Positions 1 through 64,000 of a stretch of DNA of 64,000 nt are shown here, piece by piece. Each line of letters opens with the position of its first letter. Positions within the stretch are counted from its first letter, which is position 1. The position numbers and the translations under genes are program-made. The DNA comes from Aceticella autotrophica (GTDB lineage: Bacteria; Bacillota; Thermoanaerobacteria; Thermoanaerobacterales; Thermoanaerobacteraceae). The notes under the pieces were generated by a model. That model saw only the letters and a program-made list of their open reading frames with translations, did no database searches and was not told the origin of the DNA. Location of the stretch: contig NZ_CP060096.1 of the NCBI RefSeq assembly GCF_017357865.1, positions 1,240,001-1,304,000 on the forward strand. The letters are read 5' to 3'.

Positions 1-101
1 GCTACATTATTTTTTAAAACTTTAAAAGCTATAAAAAGAGCTATTATCTGAACAATTATCCATCCACTAATAAAAAATATTCCTTTGCATTTTTTAGACA
101 T
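1..101 (-). CDS. Partial small membrane protein (N-terminal 33 residues)
   Basis: An ATG at 101 is preceded by AAGGAG at a suitable distance and opens a frame that runs off the left edge. It reads MSKKCKGIFF and then one continuous hydrophobic helix (about residues 8-27) ending in Lys/Asn. It starts 15 nt after the stop of the peptide gene at 117-296, so it is probably co-transcribed with it. Position and hydrophobicity suggest an immunity-type membrane protein, but no family is recognisable. Confidence 0.55.
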   Translation of the reverse strand, partial: MSKKCKGIFFISGWIIVQIIALFIAFKVLKNNV

Positions 102-116
102 TTTAACAACTCCTTC

Positions 117-296
117 TTAACTCCTCTTAAAAAAAATTCCTACTGCTCCAACAGTTCCATCTTCTACAGCTCCAGCAGCAGCTGTTGTACCCATCCATAC
201 TCCCAAATCATGAGTAGACCACGTACCAGCATCAATTAGCATCAAATTATCTTCTGTCAATTCCATAAATCCATTCATTGGCATTACAGCTTCCAT
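117..296 (-). CDS. Bacteriocin-like peptide with glycine-type leader
   Basis: A 59-codon gene. Its leader MEAVMPMNGFMELTEDNLML continues to IDAG and is nearly identical to the leaders of the peptides at 906-1175, 5748-5975 and 12295-12495. The Gly-Gly processing site is Ala-Gly here, still compatible with C39-type processing. The predicted core begins TWSTHDLGVWMG and ends in FFKRS; it is Gly/Ala rich and about 35 residues long. An AGGAAGG-like ribosome-binding site precedes the ATG. Unlike its relatives it lacks the repeated leader unit; its upstream DNA carries a 14-bp palindrome instead. Role (antimicrobial or signalling) is inferred from the leader and context. Confidence 0.75.
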   Translation of the reverse strand: MEAVMPMNGFMELTEDNLMLIDAGTWSTHDLGVWMGTTAAAGAVEDGTVGAVGIFFKRS

Positions 297-350
297 CTCT
301 TTACCTTCCTTTCTTTTGACTACAACCGAGCGATTTTCATCATTTTAACC

Positions 351-364
351 TGCCATGCATGGCA
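351..364. promoter_or_regulatory. Perfect 14-bp palindrome upstream of the first peptide gene
   Basis: TGCCATGCATGGCA is fully self-complementary and lies about 55 bp upstream of the peptide start at 296. It could be an operator for a dimeric regulator. The T-run that follows on the plus strand also resembles a short terminator, but no plus-strand gene precedes it. Confidence 0.35.
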
Positions 365-435
365 AATTTTTTATCAACTATACGATATGTAAAAACTGGC
401 TTTTCTTTTTTGCTTTTCCTAAACCTACTACTACG

Positions 436-480
436 TTTTTCTATAGTTTTTATATTTTTTTCCTCCAAACTATAGAAAAA
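436..480 (-). terminator. 14-bp inverted repeat downstream of the 511-831 gene
   Basis: The arms TTTTTCTATAGTTT (436-449) and AAACTATAGAAAAA (467-480) are perfectly complementary around a 17-nt loop. The hairpin lies 31 nt past the stop of the small membrane protein gene and has A/T-rich stem ends, as in a terminator that could act in both directions. Confidence 0.5.
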
Positions 481-510
481 TATAAGGTGGCTTTTTATTT
501 TTCTTGAAAC

Positions 511-831
511 TCAAATTTGAAATATAGTAAGAACTATTGTTAGTAAAACTACTATTGAAATAGCCCAGATAAATCCTATAATTATTTTTTCTTTCACTTC
601 ATCAGGTTGTTTCAATGGGGAATACTTGTAATTCTTAGTGTATACTATATAATTAAGTATTAAAATTACACATGGGTCAAATATCAAAGCTATTACCACT
701 ATAATATTTGTATTAGCAATATTACCTGAAATCAATAAGTACATTAAAAATACCAAAGAAGACAAAACTGAAATTATGGAAATTAAAAAAGTCAAAAAAA
801 ACAATAGTTTTTCCATTTTCTTAGAAGGCAT
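511..831 (-). CDS. Small three-helix membrane protein, possible bacteriocin immunity protein
   Basis: About 106 residues with three hydrophobic segments (roughly residues 10-40, 45-65 and 85-105) and a charged loop between helices 2 and 3 (YSPLKQPDEVKEK). An ATG five codons upstream at 846 is possible, but GAGG lies eight bases before the ATG at 831, so MPSKKMEKLL is the preferred start. It follows the double-glycine peptide gene, separated by a 17-bp hairpin. Small hydrophobic proteins in this position are often self-immunity factors; that is contextual inference and no family is recognised. Confidence 0.6.
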   Translation of the reverse strand: MPSKKMEKLLFFLTFLISIISVLSSLVFLMYLLISGNIANTNIIVVIALIFDPCVILILNYIVYTKNYKYSPLKQPDEVKEKIIIGFIWAISIVVLLTIVLTIFQI

Positions 832-855
832 TTTATCGTACCTCATTTCTTTAGT

Positions 856-893
856 TTTGAGTTATCAGCAAGTAAACTTGCTGATAACTCAAA
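856..893 (-). terminator. 17-bp perfect hairpin between peptide and membrane-protein genes
   Basis: Arms 856-872 and 877-893 are perfectly complementary with the loop TAAA. The hairpin starts 13 nt past the stop of the peptide gene. It lacks a clear U-run, so it may attenuate or stabilise the peptide mRNA relative to the downstream gene. Confidence 0.6.
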
Positions 894-905
894 GTTTCAA
901 TTAGA

Positions 906-1175
906 TTAATGACTAAAACCATAGCCAATTGTTGCACCGCCTATACCAGATGCAGCAACTGTCAAACCTGCAAGTGCAATTTCACCTGATGTTCCAGCTC
1001 CTAAGATAACAGCAACAGGTACAAAAGCAAGTCCAACACTAACCGCTAAAGCTGCAGCTCCTAATACAATGCCTGTACCTGCTGCAACAACAGCCCAATT
1101 AACTCCACCATCAATAACCATTAAGTCTTCTTCTGTCAATTCCATAAATCCATTTAATGGCATTACAGCTTCCAT
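906..1175 (-). CDS. Double-glycine leader bacteriocin-like peptide (89 aa)
   Basis: The leader MEAVMPLNGFMELTEEDLMV is followed by IDGG, then a very hydrophobic Gly/Ala/Val-rich core of about 65 residues ending GYGFSH, typical of class II (two-peptide or Blp-like) bacteriocins. The start at 1175 is chosen because AGGAGG sits at optimal spacing and the paralogues start at the same residue. The frame stays open 31 codons further upstream because the stop of the micro-ORF in repeat unit 1 is lost here. Export would need a C39-peptidase ABC transporter, of which only fragments are visible in this window. Confidence 0.85.
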   Translation of the reverse strand: MEAVMPLNGFMELTEEDLMVIDGGVNWAVVAAGTGIVLGAAALAVSVGLAFVPVAVILGAGTSGEIALAGLTVAASGIGGATIGYGFSH

Positions 1176-1189
1176 CTCTTTCCCTCCTA

Positions 1190-1454
1190 AAATAATTTTA
1201 ATTTTCAGTTTTTCATCCGGATGTTTATTATTTTTCCAATGAAAGATCTTCCAGAAATAATGTAACATTTATTTTTATCTTGTACAAACCTTAAATATTA
1301 TCATTTTTATCCAATTTCATCCGTTTTTTTTTTTTTTTTGAATTATCTCATTCTTACTTTAGTTTACTTTGTTTTTCTTTAATTTTCAAAATTTTTATGT
1401 ATTTTTAAGCCTTTTTGTGATACTATATTTTTATTTTTAACATAAATTTTACAT
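1190..1454 (-). repeat. Repeated leader/promoter unit, copy 1
   Basis: The minus strand carries TTGAAA (1384-1389), a 17-nt spacer and TAAACT (1361-1366), then a 16-nt poly-A tract (1324-1339). A micro-ORF follows from the ATG at 1268 (MLHYFWKIFHWK); in this copy only it reads on into the peptide gene. The unit also contains GGAAGATCTTTC and the palindrome CATCCGGATG. Similar units start near 5996, 8925, 11118 and 13368. The 5' part, where paralogues carry C39 transporter sequence, is cut by the transposon at 1461. Confidence 0.85.
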
Positions 1455-1460
1455 TGATAT
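1455..1460. repeat. Target-site duplication, left copy (TGATAT)
   Basis: TGATAT directly abuts the TGTTATACAG end of the transposon and is repeated at 4854-4859. The paralogous uninterrupted site at 6241-6252 reads ACATTGATATCT, confirming that a single TGATAT was duplicated on insertion. Confidence 0.9.
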
Positions 1461-1641
1461 TGTTATACAGCAAATTATTTCAATATAAAAAATGATATAA
1501 AAAGCAAAATAATTTAACCTTATCCATTATGTAAAGTTAATTAATTTTCATATCCATGTATAAGATTGGTTAATCTTGCCTACAATTATAGAAAAAAATA
1601 ATGGGGCGGTAAAATTAATTACCTCCCCAAGAAAGGTCACA

Positions 1642-2214
1642 ATGATAATTATAGCCTTTCCAATTAAAAATATACATGAATATATCGAAAATAAATCATA
1701 TTTGTACATAGATACACCATCTGGATGCCCTAATTGCAATTACAACGGTAAATTGCACAGGCATGGCTATTACTGCAGGGGTGTCTTTATCGACAATAAT
1801 TGCATAGATATTACCATAGCAAGAGTTATTTGTCCTGTATGCCATAAAACACATGCTTTAATACCGGACTTTTTAGTGCCATATTTCATCTATCCTTTAT
1901 CTGTTATTCTAACTTCCTTGAAAAAAATATTTATCGATGGACATGGCACTACATATGTTGCTGATGAGATCATTAAAGAGTTTAATTTGTCTTTTGTGAA
2001 ACAGCAAAATATCAGTTATTTCAAAATGAGATTTCTCTCGATTATGAATTATATTCACAGCTTTTTTGCTAATTTTCAAGAATACATTGAAACAATGAAC
2101 AGTTTATCACCTAAAACTTTGATAAGCAATATTTATAAATATACAAAAGAAAAGGTAAAGTTTAATTTACACTATTTTGATTTGATGAAAGTACATTTTT
2201 TCAAAAAAGTTTAG
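1642..2214 (+). CDS. Zinc-finger transposon protein, DUF6431-like
   Basis: About 190 residues. The N-terminal half has CPNC, a His-rich stretch (KLHRHGYYCRG) and a second knuckle CPVCHKTH, followed by ALIPDFLVPY and a helical C-terminal half. This layout matches DUF6431-type proteins that accompany DDE transposases in Firmicutes. A TTG at 1576 would extend it, but the ATG at 1642 has AGAAAGG six bases upstream and is preferred. It is the first gene of the element and is separated from the integrase by 230 bp. DNA or RNA binding (target choice or end recognition, as TniQ does in Tn7-like elements) is speculation. Confidence 0.7.
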   Translation: MIIIAFPIKNIHEYIENKSYLYIDTPSGCPNCNYNGKLHRHGYYCRGVFIDNNCIDITIARVICPVCHKTHALIPDFLVPYFIYPLSVILTSLKKIFIDGHGTTYVADEIIKEFNLSFVKQQNISYFKMRFLSIMNYIHSFFANFQEYIETMNSLSPKTLISNIYKYTKEKVKFNLHYFDLMKVHFFKKV

Positions 2215-2317
2215 ACTTAATTCTTGGTAGATTTTTTTTGCTTTTTTGCAAAAGTCATATTTTATCATAATTTAATCGCTATTTTTGACTGTATAATTAT
2301 TTTAATTCGATTAAAAA

Positions 2318-2326
2318 TGTTTAATC
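2318..2326. promoter_or_regulatory. Internal copy of the transposon end motif TGTTTAATC
   Basis: TGTTTAATC, identical to the sub-terminal motifs at 4773 and 4809, occurs about 120 bp upstream of the integrase gene in the non-coding gap 2215-2444. The integrase may bind here to repress its own synthesis. Confidence 0.35.
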
Positions 2327-2444
2327 TGAATTTGTCTATGTAAATTTATCTAATTCGCATTTTATTTCTCCACATAACATTTGTGAATGCACCATCATTA
2401 TCCAGTTAATAATACTTTCAAAGATAATTGAGGAGGCTTTTAGA

Positions 2445-3683
2445 ATGGATAATGATGTTAAACAAAAAATTGCTTATTTTAAATTTTCTTTGATAGCACC
2501 GCTTATCAATGAAAATTACACTCAGGAAACAGCAAAAGAATATATGGAGGTTATTACTTCTAAGGTTTATGATGTGCCTTCGTTAGGTAAAAGAGAATTT
2601 TCTCCTAATACAATTAAGACATGGCTTTACTGTTACAGAAAATATGGATTTGAAGGTCTATATCCTAAAAGCAGATGCGACAAAGGTGCTTCAAGAGTTT
2701 TAACTGATGACATTAAAGCCTATATTAAGAATCTAAAAGTTGATAATCCAAGAAGATCAGCTAAGTCAATCTATCAGGAACTTTTAGTTAAAAAGTTTAT
2801 TGACCTTGATAAGGTATCCTTATCTACAATCCAAAGATATCTTCGAAAAACTAAAATATCTACATCAGCATTGAATACAAAAGACAGGAGAGCTTTTGAA
2901 ATGGAGTATCCTAATGACTGCTGGCAATCTGATATATCTATGGGTCCATACTTAGTTATTAACGGCAAGAAGATTAAGACATACCTTATTGCTTTTCTGG
3001 ATGATTCATCAAGGTTAATAACACATGCAGAATTTTATGAGACAGATAATGTCATATCACTTATTGATGCATACAAAAAAGCTGTTTCAAAAAGAGGTGT
3101 TCCTAAAAAACTATTTGTTGATAACGGCAAGGTATTCCAAAGCGAACAATTGCATTTAATATGTGCATCATTAGGAACGTCTTTATGTTATGCTGAACCG
3201 TATTCGCCAGAATCGAAAGGAAAAATTGAAAGGTTTTTCAGAACATTAAAAGACCAATGGATGTATGGATTTGATTGGCAGAAAATATCTTCCATAGACG
3301 AATTGAATGAGAACTTGAATAAATATATTGAAGGAATATACCATCAAACAGTACATTCATCAATAAATATGAAGCCCATAGAGAAATTCATTAAATATAC
3401 TGACACGATGAAATTCATAGATTCTAAAGAAGAGATTGATAACATATTTCTCTATAGAGTCAAAAGGCGTGTAATTAAAGATGCCACAGTATCAATAGAA
3501 AAAGTCAAATTTGAAGTGCCAATGCAGTATATCGGTGATTATGTAAATATACGATATTATCCAAAATCACTTGATAAAGCATATATTTTTAGTGAAGACG
3601 GCAAACTCTTGCAAACAATACATCCCGTAAACAAAATTGATAATTCTAAGATAAGAAGAAAAGAAATAGACTTTTCTTTGTAA
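2445..3683 (+). CDS. DDE integrase/transposase (rve domain, Mu/Tn7 TnsB-like)
   Basis: A 412-residue transposase. An N-terminal helix-turn-helix region (about 1-130) precedes the RNase H-fold catalytic core. The core shows the triad as the Asp of CWQSDISMG, the Asp of LFVDNGKVF and the Glu of GKIERFFRTL, followed by a Mu-type C-terminal beta-barrel (about 310-400). GAGGAGG lies eight bases before the ATG. It would cut and join the TG/CA ends of the element. It is followed at once by the ATPase gene, as in TnsB-TnsC, MuA-MuB and IstA-IstB pairs. Confidence 0.9.
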   Translation: MDNDVKQKIAYFKFSLIAPLINENYTQETAKEYMEVITSKVYDVPSLGKREFSPNTIKTWLYCYRKYGFEGLYPKSRCDKGASRVLTDDIKAYIKNLKVDNPRRSAKSIYQELLVKKFIDLDKVSLSTIQRYLRKTKISTSALNTKDRRAFEMEYPNDCWQSDISMGPYLVINGKKIKTYLIAFLDDSSRLITHAEFYETDNVISLIDAYKKAVSKRGVPKKLFVDNGKVFQSEQLHLICASLGTSLCYAEPYSPESKGKIERFFRTLKDQWMYGFDWQKISSIDELNENLNKYIEGIYHQTVHSSINMKPIEKFIKYTDTMKFIDSKEEIDNIFLYRVKRRVIKDATVSIEKVKFEVPMQYIGDYVNIRYYPKSLDKAYIFSEDGKLLQTIHPVNKIDNSKIRRKEIDFSL

Positions 3684-3704
3684 ATGAAGAAAGAAGGAAA
3701 AACA

Positions 3705-4508
3705 ATGTTCAATGTATATTATGGATTAACTTTTAATCCATTTTCTAAAGAATGTGATGTAAAATATCACTACAAATCACAGGATTATATACAAGCAATG
3801 AGCAGATTAGAATTTTTAAAAGACAAAAAAGGATTTGGGCTAATAACAGGAGATCCTGGATCTGGTAAGTCATATACACTAAAATGCTTTGTAAATTCTT
3901 TAAATCCTAATATGTACAAGGTTGTATACATACCGATATCAACGCTTACAGTTATGGATTTTTACAAGTATTTGTCCGACGGCTTCGGATTAATACCGAA
4001 GCATAGAAAATGCGATATGTTTCGCCAGATACAGGATGTAATATTAAGCTATCATTCAAAAAACATAACTCCCGTTATCATCGTTGATGAGGCTCAGTTC
4101 ATAAGCAACTCAATCCTTGATGATTTACGCATTATATTTAATTTTGACATGGACACAAAAAATTATGCATTACTTATATTATCAGGACAGACACAATTAA
4201 TTATACAGTTGAATAGACAAGCACATGAAGCATTAAGGCAGCGAATAGTTTTAAATTATTCATTTAAGGGTTTAAACAAAGATGAAACAAAAGAATATAT
4301 AACATCCAGATTAAAATGTGCAAACTGCAATGAAACAATATTTACTGATGACGCAATTGAATTAATATATTCAAGCACAAATGGATATTTAAGAAAAATT
4401 AATTTACTTGCAGAAATGTCAATGATATTAGGAGCTAAAGAAAGTCAAAAAACTATAAATGGCGAGCTAGTATTTAGAGCTCAAAGCGATATAAATATTA
4501 CAGAGTAA
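3705..4508 (+). CDS. AAA+ ATPase, ExeA/TniB-like transposition regulator
   Basis: About 267 residues. Walker A is GDPGSGKSYT (about residues 42-51), Walker B is VIIVDEAQ, and later come a sensor-type LILSGQ and the arginine-rich EALRQRI. The layout matches ExeA/TniB/TnsC-type ATPases, which activate a DDE transposase and deliver it to target DNA. The first ATG after the integrase stop opens MKKEGKT, but AGAAGG stands before the ATG seven codons later, so MFNVYYGLTF is the likely start. The folded RNA region begins only ten bases after its stop. Confidence 0.88.
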   Translation: MFNVYYGLTFNPFSKECDVKYHYKSQDYIQAMSRLEFLKDKKGFGLITGDPGSGKSYTLKCFVNSLNPNMYKVVYIPISTLTVMDFYKYLSDGFGLIPKHRKCDMFRQIQDVILSYHSKNITPVIIVDEAQFISNSILDDLRIIFNFDMDTKNYALLILSGQTQLIIQLNRQAHEALRQRIVLNYSFKGLNKDETKEYITSRLKCANCNETIFTDDAIELIYSSTNGYLRKINLLAEMSMILGAKESQKTINGELVFRAQSDINITE

Positions 4509-4517
4509 TTGTATGTA

Positions 4518-4649
4518 TGAGTGTATCTTCTTCTCCGGAGGGGATAGGGAAATGCAGGGGTGCAACCTGAGCACTTCGGAGAGGGTTGGTGCCATAAAAC
4601 AACTTTCTCCCGGTTCAATCCGGGGGAGAAGATACATTCAAGATGGCAT
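4518..4649 (+). ncRNA. Candidate structured RNA inside the transposon
   Basis: A GC-rich island in AT-rich DNA. P1 pairs 4518-4539 with 4619-4640 (22 continuous pairs, three G-U). P2 pairs 4557-4563 with 4571-4577 (loop AACCTGA). P3 pairs 4578-4588 with 4600-4610 (11 pairs, loop GTGCCATAAAA). The P2 loop AACC can pair with GGTT at 4612-4615, and the P3 loop TGCCAT with ATGGCA at 4643-4648. The seven G-U pairs would become A-C mismatches on the other strand, so the plus strand is favoured. I do not recognise the class. It lies between the ATPase gene and the right end, so it may be the 3' UTR of the transposition operon. Confidence 0.75.
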
Positions 4650-4772
4650 TTACCCAAAAAGCGTAAAACCCAAAAATGAATATCCTTAAAACAATAGGAC
4701 TATGATTTTAGAATAATAGGATCTTGTAGATTGTATAATGTGAATTTTTGAGTAAAAATAATATTTAGTGAT

Positions 4773-4853
4773 TGTTTAATCTTTATACTTTTTTATGATA
4801 AGTCAGCTTGTTTAATCTCTATTTTTTAGGATGTGATATCTTGCTGTTTAACA
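4773..4853. repeat. Right-end repeats of the transposon at 36-bp spacing
   Basis: TGTTTAATC at 4773-4781 and 4809-4817 and the terminal TGTTTAACA at 4845-4853 are spaced exactly 36 bp. A weaker relative, TGTATAATG, is at 4732-4740. At the left end GATATAAAAAGC (1494-1505) resembles the inward-read right-end motif GATTAAACAAGC, so the two ends are asymmetric. Confidence 0.7.
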
Positions 4854-5055
4854 TGATATCTGAAATTTCACTAAAAATATCTTCCGGTTTATTCGCCTTG
4901 ACTCCTTTTGCCGTAAGCCCAAGCTTTTCTGCTGCCTTTATTAACCCATATGCACTTGTTCCCTGCTTATCAGTTCCTGCAGATTCTCGTATTTTTGATA
5001 TAGGTATTTTAAGTCCGTACTGCTTTGATATCGTAGCAAGACATGCAGCACCGCA
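4854..5055 (-). pseudogene. C39 peptidase (bacteriocin ABC transporter) fragment A
   Basis: The minus strand encodes CGAACLATISKQYGLKIP and, further on, GTSAYGLIKAAEKLG and KANKPEDIFSEISDI. This is the start of a C39 peptidase domain, including the catalytic-Cys motif, of bacteriocin-processing ABC transporters. It begins abruptly at the Cys codon, has no start codon, lacks the later His/Asp region, and ends at the transposon. It is the 5' flank of the split repeat unit 1. The fragment 4854-4859 is also the right target-site duplication. Confidence 0.8.
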
Positions 5056-5263
5056 ATTTTATACATATGTAGTGTTTAAATATGTTCATTAGCTATCACT
5101 TTTATCAAAATATACTTTTAATCATATTAAACAATTATTCTTTATATAGTTAAAATTAAATCTTATTTTCTATTTTTTATATCTTTTGCTAATAACACTA
5201 AACAATAATTACAGATAAACAACCTACTAAAAATGGTATAATAAGTTTCAATAAAAAATATTT

Positions 5264-5656
5264 CTAAAGATATTTCTTATCTAAATATTTCACCATTATT
5301 ATTACTAACGTAATTACTATCCACGATATGATCAAGTTAGTATTTGTTAATGGATTTTGTTTTGTATTTATTCCCTCTATAAATGTTAAACTTATAAAAA
5401 GTAAATTTGCCCAATTAATAAGTAACATTCCATAAAACAATTTTCTTATACTTTTTAATCCATTAGTAACATTATAATTGAAAATTGAATAGCCATTTAA
5501 AATAAGTTGTGAGGAAGAAAACATAAGAATTAAAAACGTATATATAAAATCTTTATTAGATATACCATCACCTATAGCTACATCTATAATTAAAACAATA
5601 TTTAATATAATAGTAAGAATCGATAAAGAATAAGTTAGAGGTAATATTTTTTTCAT
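5264..5656 (-). CDS. Four-helix membrane protein, possible immunity protein
   Basis: 130 residues, almost entirely four hydrophobic helices (about 8-28, 36-56, 72-92 and 105-125) joined by short polar loops, with Lys at both ends. AAGGAG precedes the ATG. It follows the double-glycine peptide gene at 5748-5975 by about 90 bp in the same orientation, which suggests a self-immunity role; no family is recognised. Confidence 0.6.
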   Translation of the reverse strand: MKKILPLTYSLSILTIILNIVLIIDVAIGDGISNKDFIYTFLILMFSSSQLILNGYSIFNYNVTNGLKSIRKLFYGMLLINWANLLFISLTFIEGINTKQNPLTNTNLIISWIVITLVIIMVKYLDKKYL

Positions 5657-5747
5657 TTCTAAAAAACTCCTTAAATTTAATATAATTTAATAAAATGAAA
5701 AAAAAATAAAGGTCAACCTTAAATCAAAAATAAATTTTTATATTTTA

Positions 5748-5975
5748 TCAATCCTTTAAACCATGATAAAGCAAATCCCATGAAGTACCTAACCCAAAAT
5801 AGTATGCAGCTACAACTGGAATAGTAATTTCTGGTGCTGCTGCTAATGTTTCAATTGCTACTATATCTCCTAATGCACTTAAACCAACTTCATAATAATT
5901 AACTCCCCCATCCACAGCTATCAAATTATCTTCTGTCAATTCCATAAATCTATTTAATGGCATTACAGCTTCCAT
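5748..5975 (-). CDS. Double-glycine leader bacteriocin-like peptide (75 aa)
   Basis: The leader MEAVMPLNRFMELTEDNLIA continues to VDGG. The core of about 51 residues starts VNYYEVGLSALGDIVAIETL and ends YHGLKD. GGAGG precedes the ATG at 5975. Repeat unit 2 lies directly upstream. The leader is almost identical to that of the 906-1175 gene while the core is unrelated, so the two genes share a promoter and secretion signal but deliver different peptides. Antimicrobial activity is inferred from the leader. Confidence 0.82.
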   Translation of the reverse strand: MEAVMPLNRFMELTEDNLIAVDGGVNYYEVGLSALGDIVAIETLAAAPEITIPVVAAYYFGLGTSWDLLYHGLKD

Positions 5976-5995
5976 CTCTTTCCCTCCTCTCCTTT

Positions 5996-6250
5996 TCGTT
6001 TTTTATCCGGATGTTTATTTCCAATGAAAGATCTTCCAGAAATAATGTAACATTTATTTTTATCTCGTACAAACCTTAAATATTATCATTTTTATCCAAT
6101 TTCATCCGTTTTTTTTTTTTTTTTTTTTTGAATTATCTTATTCTTACTTTATTTTACTCTGTTTTTCTTTAATTTTCAAAATTTTTATGTATTTTTAAGC
6201 CTTTTCATGATACTATATTTTTATTTTTAACATAAATTTTACATTGATAT
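5996..6250 (-). repeat. Repeated leader/promoter unit, copy 2
   Basis: TTGAAA (6174-6179), a 17-nt spacer and TAAAAT (6151-6156) form a sigma-A type promoter on the minus strand. It is followed by a 21-nt poly-A tract (6109-6129) and the micro-ORF 6015-6053 (MLHYFWKIFHWK, stop). The unit joins the C39 fragment at ACATTGATATCT, the intact version of the site where the transposon entered copy 1. Confidence 0.88.
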
Positions 6251-6446
6251 CTGGAATTTCACTAAAAATATCTTCCGGTTTATTCGCCTTGACTCCTTTT
6301 GCCGTAAACCCAAGCTTTTCTGCTACCTTTATTAAGCCATATGCACTTGTTCCATGCTTATCCGTTCCTGCAGTTTCTCTTATTTTTGATATAGGTATTT
6401 TAAGTCCGTACTGCTTTGATATCGTAGCAAGACATGCAGCACCGCA
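6248..6446 (-). pseudogene. C39 peptidase fragment B
   Basis: This is a close paralogue of fragment A: CGAACLATISKQYGLKIP, then GTSAYGLIKVAEKLGF and PEDIFSEIPDI. It again starts abruptly at the Cys of the peptidase motif and has no ATP-binding region. Its end runs directly into repeat unit 2, so transporter sequence was fused to a peptide-gene promoter during duplication. Confidence 0.8.
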
Positions 6447-6450
6447 ATAA

Positions 6451-6732
6451 ACCTGTCTTATTATTTTTTCTTTTTTTAGGAAACTTTATATAATTCATAA
6501 TTTTTGATGTTGCAAATCCTAAATAGTTGTTACTAATTATATCTACTATATACCTTTACCTTAAGTATAATTTTAATCATAAAAAGAAAATTATAAACAT
6601 CCTTAATAATTTTATTTTATTTCTACTTTAATAATCGATTACAATAGAAATGGGAAGTACATTACACTAAACAACACTACTGTCATTTATACTAATCTTT
6701 ATTCTACTAATCTTTATGTATTTTTTAATTTT
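6451..6732. other. AT-rich non-coding stretch
   Basis: Between the C39 fragment and the terminator at 6733 I see no open frame with a ribosome-binding site, and no strong hairpin. It is probably decayed transporter or immunity DNA. Confidence 0.4.
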
Positions 6733-6796
6733 AAAAGTAGTAGTCCACCCTCAATATTGCTTGTTTTTCTATTTTAAGTGCGGACTACTATTTTAA
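6733..6796 (-). terminator. Hairpin downstream of the lipoprotein gene
   Basis: The arms AAAAGTAGTAGTCC (6733-6746) and GGACTACTATTTT (6782-6794) pair, and on the minus strand the stem ends in a T-rich run. It lies about 90 bp past the stop of the 6883 gene. A related hairpin with the same flanking bases is found at 13547-13606. Confidence 0.55.
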
Positions 6797-6882
6797 CTAC
6801 TCTTACACTTTTGCGGGTATAAATATTCTTACCAAAAAAGAGATTCTTAAGCATTTTTGATAAAATTTTTTACAACCTTTTT

Positions 6883-7518
6883 TTATTTTTTAGAATTATA
6901 ATAATTTTCGATATATTTTAAAGTATTGTTACTTAATTCCACTCTAACAAATGATATATTATTTTTTGTATTTTTACTGTATTTTGGAATTAATGCTTGA
7001 TTATTAAAAATAATAAACTCAAATACATAACCTTCTTTGAGTTTATTTATATCAGACGTCTTTACATCATTATAAATAAACTGAACATTAAAAAAATCAT
7101 TTAATAAACCAATATTTGGATTTTTTAAAATTATATTTTCTTTAATACCTTTTGAATTATGAATATCGTTTAATAGTTTATTGATAAAAATTTTATCATT
7201 GATTTTTACTGTGGATTCTTTTTTTAATTCAGCTATTTTTTTTGAAATTTCTTCTTTTTTCAATATGTCTTCTTTAGTATTTTTCAAGCTTTTATATTCG
7301 TTATTTAATTCAACAACTTTTTTTCTGTTTTCATTTCCGCTTAAATAAATTTCATCAGGAACTTTGATATAATTCATACTTATACTATTAATACGAGAAC
7401 AACTACTTAATGGAATAAGCAATACACAAACAATCAAAATAATTATTGATTTTTTAAAATATGGTATGAATATGTCAATTTTCACTTCAACCAACATCCT
7501 TTCGTTTTGCTTAAACAT
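6883..7518 (-). CDS. Putative lipoprotein with coiled coil
   Basis: Up to 211 residues. A hydrophobic signal segment (IIILIVCVLLIPLSSC) ends in a lipobox-like Cys, followed by a Lys/Glu-rich coiled coil (about residues 65-105) and a mixed alpha/beta C-terminus. Start choice is uncertain: the ATG at 7518 lacks a good ribosome-binding site, while GAAAGG lies close before an ATG and a GTG 7-11 codons downstream. It follows the SurA-like gene by about 65 bp in an operon of exported proteins under repeat unit 3. Function unknown. Confidence 0.6.
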   Translation of the reverse strand: MFKQNERMLVEVKIDIFIPYFKKSIIILIVCVLLIPLSSCSRINSISMNYIKVPDEIYLSGNENRKKVVELNNEYKSLKNTKEDILKKEEISKKIAELKKESTVKINDKIFINKLLNDIHNSKGIKENIILKNPNIGLLNDFFNVQFIYNDVKTSDINKLKEGYVFEFIIFNNQALIPKYSKNTKNNISFVRVELSNNTLKYIENYYNSKK

Positions 7519-7583
7519 AAATAAATGTCACTTTAATCACGTACACTAAAAATAACAAAAGTGCAGCAAGAAAAAATATATTA

Positions 7584-8312
7584 TTATTTGTTTATATTTA
7601 TCGGTATATATATTGAAAAATTATTTGATTTTAATAATTGCTCATTATATGCATCCCATGCTTCAATTCTCTTCTTAAATAACAATTGTTGTTTAAGCAT
7701 GTTTTTATCAGTCTTAGAAAAATCTAAATTATTATCTTTAATAAAATTATTGATGTCATTGTCAGTTGGACTGTCAACCAAATTCATAATATAGTTTCTC
7801 AATTTAACTCTCAACAATGCTTTTTTATAAGTATCACGTATTTGTTGATTCTTAAAAAAATTTTGTATATTATTGAAACCGTCATTTTTAACATCTTGTA
7901 TAAATTTAGTCATATCACCATTTTTATCATTCATTGTATTATATACATTTTCCATATTTTTTAAATAAGCATCGACTTCATCATCGGTAACAAATAATCC
8001 ATGTTTTAATTCTTCTAATTCATATTCTTTATTAAGTATAAGATTTTTTAATGCTTCTTTTTCATAAAAATTTTCATTTTTGTTTTGATATTTATTTTTT
8101 ATCAAAAACACTTCAGTAGCAAATTCTTTATTGTTTATTTCTAAACTTCCTACTTTAGCAACAATTTTTGGATATTTTGAACCATCTTTATTGATATAGT
8201 TTATCATCTGATTTGTTTGAGCTTTTACTTTTATAAAACAATACTTTAACATAAATAAAGATAACACTATTGCAAAAATAACAAATATAAAATAATATTT
8301 TTTCCTAAACAT
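7584..8312 (-). CDS. SurA/PrsA-N-like exported protein without PPIase domain
   Basis: 242 residues. An N-terminal membrane anchor (about 5-28) is followed by a helical domain resembling the chaperone part of SurA/PrsA proteins: KVGSLEINNKEFATEVFLIK, then an insert with FVTDDEVDAYLKNME and a C-terminal helix bundle. No parvulin-type catalytic domain follows, so a chaperone role is more likely than an isomerase. GGAGG precedes the ATG. It sits between the secreted Trp-rich protein and the lipoprotein, suggesting it helps one of them fold or leave the cell. Confidence 0.65.
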   Translation of the reverse strand: MFRKKYYFIFVIFAIVLSLFMLKYCFIKVKAQTNQMINYINKDGSKYPKIVAKVGSLEINNKEFATEVFLIKNKYQNKNENFYEKEALKNLILNKEYELEELKHGLFVTDDEVDAYLKNMENVYNTMNDKNGDMTKFIQDVKNDGFNNIQNFFKNQQIRDTYKKALLRVKLRNYIMNLVDSPTDNDINNFIKDNNLDFSKTDKNMLKQQLLFKKRIEAWDAYNEQLLKSNNFSIYIPININK

Positions 8313-8378
8313 TCTAATCCCTCCAAAATTATATTATTTATCTTTTATTATATTACAAAATTTAAAATTAATTTCATT

Positions 8379-8900
8379 TTATCTAAAATAGTAATTTACA
8401 TATTTATATAATTCCATTGAATCTGGTATATAAATATATACTTCTCCAGTTGTTTTTAAATTTCCCAAACAATACCACGTACCTGGATTATTATATCCTT
8501 CATAATACATCCAATCGCTGCTGTTTAGAACCCATGGATAAGAATATACAATAGACCAACTGGAATTTGTAATATTATCATCATACTCCATGAATGGCTC
8601 TAAATTTTCTACAGGAAGTGATGAATTAGCTATATTTTCAATAATAGCCGCATGATTGAGTGTTACTAATTCTGCATAATTACTGTTACCAGACCAATAT
8701 TCATTCCAACAACCAGATACCGTTAAAACAAAAGGAATTGTAATATATCCTTCACCTGTATCTTCTGGATCAGTAAATATTAAGTTTTCATTCTCACCAT
8801 TGAGAAAAGTACTCCAATTATCAGCATAAACAGATGTTGATATTAAGAAGATGAATAATATGCATATAGTTGTAATAAGAAATTTTATACTTTTAAACAT
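8379..8900 (-). CDS. Secreted Trp/Tyr-rich protein of unknown function
   Basis: 173 residues with a clear signal peptide (hydrophobic core LITTICILFIFLISTSV, cleavage near VYA-D). The mature part is rich in Trp, Tyr and Asn, with two Cys (SGCWNEYW and TWYCLGN) that could form a disulfide. GGAGG precedes the ATG, and repeat unit 3 lies directly upstream where the other units carry a double-glycine peptide gene. It therefore appears to be an alternative cargo of the same promoter, exported by Sec rather than by a C39 transporter. No family recognised. Confidence 0.65.
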   Translation of the reverse strand: MFKSIKFLITTICILFIFLISTSVYADNWSTFLNGENENLIFTDPEDTGEGYITIPFVLTVSGCWNEYWSGNSNYAELVTLNHAAIIENIANSSLPVENLEPFMEYDDNITNSSWSIVYSYPWVLNSSDWMYYEGYNNPGTWYCLGNLKTTGEVYIYIPDSMELYKYVNYYFR

Positions 8901-8924
8901 ATTGTTTTTCCTCCCTCTATAATT

Positions 8925-9197
8925 TTTAATTTTCAGTTTTTCATCCGGATGTTTATTTCCAATGAAAGATCTTCCAGAAATAATGTAACATTTATTTTTA
9001 TCTCGTACAAACCTTAAATATTATCATTTTTATCCAATTTCAGCCGTTTTTTTTTTTTTTTTTTTTTTTTTGAATTATCTTATTCTTACTTTAGTTTACT
9101 CTGTTTTTCTTTAATTTTCAAAATTTTTATGTATTTTTAAGCCTTTTCGTGATACTTTATTTTTATTTTTATTTTTAACATAAATTTTACATTATTT
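8925..9197 (-). repeat. Repeated leader/promoter unit, copy 3
   Basis: TTGAAA (9116-9121), a 17-nt spacer and TAAACT (9093-9098), then the longest poly-A tract (25 nt, 9047-9071) and the micro-ORF 8953-8991 encoding MLHYFWKIFHWK. It drives the secreted protein gene at 8379-8900. Confidence 0.88.
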
Positions 9198-9200
9198 ATT

Positions 9201-9268
9201 CTTGATATAAGAATTTTAAGGCTATTTTATTTTAATATTATTACAAGACATGGTGCACTGCAATCTTT
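9201..9268 (-). pseudogene. Degenerate C39 peptidase remnant
   Basis: CTTGATATAAGAATTTTAAG and ACAAGACATGGTGCACTGCA on the plus strand match, with gaps, the part of fragments A and B around the Cys motif. No reading frame survives. It occupies the same place relative to unit 3 as fragment B does to unit 2. Confidence 0.5.
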
Positions 9269-9338
9269 TTTATCTATCTCAACTGTTGAATTATAATATT
9301 TAGAATTATAGAAAATACGTTTCTCACAATTAATTTAA

Positions 9339-9737
9339 TTATTTTTTTTTATCAAAGAATAAGAATGATAATAAACTTTTGAATAAAGAAGAATAATAAT
9401 TATAATACTTATCTTTATTCTTTACAAAGTAAAATATTAACCATATATTAAAAATTATTATAGGTGTTATACATATAATATTTAATAAATCTGAAAAACT
9501 AAAGATACTCCTTAAAATCTGAACTAATGATAAATAAGTTAAAATAATTATACCAAACAGAGCCAGATTTTTTTTAGGAGAATTAATTGCACTTAAACAT
9601 ATTAATATAGCAATTATCACAAAAAGAAATGAAATATTATATTTTTGTCTACTATAAATAAACAGCCATAAATTAGAAACAATGCTTATGAATACTAAAA
9701 TATTAATTATTATTTTCTTTGATAGTAATTTAATCAA
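9339..9737 (-). CDS. Four-helix membrane protein, CPBP-protease partner
   Basis: 132 residues, four hydrophobic segments (about 9-28, 34-50, 55-75 and 82-107) and a Lys-rich tail. It begins with TTG preceded by GAGGGA, overlapping the stop of the CPBP protease gene by four bases (TTGA), so the two are translationally coupled. Function unknown; context suggests bacteriocin immunity or accessory function. Confidence 0.6.
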   Translation of the reverse strand: MIKLLSKKIIINILVFISIVSNLWLFIYSRQKYNISFLFVIIAILICLSAINSPKKNLALFGIIILTYLSLVQILRSIFSFSDLLNIICITPIIIFNIWLIFYFVKNKDKYYNYYSSLFKSLLSFLFFDKKK

Positions 9738-10507
9738 ATATTTATCCCTCTTTGCTTTTCTCTTTGATAGTAAAAATATTTAAATGATAAAATTAATATA
9801 GTAATGCCAACAAAAATAAATATAACTTCCTTTGCACTATTTATATTTGTTTTAATAAATAGGCTACCAAATAATGCAACCATATTTGAAGCCATATGGA
9901 TTATAATTGGAACCCAAATTGATTTAGATAAATAAAACATTACAGATAAGAGGATACCAAGAATAAATGCATAAAAACCTTGGTATATTGAACCATGAAT
10001 TATAGCAAATATTGTCGATTGTAATATTATTGATGTAGAAATTGACATTCCCTTTCTCAACTCCTTAAAAATCAAACCTCTAAAGATTATTTCTTCCAAT
10101 ATTGGCCCAATGATTACAATAGATAAAAGTACTATAAAAAAATTTCCTTTAATAATCTTTGTAAAAAGTTCTTGATATTTATTATAATCAGGAAAATATC
10201 TATATAGGTTCATTACGGAATTTATCATTTCAAAAACCATTTCAAATGCTATACCAATCAATATTGATAAAAATAATTCCATTAATGATATTCTTGTGAA
10301 ACAGCAATATTTAAATATATTCATATTTCTATGTTTAAATAAATAAAATATACTTAATGTAAATAATACTGATGCAATAATATACATTAAATTATAATCT
10401 ATATTATTGCCAGTTAAAATAATAAAATAACCAGCTAATCCTGAACAAATGATATATATAAGTAAGTATTTCACTATATTTTCAAATATAATACCATCTT
10501 TATTCAT
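9734..10507 (-). CDS. CPBP family intramembrane metalloprotease
   Basis: 257 residues with about eight membrane helices. The CPBP (Abi/CAAX-protease) motifs are all present: EEIIFRG (the EExxxR motif), FAIIH, and HMASN (HxxxN). These residues bind the metal in the Rce1-type active site. In Gram-positive bacteria this family is often encoded in bacteriocin loci, where it serves in immunity or peptide maturation. GGAGG precedes the ATG. It follows the peptide genes at 10650-11111, with a large hairpin (10579-10616) between. Confidence 0.85.
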   Translation of the reverse strand: MNKDGIIFENIVKYLLIYIICSGLAGYFIILTGNNIDYNLMYIIASVLFTLSIFYLFKHRNMNIFKYCCFTRISLMELFLSILIGIAFEMVFEMINSVMNLYRYFPDYNKYQELFTKIIKGNFFIVLLSIVIIGPILEEIIFRGLIFKELRKGMSISTSIILQSTIFAIIHGSIYQGFYAFILGILLSVMFYLSKSIWVPIIIHMASNMVALFGSLFIKTNINSAKEVIFIFVGITILILSFKYFYYQREKQRGINI

Positions 10508-10578
10508 TTAAATCCCTCCAATATATTTAAAAGAAATAATTAAACATATAATTTAATCTTTTTAAATTAATTAGGATT

Positions 10579-10616
10579 GGAGAACAATATAAGAACCAAA
10601 TCTTATATTGTACTCC
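10579..10616 (-). terminator. Hairpin between peptide gene and CPBP protease gene
   Basis: GGAG-ACAATATAAGA pairs with TCTTATATTGT-CTCC (15 pairs, one A opposite A) around a six-base loop. There is no U-run, so it may be a partial terminator or mRNA-stabilising stem setting peptide above protease expression. Confidence 0.5.
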
Positions 10617-10649
10617 TCTTTTAATTATTTGTAATCCTAACTATCTGCA

Positions 10650-10856
10650 CTAATAAATATTAACTGTATCATGATTCTCCTGAAATACACTACCCCAAAC
10701 TGTATCTGAACCCATCGAAGTTGAAGGATAGTCAATTGGAGTATTCGCAAGCATCCCTAAATAATATCCAACACCATAGCCAATATAATATAGTATACCT
10801 CCACCATTAACATCTCTTAATTCCATTTCATTTAAAGCTTTAAATTTGTCATCCAT
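10650..10856 (-). CDS. Double-glycine leader peptide, second leader type (68 aa)
   Basis: The leader MDDKFKALNEMELRDVNGG (19 residues) is a canonical double-glycine leader, distinct from the MEAVM type. The core of about 49 residues starts GILYYIGYGVGYYLGMLANT, with repeated GxxxG motifs typical of two-peptide bacteriocins, and has an acidic C-terminus. AGGAGG precedes the ATG. It lies 30 bp downstream of the peptide gene at 10887-11111, so the two may be a two-component pair. Confidence 0.8.
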   Translation of the reverse strand: MDDKFKALNEMELRDVNGGGILYYIGYGVGYYLGMLANTPIDYPSTSMGSDTVWGSVFQENHDTVNIY

Positions 10857-10886
10857 TTTATACCTCCTCTAAAAAATCTTTTTATA

Positions 10887-11111
10887 TCAGTTCCAAGCAT
10901 TTAGTCCGTCTTCAAAACCATTATATAGACCTTTGCCAAAATCAATAACCGAATCTATTGCTCCAACTATTGCAAGACCATATAATGCATCATCTAATCC
11001 GAATGTTCCTCCATTTATTTCACGAAGTTCTTTCTCAGATATTATATTTTGCAATCCTCTTTCTGAAAAATTACCTAAATAAAAATTTCTATCTTTAATT
11101 ACAGCTTCCAT
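10887..11111 (-). CDS. Double-glycine leader peptide (74 aa)
   Basis: Starts MEAVIKDRN like the MEAVM family, but the end of the leader (IISEKELREINGG) resembles the second leader type, so the leader looks hybrid. The core (TFGLDDALYGLAIVGAIDSV and on) is amphipathic and ends GLNAWN. GGAGG lies eight bases before the ATG at 11111. A longer in-frame ATG at 11204 is inside repeat unit 4 and is disfavoured. A probable partner is the adjacent 10650-10856 peptide. Confidence 0.8.
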   Translation of the reverse strand: MEAVIKDRNFYLGNFSERGLQNIISEKELREINGGTFGLDDALYGLAIVGAIDSVIDFGKGLYNGFEDGLNAWN

Positions 11112-11117
11112 CCTCTT

Positions 11118-11440
11118 TTCCTCCTCTCTTTTTTTCATCCGGATGTTTATTTCCAATGAAAGATCTTCCAGAAATAATTTAACATTCATTTTTATTTCGT
11201 ACAAACCTTAAATATTATCATTTTTATCCAATTTCAGCCGTTTTTTTTTTTTTTTTTTTTGAATTATCTCATCTTTACTTTATTTTACTCCGTTTTTCTT
11301 TAATTTTCAAAATTTTTATGTATTTTTAAGCCTTTTTGTGATACTATATTTTTATTTTTATCGATAAAGGTCGGCTGCATATCCACAATGATAACTTTTT
11401 GTGATACTATATTTTTATTTTTAACATAAATTTTACATTT
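11118..11440 (-). repeat. Repeated leader/promoter unit, copy 4
   Basis: TTGAAA (11305-11310), a 17-nt spacer and TAAAAT (11282-11287), a 20-nt poly-A tract (11241-11260), and the micro-ORF 11147-11185 encoding MLNYFWKIFHWK. The far end is partly duplicated: TTTTTGTGATACTATATTTT occurs twice (near 11334 and 11396) around a short foreign-looking insert (TCGATAAAGGTCGGCTGC). Confidence 0.86.
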
Positions 11441-11530
11441 TGCCTTGCAATTTCATGTATTTCTTACTTTAGAATCTTAACTCGTATTAATTTGATATTG
11501 TTACAATACAAGCTGTATCACAGTCTTTTA
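11441..11530 (-). pseudogene. Degenerate C39 peptidase remnant
   Basis: The minus strand reads CDTACIVTISN then a stop, matching the CGAACLATISK motif of fragments A and B, followed by scrambled sequence. It is the remnant upstream of repeat unit 4. Confidence 0.5.
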
Positions 11531-11633
11531 TGTATGCTGTTTCATGTATATATAGCGGTTTAAATAGATTTATAATGTCTCACCTTTTATTCTTAGGTTT
11601 ATTTTATGCCTATTTGGTATAGTGTACTTAATA

Positions 11634-11999
11634 TTAACGTTTTATTATTCTAATTACAGCTATCATAAGAGCAAATGTTTCAAATCCTACAAATAATATA
11701 ATACTCGTGATATTAATGTAAAATGGAAGAATTGTAAATCTATTAACAAATCTCATTAAAGATACAGCAAATAAAGCAAGTATGCCGTAGTATTCCAGCC
11801 TAACCTGCCGTTCTTTTTTCATTCTTATCGCAATACAATTTATTTGATACAAAAATATAACAACTATAATCACAAAAACATTAGAAAAAATATCATAATT
11901 TTTTTTGCTAATAATTGTTTGAAGGATCATAAGAACATTCAATAAAGTTGTAGATATTAAAATTATCAATGGAAAATAAATTTTTTCGAATTTATTCAC
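11634..11999 (-). CDS. Four-helix membrane protein, possible immunity protein
   Basis: 121 residues with four hydrophobic segments (about 8-27, 37-54, 70-87 and 92-115) and Arg/Lys-rich loops (RMKKERQVR). It opens with GTG, eight bases after GAGGGAG; the ATG overlapping it is followed by a stop, which supports GTG. It lies downstream of the peptide gene at 12295-12495. No family recognised. Confidence 0.58.
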   Translation of the reverse strand: MNKFEKIYFPLIILISTTLLNVLMILQTIISKKNYDIFSNVFVIIVVIFLYQINCIAIRMKKERQVRLEYYGILALFAVSLMRFVNRFTILPFYINITSIILFVGFETFALMIAVIRIIKR

Positions 12000-12215
12000 A
12001 TCTTACACTCCCTCTATAATCTTTAATTTTCTTTAATTTCCTCACTTATTCTTAGATTTTCATAATTAACAAAATAAAGTTTATGGATAGAATTTATATT
12101 AATAAGAAATATTGGAATCATAGGTACGACTTTAATAAATATAGCTTATTTTTGGTAAATTATGTTTGCTCCTTACTTATTAAAAATTAAAGTTTTAATC
12201 ATATAAGTTATTGAG
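12000..12215. other. AT-rich gap upstream of the 11634 gene
   Basis: Apart from the ribosome-binding site near 12010 (its CCCTCTATAAT also occurs before the 8379 gene), I see no conserved unit, frame or strong hairpin here. Confidence 0.35.
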
Positions 12216-12252
12216 TATACCCATCACAAACATATTTTTTGTGAAGGGTATA
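12216..12252 (-). terminator. Hairpin downstream of the 12295 peptide gene
   Basis: TATACCC-TCACAAA pairs with TTTGTGA-GGGTATA (arms about 12216-12230 and 12239-12252) on either side of a short A/T loop, 43 bp past the peptide gene stop. Confidence 0.5.
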
Positions 12253-12294
12253 TAATCATTACAAAATCAATTATTAATCTGTTGCCAAACCATA

Positions 12295-12495
12295 TCATAT
12301 ATATGCACCTGAAGCCGCACTTAGTGCCAAATATGTCCCAATTGCAACCCAACCAATTGGTTCACTCATAGCAGCAACTGCCAATGTTGCACCTAAAAAT
12401 GTAGCAGTTCCTGCAAAAACTCTATCATAATTAACTCCACCATCAATCACCATCAAATCATTTTCTGCCAATTCCATAAATCCATTTAATGGCAT
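12295..12495 (-). pseudogene. Double-glycine peptide gene lacking its normal start
   Basis: The leader reads MPLNGFMELAENDLMVIDGG and is followed by a Gly/Ala-rich core of about 46 residues ending SGAYI. It aligns with the MEAVMPLNG family, but the first Met-Glu, the AGGAGG site and the repeat unit are missing: sequence identity stops exactly at AVM. An ATG remains at 12495 without an obvious ribosome-binding site. The gene was probably truncated at its 5' end by recombination; weak expression cannot be excluded. Confidence 0.6.
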
Positions 12496-12576
12496 TACAG
12501 CTATACTGCTTGTTAAATAAATATAGTTTTCTATTTTACCACTTACACTCCTATGTATGTGTCTTTTTTTTGTCTT

Positions 12577-12815
12577 TTAGTAACTTATATAAACCAAAAT
12601 AAAAAGTAAACCAGATATTATTATAAAAAGTGGACTATCATATTTATCTTTTAGCTTTAGATGACCAATATGATTTGGTATAATATACATACATAAACCT
12701 AGTACTATGTTCATAATTCCTGCAGATAAAATAAAAGAAGAAATTTTTTTGTGATAATCATTATTAATAGTATAGGTAATAAATATAATATTATTGCCAA
12801 TATTCTTTTCTTCAT
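12577..12815 (-). pseudogene. Frameshifted small membrane protein gene
   Basis: An ATG at 12815 (AGGAAG upstream) opens MKKRILAIILYLLPILLIMI and then shifts frame at an A7 run (12744-12750). The next frame continues ISSFILSAGIMNIVLGLCMY, then HIGHLKLKDKYDSPLFIII, to a TAA at 12577. With one extra A the gene would have 79 codons and three hydrophobic helices. It is probably a decayed immunity-type protein; slippage at the A7 run is possible. Confidence 0.5.
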
Positions 12816-12933
12816 TTAATTCATCTTCCTTTCATTTTATTGATAATTTATATAAATTAAACTTAATAATTTAAATAACTTAAAATATTATTATCATTAA
12901 ATTCTAATTATTTTTATTTGTAAAATATATATT

Positions 12934-13331
12934 TTAAAATGATAGTGGTAATATGGCATAATAGCATCCCAGTGCAAATTGAAGATTTGCTGCTGCATTT
13001 GCCAAAACAGTACCGACAATTATTGCAGCTATTGGTGCTTACTGTTATACCGCAAAGAGCAGCTATACCAAATCCTGTAGTTGTTGAACCTCCTCCGAGA
13101 TTAATTATTTCTTTTATGATATTCCAACCTGCTCTATTAAACCACAATTCGTGAATATTATTAGGATATAACGTGATGATAAAAATTTCTGCACCCATGC
13201 TTGGATTATAATATTGAATTAAATTGAGTTATATCAATTGTAGATTTGGTAACATCCATTTTTGCTGATTGGTCTGTTTTAATAAAATTATCTCTTGACT
13301 CATTTGTATCAGCAGAAAAAGCAGAACTCAT
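12934..13331 (-). pseudogene. Decayed secreted-peptide gene with at least two frameshifts
   Basis: Three overlapping frames make one apparent protein. First, 13331-13206 (MSSAFSADTNESRDNFIK, 41 codons). Second, a middle frame through LGGGSTTTGFGIAALCGITV. Third, a frame from about 13040 reading APIAAIIVGTVLANAAANLQ and ending ILPLSF at 12934. The Gly/Ala-rich C-terminus looks like a pore-forming or bacteriocin core. Repeat unit 5 lies upstream. The original family is not recognised. Confidence 0.45.
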
Positions 13332-13367
13332 ATATTATTTAATTTTCTGAATATTAAGCGGAGCGTG

Positions 13368-13520
13368 CCTCATTCAGATGTTTATAATGTTTTCCATTGA
13401 AAGATCTTCCAAAAATAGAGTAACATTTATTATTATTTTGTGCAAACCTTATTTATTATTATATTTGTCTAATTTCAGTCATTCTTACTTTATTTTACTC
13501 GATTTTCCTGCCATTTACAA
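13368..13520 (-). repeat. Diverged repeated leader/promoter unit, copy 5
   Basis: TTGTAA (13515-13520), a 17-nt spacer and TAAAAT (13492-13497). The micro-ORF 13382-13426 encodes MLLYFWKIFQWKTL. This copy has lost the poly-A tract and differs at many sites, yet promoter geometry and micro-ORF survive. Confidence 0.7.
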
Positions 13521-13546
13521 TAATCTTTATGTATTTTTTTCATTTT

Positions 13547-13606
13547 AAAAATAGCCCACCCTTTATACTGCTATGCCTTTTATTTCGCAGCATTTAGTGG
13601 GACTAC
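13547..13606 (-). terminator. Terminator-like hairpin downstream of the FAD oxidoreductase gene
   Basis: AAATAG plus CCCAC pairs with GTGGG plus CTATTT in two blocks. It resembles the hairpin at 6733-6796 in sequence and in its flank (TTTATGTATTTTTT), which suggests a shared origin. Confidence 0.5.
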
Positions 13607-13683
13607 TATTTAATATAATCTCAATTAAAAATGTAAAAATTAATAATTGATTATTGTAAATATAGCTACCATTTGATGATTAG

Positions 13684-14967
13684 TTATATTAATTTTTCAT
13701 CATAAATGCCTATTAAATTATCCCTTGATATTTTATCTTTTATTATAGCAGTATCTGTTGTATAAAGTCCAAGATTTTTCATTCTTTCAAAATATCTGCC
13801 ACCGGCAAATGTGTATCTATTTTTTAAACCTTCCTTGGTTTTAATACATTCATTTTCATATGCTATTAAATCACCTGATGCAAGATTTCTTGGCAGTTCA
13901 AGTAAAGGCATTCCCAAAGCAAGCCTTACACTATTATGTCCTGCTAAGCAACCGGTTGCTATTGCTTCTGTATGACCTGTGAAAAGACCGGATTTTTCTC
14001 CGGCGCAAAGCAAGTTGTCCAATCCTTCTACTTTCATTCCATTATTTCTTGGCGCCATCGAAAGATACCTTACGGAATTTGTCTTTCCACCCGAATATGG
14101 ATCCTCATATCTTGCTCTTTCAAGACCAGGTATTTTTCTTAATTTGTCAAGCGGATAAAATGGAGTCATTAATTTTGCATGACCTGTATCAAGCAAGATT
14201 ATATTTTTTGCATATTCAGGTAATGCATACTGTTGACATACCTTTATTTTAAGTTTATCCATATTAATGTCTTCTTTTGGAATCGGCAGTATTACAACAC
14301 CTTCTTTATCAAGCTTTTCCCTTATTTCTTTGCTTAAGGAATCTTTATTTAATTTACAGGAACCACTGAAAGCACCGTAAACTTCGTCTGAACGCATTCC
14401 CAGTATATCTTCAACACCAGCTCTGTAACTTATACTTATTCTCGGTCCAAAAGAAGGGCATCTTAATATGCACATAGAACAACCATTTCCATATCGCAAG
14501 CAATTACCCATAGGACCTGTTGAACCTGTTGTTTCTATAAAAATATCACCATATTCGACTGTATCATCTGATAGTTGAATCCCCTTTATTTTATTTTTGT
14601 CTTTCATAATAACGTCAACCGCACGTGCAATTAATTTAATTTTTACTCCTTTATTAAGAAGCATACTGCGTACCGCTGGTTCTACCATTGTTATATCATA
14701 TAGATTTGCATGTTTATGTCCTGGAAATTCGATATTTACATGTCTTGCACATTCATCTGTTATATTAATTAATTCATGACCTCCAAGATATTTTATTTCT
14801 TCTGATGCAGTAAACCTGCCGTTATTTCTCATTATTCCTCCTACAAGCCCACAACCTAAAAGCATATCAGTTTTTTCCAATAAAACAACATCTGCGCCAG
14901 CTTTTTTAGCTGTTAAAGCAGCAGCGCATCCTGCCCATCCGCCACCTATTATTACGACTTTAAGCAT
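13684..14967 (-). CDS. FAD-dependent oxidoreductase, MnmG(GidA)-like
   Basis: About 427 residues. The N-terminal dinucleotide-binding motif VVIIGGGWAGCAAA is followed by an acidic strand end (VVLLEK). A central CSMCILRCP cluster could carry a metal or redox centre, and the C-terminal LCAGEKSGLFTGHTEAIATG is the second FAD-contact motif of the GidA/TrmFO-type fold. It is shorter than MnmG and lacks its C-terminal tRNA-binding domain, so tRNA modification is unlikely. The start at 14967 has AGGAGG seven bases upstream and overlaps the stop of the PyrK-like gene by eight bases, indicating a two-subunit redox enzyme. Substrate unknown. Confidence 0.75.
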   Translation of the reverse strand: MLKVVIIGGGWAGCAAALTAKKAGADVVLLEKTDMLLGCGLVGGIMRNNGRFTASEEIKYLGGHELINITDECARHVNIEFPGHKHANLYDITMVEPAVRSMLLNKGVKIKLIARAVDVIMKDKNKIKGIQLSDDTVEYGDIFIETTGSTGPMGNCLRYGNGCSMCILRCPSFGPRISISYRAGVEDILGMRSDEVYGAFSGSCKLNKDSLSKEIREKLDKEGVVILPIPKEDINMDKLKIKVCQQYALPEYAKNIILLDTGHAKLMTPFYPLDKLRKIPGLERARYEDPYSGGKTNSVRYLSMAPRNNGMKVEGLDNLLCAGEKSGLFTGHTEAIATGCLAGHNSVRLALGMPLLELPRNLASGDLIAYENECIKTKEGLKNRYTFAGGRYFERMKNLGLYTTDTAIIKDKISRDNLIGIYDEKLI

Positions 14968-15925
14968 GTAAAATCCTCCTTTCAATTGCTTTTCTAACAT
15001 CTAATTGAACTTTACATGAACGTACTTTTTGCCCGTTAATTTCTATTTCACAGCTTCCACAAATGCCTTCTCCACAACAGATGGTATTATTGTTTGAAAC
15101 AGCAAGATATGCCTCTGTATTATAGTGATCAATGAAATTAAGTATATTAAGATGTTGTGCATCAGAACCACCGCTGTATATAAGTTTTATATTTTGATTG
15201 CTGATAAGATTTCTAAGGAGATTTTGTCCATCATTACTTAAAATATCTTTTTTAAATATTGTTATATTAAAATCCTTTAAATATTCTTCTATAAAATATT
15301 CTCCAATTTTACCTTTATCTATAAGAACAGTTACATTATTATTATTTTGTATAAGTTTTGATATCACAATAACACCCGGTGCCTGTGCAATACCTCTTAA
15401 AACTACTAAACATTTTGAATTATGCATACCTTTGATGTATTTATGTCCGAATAATCCATTCCAATATGGACCTCTTATATAGATATTTTCTTTACATTCC
15501 TGTATTAATTTGGTTTTAGGACCATTAATCTGTACTGCAAGTTTTATTATTCCTTCCATTTCATTAGAATACATAATTGACATTGGAGTGTCAAAAAAAG
15601 ATGGGCTTAAATTATCCCTAAGAAAAATGTACGAACCTGGCTCATTTAATTCTCTTGATAATTTTTTTGGTATTTTCAATGTTAAAATTAATAATCTTTC
15701 GTTTATCATGTCTTTTTTTATAATATTTGATAATATTGTTTTTCTTGTAGATTTTGATTTGCATCCTGCCCATATATATTCTTGATAAATACATACCCCT
15801 CTCCAGTTGCAATCGCAAAATTGTTTTCCTTGTAGTTGAGAACATACTATGCATTCATTTAATTCAGCTAAATAACATGGGCAATATTCGCTTCCGGCAT
15901 CAATGCATTCTAATCTTTTTGTCAC
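14960..15925 (-). CDS. PyrK-like FAD/2Fe-2S electron-transfer protein
   Basis: About 321 residues. A Cys-rich N-terminus (EYCPCYL, ECIVCSQ, FCDCNW) is followed by a ferredoxin-reductase-type FAD/NAD domain and the 2Fe-2S motif CCGEGICGSCEI with a fourth Cys in VRSCKVQL. This matches the sulfide dehydrogenase/dihydroorotate dehydrogenase electron-transfer family. The GTG at 15925 with GGGAGG eight bases upstream is preferred over the in-frame GTG at 15949. It is coupled to the FAD oxidoreductase that follows and probably passes electrons between NAD(P)H and that subunit. Confidence 0.78.
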   Translation of the reverse strand: MTKRLECIDAGSEYCPCYLAELNECIVCSQLQGKQFCDCNWRGVCIYQEYIWAGCKSKSTRKTILSNIIKKDMINERLLILTLKIPKKLSRELNEPGSYIFLRDNLSPSFFDTPMSIMYSNEMEGIIKLAVQINGPKTKLIQECKENIYIRGPYWNGLFGHKYIKGMHNSKCLVVLRGIAQAPGVIVISKLIQNNNNVTVLIDKGKIGEYFIEEYLKDFNITIFKKDILSNDGQNLLRNLISNQNIKLIYSGGSDAQHLNILNFIDHYNTEAYLAVSNNNTICCGEGICGSCEIEINGQKVRSCKVQLDVRKAIERRILHA

Positions 15926-16026
15926 ATTATACACCTCCCAAGGAATCACAGTATCAGGATATTCTAAAACAAAAAAATTGTTACCAAAAGCTTAGTAAAA
16001 AACCTCGTTATTTATTGAGAAACTAT

Positions 16027-16055
16027 AAACCTCTTAACTTATCGTTAAGAGGTTT
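16027..16055 (-). terminator. Terminator hairpin of the first D,D-carboxypeptidase gene
   Basis: AAACCTCTTAAC and GTTAAGAGGTTT (12 perfect pairs) flank a five-base loop and overlap the gene's stop codon. The U-run after the stem is weak. Confidence 0.6.
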
Positions 16056-17199
16056 CAGCATTAAATATCAATATCCAATTTTCAAAAAGCGTTTTTAAAT
16101 TATAGCCAAAATCTCTTTGTTTAATCGATTTGCCTGCAATAATATCTATTTTATTAATTTTTTTATTATCAATTAATATATCAACGCTGCCAATTTTTTC
16201 ACCGATTATAATAGGTGCTTTTACACTTTCCGGTAAATTCATATTGATATTTATATTTAACTTTTCTTCTTTTGAGACAGGTAGTTCAAAATCATCACTG
16301 AAAATAACAGGTAAATATTTGCTTTTTCCATTTATTACTGGTAAGGTTTTTGCAACCTGACCCTTATTAATAATTAACTTATATTTATATTTTGCAAATG
16401 CATAATCAAGCATTTTCTCAGAGTCTTCCCACATAGGACCACTATTGAGCACAACGGCAATTAACCTATGACCATTTCTTGTAGCAGATGATACAAGACA
16501 TCTGCCTGCCTTTTTAGTATAACCTGTTTTTACACCATCTGCTCCATCATATTGCCACAATAATTTATTCTTATTTTTTAGGTACCTGCCCCAATCATGA
16601 CCATACCATGGTATAGTCTTTTCTTTTGTCGAAACAATTTGTGCAAATTTTTCATAATTGTTAAATGCATATCTTGTAATAAGCGCAAGGTCATAAGCTG
16701 TTGTATAATGATTATCAATGTCAATATCAAGTCCTGAAGGGGTAACAAAATGTGTATTTAATGCTCCAATTTCGCCTGCTTTTAAATTCATCATATGGAC
16801 AAAATTTTCAACACTTCCTCCTATATGTTCTGCAATTGCTGTAGCAGCATCATTTCCGGAATTTAACATCAGACCATATAAAAGATTATCAAGCGTAATT
16901 TTCTCGCCAGGTGAAAGCCAGATAGAGGAACCGCCTACATTGCAAGCTCTTTTACTTATTGTTACAATGTCATTTAAATTACCATATTCAAGTGCCAGCA
17001 ATAATGTCATAATTTTTGTTGTACTTGCCATTGGAAGTTTTTCATTTATATTTTTTTCATATAATATTCTTCCTGATTGTTGGTCCATAACTATTGCAGC
17101 CTTCGCCGCAGTTTGTGGTGGGCATATATCATTTGCTTCAGTGGTTATTGGGGACACAATTAAGATAAATGCAACAATGTATACATAAATCTTTTTCAT
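16045..17199 (-). CDS. D-alanyl-D-alanine carboxypeptidase (peptidase S11)
   Basis: 384 residues with a signal peptide (about 1-22). The penicillin-binding motifs are SxxK at Ser59-Lys62 (MASTTK), SGN at 115-117 and KTG at 225-227, followed by the C-terminal beta-rich domain of the PBP5/DacF class. It trims the terminal D-Ala of peptidoglycan pentapeptide on the outer membrane face. AGGAGG precedes the ATG. It is followed downstream by its own terminator. A second S11 enzyme is at 28289-29437; proximity to gerW fits a sporulation role, but that is inference. Confidence 0.9.
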   Translation of the reverse strand: MKKIYVYIVAFILIVSPITTEANDICPPQTAAKAAIVMDQQSGRILYEKNINEKLPMASTTKIMTLLLALEYGNLNDIVTISKRACNVGGSSIWLSPGEKITLDNLLYGLMLNSGNDAATAIAEHIGGSVENFVHMMNLKAGEIGALNTHFVTPSGLDIDIDNHYTTAYDLALITRYAFNNYEKFAQIVSTKEKTIPWYGHDWGRYLKNKNKLLWQYDGADGVKTGYTKKAGRCLVSSATRNGHRLIAVVLNSGPMWEDSEKMLDYAFAKYKYKLIINKGQVAKTLPVINGKSKYLPVIFSDDFELPVSKEEKLNININMNLPESVKAPIIIGEKIGSVDILIDNKKINKIDIIAGKSIKQRDFGYNLKTLFENWILIFNAETS

Positions 17200-17251
17200 G
17201 TTATGCCTCCTGAAGTTAAGAATACCTCACAATAAGCCCCCCGAAATGTAT

Positions 17252-17701
17252 TTAATCTACGTTATTTTCAGCTGTTATAGGTGTTGATTTTTTATATGTT
17301 TTGTTTTTTCCAAATACGCTTTGTAGTTCTTCTATTAATTTTGGAGCTAAATCGATTATCCTTTCTATCATAGCATTTTGATTTACCGGAAGTAATCTAA
17401 TCTGTCCTTGTCCAACTACCATAAATGCAACTGGTTGAAGTGAAATACCAGCTCCACTTCCTCCACTAAATGGCATCTTTGCACTTTCACTTTCCTGTTG
17501 ATTCTGTTTTTCTTTTTCTCCACAAGGCTTGTGAAATTCTCCTCCTCCTGCAGCAAATCCAAATGAAACTTTAGATATCGGAATTATAACAGTACCATCA
17601 GGTGTTTCAACTGCATCACCTACAATTGTATTTACATCTATCATATCTTTTAGACTTTCCATGGTTGTTTGCATTAATCCTTCAATTGGATGTTCACTCA
17701 T
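17252..17701 (-). CDS. ytfJ: GerW family sporulation protein (YtfJ)
   Basis: 149 residues. The start MSEHPIEGLM has GGAGG eight bases upstream; a GTG three codons earlier lies inside that site. The family core is visible: DVNTIVGDAVETPDGTVIIP, then FGFAAGGGEF, a variable Glu/Gln-rich loop, GSGAGISLQPVAFMVV and the IERIIDLAPKLI helix. GerW is a spore protein needed for germination in some conditions in Bacillus. Downstream of the DUF2953 gene by 15 bp, the usual arrangement in Firmicutes. Confidence 0.9.
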   Translation of the reverse strand: MSEHPIEGLMQTTMESLKDMIDVNTIVGDAVETPDGTVIIPISKVSFGFAAGGGEFHKPCGEKEKQNQQESESAKMPFSGGSGAGISLQPVAFMVVGQGQIRLLPVNQNAMIERIIDLAPKLIEELQSVFGKNKTYKKSTPITAENNVD

Positions 17702-17716
17702 CCAGAACACCTCCAG

Positions 17717-18427
17717 TTAAATTTTAAATTTTCTTAAAAAATTTATCCCATCGATTATAATATTACCACATCTAAAATCTAATATGCAAATAAAACTGGA
17801 ATCTATTAGTGATTTCCCATAATGTGGTTTTATCGAAATTAAAGGTTCCTTAGTAAATTTTGCATTATTATAAATTAGTGATAGAGCAGTATAAATAATT
17901 CCATTGATAACTCCAAATAAAATTGCAGTTAATGATGCGTCACTAAAACCAGCTTCTAAAGATAAATTGAATTTACGAAATTTAATGTTATTTAAAATAT
18001 TCATAGTTAGAACATAAAAATCACAATAATTACCTTTGAATATATGTAATATATTTTTCATATCTTTAAAACTGAATATCTTTTTTTTATTTTTTTTATG
18101 TATTAATCTAAACAAAAACTTTGTATATAAATTATATTTTATAACTGGTTTTTTCTCTTTTAAACTTAAATCAGCAACATCTATAATTAAATTAAAAAGT
18201 TTAATATTAAAGATGGTTCTTATTGTAATTTCAAACCGATTATTTTCTCCTACTCCTTTATAGTATATGTTAAAATACCCAAGTCTAATTCTAAATAGCA
18301 TATATAAATATATGTCTAAATTAAAATTTTGATTTAAATTTTTAAATTTGATTTTCATCGTAATCGGTAAAAAATATATTATTGAAATGATAAAAATTAA
18401 AAATACTAATATATATATATATTTCAT
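17717..18427 (-). CDS. DUF2953 membrane protein (YtfI-like)
   Basis: 236 residues with an N-terminal membrane segment (about 3-22), a basic middle part (RLIHKKNKKKIFSFKDMKNI) and a beta-rich region ending SIKPHYGKSLIDSSFICIL. The length and the position directly before gerW match DUF2953 proteins. Function unknown; operon position suggests a sporulation or spore-membrane role. AAGGTG precedes the ATG. Confidence 0.75.
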   Translation of the reverse strand: MKYIYILVFLIFIISIIYFLPITMKIKFKNLNQNFNLDIYLYMLFRIRLGYFNIYYKGVGENNRFEITIRTIFNIKLFNLIIDVADLSLKEKKPVIKYNLYTKFLFRLIHKKNKKKIFSFKDMKNILHIFKGNYCDFYVLTMNILNNIKFRKFNLSLEAGFSDASLTAILFGVINGIIYTALSLIYNNAKFTKEPLISIKPHYGKSLIDSSFICILDFRCGNIIIDGINFLRKFKI

Positions 18428-18480
18428 AAATACACCTTCTTTAATTATTTTTTACCATAAAACTTTAAAATAATACATGC

Positions 18481-18987
18481 TTAATTTATGTTATCTATTG
18501 GTGGCAATTGATTTAAAGAAGGCAAATTAAAACATTTCAAAAAATCTTCAGTTGTAACATATAAAATAGCTCTTCCAGGTCCCTGCACTCTTCCATTATC
18601 CTTAATCAAATTAAATTGCAATAACGTGTTTATTGCTTTTTCACATTTAACTCCTCTGATTTTTTCTATCTCCATTCTTGTTATAGGTTGATTATATGCT
18701 ATTATTGATAGTACTTCAAGTGCTGCCTGTGACAACCCCTGCTTTACATCCATGTCAAGAGCCTTTTTTACATATTCTCCATAAATTTCGTTTGAACACA
18801 TTTCAAAACTACTATTTATTTTTATTATTTTTATTCCACGTCTTTCTTTTTCATAGTACTTTTCTAAATTTGAAGCAGCTTCAATTACTTCTTTTTCAGG
18901 TAGATTCAAGATATTACTTAGTGTTTTTATTTTTACTGGACCACCTGAAGCAAAAAGAATCGCCTCTAAGATATTCTCTATATGCAT
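18481..18987 (-). CDS. scpB: Segregation and condensation protein B
   Basis: 168 residues with two winged-helix domains. The opening IENILEAILFASGGPVKIKT and the central LSQAALEVLSIIAYNQPITR with MEIEKIRGVKCEKAI are the family signatures. ScpB binds ScpA and the Smc ATPase to form the condensin that organises the chromosome. It starts four bases after the scpA stop. Confidence 0.93.
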   Translation of the reverse strand: MHIENILEAILFASGGPVKIKTLSNILNLPEKEVIEAASNLEKYYEKERRGIKIIKINSSFEMCSNEIYGEYVKKALDMDVKQGLSQAALEVLSIIAYNQPITRMEIEKIRGVKCEKAINTLLQFNLIKDNGRVQGPGRAILYVTTEDFLKCFNLPSLNQLPPIDNIN

Positions 18988-18991
18988 ATTT

Positions 18992-19708
18992 TCACTCCTG
19001 AAGTTTTTTGATTAATATATCGCCAAAGACCTGGTTTTGCTCTGCAGTTATTTTATTTAATCTAATTAATTCTAAAAGAGCTATAAAGGATACTATAACT
19101 TCCGATTTTCCCCGGCTTTTACGTATAAATTCACTGAAAAGCAAAATAGGTCTGCGTATTAATTTTTTAATAAATATTTTTATTTTACCTTCAACTGTAT
19201 AAGGTTCTTTAGTATATTTTATTGCTTCTATGTTATGCTCTAATTTGCTTGTAATTTTTTGATATGTTTTAACAATATCATTTTTACAATATTTTAAAGA
19301 CAATGATCGGTCGATATATTTAATTTCGGGATTTTCCTTAAAAAATCTTTTGTTAAATAAACACATTGACTTTAATTTTTCCGCAATAACTTTATATTTT
19401 TTATATTCCATCAATTTTGTGACAAGTTCTTCTCTTGGGTCAACTTCCTGCACTTGCATATTATTCATTTCATCTTTACAAATCTTTGGCAAAAGCATCT
19501 CAGACTTTATTTTCATAAGAGTCGCTGCCATTAATATAAAATCTGTTGTTATATCAAGGTCGATTTTCTGCATTTTATTGAGATATTCCATATATTGATC
19601 AAGTATTGTTGCTATTGGTATATCCTTTATGTCCACTTCATTTTTCTCTATTAAATGAAATAATAAATCAAAAGGTCCCTCAAAAGTATCAAGTTTTACA
19701 TTATACAT
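18992..19708 (-). CDS. scpA: Segregation and condensation protein A
   Basis: 238 residues, the kleisin of the Smc-ScpAB complex. The N-terminal Smc-binding part reads FEGPFDLLFHLIEKNEVDIK and IPIATILDQYMEYL, and the C-terminal winged helix includes VIVSFIALLELIRLNKI, all typical. It starts two bases after the M50 protease stop and precedes scpB, the conserved order. Confidence 0.93.
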   Translation of the reverse strand: MYNVKLDTFEGPFDLLFHLIEKNEVDIKDIPIATILDQYMEYLNKMQKIDLDITTDFILMAATLMKIKSEMLLPKICKDEMNNMQVQEVDPREELVTKLMEYKKYKVIAEKLKSMCLFNKRFFKENPEIKYIDRSLSLKYCKNDIVKTYQKITSKLEHNIEAIKYTKEPYTVEGKIKIFIKKLIRRPILLFSEFIRKSRGKSEVIVSFIALLELIRLNKITAEQNQVFGDILIKKLQE

Positions 19709-19710
19709 TG

Positions 19711-20322
19711 TTAGACTCCAAAAGGCTTTAAAATTGCAGATATTATTGAATCAAATCCATTATAAAGTGGATATAAGATAATACCAAAAAATCCAGTAAC
19801 TAAGAGTAAGAGCAATATAACAAATCCATATTGTTCATACTGCGAAAATATATAAGCCTGTTTTGGAGGAAGAAAGCTCCACAATATTTTTGAACCGTCG
19901 AGTGGTGGAATTGGTATCAAATTAAAAATAGCAAAAAACATATTGTAAATATAAAGCAATGTTAAAAAATCTTCTATTAAATGAAAACCACTAAACAAAG
20001 ACATTAATATTCGTGTTATCATAGCAAGAAAAACATTTGATAAAGGACCGGCTAATGACACCAAAAATACTCCTTTTCTTTTGTCTTTAAAATAATAGGG
20101 ATTAATTGGAACAGGTTTTGCCCATCCAAATTTAAAAATTAATAATGTTAAAAATCCTATAGGATCTATGTGGGCAATAGGATTAAGTGTAAGCCTTCCA
20201 TTTTGTCTTGGAGTAGGATCACCCATCTTATCCGCAACATAGCCATGGCAATATTCATGGAAACTCATTGCTATTATTAATGCCGGAATCCTGTAAATAA
20301 AATCTATTAATGTTGAATTCAA
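19711..20322 (-). CDS. Site-2 protease family (M50) membrane metalloprotease
   Basis: 203 residues with about five membrane helices. The zinc site is HEYCHG (HExxH) in helix 2, and the third ligand is in NLIPIPPLDGSKIL (NxxPxxxLDG). This is the short YwhC/RseP-like form without a PDZ domain, common before scpA in Clostridia. A TTG start with GGAGAG upstream overlaps the preceding gene by four bases. Substrate unknown. Confidence 0.88.
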   Translation of the reverse strand: MNSTLIDFIYRIPALIIAMSFHEYCHGYVADKMGDPTPRQNGRLTLNPIAHIDPIGFLTLLIFKFGWAKPVPINPYYFKDKRKGVFLVSLAGPLSNVFLAMITRILMSLFSGFHLIEDFLTLLYIYNMFFAIFNLIPIPPLDGSKILWSFLPPKQAYIFSQYEQYGFVILLLLLVTGFFGIILYPLYNGFDSIISAILKPFGV

Positions 20323-21506
20323 ATTAACTCTCCTTTCTTTACTTTATTGACATATAATTTTAGCAAATTCAATTCTTCATCATGGTTTTTAATCTTACCT
20401 TGTACTTTGGCATTAAATATTTTCTGCAATATGATAGAATACACTGGACCCGGATTTAATCCGGCATTTCTGATATCATTACCATTTACTGTAAGTTTTA
20501 TATGAGACAAATGATTAATATAATGGTTTATTATTTTTTTTATAGTTACATCTTCACTTATATTGATTGCCATTAATACTTCATATTTTATATTTTTAAA
20601 CGTATTATATATATATATATTGTCGCAATTATCTTTCAAAAAACATAAATTATTTTTTGTTAAAAGTAACTCTTTAAGAGCTTCTATGTATTTACGTCTT
20701 AAATTATATCTATTTAAAAGATATTCAATACCTTTATCGTCAATATTATAAAACAAAAGCAAAAATCTATATAATATAATGTCACCATTATTTATAGTAC
20801 TATTAATTTTTTTTATGTTAAGCTTGATATTATCAAATATCTCTTTTTGAATTCCATATGATATCATGCTTTCAATAATTAAATCAGTTTTATTTTCTTT
20901 TAAAAACAAAAAAATCTCATTTATTATTCTATCATTTGATAGTTTTTTTATAAAACCTCCATTAACTGCTTTTTTAATCAAAATATCTGTTTTATCATCT
21001 ATTTTAAATCCATATCTGCCACTGTATCTTAATGCTCTAAAAATCCTTGTTGGATCATCAATAAAACTTTTATCATTTATTACCCTAATAACTTTATTCT
21101 GTAAATCCTTTAAACCATTGTAATAATCTATAATGGCATCATTTAAAACATCATATGCAAGCATATTAATCGTAAAATCTCTTCTTGCAATATCTTCCTT
21201 TATATCAGAAAATTTAACTACAGGGAGAGCTGCTGGATATTTATAATACTCGCATCTAGCAGACGCAATATCAATTATATAATTTTCAGCTGTTATTGAA
21301 GCAGTTTTGAATTTATCATAAACCTTTAAAGTACCATTTATATACTTATTTAGAATTTTAGCAAATTCTATGCCATTACCTTCAATGGTTATATCTATAT
21401 CATAGTTTTTTACGCCTAAGAAAAAATCCCTTATAAATCCACCAACTATGTAACACTTTATATTGGTTTTTCTGCAAATCTCTTTCAAGATACTTATTAA
21501 TTCCAT
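20319..21506 (-). CDS. CCA-adding tRNA nucleotidyltransferase/poly(A) polymerase family
   Basis: 395 residues. The nucleotidyltransferase head reads CYIVGGFIRDFFLG and NYDIDITIEG (catalytic DxD), followed by EDIARRDFTINMLAYD (RRDxxxN) and DDPTRIFRALRYSGRYGF. This is the class II CCA/poly(A) polymerase signature; whether it adds CCA, only A, or CC cannot be told by eye. No HD domain is evident. First gene of a run reaching down to gerW's neighbours. Confidence 0.88.
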   Translation of the reverse strand: MELISILKEICRKTNIKCYIVGGFIRDFFLGVKNYDIDITIEGNGIEFAKILNKYINGTLKVYDKFKTASITAENYIIDIASARCEYYKYPAALPVVKFSDIKEDIARRDFTINMLAYDVLNDAIIDYYNGLKDLQNKVIRVINDKSFIDDPTRIFRALRYSGRYGFKIDDKTDILIKKAVNGGFIKKLSNDRIINEIFLFLKENKTDLIIESMISYGIQKEIFDNIKLNIKKINSTINNGDIILYRFLLLFYNIDDKGIEYLLNRYNLRRKYIEALKELLLTKNNLCFLKDNCDNIYIYNTFKNIKYEVLMAINISEDVTIKKIINHYINHLSHIKLTVNGNDIRNAGLNPGPVYSIILQKIFNAKVQGKIKNHDEELNLLKLYVNKVKKGELI

Positions 21507-21589
21507 ATTAGATATATATACTTTTATTTATAACACAGCCTTTCAACGATATATTATAACTTTAAATTATTATAACATATTTCAATAAA

Positions 21590-21620
21590 AAATAAGCATA
21601 ATCTTTAAATATTATTATGC
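21590..21620 (-). terminator. Terminator after spoVAE
   Basis: On the minus strand GCATAAT and ATTATGC form a stem followed by TTATTTTTT, 19 bp past the spoVAE stop. It separates the spoVA operon from the CCA-enzyme gene. Confidence 0.65.
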
Positions 21621-21638
21621 CTATTTGGAGTATTAAGC

Positions 21639-21995
21639 TTATTTTTTTGTTCTGGGATTGAATATAAGTGAGAAAATATAACCAAAGAATACCGCAGCAG
21701 CTATACCACCAGCTGTTGCAGTAAGTCCTCCCGTAAATACTCCTGTTAATCCATCCTTTGAAACAGCTTTAATTGTTCCCTGCACAAGTGAATTGCCAAA
21801 TCCCATTAAAGGAATTGTAGCACCAGCGCCTCCTATGGTGATGATTTTTTTATAAATACCCAATCCTCCTAAAATTGCTCCAAGTGTAACATATAGTACA
21901 AGTATTCTGGCAGGAGTAAGTTTTGTTTTATCCATTAAAATCTGGGCTATAGCACAAATCATACCCCCAACCAAAAATGCTCTTACATAGTCCAT
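21639..21995 (-). CDS. spoVAE: Stage V sporulation protein AE
   Basis: 118 residues: MDYVRAFLVGGMICAIAQIL and then three more membrane helices rich in small residues (GAGATIPLMGFGNSLVQG). GGAGG precedes the ATG at 21995; the longer open frame upstream overlaps spoVAD. SpoVAE is part of the inner-membrane channel that carries dipicolinic acid into the forespore and out at germination. Confidence 0.92.
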   Translation of the reverse strand: MDYVRAFLVGGMICAIAQILMDKTKLTPARILVLYVTLGAILGGLGIYKKIITIGGAGATIPLMGFGNSLVQGTIKAVSKDGLTGVFTGGLTATAGGIAAAVFFGYIFSLIFNPRTKK

Positions 21996-22011
21996 ATATC
22001 CATGCCTCCAT

Positions 22012-23025
22012 TTAAAAATTTTTACATATAGTAACAGCATGTGCGATTGCTGGAATAGATTCACCCTGTTGACTGCTGGTAGGTGAAAGTAATGCACCTG
22101 TTGCAATAAATAAGACTCTATTATAAACACCATTTTTTATTTTGCTCAAAAGCCAACTATTTAGGACTACAGAGGAACATCCTGCGCCACTGCCGCCTGA
22201 ATGCACATCTTGTGTTTCATCAAAAATTTCTATGCCACAATCCTTATATTTACTATCAATATTATATCCCTCCTTATTAAGAAGGTCTAAAAGAATATTT
22301 CTGCCTACCCTTGCCATATCACCAGTTATTATAAGGTCGTAATCATCTATTGTAAAACCTGTATCGTTAAAATGAGTTATAATTGTATCTGCTGCAGCTG
22401 GTGCCATTGCAGCTCCCATGTTGTTTGCATCCTTTATTCCTAAATCAATTACCTTGCCTATTGTAATATGTGTTATATATGGACCTTCCCCTTTTGAACT
22501 TAAAATCGATGAACCTGAACCAGTAACAGTCCATTGAGATGTAAAAGGTCTTTGCACCCCTTGTTCTAATGGAAATCTGTATTGTCTTTCAGCAGTTGAA
22601 AAATGACTTGAAGTAGTTATAATAACATTATCTGCATATTCTCCATCAATTAGCATTGCACCAAGGGATAATCCTTCTGCCATTGTTGAACAGGCACCAT
22701 ATAGTCCTAAAGTAGGTACATTAAATTGTCTTGCAGCAAAACTTGCGGTTATTATCTGGTTTAAAAGGTCCCCACCGAGTAAATAATCAATATCATTAAT
22801 TTGCAAATTTACTTTTTTTAATGCTAAATTAATAGAATCTTGAAACATTTTACATTCTGCTTTTTCCCAACTTTTTTCTCCATAGGTATCATCTGTTAAT
22901 ATAATATCAAAATAATCTTTCAATGGTCCTTTCCCTTCTTTGGGACCTACGATAGTAGCAGATGATATAAAAGAAGGAGGATTGGATAATTTTACAGATT
23001 GTGTTCCGATTTTTTTATTTGCCAT
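22012..23025 (-). CDS. spoVAD: Stage V sporulation protein AD
   Basis: 337 residues with the thiolase-like fold of SpoVAD: SSATIVGPKEGKGPLKDYFD near the start, LYGACSTMAEGLSLGAMLI at the Cys region and the Gly-rich DVHSGGSGAGCSSVV. In SpoVAD this fold binds dipicolinic acid. The ATG at 23025 has AAAGG at better distance than the ATG at 23043, which overlaps the spoVAC stop. Middle gene of spoVAC-AD-AE. Confidence 0.93.
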   Translation of the reverse strand: MANKKIGTQSVKLSNPPSFISSATIVGPKEGKGPLKDYFDIILTDDTYGEKSWEKAECKMFQDSINLALKKVNLQINDIDYLLGGDLLNQIITASFAARQFNVPTLGLYGACSTMAEGLSLGAMLIDGEYADNVIITTSSHFSTAERQYRFPLEQGVQRPFTSQWTVTGSGSSILSSKGEGPYITHITIGKVIDLGIKDANNMGAAMAPAAADTIITHFNDTGFTIDDYDLIITGDMARVGRNILLDLLNKEGYNIDSKYKDCGIEIFDETQDVHSGGSGAGCSSVVLNSWLLSKIKNGVYNRVLFIATGALLSPTSSQQGESIPAIAHAVTICKNF

Positions 23026-23039
23026 TTTACCAAATCCTT

Positions 23040-23486
23040 TCATTTGAAAAAGAGATAAATAAGACCAATAATTATTGATGTACTCACACCATAAACTATT
23101 ACAGGTCCTGCTATGTTAAACATTTTAGCAGCTACACCAAATACATAACCTTCTTTTTTAAACTCCATTGCAGGTGAAACAATAGAATTGGCAAATCCTG
23201 TTATTGGAACTATGGAACCAGCACCTGCAAAACGTCCTATGTCATCATATATACCTAATCCGGTAAAAAAAGCCCCAAGAAAAACCATTACAATAGAAAC
23301 AGAAGTGCCGGCCTGTTCAGGATTCATTCCTTTTGAAACAAAATAATTTAGGAATATCTGCCCTATGTCGCATATTAATCCTCCAACAATAAAAGCCCAT
23401 ATTATATTTTTTAAAACAGTTGGTTTCGGCTCGTATTTTTGAGCAATATCCTTATATTCCTGTTGCTTCTGTATATCTTTTTCCAT
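23040..23486 (-). CDS. spoVAC: Stage V sporulation protein AC
   Basis: 148 residues: a polar N-terminus (MEKDIQKQQEYKDIAQKYEP) and four membrane helices with GSIVPITGFANSIVSPAMEF. SpoVAC is a mechanosensitive component of the dipicolinic-acid channel. The frame extends upstream into insertion-sequence DNA, so M at 23486 is the true start. The IS607-type element has displaced its own AAGGAGGTG; only a weak AGGA from the element's last bases (CCAGG) remains before the ATG. Confidence 0.92.
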   Translation of the reverse strand: MEKDIQKQQEYKDIAQKYEPKPTVLKNIIWAFIVGGLICDIGQIFLNYFVSKGMNPEQAGTSVSIVMVFLGAFFTGLGIYDDIGRFAGAGSIVPITGFANSIVSPAMEFKKEGYVFGVAAKMFNIAGPVIVYGVSTSIIIGLIYLFFK

Positions 23487-23493
23487 TAAATTT

Positions 23494-23787
23494 CCTGGTT
23501 CAAAAAAGTTTACAATACATAACAATAATTAACTTTTGTAAACCCGACCTCCCCATGACCAGGCTTTACACCTCCTTGATAAATTTTTCTCTGGGGTGAC
23601 AGGGAGATCTCAGTCCCGGGAGTCCCACCCGGACGGGAGAACAGCGCTTTACGGGCGCAAAACACGGTCATATGGAAAACCATAAGGGTTTCCGTCTTGC
23701 GTTGACCGTTAAGCGAGACTGTAGTCTGCCTCCCGCAATCTGTTAGATTAGACTTACCGGTTGTTTCCGTACTCCGGCTAAACGGGG
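23494..23787 (-). ncRNA. Probable omega-RNA region at the tnpB 3' end, copy 1
   Basis: A GC-rich block from the tnpB stop to the element's end, nearly identical to 36467-36760 although it encodes no shared protein. Stems visible on the minus strand include GTCCGGGTGGGACTCCCGGGAC, split as GTCC-CGGG parts, and the terminal GTTTACAA/TTGTAAAC hairpin. In TnpB systems the guide RNA derives from this position and its guide is the DNA just past the element. Here that would be the spoVAC start region. Assignment is by position and conservation. Confidence 0.6.
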
Positions 23788-25485
23788 TCACCTACTTGAT
23801 AAAGCAAGAATCTTCAAGTCATGCCAGACGGAATAGAATGATTCTTGTTTAAAACGTGTCAGACCGTTAAAATTAAGAATCTTTCCGTCCAGTTTCTTGA
23901 AGAGCTGCTTCACCTTTCGGGTCATCCCTCTTCCTTCCCCAGGTAAGGAATTTGCCTTTTGATTCAGCTTCTCTTTAAAGACTTGAACTTTCTGTTTTAA
24001 TTCTTTTGTTATATGTTCTTTGTAATTCAGTGCACGACGTGCTATTACCAATGCTGCGGCATGGTGGATAGTTATGCCGTACTTCTTTTTGTACTTCCAG
24101 TAACCTATGGTTGACGTGTGTATCGGCCATACCTGCTTTACACCTACTCCTTCTTTGAAAGCCCTGCGTATGACGGCTTCAACCATCTTCTTAAAAGGGA
24201 AATTAGCTGCCATGCGGTTGAATTTTTTGTTGGTATTCATAGGTTTACCAAATTTCAGATTTTCTAAAGCTATAGGTTTACCCAATGTTTTAGCGATGTC
24301 TACCACTATCTTGGCTAATACTCCGATTAAGTAAGTACGCCGATATCCACAACTGTAAGATAGTTCGGGTATCTTGATGTAAAGAAAACCATTCGGATGT
24401 ATCTTTACTTGAAATTCACCGTCAAATTTGTGCAGGGCTTTGGGATATGGTACGCTAAAATTCTTTGCCCAAGGTTTTGGCTGACCGGTATAACTGACAT
24501 TTGCAAGCGCTGCTCCATCAGGGTTGGTATCCATGCCTAAATATCCATAGTCGGGATTAGTTATTAAATCAGGTGGTGTTAAGTCGAAACTGATATGTCC
24601 CCTGTACCTGTCATCCTTGCCTTTGATAAGTTCTACTGTATAAGGTGCACCAGACAAAAGTAATTCATATACCTTTGAACGGTATTTGTCCGGCAGCCAC
24701 AGCTTTCCTTCTACATGAGGCGCTCTTGTCATTATGGGTCTGCCTTTAATATCTACATCCTTTTGCTCAGACAGGTGAGAAATGGTTACTGATAAAAAGA
24801 ATTCTCCGTCATATTCGCTTATCTTGATGTTCGGGTTGTCGCCTTTGGTCTTGTCTCCGCGGGAATATAACCTGTCTTGACGCGCCTGTTTCCATTCTTC
24901 TATCGGAATCCTGCCTTTGCAAACTTTCTTCCACAAAGAATGACCACCAAAGACTACTGTAGGTATGGTGCCATTGTCTTGGTGAACCTTTAGCTCATCC
25001 AGCTTGTCAGATAGTTTTTTCATTCTGGCTTTGCGACCATGTACAGTGCGTTTAAGATTTTTGATTTTTTCCGGATCGTTCTTTTCAACAGATTTATCTA
25101 AGGTTTTTTCTGCCTGTCTGAGTTTCTTCTTTGCACGGGATAGTTTTGTTTTTGTTTCTTCTATTTCCATTTTTAAAAGCTCTTTTTGTGATTCGATTAT
25201 GGCTCTACCTTTCAGTATGGCATCATCACAGTATCGTACGTTTAAGCCAAATACCTGCTGACCTTCTTTTTTTAGTTCTTCACGTGATTTATCTTCTTGC
25301 AGCCGGTTGAACGCCCAGCGAGTACAGGAGCAGAACAATCTCATCTCGGTATTTAGCGGGTCCTCCATCCCACGGCTCCACTTTTTTGAGCGGAAGGCAG
25401 GGTAGGTTTCCGGGAAAAATTCGCCGCAGACGGTGTTTTGATCATCGTCAGGGCTGTATGAATTATTTTTCTTTCCTTTCTTCAT
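23788..25485 (-). CDS. tnpB: TnpB-like RuvC nuclease of the IS607 element
   Basis: 565 residues, longer than common TnpB (about 400). An N-terminal domain (CSCTRWAFNRLQED), a long Lys/Glu coiled coil (about 100-170) and the split RuvC core follow. Asp319 is in GYLGMDTNPDG and Glu408 in IALENLKFG. Where the third Asp is usual, the motif is IHHAAALVIARR (His474). No Cys4 zinc ribbon is visible before it. The start overlaps tnpA by 23 bp. TnpB proteins are RNA-guided DNA endonucleases; whether this His-type form cuts is unknown. Confidence 0.85.
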   Translation of the reverse strand: MKKGKKNNSYSPDDDQNTVCGEFFPETYPAFRSKKWSRGMEDPLNTEMRLFCSCTRWAFNRLQEDKSREELKKEGQQVFGLNVRYCDDAILKGRAIIESQKELLKMEIEETKTKLSRAKKKLRQAEKTLDKSVEKNDPEKIKNLKRTVHGRKARMKKLSDKLDELKVHQDNGTIPTVVFGGHSLWKKVCKGRIPIEEWKQARQDRLYSRGDKTKGDNPNIKISEYDGEFFLSVTISHLSEQKDVDIKGRPIMTRAPHVEGKLWLPDKYRSKVYELLLSGAPYTVELIKGKDDRYRGHISFDLTPPDLITNPDYGYLGMDTNPDGAALANVSYTGQPKPWAKNFSVPYPKALHKFDGEFQVKIHPNGFLYIKIPELSYSCGYRRTYLIGVLAKIVVDIAKTLGKPIALENLKFGKPMNTNKKFNRMAANFPFKKMVEAVIRRAFKEGVGVKQVWPIHTSTIGYWKYKKKYGITIHHAAALVIARRALNYKEHITKELKQKVQVFKEKLNQKANSLPGEGRGMTRKVKQLFKKLDGKILNFNGLTRFKQESFYSVWHDLKILALSSR

Positions 25486-26113
25486 CTGATTTCACCTCCG
25501 TTATCAGTTCCCGGAAACCCTGCCTTATCTTCTTACCTCCTCTGGTGCCATACAGCTTAGCTGAAAAAGACGTGATTATCGCCAATAAGTCCCTGACCAG
25601 CTCGGATTGTGCGTCTTCTAATTCTTTCTCAGATGTGGCAATTACCTCTACACCACAATAATGCAAATGCCGTTCGATGTATGAATATCCAAATCGTGTC
25701 AGTCGGTCGGGATATTCGATGATAAGCTTCTTGTATTCACCACGTTCAGCCAGCTTGAATACATTTGTCAATCCACGGCGCTTCTGATTTAAGCCGCTGG
25801 CTACGTCGGTGAACTCGGCAACAACATGGTAATTTGATTCATCAGCATATTGCCTCAGTCTTTCCAGTTGTCTGTTTAAATTGCCGGCATCTGCCTGCTT
25901 TTTGGTGGATACCCGGGCATATAAAACAACGTCTTCCTGCCCAGTGTTTATCTGTCCGGACTGCAATAGCTTATTGAGTTCGTCTATGGAGTATCGGCGC
26001 TGACCACTGGGTAAACGGACAGGCTTAATTAAACCCTGTTTCTCCCAGTTGCGCAGGCTGTTTGGATGGACACCTAACTTCTTTGCTGCTTTGCTTATAG
26101 TTAACAATTCCAT
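25463..26113 (-). CDS. tnpA: IS607 serine recombinase (TnpA)
   Basis: 216 residues. A MerR-type helix-turn-helix (ISKAAKKLGVHPNSLRNWEK) is followed by a serine-resolvase domain with catalytic Ser69 in YARVSTKKQ and later RLTRFGYSYIE. This N-terminal-DNA-binding order is specific to IS607-type recombinases, which move a circular intermediate through GG-type core sites. The promoter is at 26120-26148. Confidence 0.92.
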   Translation of the reverse strand: MELLTISKAAKKLGVHPNSLRNWEKQGLIKPVRLPSGQRRYSIDELNKLLQSGQINTGQEDVVLYARVSTKKQADAGNLNRQLERLRQYADESNYHVVAEFTDVASGLNQKRRGLTNVFKLAERGEYKKLIIEYPDRLTRFGYSYIERHLHYCGVEVIATSEKELEDAQSELVRDLLAIITSFSAKLYGTRGGKKIRQGFRELITEVKSDEERKEK

Positions 26114-26119
26114 AAAATT

Positions 26120-26148
26120 ATCGTATAATATTTATCATCTTTTGTCAA
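26120..26148 (-). promoter_or_regulatory. IS607 promoter, copy 1
   Basis: TTGACA (26143-26148) and TACGAT (26120-26125) on the minus strand with a 17-bp spacer, directly upstream of tnpA. The same arrangement (TTGATA-N17-TACAAT) is kept in copy 2. Confidence 0.65.
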
Positions 26149-26188
26149 GGTTTGTCTGAAATAAGGTAGCTGTTACGCACCTCCTTAA

Positions 26189-26210
26189 AAGAGCACCATT
26201 CGGTGCTCTT
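26189..26210 (-). terminator. Hairpin after the dodecin gene
   Basis: AAGAGCACC and GGTGCTCTT (nine perfect pairs, four-base loop) stand 4 bp past the dodecin stop. The following TTTTAAGGAGGTG looks like the original spoVAC ribosome-binding site, now cut off by the IS607 element. Confidence 0.65.
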
Positions 26211-26213
26211 AAA

Positions 26214-26417
26214 CTATCTGTCGACTTTAAATGCAATTTGAACATTTGCTTTATATTCTACGATTTTCCCATCTCTGACATTAGCAGTCTGATTCATTAC
26301 TTCTACCCCCGATATATTATCAACAGTTTTTGATGCTTCTTCTATCGCACTTTGAACAGCATCATCCCAGCTTTTTGTCGAATCTCCCACAACATTTAAT
26401 ATCTTAACAACTGCCAT
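26214..26417 (-). CDS. Dodecin family protein
   Basis: 67 residues from MAVVKILNVVGDSTKSWDDA to QIAFKVDR, the full length of a dodecin, a small dodecameric flavin-binding or storage protein. AAGGAGG lies eight bases before the ATG at 26417. The frame stays open for 62 codons upstream and encodes an ATG-initiated membrane segment (KKIIIISATVLIAIAALFLF), so a membrane-anchored longer form from about 26549 is possible. Between sigF and the displaced spoVAC. Confidence 0.75.
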   Translation of the reverse strand: MAVVKILNVVGDSTKSWDDAVQSAIEEASKTVDNISGVEVMNQTANVRDGKIVEYKANVQIAFKVDR

Positions 26418-26621
26418 TTTATTTCCCTCCTTCATGATATATACCAATTTTGCATTTTCAGGTATTCTTTTTATTGTACTATGCTTAAATAAAAATAGAG
26501 CTGCAATTGCTATTAACACAGTAGCAGAAATTATTATTATTTTTTTCATTAGTTTCACCTCAACTACATTTATATTATGTGATATATTAAAATTTTCATT
26601 CAAAATTTTAATATATATAGG

Positions 26622-27362
26622 CTATTTAAGTTGAGATTTTATTTTTTGTAATACTTTTTTTTCAATTCTCGAGACCTGAACCTGTGATATTTTTAAAAGT
26701 TTTGCTACTTCAGTTTGTGTCATATCCTTAAAATATCTTAATACAATTATTTGCCTTTCGCGAGATTTTAATTTCTGAAGAATCATACGCAATGCTAATT
26801 TATCTTCTATACAATATTCATTATTATCATTTGTGCTTATTTTATCAATCAAGGATATATTGTCACCATCATTATGCTGAGGATTATCAAAAAGGTATTC
26901 ACTTGCAGATCTTGATTCAAAAGCCATAGCAATATCTTCAGCAGAAACATCTAATTCATTTGCTATTTCTTGTATTGATGGCTCTCTATTAAGAACTTTT
27001 TCTAATCTTTCTTTTTCATAGTAAGCTTTATTTGATAGTTCCTTTAAAGATCTGCTGACTTTTATTAATCCATCATCTCTTATAAACCGCTTAATTTCTC
27101 CAAGGATTATTGGTACAGCATATGTAGTTAGTTTTACATTGTAAGACATATCAAATTTATATATAGCTTTAACAAATCCTATACAGCCAATTTGATATAA
27201 ATCTTCAGCTTCATAACCCCTATTTGAAAATTTCTTTACTATGCTCCATACAAGTCCGCTATTATCTATTAGCAATTTTTCTAATGCGATTTTATCACCA
27301 TTTTGTGATTTTTTAATAAGGTCAAAGCTGTCACCATTCCTTTCAAAGTCTTTATTAAACAT
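26622..27362 (-). CDS. sigF: Forespore sigma factor F
   Basis: 246 residues. Region 2 reads GYEAEDLYQIGCIGFVKAIY with KLTTYAVPIILGEIKRFIRD, then region 3, and region 4 reads VLRYFKDMTQTEVAKLLKIS with VQVSRIEKKVL. Together with spoIIAB and spoIIAA upstream this identifies sigma-F, the first compartment-specific sigma factor of the forespore. GAGG precedes the ATG. Confidence 0.95.
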   Translation of the reverse strand: MFNKDFERNGDSFDLIKKSQNGDKIALEKLLIDNSGLVWSIVKKFSNRGYEAEDLYQIGCIGFVKAIYKFDMSYNVKLTTYAVPIILGEIKRFIRDDGLIKVSRSLKELSNKAYYEKERLEKVLNREPSIQEIANELDVSAEDIAMAFESRSASEYLFDNPQHNDGDNISLIDKISTNDNNEYCIEDKLALRMILQKLKSRERQIIVLRYFKDMTQTEVAKLLKISQVQVSRIEKKVLQKIKSQLK

Positions 27363-27371
27363 AGTTGCACC

Positions 27372-27803
27372 TCATCTATGTGTGTTAATATATTTTATCA
27401 TTTTCACTGTTGTGCCTTTTCCAGGTGTTGATTCAACCTCAAGTTCATCCATAAAGGTTTGCATAACTGTAAATCCCATACCAGACCTATCTTCATCAGG
27501 TTTTGATGTATATAAAGGTTCCATTGCTTTTTTAATATCATCAATACCCTTACCATAATCAATAACTTCTATGTATATCTTATTACCATCAATTTCTGAT
27601 TTTAAAATAATATCTCCTATTGTATTTTCATATCCATGTAATATTGAATTTGTAACAGCTTCAGAAACAGCCGTTTTAATATCAGCTATTTCTTCTATTG
27701 TTGGATCTAATTGCGCCGCAAATGCTGCTATTACCGTTCTTGCAAATGATTCATTTTGAGATTTGCTTAAAAATTTTAATTCCATTTTATTTGAATAATT
27801 CAT
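27372..27803 (-). CDS. spoIIAB: Anti-sigma F factor and kinase
   Basis: 143 residues of the HATPase_c fold. The N-box is [14 protein letters not shown]; the G1 and G2 boxes are [10 protein letters not shown] and [13 protein letters not shown]. SpoIIAB holds sigma-F inactive and phosphorylates SpoIIAA. GGGGG precedes the ATG; it lies 11 bp after spoIIAA and 9 bp before sigF. Confidence 0.95.
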
Positions 27804-27814
27804 AATTATCCCCC

Positions 27815-28147
27815 TTAAAAGTTATTAATTGCATCATCAATTTTATCATAATAGTTAATTACTCTTAAAAGCCCTGATAATTCAATGACCTTTAATAATT
27901 GAGAATTAGGATTAACTATTGATATATTACCTTTATTTTCTTTGACTTTTTTATATCTCCCTAAAATCACACCAATTCCAGAGCTGTCCATAAAATTTAA
28001 TTGTTTAAAATCAAAAATAATATTTTTGAATCCCTTACCATATTCTTTATCGACATCTTCTTTAAACATATTTGCTGTATGATGATCAAGTTCACCTTTA
28101 ACTTTAACAATTAATGTATTAGATACCTTCTTAAAGCTAATATTCAT
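27815..28147 (-). CDS. spoIIAA: Anti-anti-sigma factor
   Basis: 110 residues with the STAS fold; the phosphorylation site is the Ser of [16 protein letters not shown]. Unphosphorylated SpoIIAA releases sigma-F from SpoIIAB. GGAGG is seven bases before the ATG at 28147, and too close to the ATG at 28153. First gene of the tricistronic operon and directly downstream of a sigma-H-type promoter. Confidence 0.95.
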
Positions 28148-28169
28148 TTTCATCCCTCCACATTATATA

Positions 28170-28196
28170 TTCGATATACAAATTGAAATTCCTCCT
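28170..28196 (-). promoter_or_regulatory. Sigma-H-type promoter of the spoIIA operon
   Basis: On the minus strand GGAGGAATT (28188-28196) and ATCGAAT (28170-28176) are 11 bases apart, matching the sigma-H pattern RnAGGAwWW and RnnGAAT. In Bacillus the spoIIA operon is transcribed by sigma-H with Spo0A~P. Confidence 0.7.
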
Positions 28197-28246
28197 TGTT
28201 TTGTTATATTTTACTATAAAAAATACAACAAAACAAGGAGGAATTC
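28188..28246 (-). terminator. 19-bp perfect inverted repeat between dacF and spoIIAA
   Basis: Arms 28188-28206 and 28228-28246 are perfectly complementary around a 21-nt loop. It could terminate dacF transcription, but one arm also carries the sigma-H -35 element of spoIIAA. Confidence 0.6.
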
Positions 28247-28288
28247 TTAAAATAATCTATTTGCATTTAAACATATGCTTTTTACAAT

Positions 28289-29437
28289 TTAATCATTTAT
28301 AGTTAACCAGCTTTTTGTTATCTTTTTATAAAAATTAAAAACATTTGATTTTTTAATATCCTTTGCAGTATACAAATCTATTGTTTTAATAATATTATTT
28401 CCGTCAAAGACTTTTATTACACCTATTTTAGTACCTTTTTTTACCGGTGCATAGATATATTTATTCATTTCTATCTTTTCTTTTATATTCTTTGACTGAC
28501 CTTTTTTTAAAAGAATATATTCATCATAATTTGCTATAGCATCAACTTTATTTTCGTTTCCCTTTAATACGGTTGTCTTACCAAATATTTCGCCGGCAGC
28601 TGCAATTTTCTTTGTTTCATAATTACTAAATCCATAATCTAATAACTTTGAAGCTTCTTTAAATCTTATATTTGAATCAGGGGCACCAAAAACAACAGCA
28701 ATTAACCTTGTATCACCTCTTTTAGCAGTAGCTGACAGGCAATACAAAGCCTCTGATGTTGAACCTGTCTTTATACCATCAGCACCAGGGTATCTCCACA
28801 AAAGTTTATTTGTATTTACTAAGCTAAATTTTCCATTTCTTACAGAGTCAATTTTATCAGTTAAAAAATTAAAAATATCTTTATGTTTAGTAAGTTCTCT
28901 TGATATTAAAGCAATATCATAAACTGATGTATGATGATTCTCTTCCGGTAAACCAGATGCATTTTTGAAATTTGTATTTTTTGCACCTAATTCTTTAGCT
29001 CTTTTATTCATTAATTCAACAAATTTTTCTTCGCTGCCTGCTATATATTCAGCCATTGCAACTGAAGCATCATTAGCTGAATTCATCGCAATTGATTTAA
29101 GCAAATCTATTACAGACATTTCCTCTCCTACCTCAAGATAAATCTGTGTACCCCCCATTTCAAAAGCATGTTGGCTTGTGACAACTTTATCCGTAAGTTT
29201 TATTTGTCCGGAATCAATTGCTTCCATTATTAGAAGCATTGTCATAACTTTTGTGACACTGGCAGGTGGTAATTCTTTATGGATGTCTTTTTCAAATAAT
29301 ATTTTTCCTGTAGCTGCGTCCATTAAAATAGCTGATTTTGATTTTAATTCAAAACTTTCTGCATATATGTTGTTTCCAGATATTATTGTAAATGTAAATA
29401 CAAATAATATAAATAAAATAATCATTTTTTTATACAT
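28289..29437 (-). CDS. dacF: D-alanyl-D-alanine carboxypeptidase DacF
   Basis: 382 residues with a signal peptide (about 1-26). SxxK is at Ser60-Lys63 (PASVTK), SAN replaces SGN (MNSANDASVAM), and KTG lies in DGIKTGSTSEAL. The C-terminal beta domain is present. Its place directly upstream of spoIIAA-spoIIAB-sigF is the conserved dacF position, consistent with a role in spore cortex peptidoglycan. AGGAGG precedes the ATG. Confidence 0.93.
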   Translation of the reverse strand: MYKKMIILFILFVFTFTIISGNNIYAESFELKSKSAILMDAATGKILFEKDIHKELPPASVTKVMTMLLIMEAIDSGQIKLTDKVVTSQHAFEMGGTQIYLEVGEEMSVIDLLKSIAMNSANDASVAMAEYIAGSEEKFVELMNKRAKELGAKNTNFKNASGLPEENHHTSVYDIALISRELTKHKDIFNFLTDKIDSVRNGKFSLVNTNKLLWRYPGADGIKTGSTSEALYCLSATAKRGDTRLIAVVFGAPDSNIRFKEASKLLDYGFSNYETKKIAAAGEIFGKTTVLKGNENKVDAIANYDEYILLKKGQSKNIKEKIEMNKYIYAPVKKGTKIGVIKVFDGNNIIKTIDLYTAKDIKKSNVFNFYKKITKSWLTIND

Positions 29438-29539
29438 AAATATATACCTCCTTCTCTAAACTTATTTTTTCTCGAGAAGGAATTATTATTCCTTTTATTT
29501 TTTTGGTATGGATTAATATAGTTAGAATATTGTTTTTTA

Positions 29540-30151
29540 TCAATGTCCGATTGCAATGAGAAATATTCCTTGAATCAAACCAATCCCTAAACCCATATAA
29601 AAACCAAGCCATTCTATAAATGAAAGCTCTTTTTTTGCAACCTTTCGTACCAAAAGCTCCAATTCAGCAAAATTAAGTTTTAGTATTTTATCTTTTACAA
29701 TATCTTTTATCGGAAGTGCTGTCTGAACCTCCTCAATATAATCGCCAAATTGTTTAAACAAACTAAAGAGTTCTTTCATCATTACATTTGATAGATAATC
29801 CATAATAGACCTACGAATAACAATTGGAATCCATTTTGGTAGTTGCTCTTCAATTCTATCCATAATATGCTGATGTATCATCGGTATTGATTTTATAAAA
29901 ATTTTGTTTTCTTGGAAAAATTTTTTAATATCATTTTGTGAAAACAATTCGTTTTCGACAACATCAGCTAATGAATCAGCAATAGCAGCTTTCCTTTTCG
30001 GAAGCACGCCTTGAATATCATACTTTATTATTGGAATCCTAATAGGTTCTTTTGGATTAAATAGCAACCAAATAGCAACTTTATTGGTTAAATATCCATG
30101 AAATGCTCCAATCAAAGGCAAAAATATAAAATCAACTACATATTTATTCAT
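29540..30151 (-). CDS. DUF445 family membrane protein
   Basis: 203 residues. The N-terminal GAFHGYLTNKVAIWLLFNPK is the DUF445 signature (GYxTNxxAixMLF), followed by a helical amphipathic middle and a C-terminal membrane helix (GLGIGLIQGIFLI). Family members (YheB and relatives) are membrane proteins of unknown role. GAGG precedes the ATG. Confidence 0.85.
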   Translation of the reverse strand: MNKYVVDFIFLPLIGAFHGYLTNKVAIWLLFNPKEPIRIPIIKYDIQGVLPKRKAAIADSLADVVENELFSQNDIKKFFQENKIFIKSIPMIHQHIMDRIEEQLPKWIPIVIRRSIMDYLSNVMMKELFSLFKQFGDYIEEVQTALPIKDIVKDKILKLNFAELELLVRKVAKKELSFIEWLGFYMGLGIGLIQGIFLIAIGH

Positions 30152-30263
30152 AATATTCCTCGTTTTCTTAATATTGGTAATAACTTTATAATACGTTGTT
30201 TGTAAATTATTATCTTATCTTTCTAAGATCTTATTATATCAAAAGCAAGCATAAAAATTAAAC

Positions 30264-30299
30264 GCTTGCATCTTTTCAAGAAATTGAAAAGATGCAAGC
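30264..30299 (-). terminator. Terminator after spoIIM
   Basis: A 16-bp perfect stem (30264-30279 with 30284-30299), loop GAAA, followed on the minus strand by GTTTAATTTTT. It is about 30 bp past the spoIIM stop. Confidence 0.8.
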
Positions 30300-30328
30300 C
30301 GTAAATAAAATATAATTCAAAATTTTTA

Positions 30329-30955
30329 TTACTTTATGATATTTTTTAGTAAAAACAATATATATGGCGTTACATATGCCTCAACTAAGCTGCTAAAAAT
30401 CATTACCGCAGATGCTGTATAAACAATTAATGTATATGAAACAAACTGCGAAAACAAATCCTTCATGTTAAATCTGCGGTTTTTTAATATATACAAAGAA
30501 AAATTTATGCTCGTCACAGATATAAATAAAATAACAAGTAAAATCAGTATATTTTGGGGCAATATAGCAGTTAAAGCAAATAAAATACCTTTAAATTTGA
30601 ATTCACTAATTAAAAAACCTATAGAAAATCCTAATATAAAACCTCTAACTCCAATTATAAAAAAAATAAAGGGTATACCGATAATCGTAGCACCTAATAG
30701 CCAAAGTATAAATACCGTTTCAAAGTTATTTAATATGGATTGTTTGAATATATTAATTGCATTCAGTTGTGTATGTCCTAAAATATCGTAAAAACTTACT
30801 ATATATTTCATTATATTTTCTTTCTGGATATCATTTAATGTATTGATTGTAAATGCACCTGATGCTATTCCAATCATTAAAGACATGATTACTATTATAT
30901 ATAAAATAGAATTATCTTTAATATGTTTCGAAATTATTTCTTTAATCATTTTCAA
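30329..30955 (-). CDS. spoIIM: Stage II sporulation protein M
   Basis: 208 residues, five to six membrane helices. NNFETVFILWLLGATIIGIP and GFILGFSIGFLISEFKFKGI match SpoIIM, which with SpoIID and SpoIIP drives engulfment of the forespore. The start is TTG, ten bases after GGAGG, with an ATG two codons later as an alternative. Upstream lies the EndoQ-like gene. Confidence 0.92.
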   Translation of the reverse strand: MKMIKEIISKHIKDNSILYIIVIMSLMIGIASGAFTINTLNDIQKENIMKYIVSFYDILGHTQLNAINIFKQSILNNFETVFILWLLGATIIGIPFIFFIIGVRGFILGFSIGFLISEFKFKGILFALTAILPQNILILLVILFISVTSINFSLYILKNRRFNMKDLFSQFVSYTLIVYTASAVMIFSSLVEAYVTPYILFLLKNIIK

Positions 30956-31025
30956 ATATGTTGTCCCTCCTTATGAAATAATCCATAATAAAATTTATGC
31001 TGTAAAGGAGGGGTATATACCATAT

Positions 31026-32195
31026 TTATATTATTTTACCATAAAATCCTCCACCACCAATTCTCAAAGTGAAATTTCCCTGTCTTATCTTAAATATATT
31101 TTCTGCTGCTTTTGAACCCACAACTTTTTCAAGGTCATGGTAAGAAGCCCTATGTAGAGCATAAATCTCATTTCCAAATTCATTAACAAGCTTTTTAATT
31201 GTCTTATAACCAATTTTAGGTATGAATTCCAAAGGAATTTGATACACATATTCAGGTCTGAATTTAGGATGTATAATATCCTGATCCTTTATCTCAGCAA
31301 TACGGTCTTTTACGCCAAATACTATATTTTTACTGCCGCAGTTTGTACAGATATATACGGGCGGAACTTCTGTTGACACATTACTGCAGTCTAAGCAAAA
31401 AGTTCTGTGATATTTGCCGAGTTCCGGGTTTAAACCATAATTTTTTATTATTTTTTTCCCATCCTCCCTATTTAATACAGAAAAAACTTCATCAAAATCA
31501 GGCTCTTGCATTTCGAATATATTAAATTCCCTGGCAATTTTATTTAATGAGTGGGCATCAGAATTACTTAAAAAAGTTTTTGATTTTAATTCGCTTATTT
31601 CATCAGCTAAATCAGTGTCAGAACTTAATCCAAGTTCTATTGAATTTAAATCATTATAATATTCTTTAAAAATATCACCCAATCTTTCTGTTGAACTGCC
31701 ATAATAGCTTTTGAAGGGAGTAAATACATGTGCCGGAATTAAAAATCCTCCTAAATCTTTTACGATTTTATAAATTTCTATACTGCTTAAACTGCATCTC
31801 TGGCTACTTAAATTAATATTTTTTATATGATTTGATAATATATTAGAAAATTTCCTCATAGACTTAATGTCTCTTAAAAAGCATAATATATGAGGAGACC
31901 CTTTTTTTTCTCCACCTATTTCCACTTCACTTGCCAATAAAAGAGTTATCCTGTTTTTGTATCTTAATCCTCCACCATGTAAAGGTATTAAAATATCTTT
32001 ATTCATCATGAAATTTAGTTCATCTAAAATCTCTGGAACTGCACAATCAACAAGTCCAACAATATCTATTCCCTTTATAAAACATTGTTCTAAAATATTT
32101 ATCGGGGTTAGTTTATTTGAAGCTGTTATTTTAACGGGTTTACCACTTTTAGTTCTGCCTATATGTACATGTAGATCTACATTATATATCATCAA
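31026..32195 (-). CDS. Endonuclease Q family PHP-domain protein
   Basis: 389 residues. The PHP metal motifs start with NVDLHVHIGR; later ones include LIPAHVFTP and FLSNSDAHSLN. A zinc ribbon follows (CLDCSNVSTEVPPVYICTNC, Cys positions about 262-283), then a helix-hairpin-helix part. This is the domain order of EndoQ, which cuts 5' to deaminated or abasic bases in archaea and some Firmicutes. GAGG precedes the ATG. Confidence 0.82.
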   Translation of the reverse strand: MMIYNVDLHVHIGRTKSGKPVKITASNKLTPINILEQCFIKGIDIVGLVDCAVPEILDELNFMMNKDILIPLHGGGLRYKNRITLLLASEVEIGGEKKGSPHILCFLRDIKSMRKFSNILSNHIKNINLSSQRCSLSSIEIYKIVKDLGGFLIPAHVFTPFKSYYGSSTERLGDIFKEYYNDLNSIELGLSSDTDLADEISELKSKTFLSNSDAHSLNKIAREFNIFEMQEPDFDEVFSVLNREDGKKIIKNYGLNPELGKYHRTFCLDCSNVSTEVPPVYICTNCGSKNIVFGVKDRIAEIKDQDIIHPKFRPEYVYQIPLEFIPKIGYKTIKKLVNEFGNEIYALHRASYHDLEKVVGSKAAENIFKIRQGNFTLRIGGGGFYGKII

Positions 32196-32222
32196 AAGAA
32201 CCTCATTTCATTTATTTGAAAA

Positions 32223-32753
32223 TTATAATAGATTAATATAATATAAAATTGCAATAATTGTTTTAGCATCTACAATTTCATTTTTTTTAATCATCTCAAC
32301 CAATTCGTTAATAGTATATTCATACACTTCTAAAAATTCATCGTCATCTGTATCAACATGTTCTTCCCTTAAATTTTCTGCAAGATAGACATATATATTT
32401 TCTTCTGAAAATCCCGGTGAAGGGTAAAAGGATAAAAGGAGTTTTAATTTTTCTGATGTATATCCTGTTTCTTCCATAAGTTCCCTTTTAGCACAAGCAT
32501 CAGGATTTTCTCCAAATTCAAGTTTTCCTGCAGGTATTTCAAATAAAGCTTTATTTGCAGCCTTGCGAAATTGTTTTACAATCAATATTTTACCATTATC
32601 TTTCACAGCAAGTATTGACACACCACCCGGATGCTCTACAATTTCACGATTTGATTTCTTGCCATCTGGCAGTATTACATCATCAATGCGTAAATTTAAA
32701 ATTTTCCCTTCATATAATTTTTTTGAGGCTATTGTTTTTTCAAAAAGATCCAT
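32223..32753 (-). CDS. Nudix hydrolase, ADP-ribose pyrophosphatase type
   Basis: 176 residues. The Nudix box GKLEFGENPDACAKRELMEE continues to TGY and matches Gx5Ex7REUxEExGU. FEIPAG before it and YPSPGFSEE after it are typical of ADP-ribose pyrophosphatases (NudF). M at 32753 has AAAGGA eight bases upstream and fits better than the earlier ATGs. Confidence 0.88.
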   Translation of the reverse strand: MDLFEKTIASKKLYEGKILNLRIDDVILPDGKKSNREIVEHPGGVSILAVKDNGKILIVKQFRKAANKALFEIPAGKLEFGENPDACAKRELMEETGYTSEKLKLLLSFYPSPGFSEENIYVYLAENLREEHVDTDDDEFLEVYEYTINELVEMIKKNEIVDAKTIIAILYYINLL

Positions 32754-32821
32754 AATCAACATCCTTTCCATAGGTATATTTTGAAGAAATTTACATAAAA
32801 TATCATCAGGAGGTGGTGCAA

Positions 32822-32938
32822 ATGATTATATATGGCAATAAAATATATTTTATAGGTAAATTCCATGAATTATTGAAAATATTAAGAGAATTAAGCGTGA
32901 AATATACAACAATAAGCGAACTTATTAGTTTAAAATAA
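32822..32938 (+). CDS. 38-residue conserved-looking small protein on the plus strand
   Basis: AGGAGGTGGTGCAA directly precedes an ATG that opens MIIYGNKIYFIGKFHELLKI and closes ISLK-stop. It is Lys/Ile-rich with one short amphipathic helix and has no transmembrane segment or recognisable family. It is the only plus-strand gene outside the transposon. Its last nine bases overlap the 3' end of the DUF3866 gene, so the two mRNAs are complementary there. Confidence 0.7.
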   Translation: MIIYGNKIYFIGKFHELLKILRELSVKYTTISELISLK

Positions 32939-33997
32939 TGTATTACAGTAGATTGCAGCGGCACCACAAGCATTAAAAAATTCTTTTTCCAAGCTGTAAT
33001 CTCTACCCATTGTTGTAATTTTTATTCTGCAATTTTTTAAGTAATCATTTGTTATTGATGCATCAATAAATACCTTGTTGAACTTTTTAAATACAGGATT
33101 ATTTTGAATTTGCTTATTTACAATCTCCATCATATTCTTTTCCATCACAGGAAAAGTCAGAGTGCAATTACTATTACATACCTCAAGAACAGTAATTGTA
33201 TGATGGCTAATACCCATATGTCTTTCTCGTTTGTCACTAAAACTTATTCTTGGAATTAAAATTGGATTACCCCCCAACTTATTTACCGCATCTATATAAT
33301 ATCCTTGATCTATACCTGTAAAACCATATTTTGTGCCTGTACCTACAATACCAGGACCCATTGCAACAATTATAACATCAGCTTTTATGATTTCCTTAGC
33401 ACAAATAAGAGCTGTATAAATATTAACAGCTTCATAATCTCCCCCGAATGCATGCCCAATTGTAATTGTTTCATTTATAATGCCTTCTTTTTTTAAATAA
33501 TACACCGTATTACTAAAAGATATTGGTATACTTGCAGAATCTGTCATTATGTACGCTATCTTTATATCAGTTTTTAAATGTTTTAATACAATAGATGCAG
33601 GTGCAACCATACTGTGAAGTTCTCCTATAATAACAGGAATTCCATCAAGACTCTTGAAATTATTGAAAGTCTCATGGTATGGGCTATCTTGCTCTTCTAC
33701 CGATAAAACATTTATTTGCACCGGTGTATACCTTAATTTCATTATATGACCATTTCCTTTTAAATCAAGCTTATGATATCGTGTATTTAACAGTATAAAA
33801 TCATATCCGCCAGTACCAAGATTAAGTTTTTTTGCAGTTTCATTAATATATACCTTATCACCGACTTTTATTTCACCTGAAATATGGTCATAATTGACCG
33901 CCTTTGTAATTTCACCTTCTAATTCAACTTCAACAAATGTTATGGCATTTCTTTTTGAAATAATCTTTTTAACAATTCCAGAATTAATGCTAATCAT
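32930..33997 (-). CDS. DUF3866 family protein
   Basis: 355 residues. The N-terminal beta-rich part (GIVKKIISKRNAITFVEVEL) and the Gly-rich core (VIVAMGPGIVGTGTKYGFTG, HMGISHHTITVL) are characteristic. It usually lies near Nudix hydrolase and phosphopentomutase or recombinase genes in Firmicutes and has no known activity. AAAGG precedes the ATG. Confidence 0.85.
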   Translation of the reverse strand: MISINSGIVKKIISKRNAITFVEVELEGEITKAVNYDHISGEIKVGDKVYINETAKKLNLGTGGYDFILLNTRYHKLDLKGNGHIMKLRYTPVQINVLSVEEQDSPYHETFNNFKSLDGIPVIIGELHSMVAPASIVLKHLKTDIKIAYIMTDSASIPISFSNTVYYLKKEGIINETITIGHAFGGDYEAVNIYTALICAKEIIKADVIIVAMGPGIVGTGTKYGFTGIDQGYYIDAVNKLGGNPILIPRISFSDKRERHMGISHHTITVLEVCNSNCTLTFPVMEKNMMEIVNKQIQNNPVFKKFNKVFIDASITNDYLKNCRIKITTMGRDYSLEKEFFNACGAAAIYCNTLF

Positions 33998-34011
33998 TTT
34001 ACCAACCTTTC

Positions 34012-34815
34012 TTATTTTCTGCCAATCATATCAATATAATTTAATAATTTGTTTTTTTCGATTATTTTGGTTAAGGAATATTTTTCTGTTAATGTATGTA
34101 TCAAAATTAAAAGTATAAGTATTATAATTCTTATTTTAAAGCTAAAAATAATAACACTGGCTATTCCAATAGTCAAACCTAAAACATTTGAACCAGCATC
34201 ACCCATCATAATTTTTCCTTTTAAATCCAATGGTAAATAAATAATTACAATTCCTAACATTATCATAAGAAAAATCGGATGTGCATTTCCAATGATTAAA
34301 AAAACAAACGATAAAAATATAAAAACCTTTCCTGCTCTTCCAGGTCTTAAATCTAAAAGATTTAAAAAATTTGTAAATAAAGCAATAATCAAGGTATTTA
34401 TTATAATATTAATAATATTTTTGCTTATATTTATACTTAAATATAAAGCTACTAAAAAGCCCATAACGGCTTTTAAGCCTCCTGTTGTTAATTTTCCATG
34501 CAGCATTGACCTTATATGTCCTTTTAAACCTGTTACACTTCTATCACCAAGTAAATCATCTATTAAACCGATATATGACATTATTATTATGGATATCATA
34601 AATAAATAAATATTATTTTCTTTAATACCTATTGTGGTTATTACTATAAAAGATAAAAAAATAGCAGGGATAAATAATATTCCTCCACAAGCAGGCACTA
34701 AATCTTTTTTATAATTTTCCCGCAAGCAAATAGATTTATCCAAAATCTGAAAAACAAATTTCCATGTAATAATCATTGCAAAAAGTGAAATAATAAAAGG
34801 TAGATATAAAATCAT
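34012..34815 (-). CDS. MraY/WecA-like phosphoglycosyl transferase, variant
   Basis: 267 residues with about ten membrane helices. IGLIDDLLGDRSVTGLKGH carries the first Asp pair and IMMGDAGSNVLGLTIG the last motif of the polyprenyl-phosphate UDP-sugar transferases. The usual middle motif is replaced by NLLDLRPGRAG, which lacks DGxxGLA, so substrate or activity may differ. It is followed by a GT2 enzyme and SteB, forming a cell-envelope group. Confidence 0.75.
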   Translation of the reverse strand: MILYLPFIISLFAMIITWKFVFQILDKSICLRENYKKDLVPACGGILFIPAIFLSFIVITTIGIKENNIYLFMISIIIMSYIGLIDDLLGDRSVTGLKGHIRSMLHGKLTTGGLKAVMGFLVALYLSINISKNIINIIINTLIIALFTNFLNLLDLRPGRAGKVFIFLSFVFLIIGNAHPIFLMIMLGIVIIYLPLDLKGKIMMGDAGSNVLGLTIGIASVIIFSFKIRIIILILLILIHTLTEKYSLTKIIEKNKLLNYIDMIGRK

Positions 34816-34869
34816 AATAAAACCCCCATTTATCTTTCAGCAGGATGAAATAAAAATTATTTTTTATCC

Positions 34870-35547
34870 TTAATCTTTTTTAATTGATTTGTATAATAAA
34901 ACTTTCAAAATATCGAAAAATTGCCTTCCTCTATGAATAAACCCTTTTATATCTCTTAATGTAACTGCATGTGTCATATTAACCTCTACTTCTTTAATTT
35001 TATATCCTTTTTTTAATATGTCTATGGTCATTCCAACCTCTATCCCATAACCCTTGTGAAACTTTTTTATTCCTTCAAGGACTTCTTTCTTAAAGGCCCT
35101 TTGTCCCGATAAAGCAGATTCAAATTCACAACCTGTTAATGCCTTTACACCTTTTTTTGCAAGCTTTTTAACAACTCCAAAACCAGATTTAATATTTATT
35201 TTTGGAAATTTTGCAACAGTTACATCAGCTTCATTATTTATTACAGGTAATAATAATTTTTTAACTTCTCTTGAAGTAAGACCTATATCAGCATCAAGAA
35301 AAACGATAATATCATTTTTAACATATTTTAATCCTTCTTTTAATGCAGTACCTTTCCCTAAATTATTTTTCATATTAACAATTTTAGCGCCAGCTTTTTT
35401 GGCTTTTTCAACCGTATCATCTGTTGAACCATCATTAACAACTATAATTTCATCAATTTCTGTAATGTCCTTCATTCCTTTTATTGTATCGCCTATCCTA
35501 TCAGCTTCATTATACGCTGGTATTAAAACACTGGCTTTGTAAGTCAT
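34870..35547 (-). CDS. Family 2 glycosyltransferase
   Basis: 225 residues of the GT-A fold: VLIPAYNEADRIGDTI, IIVVNDGSTDDT (nucleotide site) and VFLDADIGLT (DxD metal site). There is no obvious membrane tail, so this may be a cytosolic sugar transferase to a lipid or polymer, as in DPM1/GT2 enzymes. It lies between the MraY-like gene and steB; acceptor unknown. Confidence 0.85.
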   Translation of the reverse strand: MTYKASVLIPAYNEADRIGDTIKGMKDITEIDEIIVVNDGSTDDTVEKAKKAGAKIVNMKNNLGKGTALKEGLKYVKNDIIVFLDADIGLTSREVKKLLLPVINNEADVTVAKFPKINIKSGFGVVKKLAKKGVKALTGCEFESALSGQRAFKKEVLEGIKKFHKGYGIEVGMTIDILKKGYKIKEVEVNMTHAVTLRDIKGFIHRGRQFFDILKVLLYKSIKKD

Positions 35548-35575
35548 AATTTCACCTCATATTGGTTTTTATAGT

Positions 35576-36460
35576 TTATGGTGTATTAGCAAAAGAATCT
35601 GGCATTAATGCTGAATCACCAGGTTTTACACCATAATGACCTTCTTTGCCTTGCATCACCATAATTAAAGCTGTTTGCCCTACAATATTATCTATATTAT
35701 CAACGGTTGATAACCTTTGTTTTTTATAAGTTTCTACATAACTGTATTTTACATCACTTGGTTCTACCCCAACTATAGGTATATTTAATGTTTTTATCTG
35801 TTTTATTATAGGTATGTCAATAATATTTAAATTATTATCTTTATTATTACTACCCCCTACAATAATTACAAAATCGGTATTTCCAGAAACACCATTAAAA
35901 TTAATGTAACCTTTATCTTTAAGATAAGTTATTAAATCATTATCCTGCCCTGTAACAATAGCATTTGATAGTTTAGCAGATAAAAAGTCAGTAATATTTT
36001 TTGAATCAACAGTACCATATTTGGACAGATAATTTGATAGATCTTTTTTATCAGCATCACTTAAATTATTTATATTGTTATTAAATATTGTTATGGAATT
36101 TATTGAAGCACCTGCTTTTGTTAGGGCATTTATCATACCTGAACAAATAAAGTCATTATTTGTTTCAATTATCGCAACTTTGACCCCCTCTAATTTTTTT
36201 GAAACAAGGATAGGAAAAACTATTTTACCATACTGATTAAGTATATCCTTCTCTTTTGTAAGATTCTGAACATTGTTTTTTAAATTTGAATTTTCTGACT
36301 GTATATCTTTAAATTTTTGTTCAAGTTGATTTATTATTGTGTCCTGTTGAATTGAAAAAGCCTTTTGTCCATCAAGCATAAATCCAATAAATATGCCTAT
36401 TCCTAATGCCATAAAAATAGCTGCAATAGTTAGAACATAGTATCTTATATTAATGTTCAT
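35576..36460 (-). CDS. steB: SteB-like (copper transporter/MctB fold) membrane protein
   Basis: 294 residues. A membrane helix (about 10-30) and a coiled coil (about 37-73) precede an alpha/beta domain (VKVAIIETNNDF, FVIIVGGSNN) typical of the MctB/SteB family; a short C-terminal tail follows. SteA-SteB is a conserved pair linked to cell division in Corynebacterium. The second IS607 copy lies between the native Shine-Dalgarno and this ATG, leaving only AGGG from the element tip. Confidence 0.8.
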   Translation of the reverse strand: MNINIRYYVLTIAAIFMALGIGIFIGFMLDGQKAFSIQQDTIINQLEQKFKDIQSENSNLKNNVQNLTKEKDILNQYGKIVFPILVSKKLEGVKVAIIETNNDFICSGMINALTKAGASINSITIFNNNINNLSDADKKDLSNYLSKYGTVDSKNITDFLSAKLSNAIVTGQDNDLITYLKDKGYINFNGVSGNTDFVIIVGGSNNKDNNLNIIDIPIIKQIKTLNIPIVGVEPSDVKYSYVETYKKQRLSTVDNIDNIVGQTALIMVMQGKEGHYGVKPGDSALMPDSFANTP

Positions 36461-36466
36461 GATGAC

Positions 36467-36760
36467 CCTGGTTCAAAAAAGTTTACAATACATAACAATA
36501 ATTAATTTTTGTAAACCCGGCCTCCCCATGACCAGGCTTTACACCTCCATGATAAATTTTTACTGGGGCGACAGGGAGACCTTAGTCCCGGGAATCCCAC
36601 CCGGACGGGAGAACGGCGCTTTACGAGCGCAAAACACGGTCATATGGAAAACTATAAGGGTTTTCGTCTTGCGTTGACCGTTAAGCGAGGCTTATGCTCT
36701 GCCTCCCGCGATCTGTTAAATACGACCTGCCGGTTATTTCCGTACTCCAGCTAAACAGGG
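36467..36760 (-). ncRNA. Probable omega-RNA region at the tnpB 3' end, copy 2
   Basis: It is very similar to 23494-23787. The bases just outside the element are the steB start region (GTCATCATGAAC), which would be its guide if the TnpB rule applies. Conservation of a non-coding block between two insertions supports RNA function, but recent common origin alone could explain it. Confidence 0.58.
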
Positions 36761-38470
36761 TCACCTACTTGATAAAGCAAGCTGCTTCAAGTCATGCCAG
36801 ACGGAATAAAATGATTCTTGTTTAAAACGAGTCAGACCGTTAAACTTAAGAATCTTTCCGTCCAGTTTCTTGAAGAGCTGCTTCACCTTTCGGGTCATCC
36901 CTCTTCCTTCCCCAGGCAAGGAATTTGCCTTTTGATTCAGCTTTTCTTTAAGGACTTGGATTTTCTGTTTTAATTCATTGGTAAAACGCTCTTTGAAACC
37001 TATCGCACGACGGGCTATTACCAATGCTGCGGCATGGTGTATTATTATGCCGTACTTCTTTTTGTACTTCCAGTAACCTATGGTTGACGTGTGTGCCGGC
37101 CAAACCTGTTTTACACCTACTCCTTCTTTAAAAGCCCTGCGTATGACAGCTTCGACTATCTTTCTAAAAGGGAAGTTGGCTGCCATGCGGTTGAATTTTT
37201 TGTTGGTATCCAGATGGTCTTTCCCGAAGTCCAGCTTTTCTAAGGCTATGGGTTTACCCAAGGCTTTAGCAATGTCTACTATTACTTTGGCCAATACTCC
37301 GATTAAATAGGTCCGACGGTACCCACGGCTGTAAGCTAATTCTGGTATCTTGATATAAAGAAAACCATTCGGATGTATCGTTAAGAGAAATTCACCGTCA
37401 AATTTGTGTAAGGCTTTTGGATATGGTACCTCAAAATCTTTTAACCATGGTTCTGGTTGACCGGTGCAACCGACATTGGCAAGTGCTATACCGTCAGGGT
37501 TGGTGTCCATACCTAAATATCCATAGTCGGGATTGGTTGTTAAATCAGGTGGTGTTAAGACGAAACTTATATGTGCCCTGTACCTGTCATCCTTGCCTTT
37601 GATAAGCTCTACCGTATAAGGTGCACGGGATAAAAGTAATTCATACACCTTTGAACGGTATTTGTCCGGCAGCCAGAGTCTACCTTCTACACGGGGTGCC
37701 CTTGTCATTACGGGTCTACCTTTAATATCCGTACCTTTTTGCTCGGACAGGTGAGAAATGGTTACTGATAAGAAAAATTCTCCGTCATATTCGCTTATCT
37801 TGATGTTCGGGTTGCCGCCTTTGGTCTTGTCTCCGCGGGAATATAACCTGTCTTGACGTGCCTTACGCCATTCTTCTATCGGAATCCTGCCTTTGCAAAC
37901 TTTCTTCCACAAAGAATGACCTCCGAAGACTACTGTTGGTACGGTGTCATTGTCTTGGTGAGAGAACAGCTCAGATAGTTTGTCAGATAGTTTTTTCACC
38001 CTGGCTTTGCGACCGTGTACGGTGTGCTTAATGTTTTTGATCTTTTCCGGGTCATTCTTTTCAACAGCTTTATCTAAGGTTTTTTCTGCCTGTCTAAGTT
38101 TTTTCTTTGCACGGGATAGTTTTGTTTTTGTTTCTTCTATTTCCAGCTTTAAAAGTTCTTTTTGTGATTCGATTATGGCTCTACCTTTCAGTATGGCGTC
38201 ATCACAGCATCGTGAGTTTAAGCCAAATACCTGCTGACATTCTTTTTTTAGTTCTTCACGTGATTTATCTTCCTGCAGCCGGTTGAATGCCCAGCGCATG
38301 CAGGAGCAGAACAATCTCATCTCGGTCTTCAGCGGGTCCTCCATCCCACGGCTCCACTTTTTTAAGCGGAAGGCAGGATAGACCTCTGGGAAAAATTCGC
38401 CGCAGACGGTGCAGCTTATTTCACCGCTAAGGCTGTACGATTTATTTTTGTTCTTTTTCCCTTTCTTCAT
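36761..38470 (-). CDS. tnpB: TnpB-like RuvC nuclease, copy 2
   Basis: 569 residues, close to the 23788-25485 protein throughout, including GYLGMDTNPDG, IALEKLDFGK and IHHAAALVIARR (His at the usual third Asp). It is intact despite loss of tnpA in the same element. Promoter TTGATA (38534-38539)-N17-TACAAT (38511-38516). A second Cys-containing N-terminus (EISCTVCGEF) differs from copy 1. Confidence 0.85.
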   Translation of the reverse strand: MKKGKKNKNKSYSLSGEISCTVCGEFFPEVYPAFRLKKWSRGMEDPLKTEMRLFCSCMRWAFNRLQEDKSREELKKECQQVFGLNSRCCDDAILKGRAIIESQKELLKLEIEETKTKLSRAKKKLRQAEKTLDKAVEKNDPEKIKNIKHTVHGRKARVKKLSDKLSELFSHQDNDTVPTVVFGGHSLWKKVCKGRIPIEEWRKARQDRLYSRGDKTKGGNPNIKISEYDGEFFLSVTISHLSEQKGTDIKGRPVMTRAPRVEGRLWLPDKYRSKVYELLLSRAPYTVELIKGKDDRYRAHISFVLTPPDLTTNPDYGYLGMDTNPDGIALANVGCTGQPEPWLKDFEVPYPKALHKFDGEFLLTIHPNGFLYIKIPELAYSRGYRRTYLIGVLAKVIVDIAKALGKPIALEKLDFGKDHLDTNKKFNRMAANFPFRKIVEAVIRRAFKEGVGVKQVWPAHTSTIGYWKYKKKYGIIIHHAAALVIARRAIGFKERFTNELKQKIQVLKEKLNQKANSLPGEGRGMTRKVKQLFKKLDGKILKFNGLTRFKQESFYSVWHDLKQLALSSR

Positions 38471-38510
38471 CTGACTTCACCTCCGTTATCAGTTCCCGGA
38501 AACCCTGATT

Positions 38511-38539
38511 ATTGTATTATATTTATTATGTTTTATCAA
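38511..38539 (-). promoter_or_regulatory. IS607 promoter, copy 2
   Basis: TTGATA and TACAAT with a 17-bp spacer, retained at the element tip after the tnpA deletion, now placed about 40 bp before tnpB. Confidence 0.6.
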
Positions 38540-38574
38540 GGTTTGTCGGAAATAAGGTAGCTGTTACTTACCTC

Positions 38575-39699
38575 CTAAAATCCTAATAATAATCTTAATT
38601 TCAATTCTAATAGTTTCATTAATCGTTGTGTAGGTGGAGAAAAGTATGCTATTACTCCAAGCGGTATCATAGCTGAAAAAATTATTCCAAATATATATGA
38701 TATCTTGAAATTTTCCCTGTATAACTTGTTTACACCCTTTGCGTCAATTAATTTAGAGCCAATTTTTAATCTTACAAGGAAAGTACTGGACATGCCTTTT
38801 CGTCCCTTTTCAAGAAAATCTATCATACTTGAATGAGTACCTACAGCCACAATTAAATCTGCCCCTTTTTCAAAAGCTAACAACATAGCTATGTCCTCAC
38901 TGGTCCCAGGTGCTTTAAATATATGTGCTTTCTCAAGATTAAGTGTTTTAATTCTATCTAAGCCCGGTGCTCTTCCGTCAGGATATGCATGTATAACTAT
39001 TTCACCTGCTTGTTTTAATGCTTTATCACTAACACTATCCATATCTCCAACTATTATATCCGGTTTTAAACCAAATTCCAATAAAGCATCAGCACCACCA
39101 TCTACTCCGATAAGAACAGGTTTCACATCTCTTATATATTGCTTTATAGTGAATAAATCCTCTTTATAGTCCTTGCCTCTAACAACAACAAGTGACTGCC
39201 TGTCCTTAAAGTTTGTTTTAATATCAGGAATATTCATATCGCTAATAATAAAAGATTTTTCTCTTTTTGCATATTCAAGTGTATTTTCGATAAAATTATT
39301 TAACTCTATTTCAAGATTTTCTTTACATTCTTCCATTTTATATTTTATTATATCATGTGTTAAAATTTTACCTTTCGCAATTAAAGAATTATCCTTATAT
39401 ATTTCATTATCTATAATTGTAACTTTATCATTTTCCTTTAAAACTTCAAAAATTTTTTTGCCAACATCATCAATAATAGGAATACCTGCTTTATTTAATA
39501 TCAAAGGACCTAAATTCGGATATTTACCGCTTATTGATTTATTCGCATTAATAACTGCCAAAACTTTTTTTTCAGATAATGATTCTGCCGCAATCTCATC
39601 TATGTCGAGATGATCAATAACAGCGATTTCTCCAGGTTTTATACGTTTTACTAAATTTTTCGTTTTTACATCTATTTTAATCGAACCAGTTATTTGCAT
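38575..39699 (-). CDS. steA: SteA-like cytokinetic ring protein
   Basis: 374 residues. KIDVKTKNLVKRIKPGEIAV at the start, a thiamin-pyrophosphokinase-like domain (VLIGVDGGADALLEFGLKPD, IIVGDMDSVSD, AVGTHSSMIDFLE) and a C-terminal membrane region. This domain set defines SteA, the cytokinetic partner of SteB; GGAGG precedes the ATG. Its stop is directly followed by GGAGGTAAG, the former steB ribosome-binding site. Confidence 0.88.
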   Translation of the reverse strand: MQITGSIKIDVKTKNLVKRIKPGEIAVIDHLDIDEIAAESLSEKKVLAVINANKSISGKYPNLGPLILNKAGIPIIDDVGKKIFEVLKENDKVTIIDNEIYKDNSLIAKGKILTHDIIKYKMEECKENLEIELNNFIENTLEYAKREKSFIISDMNIPDIKTNFKDRQSLVVVRGKDYKEDLFTIKQYIRDVKPVLIGVDGGADALLEFGLKPDIIVGDMDSVSDKALKQAGEIVIHAYPDGRAPGLDRIKTLNLEKAHIFKAPGTSEDIAMLLAFEKGADLIVAVGTHSSMIDFLEKGRKGMSSTFLVRLKIGSKLIDAKGVNKLYRENFKISYIFGIIFSAMIPLGVIAYFSPPTQRLMKLLELKLRLLLGF

Positions 39700-39762
39700 G
39701 GTTAGTCCTCCAGAACATTATTCATTGTCTATTATAGCATAAAATTAATTTTGACAAAACAA

Positions 39763-39789
39763 AAAAAATACGGTGTATATCACCGTATT
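39763..39789 (-). terminator. Terminator after spo0A
   Basis: AATACGGTG and CACCGTATT form a nine-pair stem followed on the minus strand by TTTTTTTT, at the spo0A stop. A textbook intrinsic terminator. Confidence 0.88.
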
Positions 39790-40570
39790 AACTTGCTTTT
39801 AAACCTAATCTTAATTTATCTGCAATAAGTGCTATAAATTCTGAATTAGTAGGTTTTCCCCTTTTTTCATCAATTGTATAAGCAAATAATTCATTTAAAA
39901 CATCTACTTTTCCTCTACTCCAAGCAACTTCTATTGCATGTCTAATTGCTCTTTCTACCCTGCTTGGAGTTGTATCATATTTTTCAGCAATCTTTGGATA
40001 AAGTAATTTTGTTACAGAATTTAAATATTCTATATCATCCATAACTAATGTAATCGCATCTCTTAAATAAGAATATCCTTTGATATGTGCTGGTATTCCA
40101 ACATCATGAATTACTTTTGTTATTAATGTTTCTATATCAGTATCTTTTTTACTTGATATTACAGGCATAACTGCTTTTGAAACAACATCCGTTTCTATAT
40201 CCATAATTTCAACGATACGCTTTGAAAGTATTTCTAAATCAAAAGGTTTTAATATGTAGTAGTCTGCTCCGAGATTTATTGCCTTTTGTGTAATTTTTTC
40301 CTGCCCAACCGCTGATAAAATTATTATCCTGGGTCTTTTTACATTTAATTCATTTAGTTTTTCTAAAACACCTATTCCATCAAGGTAAGGCATTATAATA
40401 TCAAGTATAAGTAAATCTGGTTCGCTATTCTTAATCAATTCTAATGTCTGGTTTCCATCATTTGCTGTACCAAGTATTTCAATATTATCTTTTGATGATA
40501 GATAATCAAAAAGGATATTGCAGAATTCTTTATTATCATCAGATATACCAATTTTAATTTTTTTTAACAA
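39788..40570 (-). CDS. spo0A: Sporulation master regulator Spo0A
   Basis: About 260 residues. Receiver domain with phosphoacceptor Asp in [10 protein letters not shown] and Lys in YYILKPFD, then the DNA-binding effector domain ([19 protein letters not shown]). An ATG at 40588 encodes the GGGGAGGAG itself (MGRS), so the start is taken as TTG at 40570, seven bases after AGGAG. A sigma-H promoter precedes it and spoIVB lies upstream, the conserved order. Confidence 0.95.
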
Positions 40571-40608
40571 TTTAAAACTCCTCCCCATTATTTTTATTTA
40601 TATTTATA

Positions 40609-40637
40609 ATATTCTACATATCTTTCAAAATTCCTTC
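40609..40637 (-). promoter_or_regulatory. Sigma-H-type promoter of spo0A
   Basis: GAAGGAATT (40629-40637), 11-base spacer, GTAGAATAT (40609-40617) on the minus strand: a full match to RnAGGAwWW-N11-RnnGAATww with the same spacer as the spoIIA promoter at 28170-28196. Confidence 0.78.
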
Positions 40638-40648
40638 TATTTACATAT

Positions 40649-40680
40649 AAAAAATTAAGGGGGGAATTCCCTTAATTTTT
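40649..40680 (-). terminator. Terminator after spoIVB
   Basis: AAAATTAAGGG and CCCTTAATTTT pair and are followed by TTTATATG on the minus strand; the stem overlaps the spoIVB stop. Confidence 0.75.
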
Positions 40681-41985
40681 GAAAACTTTTTGATTGTCTG
40701 CAATATTATTCATTTCTTTAAGCATCCATTCAGCATAAACCCCATATCCCTTTGTTGGGTCATTTACAAAGACATGTGTTACTGCTCCTATAAGTTTACC
40801 ATTTTGAATGATAGGACTTCCACTCATTCCTTGTACAATACCACCTGTTTTATTTAATAAATTTTTATCTGTAATTTTAATTATCATTCCTTTTTGATTA
40901 GAAGATTCCTGTTGAACTTTTCTTATTATCTGAATATTATACTCCTTTACTCCATTATCATCTATTGTTGTTAAAATTTTTGCGGGACCTTCTTTAACCT
41001 GTGATTGATAGCCAATTGGTATAGGCTTATTATATATATTATTTGATAATTTACTATATAAACTTCCATAAATACCGAATGCAGTATTTTTTTCTATATT
41101 ACCTATTGTATCAATCTCCTCAAGAAAAATACCCCTTAATTCTCCAGGATTACTCCTTCTGCCTCTATTTACTGAAGTTATTCTGGATTTCATGATTTCT
41201 CCATTTTCTACGGAAAGAGTATCACCTGTATCTATATCTGTTATTGCATGTCCTAATGCAGCATATAATTTTTTTTCTGGCAAATAAAATGTAAGCGTTC
41301 CAATTCCTGCAGTATGATCTCTTACCCACAAACCTATTCTATACTGACCATCATCCTTTGATTTTACAGGATGTAAGCTTGTGTTAACTATACTACCTTT
41401 TCTGTTTAATTTTAATTTAACAATATTACCATTTAAGCTGTTCGTAATATTTGTTATATCATCAGCAGATTTTATTTTTTTACCATCAACCTCTAAAATT
41501 ATATCCCCGATTTGTATACCACCTTCCTTATATGGGCTATAAACTTTATTATTTTCTCCAATAATTTCTGAATATCCTACAACAAGAGCACCTTTTGTAT
41601 TAAGTCTTACACCAATTGATTGTCCTCCAGGCATAATATATACTGTTGGTAGAACATCTACAGAGACAGATTTTATAGGTACAATTCCATATAATTTAAA
41701 ATTAATATTTACCTTGCCCTGCTCCAATGTTTCTACACTAAATGGTTTGTTTAAATTTAAGACATTTTCTTTTGTTTCATTATTTATTTTTAAAATACCA
41801 TCTTTATCAGTATAAAAACTCACTTTTAGAGGCAAATTAAAATTAAAATTTACCTTCTCTCCTTTAAAAAATTTAAAATTTGAGGGAGTTTTCGTTAAAT
41901 CCTTCACGGGAGCTAAACAGCTTACATATATAAGTAAACCTGATAAAAAAATAAAAAGTAAATATTTGATTTTTTGCCACTTCAA
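40672..41985 (-). CDS. spoIVB: SpoIVB serine peptidase (S55)
   Basis: 437 residues: signal/anchor helix (about 7-25), a beta-rich region, a PDZ domain (about 110-200, GGIQIGDIILEVDGKKI) and the S55 peptidase domain with catalytic His in LYAALGHAITD and Ser in GMSGSP (386-391). SpoIVB is secreted from the forespore and triggers pro-sigma-K processing. It lies upstream of spo0A. Confidence 0.94.
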   Translation of the reverse strand: MKWQKIKYLLFIFLSGLLIYVSCLAPVKDLTKTPSNFKFFKGEKVNFNFNLPLKVSFYTDKDGILKINNETKENVLNLNKPFSVETLEQGKVNINFKLYGIVPIKSVSVDVLPTVYIMPGGQSIGVRLNTKGALVVGYSEIIGENNKVYSPYKEGGIQIGDIILEVDGKKIKSADDITNITNSLNGNIVKLKLNRKGSIVNTSLHPVKSKDDGQYRIGLWVRDHTAGIGTLTFYLPEKKLYAALGHAITDIDTGDTLSVENGEIMKSRITSVNRGRRSNPGELRGIFLEEIDTIGNIEKNTAFGIYGSLYSKLSNNIYNKPIPIGYQSQVKEGPAKILTTIDDNGVKEYNIQIIRKVQQESSNQKGMIIKITDKNLLNKTGGIVQGMSGSPIIQNGKLIGAVTHVFVNDPTKGYGVYAEWMLKEMNNIADNQKVFKN

Positions 41986-42132
41986 TTAATACCACTCCCT
42001 TCGATTATTTTTTTAATTTTTGTCTAAGTTTAAAATAACCTTATAAATGACTTTATATACTGTCAATATATCGGCTTAATAGAAAAAAGCAAAAGCATTT
42101 ATAAATATAAACAAGTTAATCAAATTTTAAAT

Positions 42133-42158
42133 AAAAAAGGCACTTAAGTGCCTTTTTT
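42133..42158 (-). terminator. Terminator after recN
   Basis: AAAAAAGGCAC and GTGCCTTTTTT form a perfect palindrome with a U-run on the minus strand, overlapping the recN stop. Confidence 0.85.
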
Positions 42159-43868
42159 ATTTATTTCTATCTTCTTTTTGAATCTTTGTGCCATATCGAT
42201 AAGCTCTTTAGAATGATTCAATGTTAATTCTGTTACCTTTGTACCGCTGATTATCCTTGAAAGCTCTTTTATTTTACCATCATAATCAAGTTTTTGTATA
42301 TTAATGTATGTTTTACTATCTTTTGTTATTTTTAAAATTTTATAATGTACATCAGCCATTGATGTAATCTGTGGTAAATGTGACACACATATTATTTGAC
42401 GGTTCCTTGAAATATATGCTATTTTTTCTGCAACAGCCTGTGCAGCTCTTCCACTTATACCTGTATCAACTTCATCAAAAATTAATGTTGAAATGCCATC
42501 AAAATCTGCTAAAATTGTCTTAAGTGCCAACATTATTCTGGACAGTTCACCACCCGAGGCAATTTTAGATAAAGGCTTTAAAGGTTCTCCAACATTTGTT
42601 GAAATCATAAACTCCACTTCATCCATACCGTTTTCATTGGGTTCCTGTAAAATTTTTATATCAACTTTAAAAATTGCATTATTCATATTTAATTCATTTA
42701 AAATAATTTTTATATTTTTTTCAAGATAATCCGCTATCTGTGTTCTTTTATTGTGCATAATTCCTGATAACTTAATAATTTCATTTTTTAATCTGTTTTT
42801 TTCATCATTAATTTTTTTTATTTCTTCTTCTGAGTTTAATAATTTTTCAAGCTCTATTTCCTTTTCTTTTTGAAATTCCAATATAGCTTCAATTGTTGTA
42901 CCGTATTTTCTTTTTAAATTGCTAATAAGGTCAAGCCTATTTTCAATCTCATCGAGACTTTCAGGACTAAAATCAATATTTTCTATATAATTCCTTATCT
43001 GAAATGCGCAGTCTTCAAGTGTAAATAAAGCATTTTCAATATATTCCTTTAAATCCGATAATTTTTTATCAATAGCCATTGATAAATCAATATTTTTTAT
43101 TATGACATTTATACTATCAATAACTGAATTGTTATTTTCCCTACCTTCATATAAGATATTATATGTTTCATTCATAAATGTAAACAATTTTTCTGAATTT
43201 ATTAATATATTTCTTTTTTCCGTTAATTCCTTATCTTCATTTATCCTTAAATTTGCATTTTCTATCTCGTTGATTTGATATTTTAATAAATCGATTTTTG
43301 ATAATTTTTCATTGTCGTCAAGATAATAATCTTTAAGTTTTCTTTCAATAGAATAATATTTATCAAGAAGCTTTCTTAGCTGTTCTCTAATTGTATAAAA
43401 TTCATTATCCTGAAAGCTGTCAAGAAGCATTATGTGTTTAGTATTGTCAAGCAAAAATTGATGTTCATGTTGACCAAGTATATCAACAAGAAGTGAACCA
43501 AGTTTATTTAAAAACGATAATGACACAATACGGTTGTTTACCCTGCAATAATTTCTTCCACTTGATGTGATTTCTCGACTTATTATTAAAGTATCATCAT
43601 TTTCATAATCTATTCCTGCTTCATTTATAATATTGATAATATCTTTTTTGTTTGAATCTATGTAAAATATTCCCTCTACAAATCCTTTATCAGTACCATT
43701 TCTTATTATATCCTTATTTGCTCTTCCACCTAATAATAATACCATTGAATCAATTACAATCGACTTTCCAGCACCTGTTTCACCTGTTAATATATTTAAA
43801 CCTTCGTCAAAATTAATCTGCAAACTATCTATAAGTGCAATATTTCTTATGTTTAATGCAATGATCAT
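42144..43868 (-). CDS. recN: DNA repair protein RecN
   Basis: 574 residues of the SMC-like class: Walker A GETGAGKSIV (about 30-37), two coiled-coil arms flanking a hinge, then the ABC signature PLSKIASGGELSRIMLAL, Walker B TLIFDEVDTGISG and the His of ICVSHLPQITS. It acts early at DNA double-strand breaks. Position after argR is conserved in Firmicutes. Confidence 0.95.
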   Translation of the reverse strand: MIIALNIRNIALIDSLQINFDEGLNILTGETGAGKSIVIDSMVLLLGGRANKDIIRNGTDKGFVEGIFYIDSNKKDIINIINEAGIDYENDDTLIISREITSSGRNYCRVNNRIVSLSFLNKLGSLLVDILGQHEHQFLLDNTKHIMLLDSFQDNEFYTIREQLRKLLDKYYSIERKLKDYYLDDNEKLSKIDLLKYQINEIENANLRINEDKELTEKRNILINSEKLFTFMNETYNILYEGRENNNSVIDSINVIIKNIDLSMAIDKKLSDLKEYIENALFTLEDCAFQIRNYIENIDFSPESLDEIENRLDLISNLKRKYGTTIEAILEFQKEKEIELEKLLNSEEEIKKINDEKNRLKNEIIKLSGIMHNKRTQIADYLEKNIKIILNELNMNNAIFKVDIKILQEPNENGMDEVEFMISTNVGEPLKPLSKIASGGELSRIMLALKTILADFDGISTLIFDEVDTGISGRAAQAVAEKIAYISRNRQIICVSHLPQITSMADVHYKILKITKDSKTYINIQKLDYDGKIKELSRIISGTKVTELTLNHSKELIDMAQRFKKKIEINKKGT

Positions 43869-43884
43869 TTGAAACCCTCCAAAA

Positions 43885-44337
43885 TCACTTCATTAATTTA
43901 TTCAATCTATCAAGGATCTCTTTCATGGATTTCTCTGTTCTAACAAGCATGAAAATCGTATTATCTCCTGCAAGAGTTCCAACTACATCATTCCAATTCA
44001 GTGTATCAATTGCCTCTGCTGCTGCTGACGCAGTTCCAGACAATGTTTTAATAACTATTGTATTTCCAGCATAATCAATATTTACAATGGAACCAGCCAG
44101 TAATGTTATTAATTTATCAGTAACATTACTGTTTACTTTTTTCATTGTTGCATATTTGTATTTAGTGCCATCATCACTTAGAACTTTTATAAGTCTAAGT
44201 TCTTTAATATCACGTGATACAGTTGCCTGTGTTACATTAATCCCTTCTTTTTGCAATGCTTCTGCTAATTCTTCCTGTGTTTCAATTTCATTTTTATCGA
44301 TTATCTCCAGTATTTTTGCGTGTCGTATAATTTTCAT
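43885..44337 (-). CDS. argR: Arginine repressor
   Basis: 150 residues: winged-helix DNA-binding domain ([15 protein letters not shown]) and C-terminal arginine-binding oligomerisation domain ([33 protein letters not shown]). It represses arginine biosynthesis genes when arginine is bound. GAGGTG precedes the ATG. Confidence 0.95.
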
Positions 44338-44350
44338 TATCTATAACACC

Positions 44351-45217
44351 TCATCTTATGTTTGTATTTCTTTCAGATAATTTGTCTCTTAACAAATCAA
44401 AAAAATTTGTATTTTCAATTTTTATTAAGTTTGTATACTTGCTGCTCTTTTTGATATAAACTAAATTTCGGCTGTTTAATTTATAACCCTGCTGTCCATC
44501 AGTTGTAACCATGATATCCTGATTTTCATCGGCTATTTTCAGTTTCACCTTATCATTTGATGAAACTATTATGGAACGAGAATGTAAAGCATGAGGACAA
44601 ATAGGAGTAATTATAAGCAATTCAAGATTTGGATATACTATAGGTCCTCCAGCAGAAAGTGAATACGCAGTAGAACCTGTAGGGCTTGATATTATTACTC
44701 CATCTGATAAATATGTATCAAGATATTGGTCATTTACATATACTTCAAGCCTTACCATATGCGGAAAAACACCTCTTGTTACAACAATATCATTTAAAGC
44801 CCTGAATTTTACAATTTCCATATCATTTTTTATAATACTAGCCTCAAGCATCATTCTCTTATCAATTGTATATTCGCCATTGTACAATTTTTCCATAGCA
44901 GCAAAAATATTGTTACTATCTACCTCTGCTAAAAACCCTAAATGCCCCAAATTTACTCCAAGTATAGGAGTAGAGTAAGGTGCACATTGTCTGGCAATGT
45001 TTAATATCGTCCCATCTCCACCTAAAACTATTAAACAATCACATTCTTTATATATCTCTATGGAATCTTTACCATATTCAGGATATTCTATTTTTGATGC
45101 TATTATTTCATTTAAAAAAGGTAACCCATTGTGCTCCAAAATCCATTTAACAAGTATTTTTGTTGTTTCTAAATCTTTATCCTTATGTATATTCGGTACA
45201 ATTCCAATTTTTTTCAT
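44351..45217 (-). CDS. nadK: NAD kinase
   Basis: 288 residues. LIVLGGDGTILNIAR (GGDG motif), GVNLGHLGFLAEVD and SSPTGSTAYSLSAGGPIVYP are the substrate-binding motifs of NAD kinase, which makes NADP. Located in the conserved tlyA-nadK-argR-recN run. Confidence 0.95.
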   Translation of the reverse strand: MKKIGIVPNIHKDKDLETTKILVKWILEHNGLPFLNEIIASKIEYPEYGKDSIEIYKECDCLIVLGGDGTILNIARQCAPYSTPILGVNLGHLGFLAEVDSNNIFAAMEKLYNGEYTIDKRMMLEASIIKNDMEIVKFRALNDIVVTRGVFPHMVRLEVYVNDQYLDTYLSDGVIISSPTGSTAYSLSAGGPIVYPNLELLIITPICPHALHSRSIIVSSNDKVKLKIADENQDIMVTTDGQQGYKLNSRNLVYIKKSSKYTNLIKIENTNFFDLLRDKLSERNTNIR

Positions 45218-45283
45218 AAAATCACCACATAATTATACATATTCATACCCCTTATTCTATATAAATTTTAAATATCCTTCTTT

Positions 45284-46078
45284 TTAATTTAAATTTTTAT
45301 GCGCTGTTTCTACAACATTGGGAATATTTATATTTTTATTATCAGGAGGACGCTTTACCGCATAAATAAGATATTCTATATTGCCTTCTGGTCCTTTTAT
45401 AGGCGAATAAGTAATACCTATTATATCATACGATAAACTTTTGCATATTTTACTTACTTTCTCTAAAACATCAATATGAACAATCTTATCCTTTACAACA
45501 CCTTTTTTCCCAACCTTTTCTCTCCCCGCTTCAAATTGTGGTTTGATAAGGGCGATTAATTCACCATTTTTTTTAAGAAATTTGTCAACAGAGGGTATCA
45601 CTATACCAAGTGAAATAAAAGATACATCAATTGTTATTATATCAACCATTTCAGAAAGGGTTTCAAGATACCTTATATTTGTTCTTTCCATATTGATAAC
45701 ACGGGGATCATTTCTAAGCTTCCAATCAAGCTGACCATAGCCAACATCAACGGAATATACTTTTAAAGCCCCATTTTTCAAAAGGCAATCGGTAAATCCT
45801 CCCGTTGAAGCTCCAACATCCAGTGCAATTTTATTAAATGGGTTAATCCCAAAATATTTCAAGGCTTTTTCTAATTTTAACCCCCCGCGACTTACATATG
45901 GAAGCAGCTTTCCTTCTATTTTTATTTCTGTATCAATATTTACCATGCTTCCAGCTTTGTCGATTCTTATTCCATCTGCAAATACTTCTCCTGCCATTAT
46001 AGAAGATTTTGCTTTTTCTCGTGATGGAAAAAAGCCTCTATTAACAAGTAGGACATCAATTCTTTCTTTGCCTTTCAT
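45284..46078 (-). CDS. tlyA: TlyA family 16S/23S rRNA 2'-O-methyltransferase
   Basis: 264 residues. N-terminal S4 RNA-binding domain (RIDVLLVNRGFFPSREKAKS) and a FtsJ-type methyltransferase domain (ALDVGASTGGFTDCLL, VDIITIDVSFISL, LIKPQFEAG). In mycobacteria TlyA methylates both rRNAs; the clostridial form may have a narrower target. GAGG precedes the ATG. Confidence 0.9.
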   Translation of the reverse strand: MKGKERIDVLLVNRGFFPSREKAKSSIMAGEVFADGIRIDKAGSMVNIDTEIKIEGKLLPYVSRGGLKLEKALKYFGINPFNKIALDVGASTGGFTDCLLKNGALKVYSVDVGYGQLDWKLRNDPRVINMERTNIRYLETLSEMVDIITIDVSFISLGIVIPSVDKFLKKNGELIALIKPQFEAGREKVGKKGVVKDKIVHIDVLEKVSKICKSLSYDIIGITYSPIKGPEGNIEYLIYAVKRPPDNKNINIPNVVETAHKNLN

Positions 46079-46150
46079 TTAACCTCACCTCTGTGAATAT
46101 CCCTTATATAAACCTGTGTAAGTTTAAAGACGTAAATGTATTATAATTTA

Positions 46151-48025
46151 TTACATTTCTCTATACAATCTTATTATCTTTTCTTTTATAGAATCACTAT
46201 CCAAATTATATTTTTTTAACAAGGTATTAACATCACCATGTTCAATAAATTTATCTGGAAATCCCAACCTTACAACAGGTTTATATATACCAAATTTATT
46301 GAGTAATTCCAAAATAGCGCTACCTATCCCTCCGTTAATAACATTATCTTCAATTGTTATAATGTATTTTGCTTTATTTGCAATATCAAGAATTAATTCA
46401 CTGTCAAGAGGTTTAGCAAATCTTAAATTTACAACATATGGATAAACCCCTTCTTTATATATTTTATCTCTGACTTCTAAAGCTATATTAACCATATTCC
46501 CAAATGCAAATATGGCAACTGTGTTTCCTTCTGATAAAATTTCAGCTTTTCCAAGTTGTATATTACACTTCCTATTAATATCATAGCTATCAACTTTTCC
46601 TCTTGGATACCTTATTGCGCAGGGTCCTGTCAATGTTCTTGAAAATTTTATCATTTCCACAAGTTCATCAGCATTTTTTGGTGACATTATTACAATATTA
46701 GGAATAATCCTCAAAAAAGAAATATCAAAAAGTCCTTGATGTGTTTCTCCATCTTCCCCAACCAATCCAGCTCTATCGATAGCAAGTACAACCGGTAATT
46801 TTTGTATGCAAATATCATGTATAACCTGGTCATATGCTCTTTGTAAAAAAGTTGAATAAACAGCAAAATAAGGTTTATATCCGTTTATTGCCATGCCCGC
46901 AGCAAATGTTGCAGCATGTTGTTCTGCAATTCCTACATCAAAAAACCTGTCGGGTATTTTTTCAGCAAAATGGTTCAAGCCTGTACCATCAGGCATTGCA
47001 GCAGTTATAGCTACAATGCTATGATCATTTAAAGCTATTTTTGTAAGTGTTTTACCAAAAACATCTGAATAAGTATCACGTCCATTTTTTTTAAATTCAC
47101 CGGTTTGAATATTAAATGGTGATGCTGAATGAAATTTATCAGGATTTTGTTCAGCATGTATATATCCTTTACCTTTTTTTGTAATTGTATGGATTAAAAT
47201 AGGACCTTCTATATTTTTAGCTCTATTTAAAACCTCTATTAAAGCATTTATATCATGTCCATCAATTGGTCCTAAGTATTTAAACCCAATTTCCTCAAAC
47301 AACATGCCTGGTACCACTAATTGTTTTATGGAATATTTTAATTTTTCTACTGATTTATAAATACTCTTTCCTATAGGAGGAATTATATTCATTATATTTT
47401 CTATGTCTTTTTTAAACCTAAAATAATATGGATCTGTCCTTATTTTACTTAAATACATCGATATACTGCCAACATTTTCAGATATCGACATTTCATTATG
47501 ATTTAATATAACGATTAAATTTGTTTTTGATCTACCGGCATCATTAAGAGCTTCAAAAGCCATGCCTCCTGTAAGTGCGCCATCACCTATTACAGAAATT
47601 ACTGAATATTTTTCGTTGTTCAGATCTCTTGCTTTTGCTATGCCTAAGGCTGCAGAAATGGAAGTACTGCTGTGACCAGTTTCAAATACATCATGTATGC
47701 TTTCACACCTTTTGGGAAAACCAGAAATACCATTAAATTTTCTGAGCTTGTCAAATTTATTTTTACGCCCTGTTAAAATTTTATGAACATATGACTGATG
47801 TCCTACATCCCATATTATTTTGTCAATTGGAGAATTAAAGACATAGTGTAATGCAATGGTAAGTTCTACAACCCCGAGATTTGATGCCAAGTGACCGCCG
47901 GTTTTGGAAACATTTTCTATCAAGAAGCACCGTATTTCCTTAGCTAATAATTCAAGTTCATTTTTATTAAGTTTTTTAAGGTCATATGGAGTATTGATAT
48001 TTTCAAGCAATGAATGTTCACTCAC
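46151..48025 (-). CDS. dxs: 1-deoxy-D-xylulose-5-phosphate synthase
   Basis: 624 residues of the transketolase type: thiamine-pyrophosphate motif VIGDGALTGGMAFEALNDAG, HNEMSISENVGSISMYLSKI and the C-terminal PVVLAIDRAGLVGEDGETHQ. It starts the non-mevalonate isoprenoid pathway, matching ispA nearby. A GTG start overlaps the oapA stop by four bases. Confidence 0.95.
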   Translation of the reverse strand: MSEHSLLENINTPYDLKKLNKNELELLAKEIRCFLIENVSKTGGHLASNLGVVELTIALHYVFNSPIDKIIWDVGHQSYVHKILTGRKNKFDKLRKFNGISGFPKRCESIHDVFETGHSSTSISAALGIAKARDLNNEKYSVISVIGDGALTGGMAFEALNDAGRSKTNLIVILNHNEMSISENVGSISMYLSKIRTDPYYFRFKKDIENIMNIIPPIGKSIYKSVEKLKYSIKQLVVPGMLFEEIGFKYLGPIDGHDINALIEVLNRAKNIEGPILIHTITKKGKGYIHAEQNPDKFHSASPFNIQTGEFKKNGRDTYSDVFGKTLTKIALNDHSIVAITAAMPDGTGLNHFAEKIPDRFFDVGIAEQHAATFAAGMAINGYKPYFAVYSTFLQRAYDQVIHDICIQKLPVVLAIDRAGLVGEDGETHQGLFDISFLRIIPNIVIMSPKNADELVEMIKFSRTLTGPCAIRYPRGKVDSYDINRKCNIQLGKAEILSEGNTVAIFAFGNMVNIALEVRDKIYKEGVYPYVVNLRFAKPLDSELILDIANKAKYIITIEDNVINGGIGSAILELLNKFGIYKPVVRLGFPDKFIEHGDVNTLLKKYNLDSDSIKEKIIRLYREM

Positions 48026-48600
48026 TTTCTGTTTTTGTTTCTATAATCAGAAAATATATTTATACCGATATTTTTTTCAATCCATGCCAAGAATATGCCT
48101 ACAATGTGAATAATGGATTGGTTTTTATTTATGCCAATATTTTTTCCTATTGCTTTACCACCTATTGTAACTGCAGATAATAAACCACCTAATATAGTAA
48201 AATAAATAGTGCTTTTTGTGCCTTGAATCGATAATTTAATAATTATAGTTGTTAACGCTGCACCTGAAATAATACCGCTTATATCACCTACTACGTCCAT
48301 ACAAAAAGTAGTAACAATGTTTACATTCCTTATAAGTTTTATTGATTGCTTCGCGCCATATACTTTATTTGCTGCCATGGAATGGAATGGCTTTTCATCC
48401 CCTGTTGCAACAGCCATTCCAACCATATCAAATATTATTCCAATAAATACTATTAGCATAAGAATAAAAAATGCAATGATTACATTACTTTTTTTTAAAA
48501 TAATATCAGAAAAAAAACTAAAGATAATAGCTAATAAAAATGTCGTAACTGTAATATAAGTAATCCCCTTAAATTGTATATGTGAATTTTTTGTTTTCAT
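48022..48600 (-). CDS. oapA: OapA, OLE-associated membrane protein
   Basis: 192 residues. About four membrane helices with VGMAVATGDEKPFHSMAANK and YGAKQSIKLIRNVNIVTTFC between, resembling the DUF21 domain. The gene lies directly downstream of the OLE RNA region, the diagnostic setting for OapA, which binds OLE RNA at the membrane and is needed for stress and alcohol tolerance in Bacillus halodurans. It overlaps dxs by four bases. GGAGG is 13 bases from the ATG. Confidence 0.85.
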   Translation of the reverse strand: MKTKNSHIQFKGITYITVTTFLLAIIFSFFSDIILKKSNVIIAFFILMLIVFIGIIFDMVGMAVATGDEKPFHSMAANKVYGAKQSIKLIRNVNIVTTFCMDVVGDISGIISGAALTTIIIKLSIQGTKSTIYFTILGGLLSAVTIGGKAIGKNIGINKNQSIIHIVGIFLAWIEKNIGINIFSDYRNKNRK

Positions 48601-48624
48601 ATAAAAAAATAAACCTCCAATATG

Positions 48625-49202
48625 TAGAGAAGTGGCAGTATATTGAGTAAATTTTGCGGCTTAGGTCCAGTAGGGTTTCCCAGATAGATACCGTAATGTC
48701 ACCATTCGGCGATTTCTCATTAAATCTATCTCTACCTTGTTGCCAATGGTAGAACTGGATTACCACTTAGTCCACACTGTAATCCTCAATATACCTCTTT
48801 TCGAACAGCCTAGGAGCTTTCCTCGACAGCCTGTTAATTCCTATCCTCTTTTGCAATTCGGGTTTAACCAGCAATAGCCTAAATCCAAGAGCTCTTTGGA
48901 TTATGGTTTAAACTGGTTTCCACCGGAATCACTCAAGGCAGGCTACACTGCCCACAGCTTTTCACCGCTAAGCAGGTTCACCCTAAGCCGTGGCAAACTA
49001 CCACGGGAATAGGTCTCCACGGAGAGGGGGTCAACGCCCGCATGCCATTGCAGATCGCCCCTCTCTCCTTAACTCCCAGCACAAGCCCTCGACTGGGCGT
49101 CGAAAGCCAGCACCAAGAACTTCATCGATATGCCCTTGACGGATTTTTAGGCCCGTCCTTAGAATTAACAGTACTGACTAGGATACTGTGCCACTTCAGG
49201 AC
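48625..49202 (-). ncRNA. ole: OLE RNA (ornate large extremophilic RNA)
   Basis: About 580 bases of GC-rich, conserved-looking sequence without a gene, immediately before oapA and after ispA, the known OLE locus. Terminal bases GAAGTGGCA-GTAT near 48629-48642 pair with ATACTGTGCCACTTC at 49183-49197, closing the structure. Internal stems such as CCGTGG/CCACGG (about 48990 and 49005) are visible. OLE forms a membrane ribonucleoprotein with OapA. Ends are approximate. Confidence 0.85.
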
Positions 49203-49209
49203 ATAATAA

Positions 49210-49239
49210 ATTATACCATACAGGAAATATTATTATCAA
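49210..49239 (-). promoter_or_regulatory. Predicted promoter of OLE RNA-oapA
   Basis: TTGATA (49234-49239), an 18-bp spacer and TATAAT (49210-49215) on the minus strand, placing the start site near the first base of the OLE closing helix. Confidence 0.65.
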
Positions 49240-49331
49240 ATGCCTTTTGGGAAAGTACTTGACCTATATAAACTATTTTGCATGTATTATACGTATTAAA
49301 TATATCGTATATAGCTATGCTCTTTCAATCT

Positions 49332-50216
49332 TCAGTTTGCTCGTTCTGCCATATAATTGGCTAAGTTTTTTAAAAAATTTCCCTTTGTCCCAAAGAAATC
49401 TAATATTTCATTTGCTTTTAAAGTTAATTCATTAACCATTTCTTTAGACCTTTTTAGTCCAAATGCTGTAATAAATGTTGATTTTCCATTATTCAAATCA
49501 CTTCCAGTCTTTTTACCGAGTTTTTTTTCATCACCTAAGACATCAAGTAAATCATCTTTTATTTGGAATACAAGTCCAATATAATCCGCAAAACATTTTA
49601 ATTTATTCACAGTATCTTCGTCTGCACCACCCATATATGCACCAGAACTCACTGCTGCTTTAATCAAATCTCCTGTCTTATGCTTATGCATAAATTCGAG
49701 TTCTTCGATGCTTATATTTTTATTTTCCGATAAGATATCTATCACTTGTCCAGCAACCATACCCCTGGCTCCAGAAGCATTTGCAATTTCCTTTGTTGAC
49801 TTTAATATGTTGTTGCAAAGCTTTGGATTATCAAGTGCATACTGTATTAAGATTTCAAAACCATAATTAAGCAATGCGTCACCTGCCAATATCGCTATGG
49901 CTTCTCCAAAAACCTTATGATTTGTGGGTTTTCCCCTCCTTAAATCATCATTGTCCATTGCAGGAAGGTCGTCATGTATTAAAGAATAAGTATGAATAAA
50001 TTCTATTGCACAAGCTACCGGTAATACATCTTTTATGCTTCCGCCAACAAGTTCGCATGTCGAAACACAAAGAACCGGTCTTAATCTTTTTCCACCGGCA
50101 AAAGTACTGTATCTCATTGCATCAAACAAAATTGAAGGTTTATCGCTTATATCAAGTAGTTTTTTAAGTTCTTCATCTACTATGTTCACTATTCTATTAA
50201 GTTCCTCTTTAAACAT
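49332..50216 (-). CDS. ispA: Polyprenyl (farnesyl/geranyl) diphosphate synthase
   Basis: 294 residues. First Asp-rich motif [17 protein letters not shown], second motif [20 protein letters not shown], plus GGKRLRP for diphosphate binding. It makes C15 (or C20) isoprenoid diphosphates from Dxs-pathway precursors. The ATG at 50216 is six bases after AGGAGG and overlaps the xseB stop; the longer frame is rejected. Confidence 0.93.
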
Positions 50217-50442
50217 CTTTTTCCTCCTGAAAATCGAAAGGAATTTCTTCTTTCCCATTTATTAATATGGTAATTTTCCCTTCAATATCATTTAATATCT
50301 CCTCAAGCTTTTTAGATACATCAAGTCCCTCTTTAAAAAGCCTAAAAGATTCGTCAAGGGTCAAATTGCCTTTTTCAAGAGCTGAAACTATCTTTTCGAG
50401 CCTGTCCATATTTTCTTCGAAATTCAATTCTTCATTCATCAT
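50209..50442 (-). CDS. xseB: Exodeoxyribonuclease VII small subunit
   Basis: 77 residues from [20 protein letters not shown] with [20 protein letters not shown], the family signature. The start at 50442 has GAGG six bases upstream and lies inside the xseA stop region, giving translational coupling on both sides (xseA overlap and ispA overlap). Confidence 0.93.
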
Positions 50443-51640
50443 ACTGCACCTCATCTACAATACATTTAACATTTCCATCTTTAAAAAAAACATATATACA
50501 GTCATTTTTGTCAATTTTTTTTACTGATGTTATAATATCCTTCTTATTGTTGTCTATTGCAACTGTATATCCCCTTTTTAATACATTTAACGGACTTAAA
50601 GAATTTAATTTGTCTATAATTCTTATATGATTGGCTTTTTTGTTATTAATTATGCTATTTATACTATTATACATTATTCTTTCTAAATCTTTTAATCTTC
50701 TTTTAAATTCTTCTTTTTGTCTTACAGGATTTTCACGAAAAAGCTTTTCGGTTAATATCTTAATATAATCCCTTTTGTTTTTTATTATGTTTAATATCGT
50801 CTCCTGCAATCTATATTTCATATTACTTAACTGATTTTTATATATATTCATGTCTAACACTGCAAGTTCTGCAGCCGCAGAAGGTGTAGGTGCCCTTAAA
50901 TCCGAAACAAAATCAGATATCGTGAAATCTGTTTCATGTCCTATTGCTGATATAATCGGTATTTTAGATTGAGATATTGCCCTTGCAACTTTTTCTTCGT
51001 TAAATGGGAATAAATCTTCAAAAGACCCGCCTCCCCTACCTAAGATAATTAAGTCAATATCATTTCTTTCATTTAGTATATACAATGCTTTTTCAATTTC
51101 ATCTGACGCTGAATTTCCTTGGACAAGTATTGGCATGATTATTATGTCTATTGATGGTTTTCTTCTTTTTAATACTGATATTATATCATGTACAGCTGCA
51201 CCTTTCATTGATGTTATAACTCCAATTTTTTTCGGATTTTTAGGTAAAGGTTTTTTTCGGCTGATATCAAAAAGACCTTCATTTTTCAATTTTTCCTTCA
51301 ATTTGTCAAATGAGATATATAATGCTCCTATTCCATCTATCTTTATTTTCTGAACATATAATTGATATGTTCCGCTTCTTTCATATACAGATATTTTTCC
51401 GGTTGCTACTACCGATATACCATTTTGTAATTTGATATCAAAGTCCTCAATAAACTCTTTAAACATAATACATTTTAGACATGAAGTTTCATCTGTCAAG
51501 GTAAAAAACAATGCCTGATTGTGATATTTTAAATTTGAAATTTCACCTTTTACCATCAAATTTCTTAAAATCACATCACCATTAATCAATTTTTTAATAT
51601 ATTCATTTACTTCTTTTACCTCGAGAGCCTTAAAAAACAT
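50432..51640 (-). CDS. xseA: Exodeoxyribonuclease VII large subunit
   Basis: 402 residues: N-terminal OB domain ([20 protein letters not shown]), catalytic core with [40 protein letters not shown] and [20 protein letters not shown], then a coiled coil. With XseB it degrades single-stranded DNA. The ATG at 51640 has GGAGG seven bases upstream. Confidence 0.94.
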
Positions 51641-51696
51641 TAAATAACCTCCGCTGTTTATGATTATGATAATATATGCATATATAATCATAATCT

Positions 51697-52095
51697 TTAT
51701 TTTTTTACTTTTACAAGATTCCCAAGAATTCCATTAATAAAAGAGGGTGACTTTTCTGTACTATATTCTTTTGCAACTTCTACTGCTTCATTTATCGTTA
51801 CACTTACAGGTATATCATCTCTATATAGTATTTCATAAAAACTGCATCTCAAAATAGCAAAATCCATTTTCGCTATCCTACTAATATCCCAATTTTTTAA
51901 ATACTTTTTTATCCTGCTATCTATTTCATCTAAGTTTTCAATAATGCCATAAACAGATTGTACTATATAATCTTTTTGCTCACCGGGTTTATTTGATTTA
52001 AAAAAGTTTTCAAGTATTATATCAATATCCAATTTGGATACATCATATTGATACAACATCTTTATTATCCATTCCCTGGCTTTTGTTCTATTCAT
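51697..52095 (-). CDS. nusB: Transcription antitermination factor NusB
   Basis: 132 residues, all-helical: [40 protein letters not shown] and [20 protein letters not shown] are conserved. It binds boxA RNA with NusE for rRNA antitermination. Followed by xseA in the conserved order. Confidence 0.94.
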
Positions 52096-52104
52096 TTAAT
52101 TTAA

Positions 52105-52335
52105 TCATCTCCCTTTTTTCCATGGAGGAAGCAAGCTGTTAAAAAAGTCATCATAGCTTTCTCCTGAGTCAAACTTACTGCCAATATAGTAACCCAAAAA
52201 AATTGCAAAACCAATAAATATAGTCTTTAAAACACCAATAAATAAAATACATAGGGCTATGATTAAACCCAAAATTACTCCTAAGATTTTCCCACCATTT
52301 TTTTTTATTATTAGCAGTAATTCATCTTTTTGCAT
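52105..52335 (-). CDS. DUF2273 family small membrane protein
   Basis: 76 residues from MQKDELLLIIKKNGGKILGV with two membrane helices and an acidic-basic tail (PPWKKGR). The ATG at 52335 has GGTGG at good spacing. It overlaps the amaP stop region and belongs to the amaP-asp23 group; role unknown. Confidence 0.85.
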   Translation of the reverse strand: MQKDELLLIIKKNGGKILGVILGLIIALCILFIGVLKTIFIGFAIFLGYYIGSKFDSGESYDDFFNSLLPPWKKGR

Positions 52336-52337
52336 AA

Positions 52338-52877
52338 TCATTCCACCTTTAATTTCATTGAGGAATTTAAATTAATTACATTTACATAGATATTATCCAA
52401 ATAAATTGATGTTGTACCTTCTATGTACTCTTTAATATCCTTTTGTAAATTCTTAATTATATCCGGTATATTTAAGTCTGGTAATACTGTAATATCCATA
52501 TTTAAAACTATTTTATCATTGTTTCTTGATACATATATATTTTTGGTTTTTATTCCTTCTGTATTCCTTGCTTCTCTTTCTGCTAAGCTTATAATGGTAT
52601 CAAATGAAATGCCAATATCACCATAATTACTGTTAATTATTATCGACTTAGTAGTGGAATTTTTATTTGTTCCAGAAAAAAACAATAAACCGCTTGCTGC
52701 AACAGTCAGAATTCCAATCAATGCGTATAACCAATTGTTTTGTATTTGTTCAAGCGCAGGAATAATATCATTTACCTTTATTAAATTAAATCCTAAACCG
52801 ATTAACAAAATAGATAGTAAGACAATTACAATGATAAAAATTATAATTAAAATTCTATCAATAACTTTCATTAACAT
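52338..52877 (-). CDS. amaP: Alkaline shock response membrane anchor protein
   Basis: 179 residues: two membrane helices (about 8-30 and 46-66), then the Asp23-like soluble part (YGDIGISFDTIISLAEREAR, VYVNVINLNSSMKLKVE). It anchors Asp23 at the membrane in staphylococci. GGAGG precedes the ATG, though a second ATG two codons later is possible. Confidence 0.85.
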   Translation of the reverse strand: MLMKVIDRILIIIFIIVIVLLSILLIGLGFNLIKVNDIIPALEQIQNNWLYALIGILTVAASGLLFFSGTNKNSTTKSIIINSNYGDIGISFDTIISLAEREARNTEGIKTKNIYVSRNNDKIVLNMDITVLPDLNIPDIIKNLQKDIKEYIEGTTSIYLDNIYVNVINLNSSMKLKVE

Positions 52878-52897
52878 CTACCCTCCAATTTAAATTT

Positions 52898-52922
52898 AAC
52901 CCTCTGTCTTTGCCAGAGGGTT
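52898..52922 (-). terminator. Hairpin between asp23 and amaP
   Basis: AACCCTCTG and CAGAGGGTT (nine pairs) follow the asp23 stop by eight bases. The U-run is weak, so it is probably a partial terminator. Confidence 0.6.
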
Positions 52923-52929
52923 TTGAATA

Positions 52930-53322
52930 TTAATCTTCTTTTACGCTTTCTTGTGATTTTTGTTCTTTCTCCATATTTACACCTTGTACATGTATGTTAA
53001 CTGCTACAACTTTTAGTCCCGTCATTGTTTCTACAGATTTTTTTACATTTTCTTGAATATTCCATGCAACTTCTGGTATTCGTACACCATAATCAACTAT
53101 TATAAATAAGTCTATCGCTGTTTCTTTTTCGCCGACTTCGACCTTGACGCCCTTTGAAAGATTTTTCCTTCCCAACATTTCAGTAATTCCATTTACTACA
53201 CCGCCACTCATACCTGCAACACCAGGTATCTCAGTTGCCGCAATTCCTGCTATGATAGCAACAACCTCATCTGAAATCTTTATTGAGCCAAATTCTAAGT
53301 CTTGACTTATATTTTCCTCCAT
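52930..53322 (-). CDS. Asp23/Gls24 family envelope stress protein
   Basis: 130 residues: LEFGSIKISDEVVAIIAGIA, ATEIPGVAGMSGGV and DLFIIVDYGVRIPEVAWNIQ are the family core, ending in an acidic tail. Asp23 proteins line the membrane through AmaP. AAAGGAG precedes the ATG. First gene of the amaP-DUF2273-nusB-xse group, downstream of spoIIIAH. Confidence 0.92.
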   Translation of the reverse strand: MEENISQDLEFGSIKISDEVVAIIAGIAATEIPGVAGMSGGVVNGITEMLGRKNLSKGVKVEVGEKETAIDLFIIVDYGVRIPEVAWNIQENVKKSVETMTGLKVVAVNIHVQGVNMEKEQKSQESVKED

Positions 53323-53381
53323 AATCTACACTCCTTTCATAATAATATTATAGCAAAAAAAAATTTACTTTACAAACAAAT

Positions 53382-53945
53382 TTAATTAATTCTATTCATT
53401 ATCTTGATATTATCAATAGATATCCCTGTTTGTCTTGTGACAATATCCTGTATCTGTGCTACCTCCTGTTCAGATAATTTATCTGCTTGAACAATGACAT
53501 TTGCAGTGTCATTATCTATAAGGACAACAGCATCTTGAAATCCTTTCGCTTTAATAAGATTTTCTATTGCCATTTCTTTTTGTGTGACTTCTGTTAGTTT
53601 AATTATTTGATTTTGTGCTTGATCCCTTGTTTCCTTTGTTGTGTTTTTATTGTTTACAATTTCTTTAAGGGCATCAAGACTGCGGCTCCTATTTACTTCC
53701 CTCTCTTCTCTGTATGAAGCAAACAAGCCTGACGTTAAGCTGCCTGATAAAGCCTTTGATGATGTATTGGTACTGCTTGTATTTAGAGACTTTGATTTTT
53801 CTGTTTGGCTTGTATTTGTTACCTGGTTTTTATTCCCTGTTACTTTATTGCTTTCATTTTGATAAGTATAATTAATAACAAAAGCAATTGCAATTAGTAA
53901 GATCAATGAAATTATTGATATTGATTTTTTCTTTAAATACATCAT
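53382..53945 (-). CDS. spoIIIAH: Stage III sporulation protein AH
   Basis: 187 residues: a membrane anchor (about 9-25), a Thr/Ser/Asn linker and the YscJ/FliF-like ring domain (LIKAKGFQDAVVLIDNDTAN, ELSEQEVAQIQ near). It binds forespore SpoIIQ to form the channel between the two cells. M at 53945 is seven bases after AGGAGG. Last gene of spoIIIA. Confidence 0.92.
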   Translation of the reverse strand: MMYLKKKSISIISLILLIAIAFVINYTYQNESNKVTGNKNQVTNTSQTEKSKSLNTSSTNTSSKALSGSLTSGLFASYREEREVNRSRSLDALKEIVNNKNTTKETRDQAQNQIIKLTEVTQKEMAIENLIKAKGFQDAVVLIDNDTANVIVQADKLSEQEVAQIQDIVTRQTGISIDNIKIMNRIN

Positions 53946-53964
53946 TTTCATACCTCCTAAGATT

Positions 53965-54540
53965 TTAATTCGATGAAATTACCTTTACTTTGTATGCCGG
54001 TATACCAAGAGCTGTTTGTACAGCAGATAAAAGTTGATATTGGATATTGGGATTATCGGCACCCTCTGCTACTACAATAACACCTCTTATTTCCGGCATT
54101 ACTTTCTTTAATATTATAGGTTGATTTTGCCCAGTAGTTGTTTGGGATGTAACTATTTTGTTATTTGTTTCTGTCTGTGTAGTTACTCTAGTACCTCCAT
54201 TATTATCTTTTTCATTTGTTGAAGTTTCAGATTGCACAGAATCCGTTGCTGCTACAACTTCTTCATCTGTGTTCAAGGTAATCATTACATCGACTTTTCC
54301 CACCCCATGTATTTTAGAAAGTACATTTTTCAAATTATTTTCTACTTCTTTTGCGTAATCATTATTTATGTCTTGTTTTATTACCATCTGCTTATCATTG
54401 TTTTTATTTGTAGGTTGTGGTTTAACAAAGACACTTGCGCCAATTAATATAATTAAACCGATTATAAATATTATAATGAGGTCATGGACGGTTTTACTGT
54501 CTGTCTTTAATATTTTTTCCTTTAGTTTGTTAAGATACAC
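53965..54540 (-). CDS. spoIIIAG: Stage III sporulation protein AG
   Basis: 191 residues: membrane anchor (about 22-42), a linker, and a ring-forming domain (LSKIHGVGKVDVMITLNTDE, VMPEIRGVIVVAEGADNPNI). Starts with GTG after GGAGG; the overlapping ATG is out of frame. SpoIIIAG forms a large secretion-type ring. Confidence 0.93.
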   Translation of the reverse strand: MYLNKLKEKILKTDSKTVHDLIIIFIIGLIILIGASVFVKPQPTNKNNDKQMVIKQDINNDYAKEVENNLKNVLSKIHGVGKVDVMITLNTDEEVVAATDSVQSETSTNEKDNNGGTRVTTQTETNNKIVTSQTTTGQNQPIILKKVMPEIRGVIVVAEGADNPNIQYQLLSAVQTALGIPAYKVKVISSN

Positions 54541-54560
54541 ATCTTCTCCCTCCTTGCATT

Positions 54561-55148
54561 TTAATTCTCTTTTATAGTTATATTCTTTAGTGGAACATTA
54601 TAGAAGGTACTTATATCATTTTTAATATCATTTAAATCAATTTTCTCATTAGAGGAATTAGTAATTTTAACAGATACATTTTCTATTTTTTTATCATCAT
54701 CTCCTTTTTTTCCTGTAGGATTTGTTAATTTTATATATAGATTATTTATTTTGCCGAAGTTTTTATCATTAATATCATCAATTATATCAAGATTTATATC
54801 TATATTTGAGGCGTTTATTTTCGATGAAATTCTTGATTTAATTTGTTCACATAGTCTTTTTTTAAATTCTTTTCCAATGAGTATATCTCTTTGTTTGTTT
54901 GCCTCTTTTGAAGCTGTATTTACATCAAAGCTTTCTAAATTATAGCTACTGCTAATTACAGCATTATTTATATTAAATCCACCCTTTAAAAAGTTTAAAA
55001 CAGGATTTATTATGGTTATCATTATAATAAGTCCTATTACAACCTTCACATACCTTTTTAAATTTGATGAGGGTATCATAAATTCAAATATAACAGATAA
55101 TATGGAAATATATGCAATTTGAATAATCCAATTTTTAACTAATTCCAT
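54561..55148 (-). CDS. spoIIIAF: Stage III sporulation protein AF
   Basis: 195 residues: two N-terminal membrane helices (about 6-25 and 32-52) and a polar C-terminal domain ending FYNVPLKNITIKEN. ATG at 55148 follows AGGTGAGGGAC; a GTG three codons earlier is possible. Between spoIIIAE and spoIIIAG. Confidence 0.9.
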   Translation of the reverse strand: MELVKNWIIQIAYISILSVIFEFMIPSSNLKRYVKVVIGLIIMITIINPVLNFLKGGFNINNAVISSSYNLESFDVNTASKEANKQRDILIGKEFKKRLCEQIKSRISSKINASNIDINLDIIDDINDKNFGKINNLYIKLTNPTGKKGDDDKKIENVSVKITNSSNEKIDLNDIKNDISTFYNVPLKNITIKEN

Positions 55149-55157
55149 GTCCCTCAC

Positions 55158-56321
55158 CTACCTCATCATTACACTTACACTTGCAGCACTTATTACAGCA
55201 GTTATGGATAAAAACATCATTAGTGTTACAGATGCAAGTGCAGCAAAAATGTATGTTATAGACATAGATAGATCAGATAGAAAAGCAACTATTTTTTTGT
55301 CGGCTATAGGTTCTACTAAAGCTGCAGACAGTTTGTATATAATCAGAAGTACCATGAGTTTTATAAGGGGCAATGCCGATATCATAATAATTGCAATTAA
55401 TCCAAAAGTACCAACTGCACCTTTTATTAAAAATGATGCTCCTATTATTGCATCTATACTTTCTGACAAAATTCCACCGATAACCGGTAGAAAAGTGCCT
55501 ACGGCATATTTAGCAGTTCTTGACAGAACGCCATCGGCTATTGATGAGGTTAAGCCCTGTATTGTAATAATGCCCAAAAAAATACTTAATAATATTGATA
55601 AAGACCCTGTACAAACTGTCTTTATAAAATCAGCCAGCTTGTTAAGACTAAATTTGTCGGATATATTACTAACTATCTTTATTACAGTCATAAATAAAAT
55701 GGCAGGAAAAACAAAATCCCTTATTATTTGTGCTGTAAATTCAACTGCCAAAATTACTGCTGGTTGAAAAAAAGATGCCGATACCATTGCGCCAACAGAA
55801 ACCAACATTGTTATAAGCATAGGTAAAACAGCCTGCATAAAATCAACCATGCTGTTAATGGTATCCCCGCCTATTGTAAGTGCTCCCATAAAACTTTTTA
55901 TCGCTATAATTATTAAAACTGCATATATGGAAATAAATGCTATTTGACTTATCCCTTCCCTTTCAAAAGAACCCTCGATATTTGTTAGTACAGCACTTAT
56001 TATTGCCAAAATTATTAACTGAATAAGTAACTTTATAGATGATGATATTTCTTTAAAAAATAAATTTAATATGTTATTGAAAATATCTTTTATATTAAAA
56101 GTCTGTTTTCCTGAAAGCATGTTAGTTATGTATGTTTTTATATTTGTTACCGGCATTATATTGCCATTTTTGTCATTAATTCCATTTAAAAGCGAATCTA
56201 TTTCATGTGTATCAACACCCTGTATTTGCGATTTTATATCCAAGTTATCATCTGCATAAACCACTTTTATTGAAACTGTTAATAAAATTAATATTGTAAT
56301 TAAAATTATACTTTTCCGCAT
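55158..56321 (-). CDS. spoIIIAE: Stage III sporulation protein AE
   Basis: 387 residues with a signal segment and about eight membrane helices (GSFEREGISQIAFISIYAVL, IRDFVFPAILFMTVIKIVSN, VGTFLPVIGGILSESIDAII). It is the largest integral component of the SpoIIIA feeding-tube complex. M at 56321 has GAGG eight bases upstream; the GTG three codons earlier lies inside that site. Confidence 0.94.
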   Translation of the reverse strand: MRKSIILITILILLTVSIKVVYADDNLDIKSQIQGVDTHEIDSLLNGINDKNGNIMPVTNIKTYITNMLSGKQTFNIKDIFNNILNLFFKEISSSIKLLIQLIILAIISAVLTNIEGSFEREGISQIAFISIYAVLIIIAIKSFMGALTIGGDTINSMVDFMQAVLPMLITMLVSVGAMVSASFFQPAVILAVEFTAQIIRDFVFPAILFMTVIKIVSNISDKFSLNKLADFIKTVCTGSLSILLSIFLGIITIQGLTSSIADGVLSRTAKYAVGTFLPVIGGILSESIDAIIGASFLIKGAVGTFGLIAIIMISALPLIKLMVLLIIYKLSAALVEPIADKKIVAFLSDLSMSITYIFAALASVTLMMFLSITAVISAASVSVMMR

Positions 56322-56331
56322 GTTAAACACC

Positions 56332-56718
56332 TCACGGCATTATGGAAACTATAGTTTCCATAAGTGCAATTATTATTGGCAGTGATAAAAAAATAATTAT
56401 AATTTTTGCCGATAGTTCAATCTTGGTTGCAATATTTTTTTCATTTGCATCAATTGATAATTGTGAACCAAATTCTGCTATATATGCTATTGCAATTATT
56501 TTTAAAACTGTTTTAATATATATATTGTTAATACCGCTTTTATTAGCTAATGTATTTAAAACAGATATAATAGAGCTAATCTTTGGAATAACTATAAAAA
56601 ATATTATTATTCCCGTTATAAGACTAATTACAATAGCTAAATCAGGATTCGTTTTCCTAAGTAATGCAAGAATTATCAAACTAACTATACTTATTACAAC
56701 AATTTGAATGATTTCCAT
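56332..56718 (-). CDS. spoIIIAD: Stage III sporulation protein AD
   Basis: 128 residues, four membrane helices; LLRKTNPDLAIVISLITGII and ANKSGINNIYIKTVLKIIAI, plus EFGSQLSIDANEKNIATKIE, are characteristic. Separated from spoIIIAC by eight bases. Confidence 0.93.
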   Translation of the reverse strand: MEIIQIVVISIVSLIILALLRKTNPDLAIVISLITGIIIFFIVIPKISSIISVLNTLANKSGINNIYIKTVLKIIAIAYIAEFGSQLSIDANEKNIATKIELSAKIIIIFLSLPIIIALMETIVSIMP

Positions 56719-56726
56719 AATATCAC

Positions 56727-56924
56727 CTAATATAATTGAAAAATTGACTTAACAGCTGTAAACAAATTGTTTATCATTGTTATTACCATCATTAAAACAA
56801 CAACTATACCTGCCAGTGTTACCATCATTGCTTGTTCCTCCCTTCCTGACCTTATTAATATCTGATTTAATACTGTTACTAAAATCCCTACTGCTGCTAT
56901 TTTAAAAATTATATCTATGCTCAT
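56727..56924 (-). CDS. spoIIIAC: Stage III sporulation protein AC
   Basis: 65 residues, two membrane helices: MSIDIIFKIAAVGILVTVLN, QILIRSGREEQAMMVTLAGI. The start at 56924 has GGGGAG at six bases; the ATG at 56930 is too close to it. Confidence 0.93.
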   Translation of the reverse strand: MSIDIIFKIAAVGILVTVLNQILIRSGREEQAMMVTLAGIVVVLMMVITMINNLFTAVKSIFQLY

Positions 56925-56936
56925 TTCCATCTCCCC

Positions 56937-57452
56937 CTATATGAATAGTATTACTATAACAACCCCTATTAGAAAACCTAAATTTCTATAAAGTCTTTCA
57001 TTCTTTTTTCCAAGTTCTTCTGCATCTGCTAATTGCTTTTTTAAAAGTTCTAATGCAAGTTCTAAATTATTTTCCTGATTATATCCATCTGAATTACCAA
57101 GCCCATATCCTAAAGATTTGATTATTTCTATATCATCTTTATTGAAATTATTATCTTTCCATTTGCTTAAAGATATTTCCAATGCTTCACCTGCTGTATA
57201 TCCTTCATTTAAATTAAGAATTTTTGCGGTATTAGAAAATAAAAATCTTATACTGGAATCCGAAACTTCTGATATCTTTTCGAAGGCCTCTGAAAGCGGC
57301 GTCTTTGAATAGGAAATCTCAGTTTTTAGCATGTTTAAACTTGAGATAAGACATTTTAATGTCCATCGTCTTAATGAATATCTTAAAGAAATAATATATC
57401 CTATTAATGTGGATGATATCAAAATCATAATCATCCCGATTATTTTTATCAT
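56937..57452 (-). CDS. spoIIIAB: Stage III sporulation protein AB
   Basis: 171 residues: an N-terminal and a C-terminal membrane helix flank a helical GspF-like domain (ISSLNMLKTEISYSKTPLSE, SLGYGLGNSDGYNQENNLEL). Overlaps spoIIIAA by four bases (ATGA). Confidence 0.93.
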   Translation of the reverse strand: MIKIIGMIMILISSTLIGYIISLRYSLRRWTLKCLISSLNMLKTEISYSKTPLSEAFEKISEVSDSSIRFLFSNTAKILNLNEGYTAGEALEISLSKWKDNNFNKDDIEIIKSLGYGLGNSDGYNQENNLELALELLKKQLADAEELGKKNERLYRNLGFLIGVVIVILFI

Positions 57453-58447
57453 TTTGAAACCTTCCCCCTGTATGGTCCTTTAAAAATTACTTTAAGATTA
57501 TCATCTAAAATTGTTTCTATTGTTCCGGCTCCAAATCTATTACTTAAAACTATATATCTGTTAAATTCTTTTTCTGTTATTAATTCTTTTATGTATTCTT
57601 TTCTCATAATGTCATTAATATTATAACCATGGATAGTTGTTATAATTTTTACCCCGGCATTTAAGGCCTCATGTATTGCCTTTATATCTTCTATTTTCCC
57701 TATTTCATCTGTTATAAGAACATCAGGTGACATCGATCTTATAAGCATAATTATTCCGGTATCCTTAGGACAGCAATCTAATACATCTGTCCTGTAGCCG
57801 ACATCATTTTGCGGAATACCATTATAGCATGCTGCAATTTCCGACCTTTCATCAACTATAGCTATATTATGTCCTTTATAGTTCATTTGGGGTATTCCAT
57901 TGCTTATATTCCTTGCAATATCTCTTAATAAGGTCGTCTTACCACATTGCGGAGGAGATATAATCAAGGTATTATAAACTATATCTGGTGAAAATAGTAT
58001 GTATTTCATTATTTCATCAGATATCCCTATTAATTCCCTCATTATCCTGTAATTATATCCAGATATATTTTTTATAGTTTTTATTTCACCTTTTTCAAGA
58101 ACGCATTTTCCACATATACCTACTCTATAACCACCTTTTAATGTTATAAAACCATTTTTTATTTCTTCTTCAAATGCATATATAGAAGATTTTGATATCA
58201 ATTGTATTGCTTTTTCACAATCCTCCTGTGTAACTATATAAGAATCTTCAAACATATCAGCTATTTCTCCAGAAGAAGAAACAAATTTTTCTTCATTATC
58301 CATATGAATCATTAAGGGGTTGTTAACACGAAGGCGTATCTCTTCCATCTTTTGTACTACATTTTTTGATAATCTTTTTACTATATTCCTAACATTGCAG
58401 GGCAGAGAATTTAGTAATTCAATATAATTTTTACTTTCGTTTTTCAT
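57449..58447 (-). CDS. spoIIIAA: Stage III sporulation protein AA (ATPase)
   Basis: 332 residues: N-terminal helical domain and a P-loop NTPase with Walker A ISPPQCGKTTLLRDIARN and Walker B VLITDEIGKIEDIKAI, like secretion ATPases. ATG at 58447 is eight bases after AGGAGG. First gene of the eight-gene spoIIIA operon; a terminator separates it from the CD1247-type gene upstream. Sigma-E control is expected from Bacillus, but I see no clear promoter match. Confidence 0.94.
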   Translation of the reverse strand: MKNESKNYIELLNSLPCNVRNIVKRLSKNVVQKMEEIRLRVNNPLMIHMDNEEKFVSSSGEIADMFEDSYIVTQEDCEKAIQLISKSSIYAFEEEIKNGFITLKGGYRVGICGKCVLEKGEIKTIKNISGYNYRIMRELIGISDEIMKYILFSPDIVYNTLIISPPQCGKTTLLRDIARNISNGIPQMNYKGHNIAIVDERSEIAACYNGIPQNDVGYRTDVLDCCPKDTGIIMLIRSMSPDVLITDEIGKIEDIKAIHEALNAGVKIITTIHGYNINDIMRKEYIKELITEKEFNRYIVLSNRFGAGTIETILDDNLKVIFKGPYRGKVSK

Positions 58448-58502
58448 TAACATGTCCTCCTCTCTACAAAATTATATTTAATAATATCTATTTTTATGAA
58501 TA

Positions 58503-58537
58503 AAAAAAGATGCTTACTAAAATATAGTAAACATCTT
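58503..58537 (-). terminator. Terminator after the CD1247-type gene
   Basis: AAAGATG-TTACTA pairs with TAGTAA-CATCTTT (one mismatch or G-U) and is followed by TTTTTTT on the minus strand, 26 bp past the stop. Confidence 0.8.
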
Positions 58538-58562
58538 TCTATCATTCAGAAAATAAAATTGT

Positions 58563-59006
58563 TTAATCTTCATTGTCCTCTTCTAAAACCTTTATATCTT
58601 TTACTTCCACTGTTTTGTTGCAATGTGGGCAAACCAATTCTGTATTTTTGTCACCAAGAAGTTCCCTTTCAACGCTCATAAGCATGTGGCAGTGTGGGCA
58701 TTCCGCTTCAACATATTCTTCATCATCATATTCATCATCATATTCATCATCGTATTCATCTTCATATTCATCTTCTTCATCATTATCATAGATTTCATCT
58801 TCAACATCTGATAAATCTTCATCTATTGCATCTACATACGCATCAAGGTCTGATTGAGATTCCTCAAGGTCATTCACAGCATCTGCGAAATCCTCAAGTA
58901 CATCAATAATAGCTAAAAGCACCTTTCCCTCTTTTGTATTATCATCTATTCCCAACCCATCAACTAAACCCCTTAAATATGCTACCCTTTCATTTAAATA
59001 TTCCAT
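58563..59006 (-). CDS. Zinc-ribbon protein with acidic repeat (CD1247 N-terminal type)
   Basis: 147 residues: N-terminal helical part (MEYLNERVAYLRGLVDGLGI), a Asp/Glu/Tyr repeat (EYEDEYDDEYDDEYDDEE, about residues 79-98) and a Cys4 zinc ribbon (CPHCHML and CPHCNKT). The repeat is coded by near-identical triplet runs that could vary in length. Role unknown; lies just before spoIIIAA. Confidence 0.82.
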   Translation of the reverse strand: MEYLNERVAYLRGLVDGLGIDDNTKEGKVLLAIIDVLEDFADAVNDLEESQSDLDAYVDAIDEDLSDVEDEIYDNDEEDEYEDEYDDEYDDEYDDEEYVEAECPHCHMLMSVERELLGDKNTELVCPHCNKTVEVKDIKVLEEDNED

Positions 59007-59049
59007 GTGTTTTACCTCCTCATAAATATTATTTAATAATCTAAGTAAT

Positions 59050-59607
59050 TTATACCCTTTCTAAGTACTCTGATGTTCTTGTGTCAATTTTTATTATGTC
59101 ACCGATATTTACAAATAGCGGTACCTGAATAACTGCACCTGTTTCCACTTTTGCAGGCTTTGAACCCCCTGTTGCAGTATCACCTTTAAAACCAGGATCT
59201 GTCTCAATGACCTCAAGCTCAACAAAGGTTGGTGGTTCAACTGAAAATGCCTCACCCTTATAGAATTTTATTGTAGCCTTCATGTTTTCTTTTAAGAATT
59301 TCATTGCTTCTTCAACCTTGCTGTGATTTAAAGGAATCTGCTCATAGGTTTCAGTATCCATAAAATAATATAAGTTGCCATCATTATATAGATATTGCAT
59401 ATCCTTTCTTTCAATTATTGCTTCTTCAACTTTTTCTGTTGGATTAAAAGTTCTTTCAACGACAGCACCTGTCACAATGTTTTTTAGCCTTGTTCTAACA
59501 AATGCTGCGCCTTTTCCTGGTTTTACATGTTGAAAATCCACTACTGTAAAAATCTGACCGTCAATGTCAATTGTAACACCTTTTCTGAAGTCTCCTGCTG
59601 ATAACAA
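59050..59607 (-). CDS. efp: Elongation factor P
   Basis: 185 residues, three beta domains. The tip loop [14 protein letters not shown] carries the conserved Lys32. C-terminal [20 protein letters not shown] and [20 protein letters not shown] are standard. It rescues ribosomes at polyproline stretches. It follows the peptidase gene, a conserved pair. Confidence 0.96.
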
Positions 59608-59624
59608 TTAATATCCCTCCATCA

Positions 59625-60692
59625 TTAGTTTACTTCAATTAAATGCTTTGGTGAATTAGTTAAATCTATAACTCCTCCCTCCTTTAATAATACCATATCT
59701 TCTATTCTTACGCCACCAAAATCGTAAATATATATTCCGGGTTCTACAGTAACCACCATATTGGGTTGTAAAATGTTTTGTCCCAAGGTTCCCATTAATG
59801 GTGCCTCATGTATTTCAAGACCGACACCATGTCCTAAAGAATGCCCGAAATACTTTCCATATCCCTTATCATTTATTATTTTTCTTGCAAGATTATCCCC
59901 TTCACATTCTTTTATTCCCGATTTTAAATTGTTAATAGCATTCATTTGTGCTTCGAGAACAATATTATATATCTCCTTCTGTTTATCACTGGCTTTTCCC
60001 ATTACAATTGTCCGCGTCATATCAGAACAATATCCATTTACCTTACAGCCAAAATCAAATATTACAAAATCACCATATTCTATCTTTTTATTGGATGCCT
60101 TACCATGGGGTAGTGACGACCTTTTGCCGGATGCCACTATAAAATCAAAGGATTTTTCCTCTGCTCCAAGTTTTTTCATATAGTATTCCATTTCAACAGC
60201 AATATATTTTTCTTCCATCCCTATTTTTATATAAGAAAGAAAATATTTAAAGGTCTCATCAGTGATATACTGTGCTTTTTTTATGTTTTCTATTTCACTG
60301 TCATCTTTAATTTTTCTCATATCTTCTATTAAATTTTTTTGAGGTATTAAATCAATGCATAATTTTTTGTGTAAAGAACTATATTGAGCATACGTAATAA
60401 AATCTTCTTCAAAGCCCAATCTCTTAATATTAAATTTGTCAACAAATTCTTTTATCGCATCGTTCATAGTATACTTATACTGTAAGATTTCTAAGCCGGA
60501 TACTTCATCTTGTGCTTGTTCAACATACCTTGAATCTGTAATAAAAGCTGAAACATCTCTGCTTATAATTGCAACACTGTCATCACCGGTAAAACCGGTA
60601 ATATATGTAACATTTACAGGTTTTAGAATCAAAAACGCATCAATTTCTCTTTCCTTTAATAGGCTTTTCAGTATATTTAATCTACAATTCAA
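59625..60692 (-). CDS. Xaa-Pro aminopeptidase family (M24)
   Basis: 355 residues: creatinase-like N-terminal domain and a pita-bread catalytic domain with metal ligands in VIFDFGCKVNGYCSDMTRTI, GHSLGHGVGLEIHE, MVVTVEPGIYI and GVRIEDMV. It removes N-terminal residues before proline. The usual partner of efp in Firmicutes. Confidence 0.92.
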   Translation of the reverse strand: MNCRLNILKSLLKEREIDAFLILKPVNVTYITGFTGDDSVAIISRDVSAFITDSRYVEQAQDEVSGLEILQYKYTMNDAIKEFVDKFNIKRLGFEEDFITYAQYSSLHKKLCIDLIPQKNLIEDMRKIKDDSEIENIKKAQYITDETFKYFLSYIKIGMEEKYIAVEMEYYMKKLGAEEKSFDFIVASGKRSSLPHGKASNKKIEYGDFVIFDFGCKVNGYCSDMTRTIVMGKASDKQKEIYNIVLEAQMNAINNLKSGIKECEGDNLARKIINDKGYGKYFGHSLGHGVGLEIHEAPLMGTLGQNILQPNMVVTVEPGIYIYDFGGVRIEDMVLLKEGGVIDLTNSPKHLIEVN

Positions 60693-60699
60693 ATATCAA

Positions 60700-61146
60700 T
60701 CATCCTTCCATTGAATTCTCCAGCAATTTGATAGCATTTAATGCCAGCACATAACTATAAGGACCAAAACCAGATATTTGCCCAATGCATTTGCTTGCAA
60801 TGACAGATTTTCTCCTGAATTCTTCTCTGCTGTGTATATTTGACAGATGTACTTCAATCGCAGGAATCTGAACAGCACCAATGGCATCCATTATAGCATA
60901 ACTATAATGGGTATATGCAGCTGGATTTATTATTATGGCGTCAAAATTATTTTGAGCAGAATGTATAAAATTAATTATCTCTCCTTCGCTATTTGTCTGC
61001 TGTATTTTTACTGCTATATCAAGCTTTGAAGCCTCTCTTTTAATTATATTATTTATTTCTTCATAATTTATCTCACCATAAACATTTTGCTCTCTTGTAC
61101 CTGTAAGATTAATATTGGGTCCGTGAATAACAAGTACTCTTTTCAT
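60700..61146 (-). CDS. aroQ: Type II 3-dehydroquinate dehydratase
   Basis: 148 residues. [56 protein letters not shown] and [19 protein letters not shown] are the active-site motifs (Tyr, His, Arg). Third step of the shikimate pathway; aroK for the fifth step is at the window's right edge. Confidence 0.95.
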
Positions 61147-61168
61147 ATACTCACCTCACATTCAAAAT

Positions 61169-62413
61169 TTATTTTCTAATCTGTCCATTACCTAATATTA
61201 CATATTTATAGCTTGTAAGTTCTTCTAAACCCATAGGACCTCTTGCATGTATTTTTTGAGTACTTATACCTATTTCTGCACCAAAGCCAAATTCACTGCC
61301 GTCTGTAAATCTTGTTGAAGCATTTACATATACAGCGGCTGAATCAACTGATTTTAAAAATTTCATTGCATTGTCATAGTTTTCTGTTATAATGCTTTCT
61401 GAATGTCCTGTAGAATATTTAGCTATATGATTTATTGCATCTTCAATATCATTTACTACTTTGACTGCAAGTACAAGGTCAAGATATTCAGTTCCCCAAT
61501 CCTCTTCCCCTGCTTCTTTAACATCTGGGCATATTTTCGTTGTAACATCACATCCTCTTATTTCAACCTTAAGGTCAGACAATTTTTTTACCATAATAGG
61601 TAAAAAACTCTTTGCAATATCCTTATGAACAAGAACAGATTCAATGGCGTTACATACGCCGGGTCTTTGAGTTTTCGCATTTACTATAATGTCCAATGCC
61701 ATATTCTGATTGGCACTTAAATCAACATAGACATGGCAATTTCCAACACCTGTTTCAATGACCGGTATCGTTGAATTCTTAATAACATTTTGTATTAAAC
61801 CAGCCCCACCTCTTGGTATCAATAAATCAATTTTCCCATTTAATTTCATCATTTGATTAACTTCTTCTCTGCCAGTATCTTCGATTAGCTGTATTGAACC
61901 TTCTGGAATTCCTTTTTCACAAGCAGCTTTTGATAATGTAATAGCAATGGCTTTATTAGAATTAATCGCATCACTGCCCCCCCTTAATATTACAGCATTG
62001 CCGGATTTAAGGCAAAGACCTGCAGCATCTGCTGTTACATTGGGTCTTGATTCATATATGATTCCAATTACACCTATAGGACATCTCATTTTGCCTATTC
62101 TAAGACCATTCGGTCTTTTCCACATTTTCTCTATATTTCCGATAGGGTCAGGAAGCATAACTATTTCAAGAAGCCCCTTTGCCATACCCTCTATACGCTT
62201 ATCGTCAAGCCTTAATCTGTCAATTAATGCATTTGAAATATTTCTTGCTTTCGCATTTTCTACATCTATTTCATTTGCTTTTAATATTGTTGCCTTGTTT
62301 TTAATAAGTGCATCTGCCATATTTTTAAGAGCAGAATTTTTTATATTTTCATCTAAAATTGAAAGCCTTCTTGATGCAATTTTTGCCTTTTCAGCCTTTA
62401 TTTCAACTTCCAT
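61169..62413 (-). CDS. proA: Glutamate-5-semialdehyde dehydrogenase
   Basis: 414 residues. [31 protein letters not shown], the catalytic Cys in [20 protein letters not shown] and [20 protein letters not shown] are characteristic of gamma-glutamyl phosphate reductase. Second step of proline synthesis; lies 20 bp after proB. Confidence 0.96.
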
Positions 62414-62433
62414 ATCTTTTAAACCTCCTAATT

Positions 62434-63531
62434 TTAAACTATTATTACAAGGTTATCCTTGTGTATTATTTCATCATAGCTTTTATATCCTAATACTGTT
62501 TCGATTTCTTTTGTTTTTAATCCTTTTATTTTATTAAGTTCACTTGAAGAATAATTAATAAGCCCCCTGGCAATTTCTTTACCTGATGAATCAATTATAC
62601 CTACGCAATCTCCCGTGGAAAATTCACCTTCAATATTAGTAATACCACTTGGAAGAAGGCTTTTTCTTTCTTTTAATATGGTATTTGCGGCAGCAACATT
62701 AATAAAAATATAACCTTCTGTCCTTGCGTTAAAGGCAATCCATCTTTTTCGACTACTAATAGGATTCGACATAGGGATAAAACTTGTGCCTATTTTTTCA
62801 CCATTTGCTATTTTATTCAAAACATTTTCTTCCTTACCATTTGCTATTATCATTTTGATTCCTGAATTCCAACATATTTTAGCCGCCTGAATTTTTGTAT
62901 ACATACCTCCTGTACCTCTTTCTGTACCTGCAACACCAGCTATATCAAACAAGGAATCCGAGAATTCTTTTACTTCTTCTATAAGCACGGCATCATCATG
63001 TATTGCAGGATTTTTATCGTAAAGTCCATCTATATCTGTAAGTATTATTAATAAATCTGCCTCAATCAGGTCTGCAACAAGTGCCGATAAAGTATCATTA
63101 TCCCCTATTTTTATTTCATCAACTGTAACTGTATCATTTTCATTAATTATAGGTACAACTCCAAAATTAAGTAAATTTGAAAGTGTATAACTAATATTAA
63201 GATACCTTTCCTTAGTAGAAAAATCATCTTTTGTCAAGAGTAATTGTGCAGTAACCTTACCATATTCGTTAAAAAATTTCTCATAAAGTTCAATCAGTAA
63301 GCCCTGTCCGATAGCAGCAAGAGACTGTTTTTCTGGAATGGTTTTCGGCTTTTTTGTTATTTTGAGTTTTCCCATACCTGCTCCTATTGCTCCTGATGTA
63401 ACTAATATAACCTTATCCCCCCTATTTTGCAAATTTGATATCTGGCGCGACAATTTTTCCATTATTTCAAGATTTAACTGCCCATTTTCGTACGTCAATG
63501 TACTTGTACCCACTTTTACTACGATTTTCAT
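62434..63531 (-). CDS. proB: Glutamate 5-kinase
   Basis: 365 residues: amino-acid kinase domain ([74 protein letters not shown]) and a C-terminal PUA domain. First step of proline synthesis, usually feedback-inhibited by proline. Confidence 0.96.
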
Positions 63532-63537
63532 ATGTTA

Positions 63538-64000
63538 TCACACTTCCTTAAGTTTTGAGTATGCTTCTATAACAGCCACTGAAGCTTCGCTTACGTTCAT
63601 ATCGGATACATCTATAGTAAAATCTGCGAACTTATAATAATGCTGTCTTTCATCCAGCAACTGCCTTATTTTGATTATGGGATCACTTTGAAGTAGCAAG
63701 GGTCTTTTTTTTGATTTACCTATATTCCTAAGTATAATCTCTGGTCTTGCTTTTAAACAAATAACAACACCATTTTTTCTTAATTGTACTATATTTGAGG
63801 GATTTAATACAACACCACCGCCGGTCGAGATAACGAAATTTTTTAATCTAGCTGCTCTTCTTACAGCTATTCTTTCTATACCTCTAAAATATCTTTCACC
63901 ATGTATTTCAAAAATTTTTGATATAGACATGCCGCAAATTTTTTCTATCAGTTCGTCTGTATCAATAAAGCCAAAGCTCATTATTTTTGAAACATTTTTC
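63538..64000 (-). CDS. aroK: Shikimate kinase, C-terminal part (gene runs off the window)
   Basis: At least 154 codons. [51 protein letters not shown] and [20 protein letters not shown] are shikimate-kinase motifs. The ATG at 63981 lies after the position of the P-loop, and the frame stays open to 64000 (KNVSKI), so the true start and the GxGKS loop are beyond the right edge. Confidence 0.9.

What the first reader, a model, noticed from the sequence alone, without database searches (positions are those of the whole stretch)
4518..4649. Large, pseudoknotted candidate RNA carried inside a DDE/AAA+ transposon
Seen directly: a 22-pair closing helix (4518-4539 with 4619-4640), a 7-pair and an 11-pair hairpin stacked next to each other, and two loops that can pair outside (AACC with GGTT at 4612-4615; TGCCAT with ATGGCA at 4643-4648). 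The block is GC-rich in AT-rich DNA, and seven G-U pairs favour the plus strand. It sits between the ATPase gene and the right end. Transposon-encoded RNAs in this position (omega-RNA, IS110 bridge RNA) guide other transposases, but none that I know of is established for a TnsB/TnsC-like element. A guide, regulatory or ribozyme role is inference.
Basis: partly seen in the sequence, partly recalled or inferred. Interest (0 to 1): 0.9.

Follow-up and report, generated by a model that had tools for sequence, protein, structure and literature searches.

The report
Structured RNA shared by unrelated transposons
A jumping gene in a heat-loving Clostridia-type bacterium carries a folded RNA that belongs to a previously undescribed RNA family, and the same RNA rides on at least six unrelated kinds of jumping genes across the Firmicutes, which suggests a shared but still unknown job in how such elements live in bacteria.

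Summary
It sits in a 3,393-bp transposon (1461-4853; TIRs TGTTAnACAGCAA, 6-bp TSD TGATAT) coding DUF6431, an IS481-like DDE transposase and an AAA_22 ATPase. A covariance model of its core hits 67 of 398 Bacillota genomes. Across 50 sequences the core hairpin has 15 of 16 pairs with changes on both sides (covariation 0.639; shuffles 0.221; 0/500), with an invariant purine-rich internal loop. The outer half of the 22-pair helix is conserved; the inner half is not and competes with the real P1 helix. Rfam 15 has no match. The RNA is not tied to this transposon: it lies inside IS256, IS3, IS30, IS110 and IS21 elements too, usually with its own -10 box. RNA similarity does not follow transposase type. 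RNA copies are constant while targets differ, so it is not a target guide; it is not complementary to its own transposase start. Most relatives of this ATPase lack it. Best reading: a new family of transposon-borne small RNA, probably acting through a host factor. Function unproven.

The parts
1461..4853 (+). Whole transposon, 3,393 bp, TIRs TGTTATACAGCAA.. / ..TTGCTGTTTAACA, 6-bp target duplication TGATAT at 1455-1460 and 4854-4859
   Evidence: Ends and duplications seen in the window and other copies in the same genome; paralogous empty site near 6235-6250
1576..2214 (+). DUF6431 protein (cysteine-rich N-terminal domain)
   Evidence: Pfam PF20020, E 6e-11
2445..3683 (+). DDE transposase, IS481-like with rve and Mu-transpos_C domains
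   Evidence: Pfam; NCBIfam IS481 E 7e-55, below the family cut-off
3684..4508 (+). AAA_22 ATPase (ExeA/TnsC/IstB-like)
   Evidence: Pfam AAA_22 E 3e-22
4520..4671 (+). The structured RNA
   Evidence: Core covariation, 3' tail AAAGCGnnAAAC; 97-99% identity to relatives against 87-91% in the adjoining non-coding flank
4520..4529 (+). P0 5' strand, pairs with 4629-4638
   Evidence: Pairs listed; equivalent helix with other letters in L072, L107, L088
4532..4582 (+). Core hairpin: P1 4532-4540/4574-4582; internal loop GGGATA 4541-4546 / GAGCA 4569-4573; P2 4547-4549/4566-4568; P3 4553-4556/4561-4564; purine tetraloop 4557-4560
   Evidence: 50-sequence alignment: 93.7% of cells paired, 15 of 16 pairs with two-sided changes
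4583..4595 (+). Pseudoknot 5' strand GGGTTGGTGCCAT
   Evidence: -19.0 kcal/mol with 4643-4655; own pairings beat all cross pairings in 4 relatives
4606..4628 (+). P4 hairpin (CTCCCGG..CCGGGGGAG)
   Evidence: Present with covarying stems in relatives; own-strand duplexes far better than cross duplexes
4629..4638 (+). P0 3' strand
4643..4655 (+). Pseudoknot 3' strand ATGGCATTTACCC
4656..4671 (+). Conserved single-stranded tail AAAAAGCGTAAAACCC
   Evidence: Motif AAAGCG(A/T)(T/A)AAAC found 3' of P4 in most members

Best explanation
Shown: 4520-4671 encodes a member of a hitherto undescribed structured RNA family that is carried inside mobile elements with unrelated transposases (DDE+ATPase+DUF6431 transposon, IS256, IS3, IS30, IS110, IS21). 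Its parts are a 5' pyrimidine strand (GGCUCUU), a covarying core hairpin with an invariant internal loop AGGAUA/GAGCG, a variable hairpin P4 whose base co-varies with the 5' strand, and a constant tail AAAGCGAUAAAC. In insertion sequences it is a separate gene with its own -10 box near the element end, usually tail-to-tail with the transposase gene; in the window's transposon type it is the 3' end of the operon. Inferred: it works in trans as a small RNA that binds a conserved host factor through its constant loop and tail. By that it affects the behaviour of whichever element carries it (expression, transposition rate or tolerance by the host). It moves between element types as a module. It does not choose the target site.
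For: Covariation 0.639 against 0.221 shuffled, 0/500, slid controls at most 0.133; G-U over A-C bias 45:19. RNA inside the moving unit with exact duplications: seven IS3 copies with 3-bp repeats, seven IS256 copies with about 8-bp repeats, five IS110 copies, own transposon. Carrier families named by NCBIfam/Pfam. -10-like box at fixed distance in 53 distinct upstream regions: TANNNT in 70% against 20% shuffled. RNA identity does not follow carriers: IS3 L125 is 69% to IS256 L081 but 50% to IS3 L112; IS110 L105 is 66% to IS256 L091. Constraint: 1-4 differences in 158 RNA positions against 15-18 in about 154 flank positions. Constant loops with variable stems fit protein binding.
Against: No transcript, partner or phenotype is known. 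The -10 box is a sequence match, not a mapped start. Many carriers are degenerate, and the distribution is patchy (3 of 59 genomes in one class; 36 of 83 in another), so a plain hitch-hiker without benefit to its carrier is not excluded. The orientation differs between carriers: inward in insertion sequences, outward in the DDE+ATPase transposon.
Confidence: 0.45

Rival explanations
1. Selfish passenger RNA gene: it persists because it is carried by transposons and does nothing for them.
For: Patchy distribution, many remnant copies without an intact transposase, spread over unrelated carriers, most ATPase relatives do without it.
Against: Kept in every lineage examined with an ATPase at about 48-62% identity to the window's (window group, L041, L072, L107, L155) and under stronger constraint than its flank. 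A useless passenger inside an active element should decay.
Confidence: 0.25
2. Cis-acting insulator or terminator: transcripts entering the element fold here and stop, protecting the transposase gene from outside or antisense transcription.
For: In insertion sequences it reads inward and ends next to the transposase stop codon, often followed by a GC-rich hairpin.
Against: The GC-rich hairpin is missing in several members and usually lacks a T-run; no terminator is found in 4200-4900. In the window's type it reads outward. A terminator does not need an invariant internal loop and a 12-nt constant tail.
Confidence: 0.15
3. Guide RNA for transposition (bridge RNA or CAST-like).
For: Transposon-encoded, structured, beside the transposase operon; one carrier is an IS110 element.
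Against: Same RNA in copies at unrelated targets: TGATAT, CCACAG, TTATAG, GTAATA, seven different IS3 sites, seven IS256 sites. The P4 loop can be as short as 4 nt (L241). Carriers include families that need no guide.
Confidence: 0.05
4. Antisense or trans base-pairing repressor of its own transposase (RNA-OUT-like).
For: In IS256, IS3 and IS21 the gene lies tail-to-tail with the transposase gene.
Against: Pairing with its own transposase start ranks 6.7 of 12 on average, chance being 6.5. In IS30 and the DDE+ATPase transposon it is in sense orientation.
Confidence: 0.05
5. Self-cleaving ribozyme or other catalytic RNA.
For: Compact, pseudoknotted, with invariant unpaired letters.
Against: No match to any Rfam ribozyme.
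Confidence: 0.05

Closest known systems
IS110 bridge RNA / IS1111 seekRNA
   Same: Non-coding RNA encoded inside an insertion sequence near its transposase gene, conserved fold
   Different: Tied to one transposase family and its loops match target and donor; here six carrier families, constant RNA at different targets
omega-RNA of TnpB/IscB (HEARO)
   Same: Structured RNA near a transposon end
   Different: Needs TnpB/IscB and carries a guide that reads past the transposon end; here no such protein in the window's element and the conserved RNA ends inside the element
CRISPR-associated transposon guide RNAs (Tn7-like CAST)
   Same: Right-hand part of an element with a DDE transposase and an AAA+ ATPase
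   Different: No CRISPR array or Cas gene in the element; no spacer-like variation
RNA-OUT of IS10 and similar antisense regulators
   Same: Small RNA gene inside an insertion sequence
   Different: No complementarity to the transposase start above chance; not confined to one family; strongly structured
Mobile/repeat sequence candidates (MRSC) of Narunsky et al. 2024 (PMC11109978)
   Same: Structured motifs in several copies near transposases; 250 such candidates counted there
   Different: Only one is described in the main text (a single long stem with UYCCGG repeats, MRSC-65-2) and does not resemble this RNA; the supplement could not be read, so overlap with an unnamed candidate is possible

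Membership tests
IS110 bridge RNA / seekRNA | Encoded by IS110/IS1111 elements | tested here: not met
   Window carrier is an IS481-like DDE element; only one carrier, G175, is IS110
IS110 bridge RNA / seekRNA | Loops complementary to target and donor, so RNA and target go together | tested here: not met
   Identical or near-identical RNA, unrelated target duplications
omega-RNA (TnpB/IscB) | TnpB or IscB encoded by the element | tested here: not met
   Element encodes DUF6431, DDE, ATPase only
omega-RNA (TnpB/IscB) | RNA 3' end runs past the element end as guide | tested here: inconclusive
   Conserved part ends at 4671, about 180 bp inside the right end; the true transcript end is unknown
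CAST guide RNA | CRISPR array and Cas effector in the element | tested here: not met
   No Cas-like gene in 1461-4853 beside the three genes
Antisense regulator (RNA-OUT type) | Complementarity to transposase mRNA start | tested here: not met
   Own-target rank at chance
Any Rfam 15 family | Score at or above gathering threshold | tested here: not met
   Best is a miRNA hairpin model at 26 bits, threshold 78
MRSC candidates of PMC11109978 | Sequence match to a listed motif | not testable with these tools
   Supplement not readable; main text searched

The most novel reading that the evidence does not exclude
A general transposon-helper RNA: one RNA module, exchanged between unrelated DDE and DEDD transposon families, that captures a conserved host factor to control transposition, so that phylogenetically unrelated elements depend on the same RNA-protein contact.
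Probability: 0.3. Interest if true: 0.95.

Novelty: categorically new. Interest (0 to 1): 0.86.

Why it matters
Known transposon RNAs belong to one protein family each. An RNA family with strong covariation that sits inside at least six unrelated transposon families implies either a shared host partner that all these elements use, or a new kind of RNA that lives by riding on transposons. Either can be tested with one deletion, because the same RNA occurs in simple IS256 and IS3 elements of about 1.5 kb.

Tried and rejected
Small ORF (ATG at 4552): the ATG is ACG in 11 of 50 core sequences, others have no A before it, and hairpins change length without regard to codons. DNA-level hairpin or opposite-strand RNA: G-U outnumbers A-C 45 to 19. 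Known RNA: Rfam at gathering and at permissive thresholds. Phages and plasmids: nothing beyond IS256-end matches and chance. Viral contigs: five core matches, four of them in IS3-carrying loci; three further scans gave nothing. Antisense to own transposase start: chance. Weak model hits above about E = 5e-4 (L121, L122, L128, L130, L131) look like chance and were not counted. Literature searches found no description. An IS66 context (L238) is only a remnant and was not counted.

Full report
What is there. The window's transposon runs from 1461 to 4853 (3,393 bp). Its ends are TGTTATACAGCAA and TTGCTGTTTAACA, and TGATAT is duplicated on both sides. A second copy of the interrupted segment near 6235-6250 shows the empty site. 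It encodes DUF6431, an IS481-like DDE transposase and an AAA_22 ATPase. The host genome holds nine copies of the RNA, eight of them 99-100% alike. Four of the copies with both ends readable have 6-bp duplications, all different: TGATAT, CCACAG, TTATAG, GTAATA.

The RNA as seen. 4500-4670 folds far better than shuffles (z -7.5). Comparison shows that this fold is only partly the conserved one.

Finding relatives. The one distant relative from the genome collection, a Clostridium MAG (L041; ATPase 57%, transposase 56% identical, DUF6431 present), has the motif GGATAGGGnAAnGCnGGGnnGCnACCnGAGCnC directly after its ATPase gene. A covariance model of that 51-nt core then hit 67 of 398 Bacillota genomes at E up to 0.1. 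The weakest hits are chance, but those below about E = 1e-4 show the motif. Other samples gave 36 of 83 genomes in one class and 3 of 59 in another.

Structure. On 50 distinct cores the hairpin P1-P2-P3 has 93.7% of cells paired, two-sided changes in 15 of 16 pairs, and a covariation score of 0.639 against 0.221 for shuffles (0/500) and at most 0.133 for slid versions. The unpaired letters are the conserved ones: AGGAUA on the 5' side and GAGCG on the 3' side of the internal loop. P2 (GGG/CCC) is replaced by GAG/CUC, GUG/CAC and UGG/CCA in single lineages. Outside the core, most members have a 5' strand GGCUCUU or GCUUU, a variable hairpin P4 flanked by UUCU and AGAA (or UUU and AAA), and the tail AAAGCGAUAAAC. 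The 5' strand and the P4 purine strand change together: 25 UCUU/AGAA, 13 UUU/AAA, 1 mixed. The counts are not independent by descent. This fits pairing or a three-strand contact, and I cannot tell which. P4 strands pair with their own partner far better than with those of others: -15.8 against -9.5 kcal/mol, mean rank 5 of 34.

The window's subtype. The window, L072, L107 and L088 have a longer P0 helix and a pseudoknot between the stretch after P1 and the stretch after P0. In each of the four the pairing is made from different letters; own energies are -19.0, -15.2, -11.3 and -14.3 kcal/mol, and every cross pairing is weaker.

Selection. Between the window and Thermoanaerobacterium-group relatives the RNA differs at 1-4 of 158 positions, the next 155 non-coding bases at 15-18 of about 154.

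Carriers. The RNA is not specific to this transposon type. Around the hits I find IS256-family transposases (at least 24 loci), IS3 (about 16), IS30 (one element in two genomes), IS110 (one element, five copies), IS21 (one), and seven lineages of the DDE+ATPase type besides the window's (families confirmed). It is inside the moving unit: seven IS3 copies in G325 have exact 3-bp duplications with the RNA 104 bp from the end, and seven IS256 copies in G414 have about 8-bp duplications. In IS256, IS3 and IS21 it reads inward from the element end and stops next to the transposase stop codon, tail to tail. In IS30 it lies upstream in sense. In the DDE+ATPase type it follows the ATPase gene in sense. 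A -10-like box precedes the insertion-sequence version: TANNNT in 70% of 53 distinct upstream regions against 20% in shuffles.

Exchange between carriers. RNA similarity does not follow the transposase: IS3 L125 is 69% identical to IS256 L081 but 50% to IS3 L112; IS110 L105 is 66% identical to IS256 L091, while two IS256 RNAs (L083, L091) are 54% alike. So the RNA has moved between element types as a module (inference).

Not general machinery. Of the ATPase relatives examined, all lineages at about 48-62% identity to the window's ATPase carry the RNA. Of those at 45% or less only L079/L161 and L205 (43-44%) and L088 (33%) do. Some elements without it have up to 11 copies in one genome. The RNA is therefore not required by this transposase-ATPase machinery in general.

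Not a guide. The RNA is constant (identical or nearly so) between copies at different targets. P4, the only strongly variable part, can shrink to a 4-nt loop (L241). Pairing with the start of the element's own transposase ranks at chance.

Known families. No Rfam 15 family reaches threshold; the best are miRNA hairpin models at about a third of theirs. Paper searches gave no description. Narunsky et al. 2024 (PMC11109978) count 250 mobile/repeat candidates without describing most of them, so an unnamed earlier sighting is possible.

Mechanism. Shown: a conserved RNA on the plus strand, inside mobile units, swapped among unrelated transposons. Inferred: it acts in trans through a constant protein-binding surface (internal loop and tail) on a factor present in all hosts. 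The factor and the outcome are unknown; control of transposition or of host tolerance is my most likely guess at moderate confidence. A plain passenger RNA is the strongest rival.

Noticed in passing
window 906-1268, 5748-5975 and about 121-345, minus strand: Repeated bacteriocin-like precursor genes with a shared leader (MEAVMPLNxFMELTE..GG); the transposon interrupts one copy of their duplicated flank (1205-1455 resembles 5990-6250).
   Followed up: partly
L187 (own genome about 294800-298900): One copy of the transposon sits inside a CRISPR array; 11 repeat matches on its two sides.
   Followed up: partly
L183 about 4430-6700: In an IS3-type element of a provirus contig, the P4 part of the RNA is interrupted by what looks like a group II intron with a reverse transcriptase.
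   Followed up: no
L182 about 10743 (reverse strand of the stored locus): GC-rich viral contig with a perfect RNA core but no 3' tail in place and no transposase recognised nearby.
   Followed up: no
G002, G004, G001 loci L017-L030: A 44-45% relative of the ATPase element in the same bacterial family has no RNA but a short GAGAGTAGTAGC/GCTACTCTC hairpin right after the ATPase gene.
   Followed up: partly
L238: RNA copy next to an IS66 transposase remnant; possible further carrier family.
   Followed up: no
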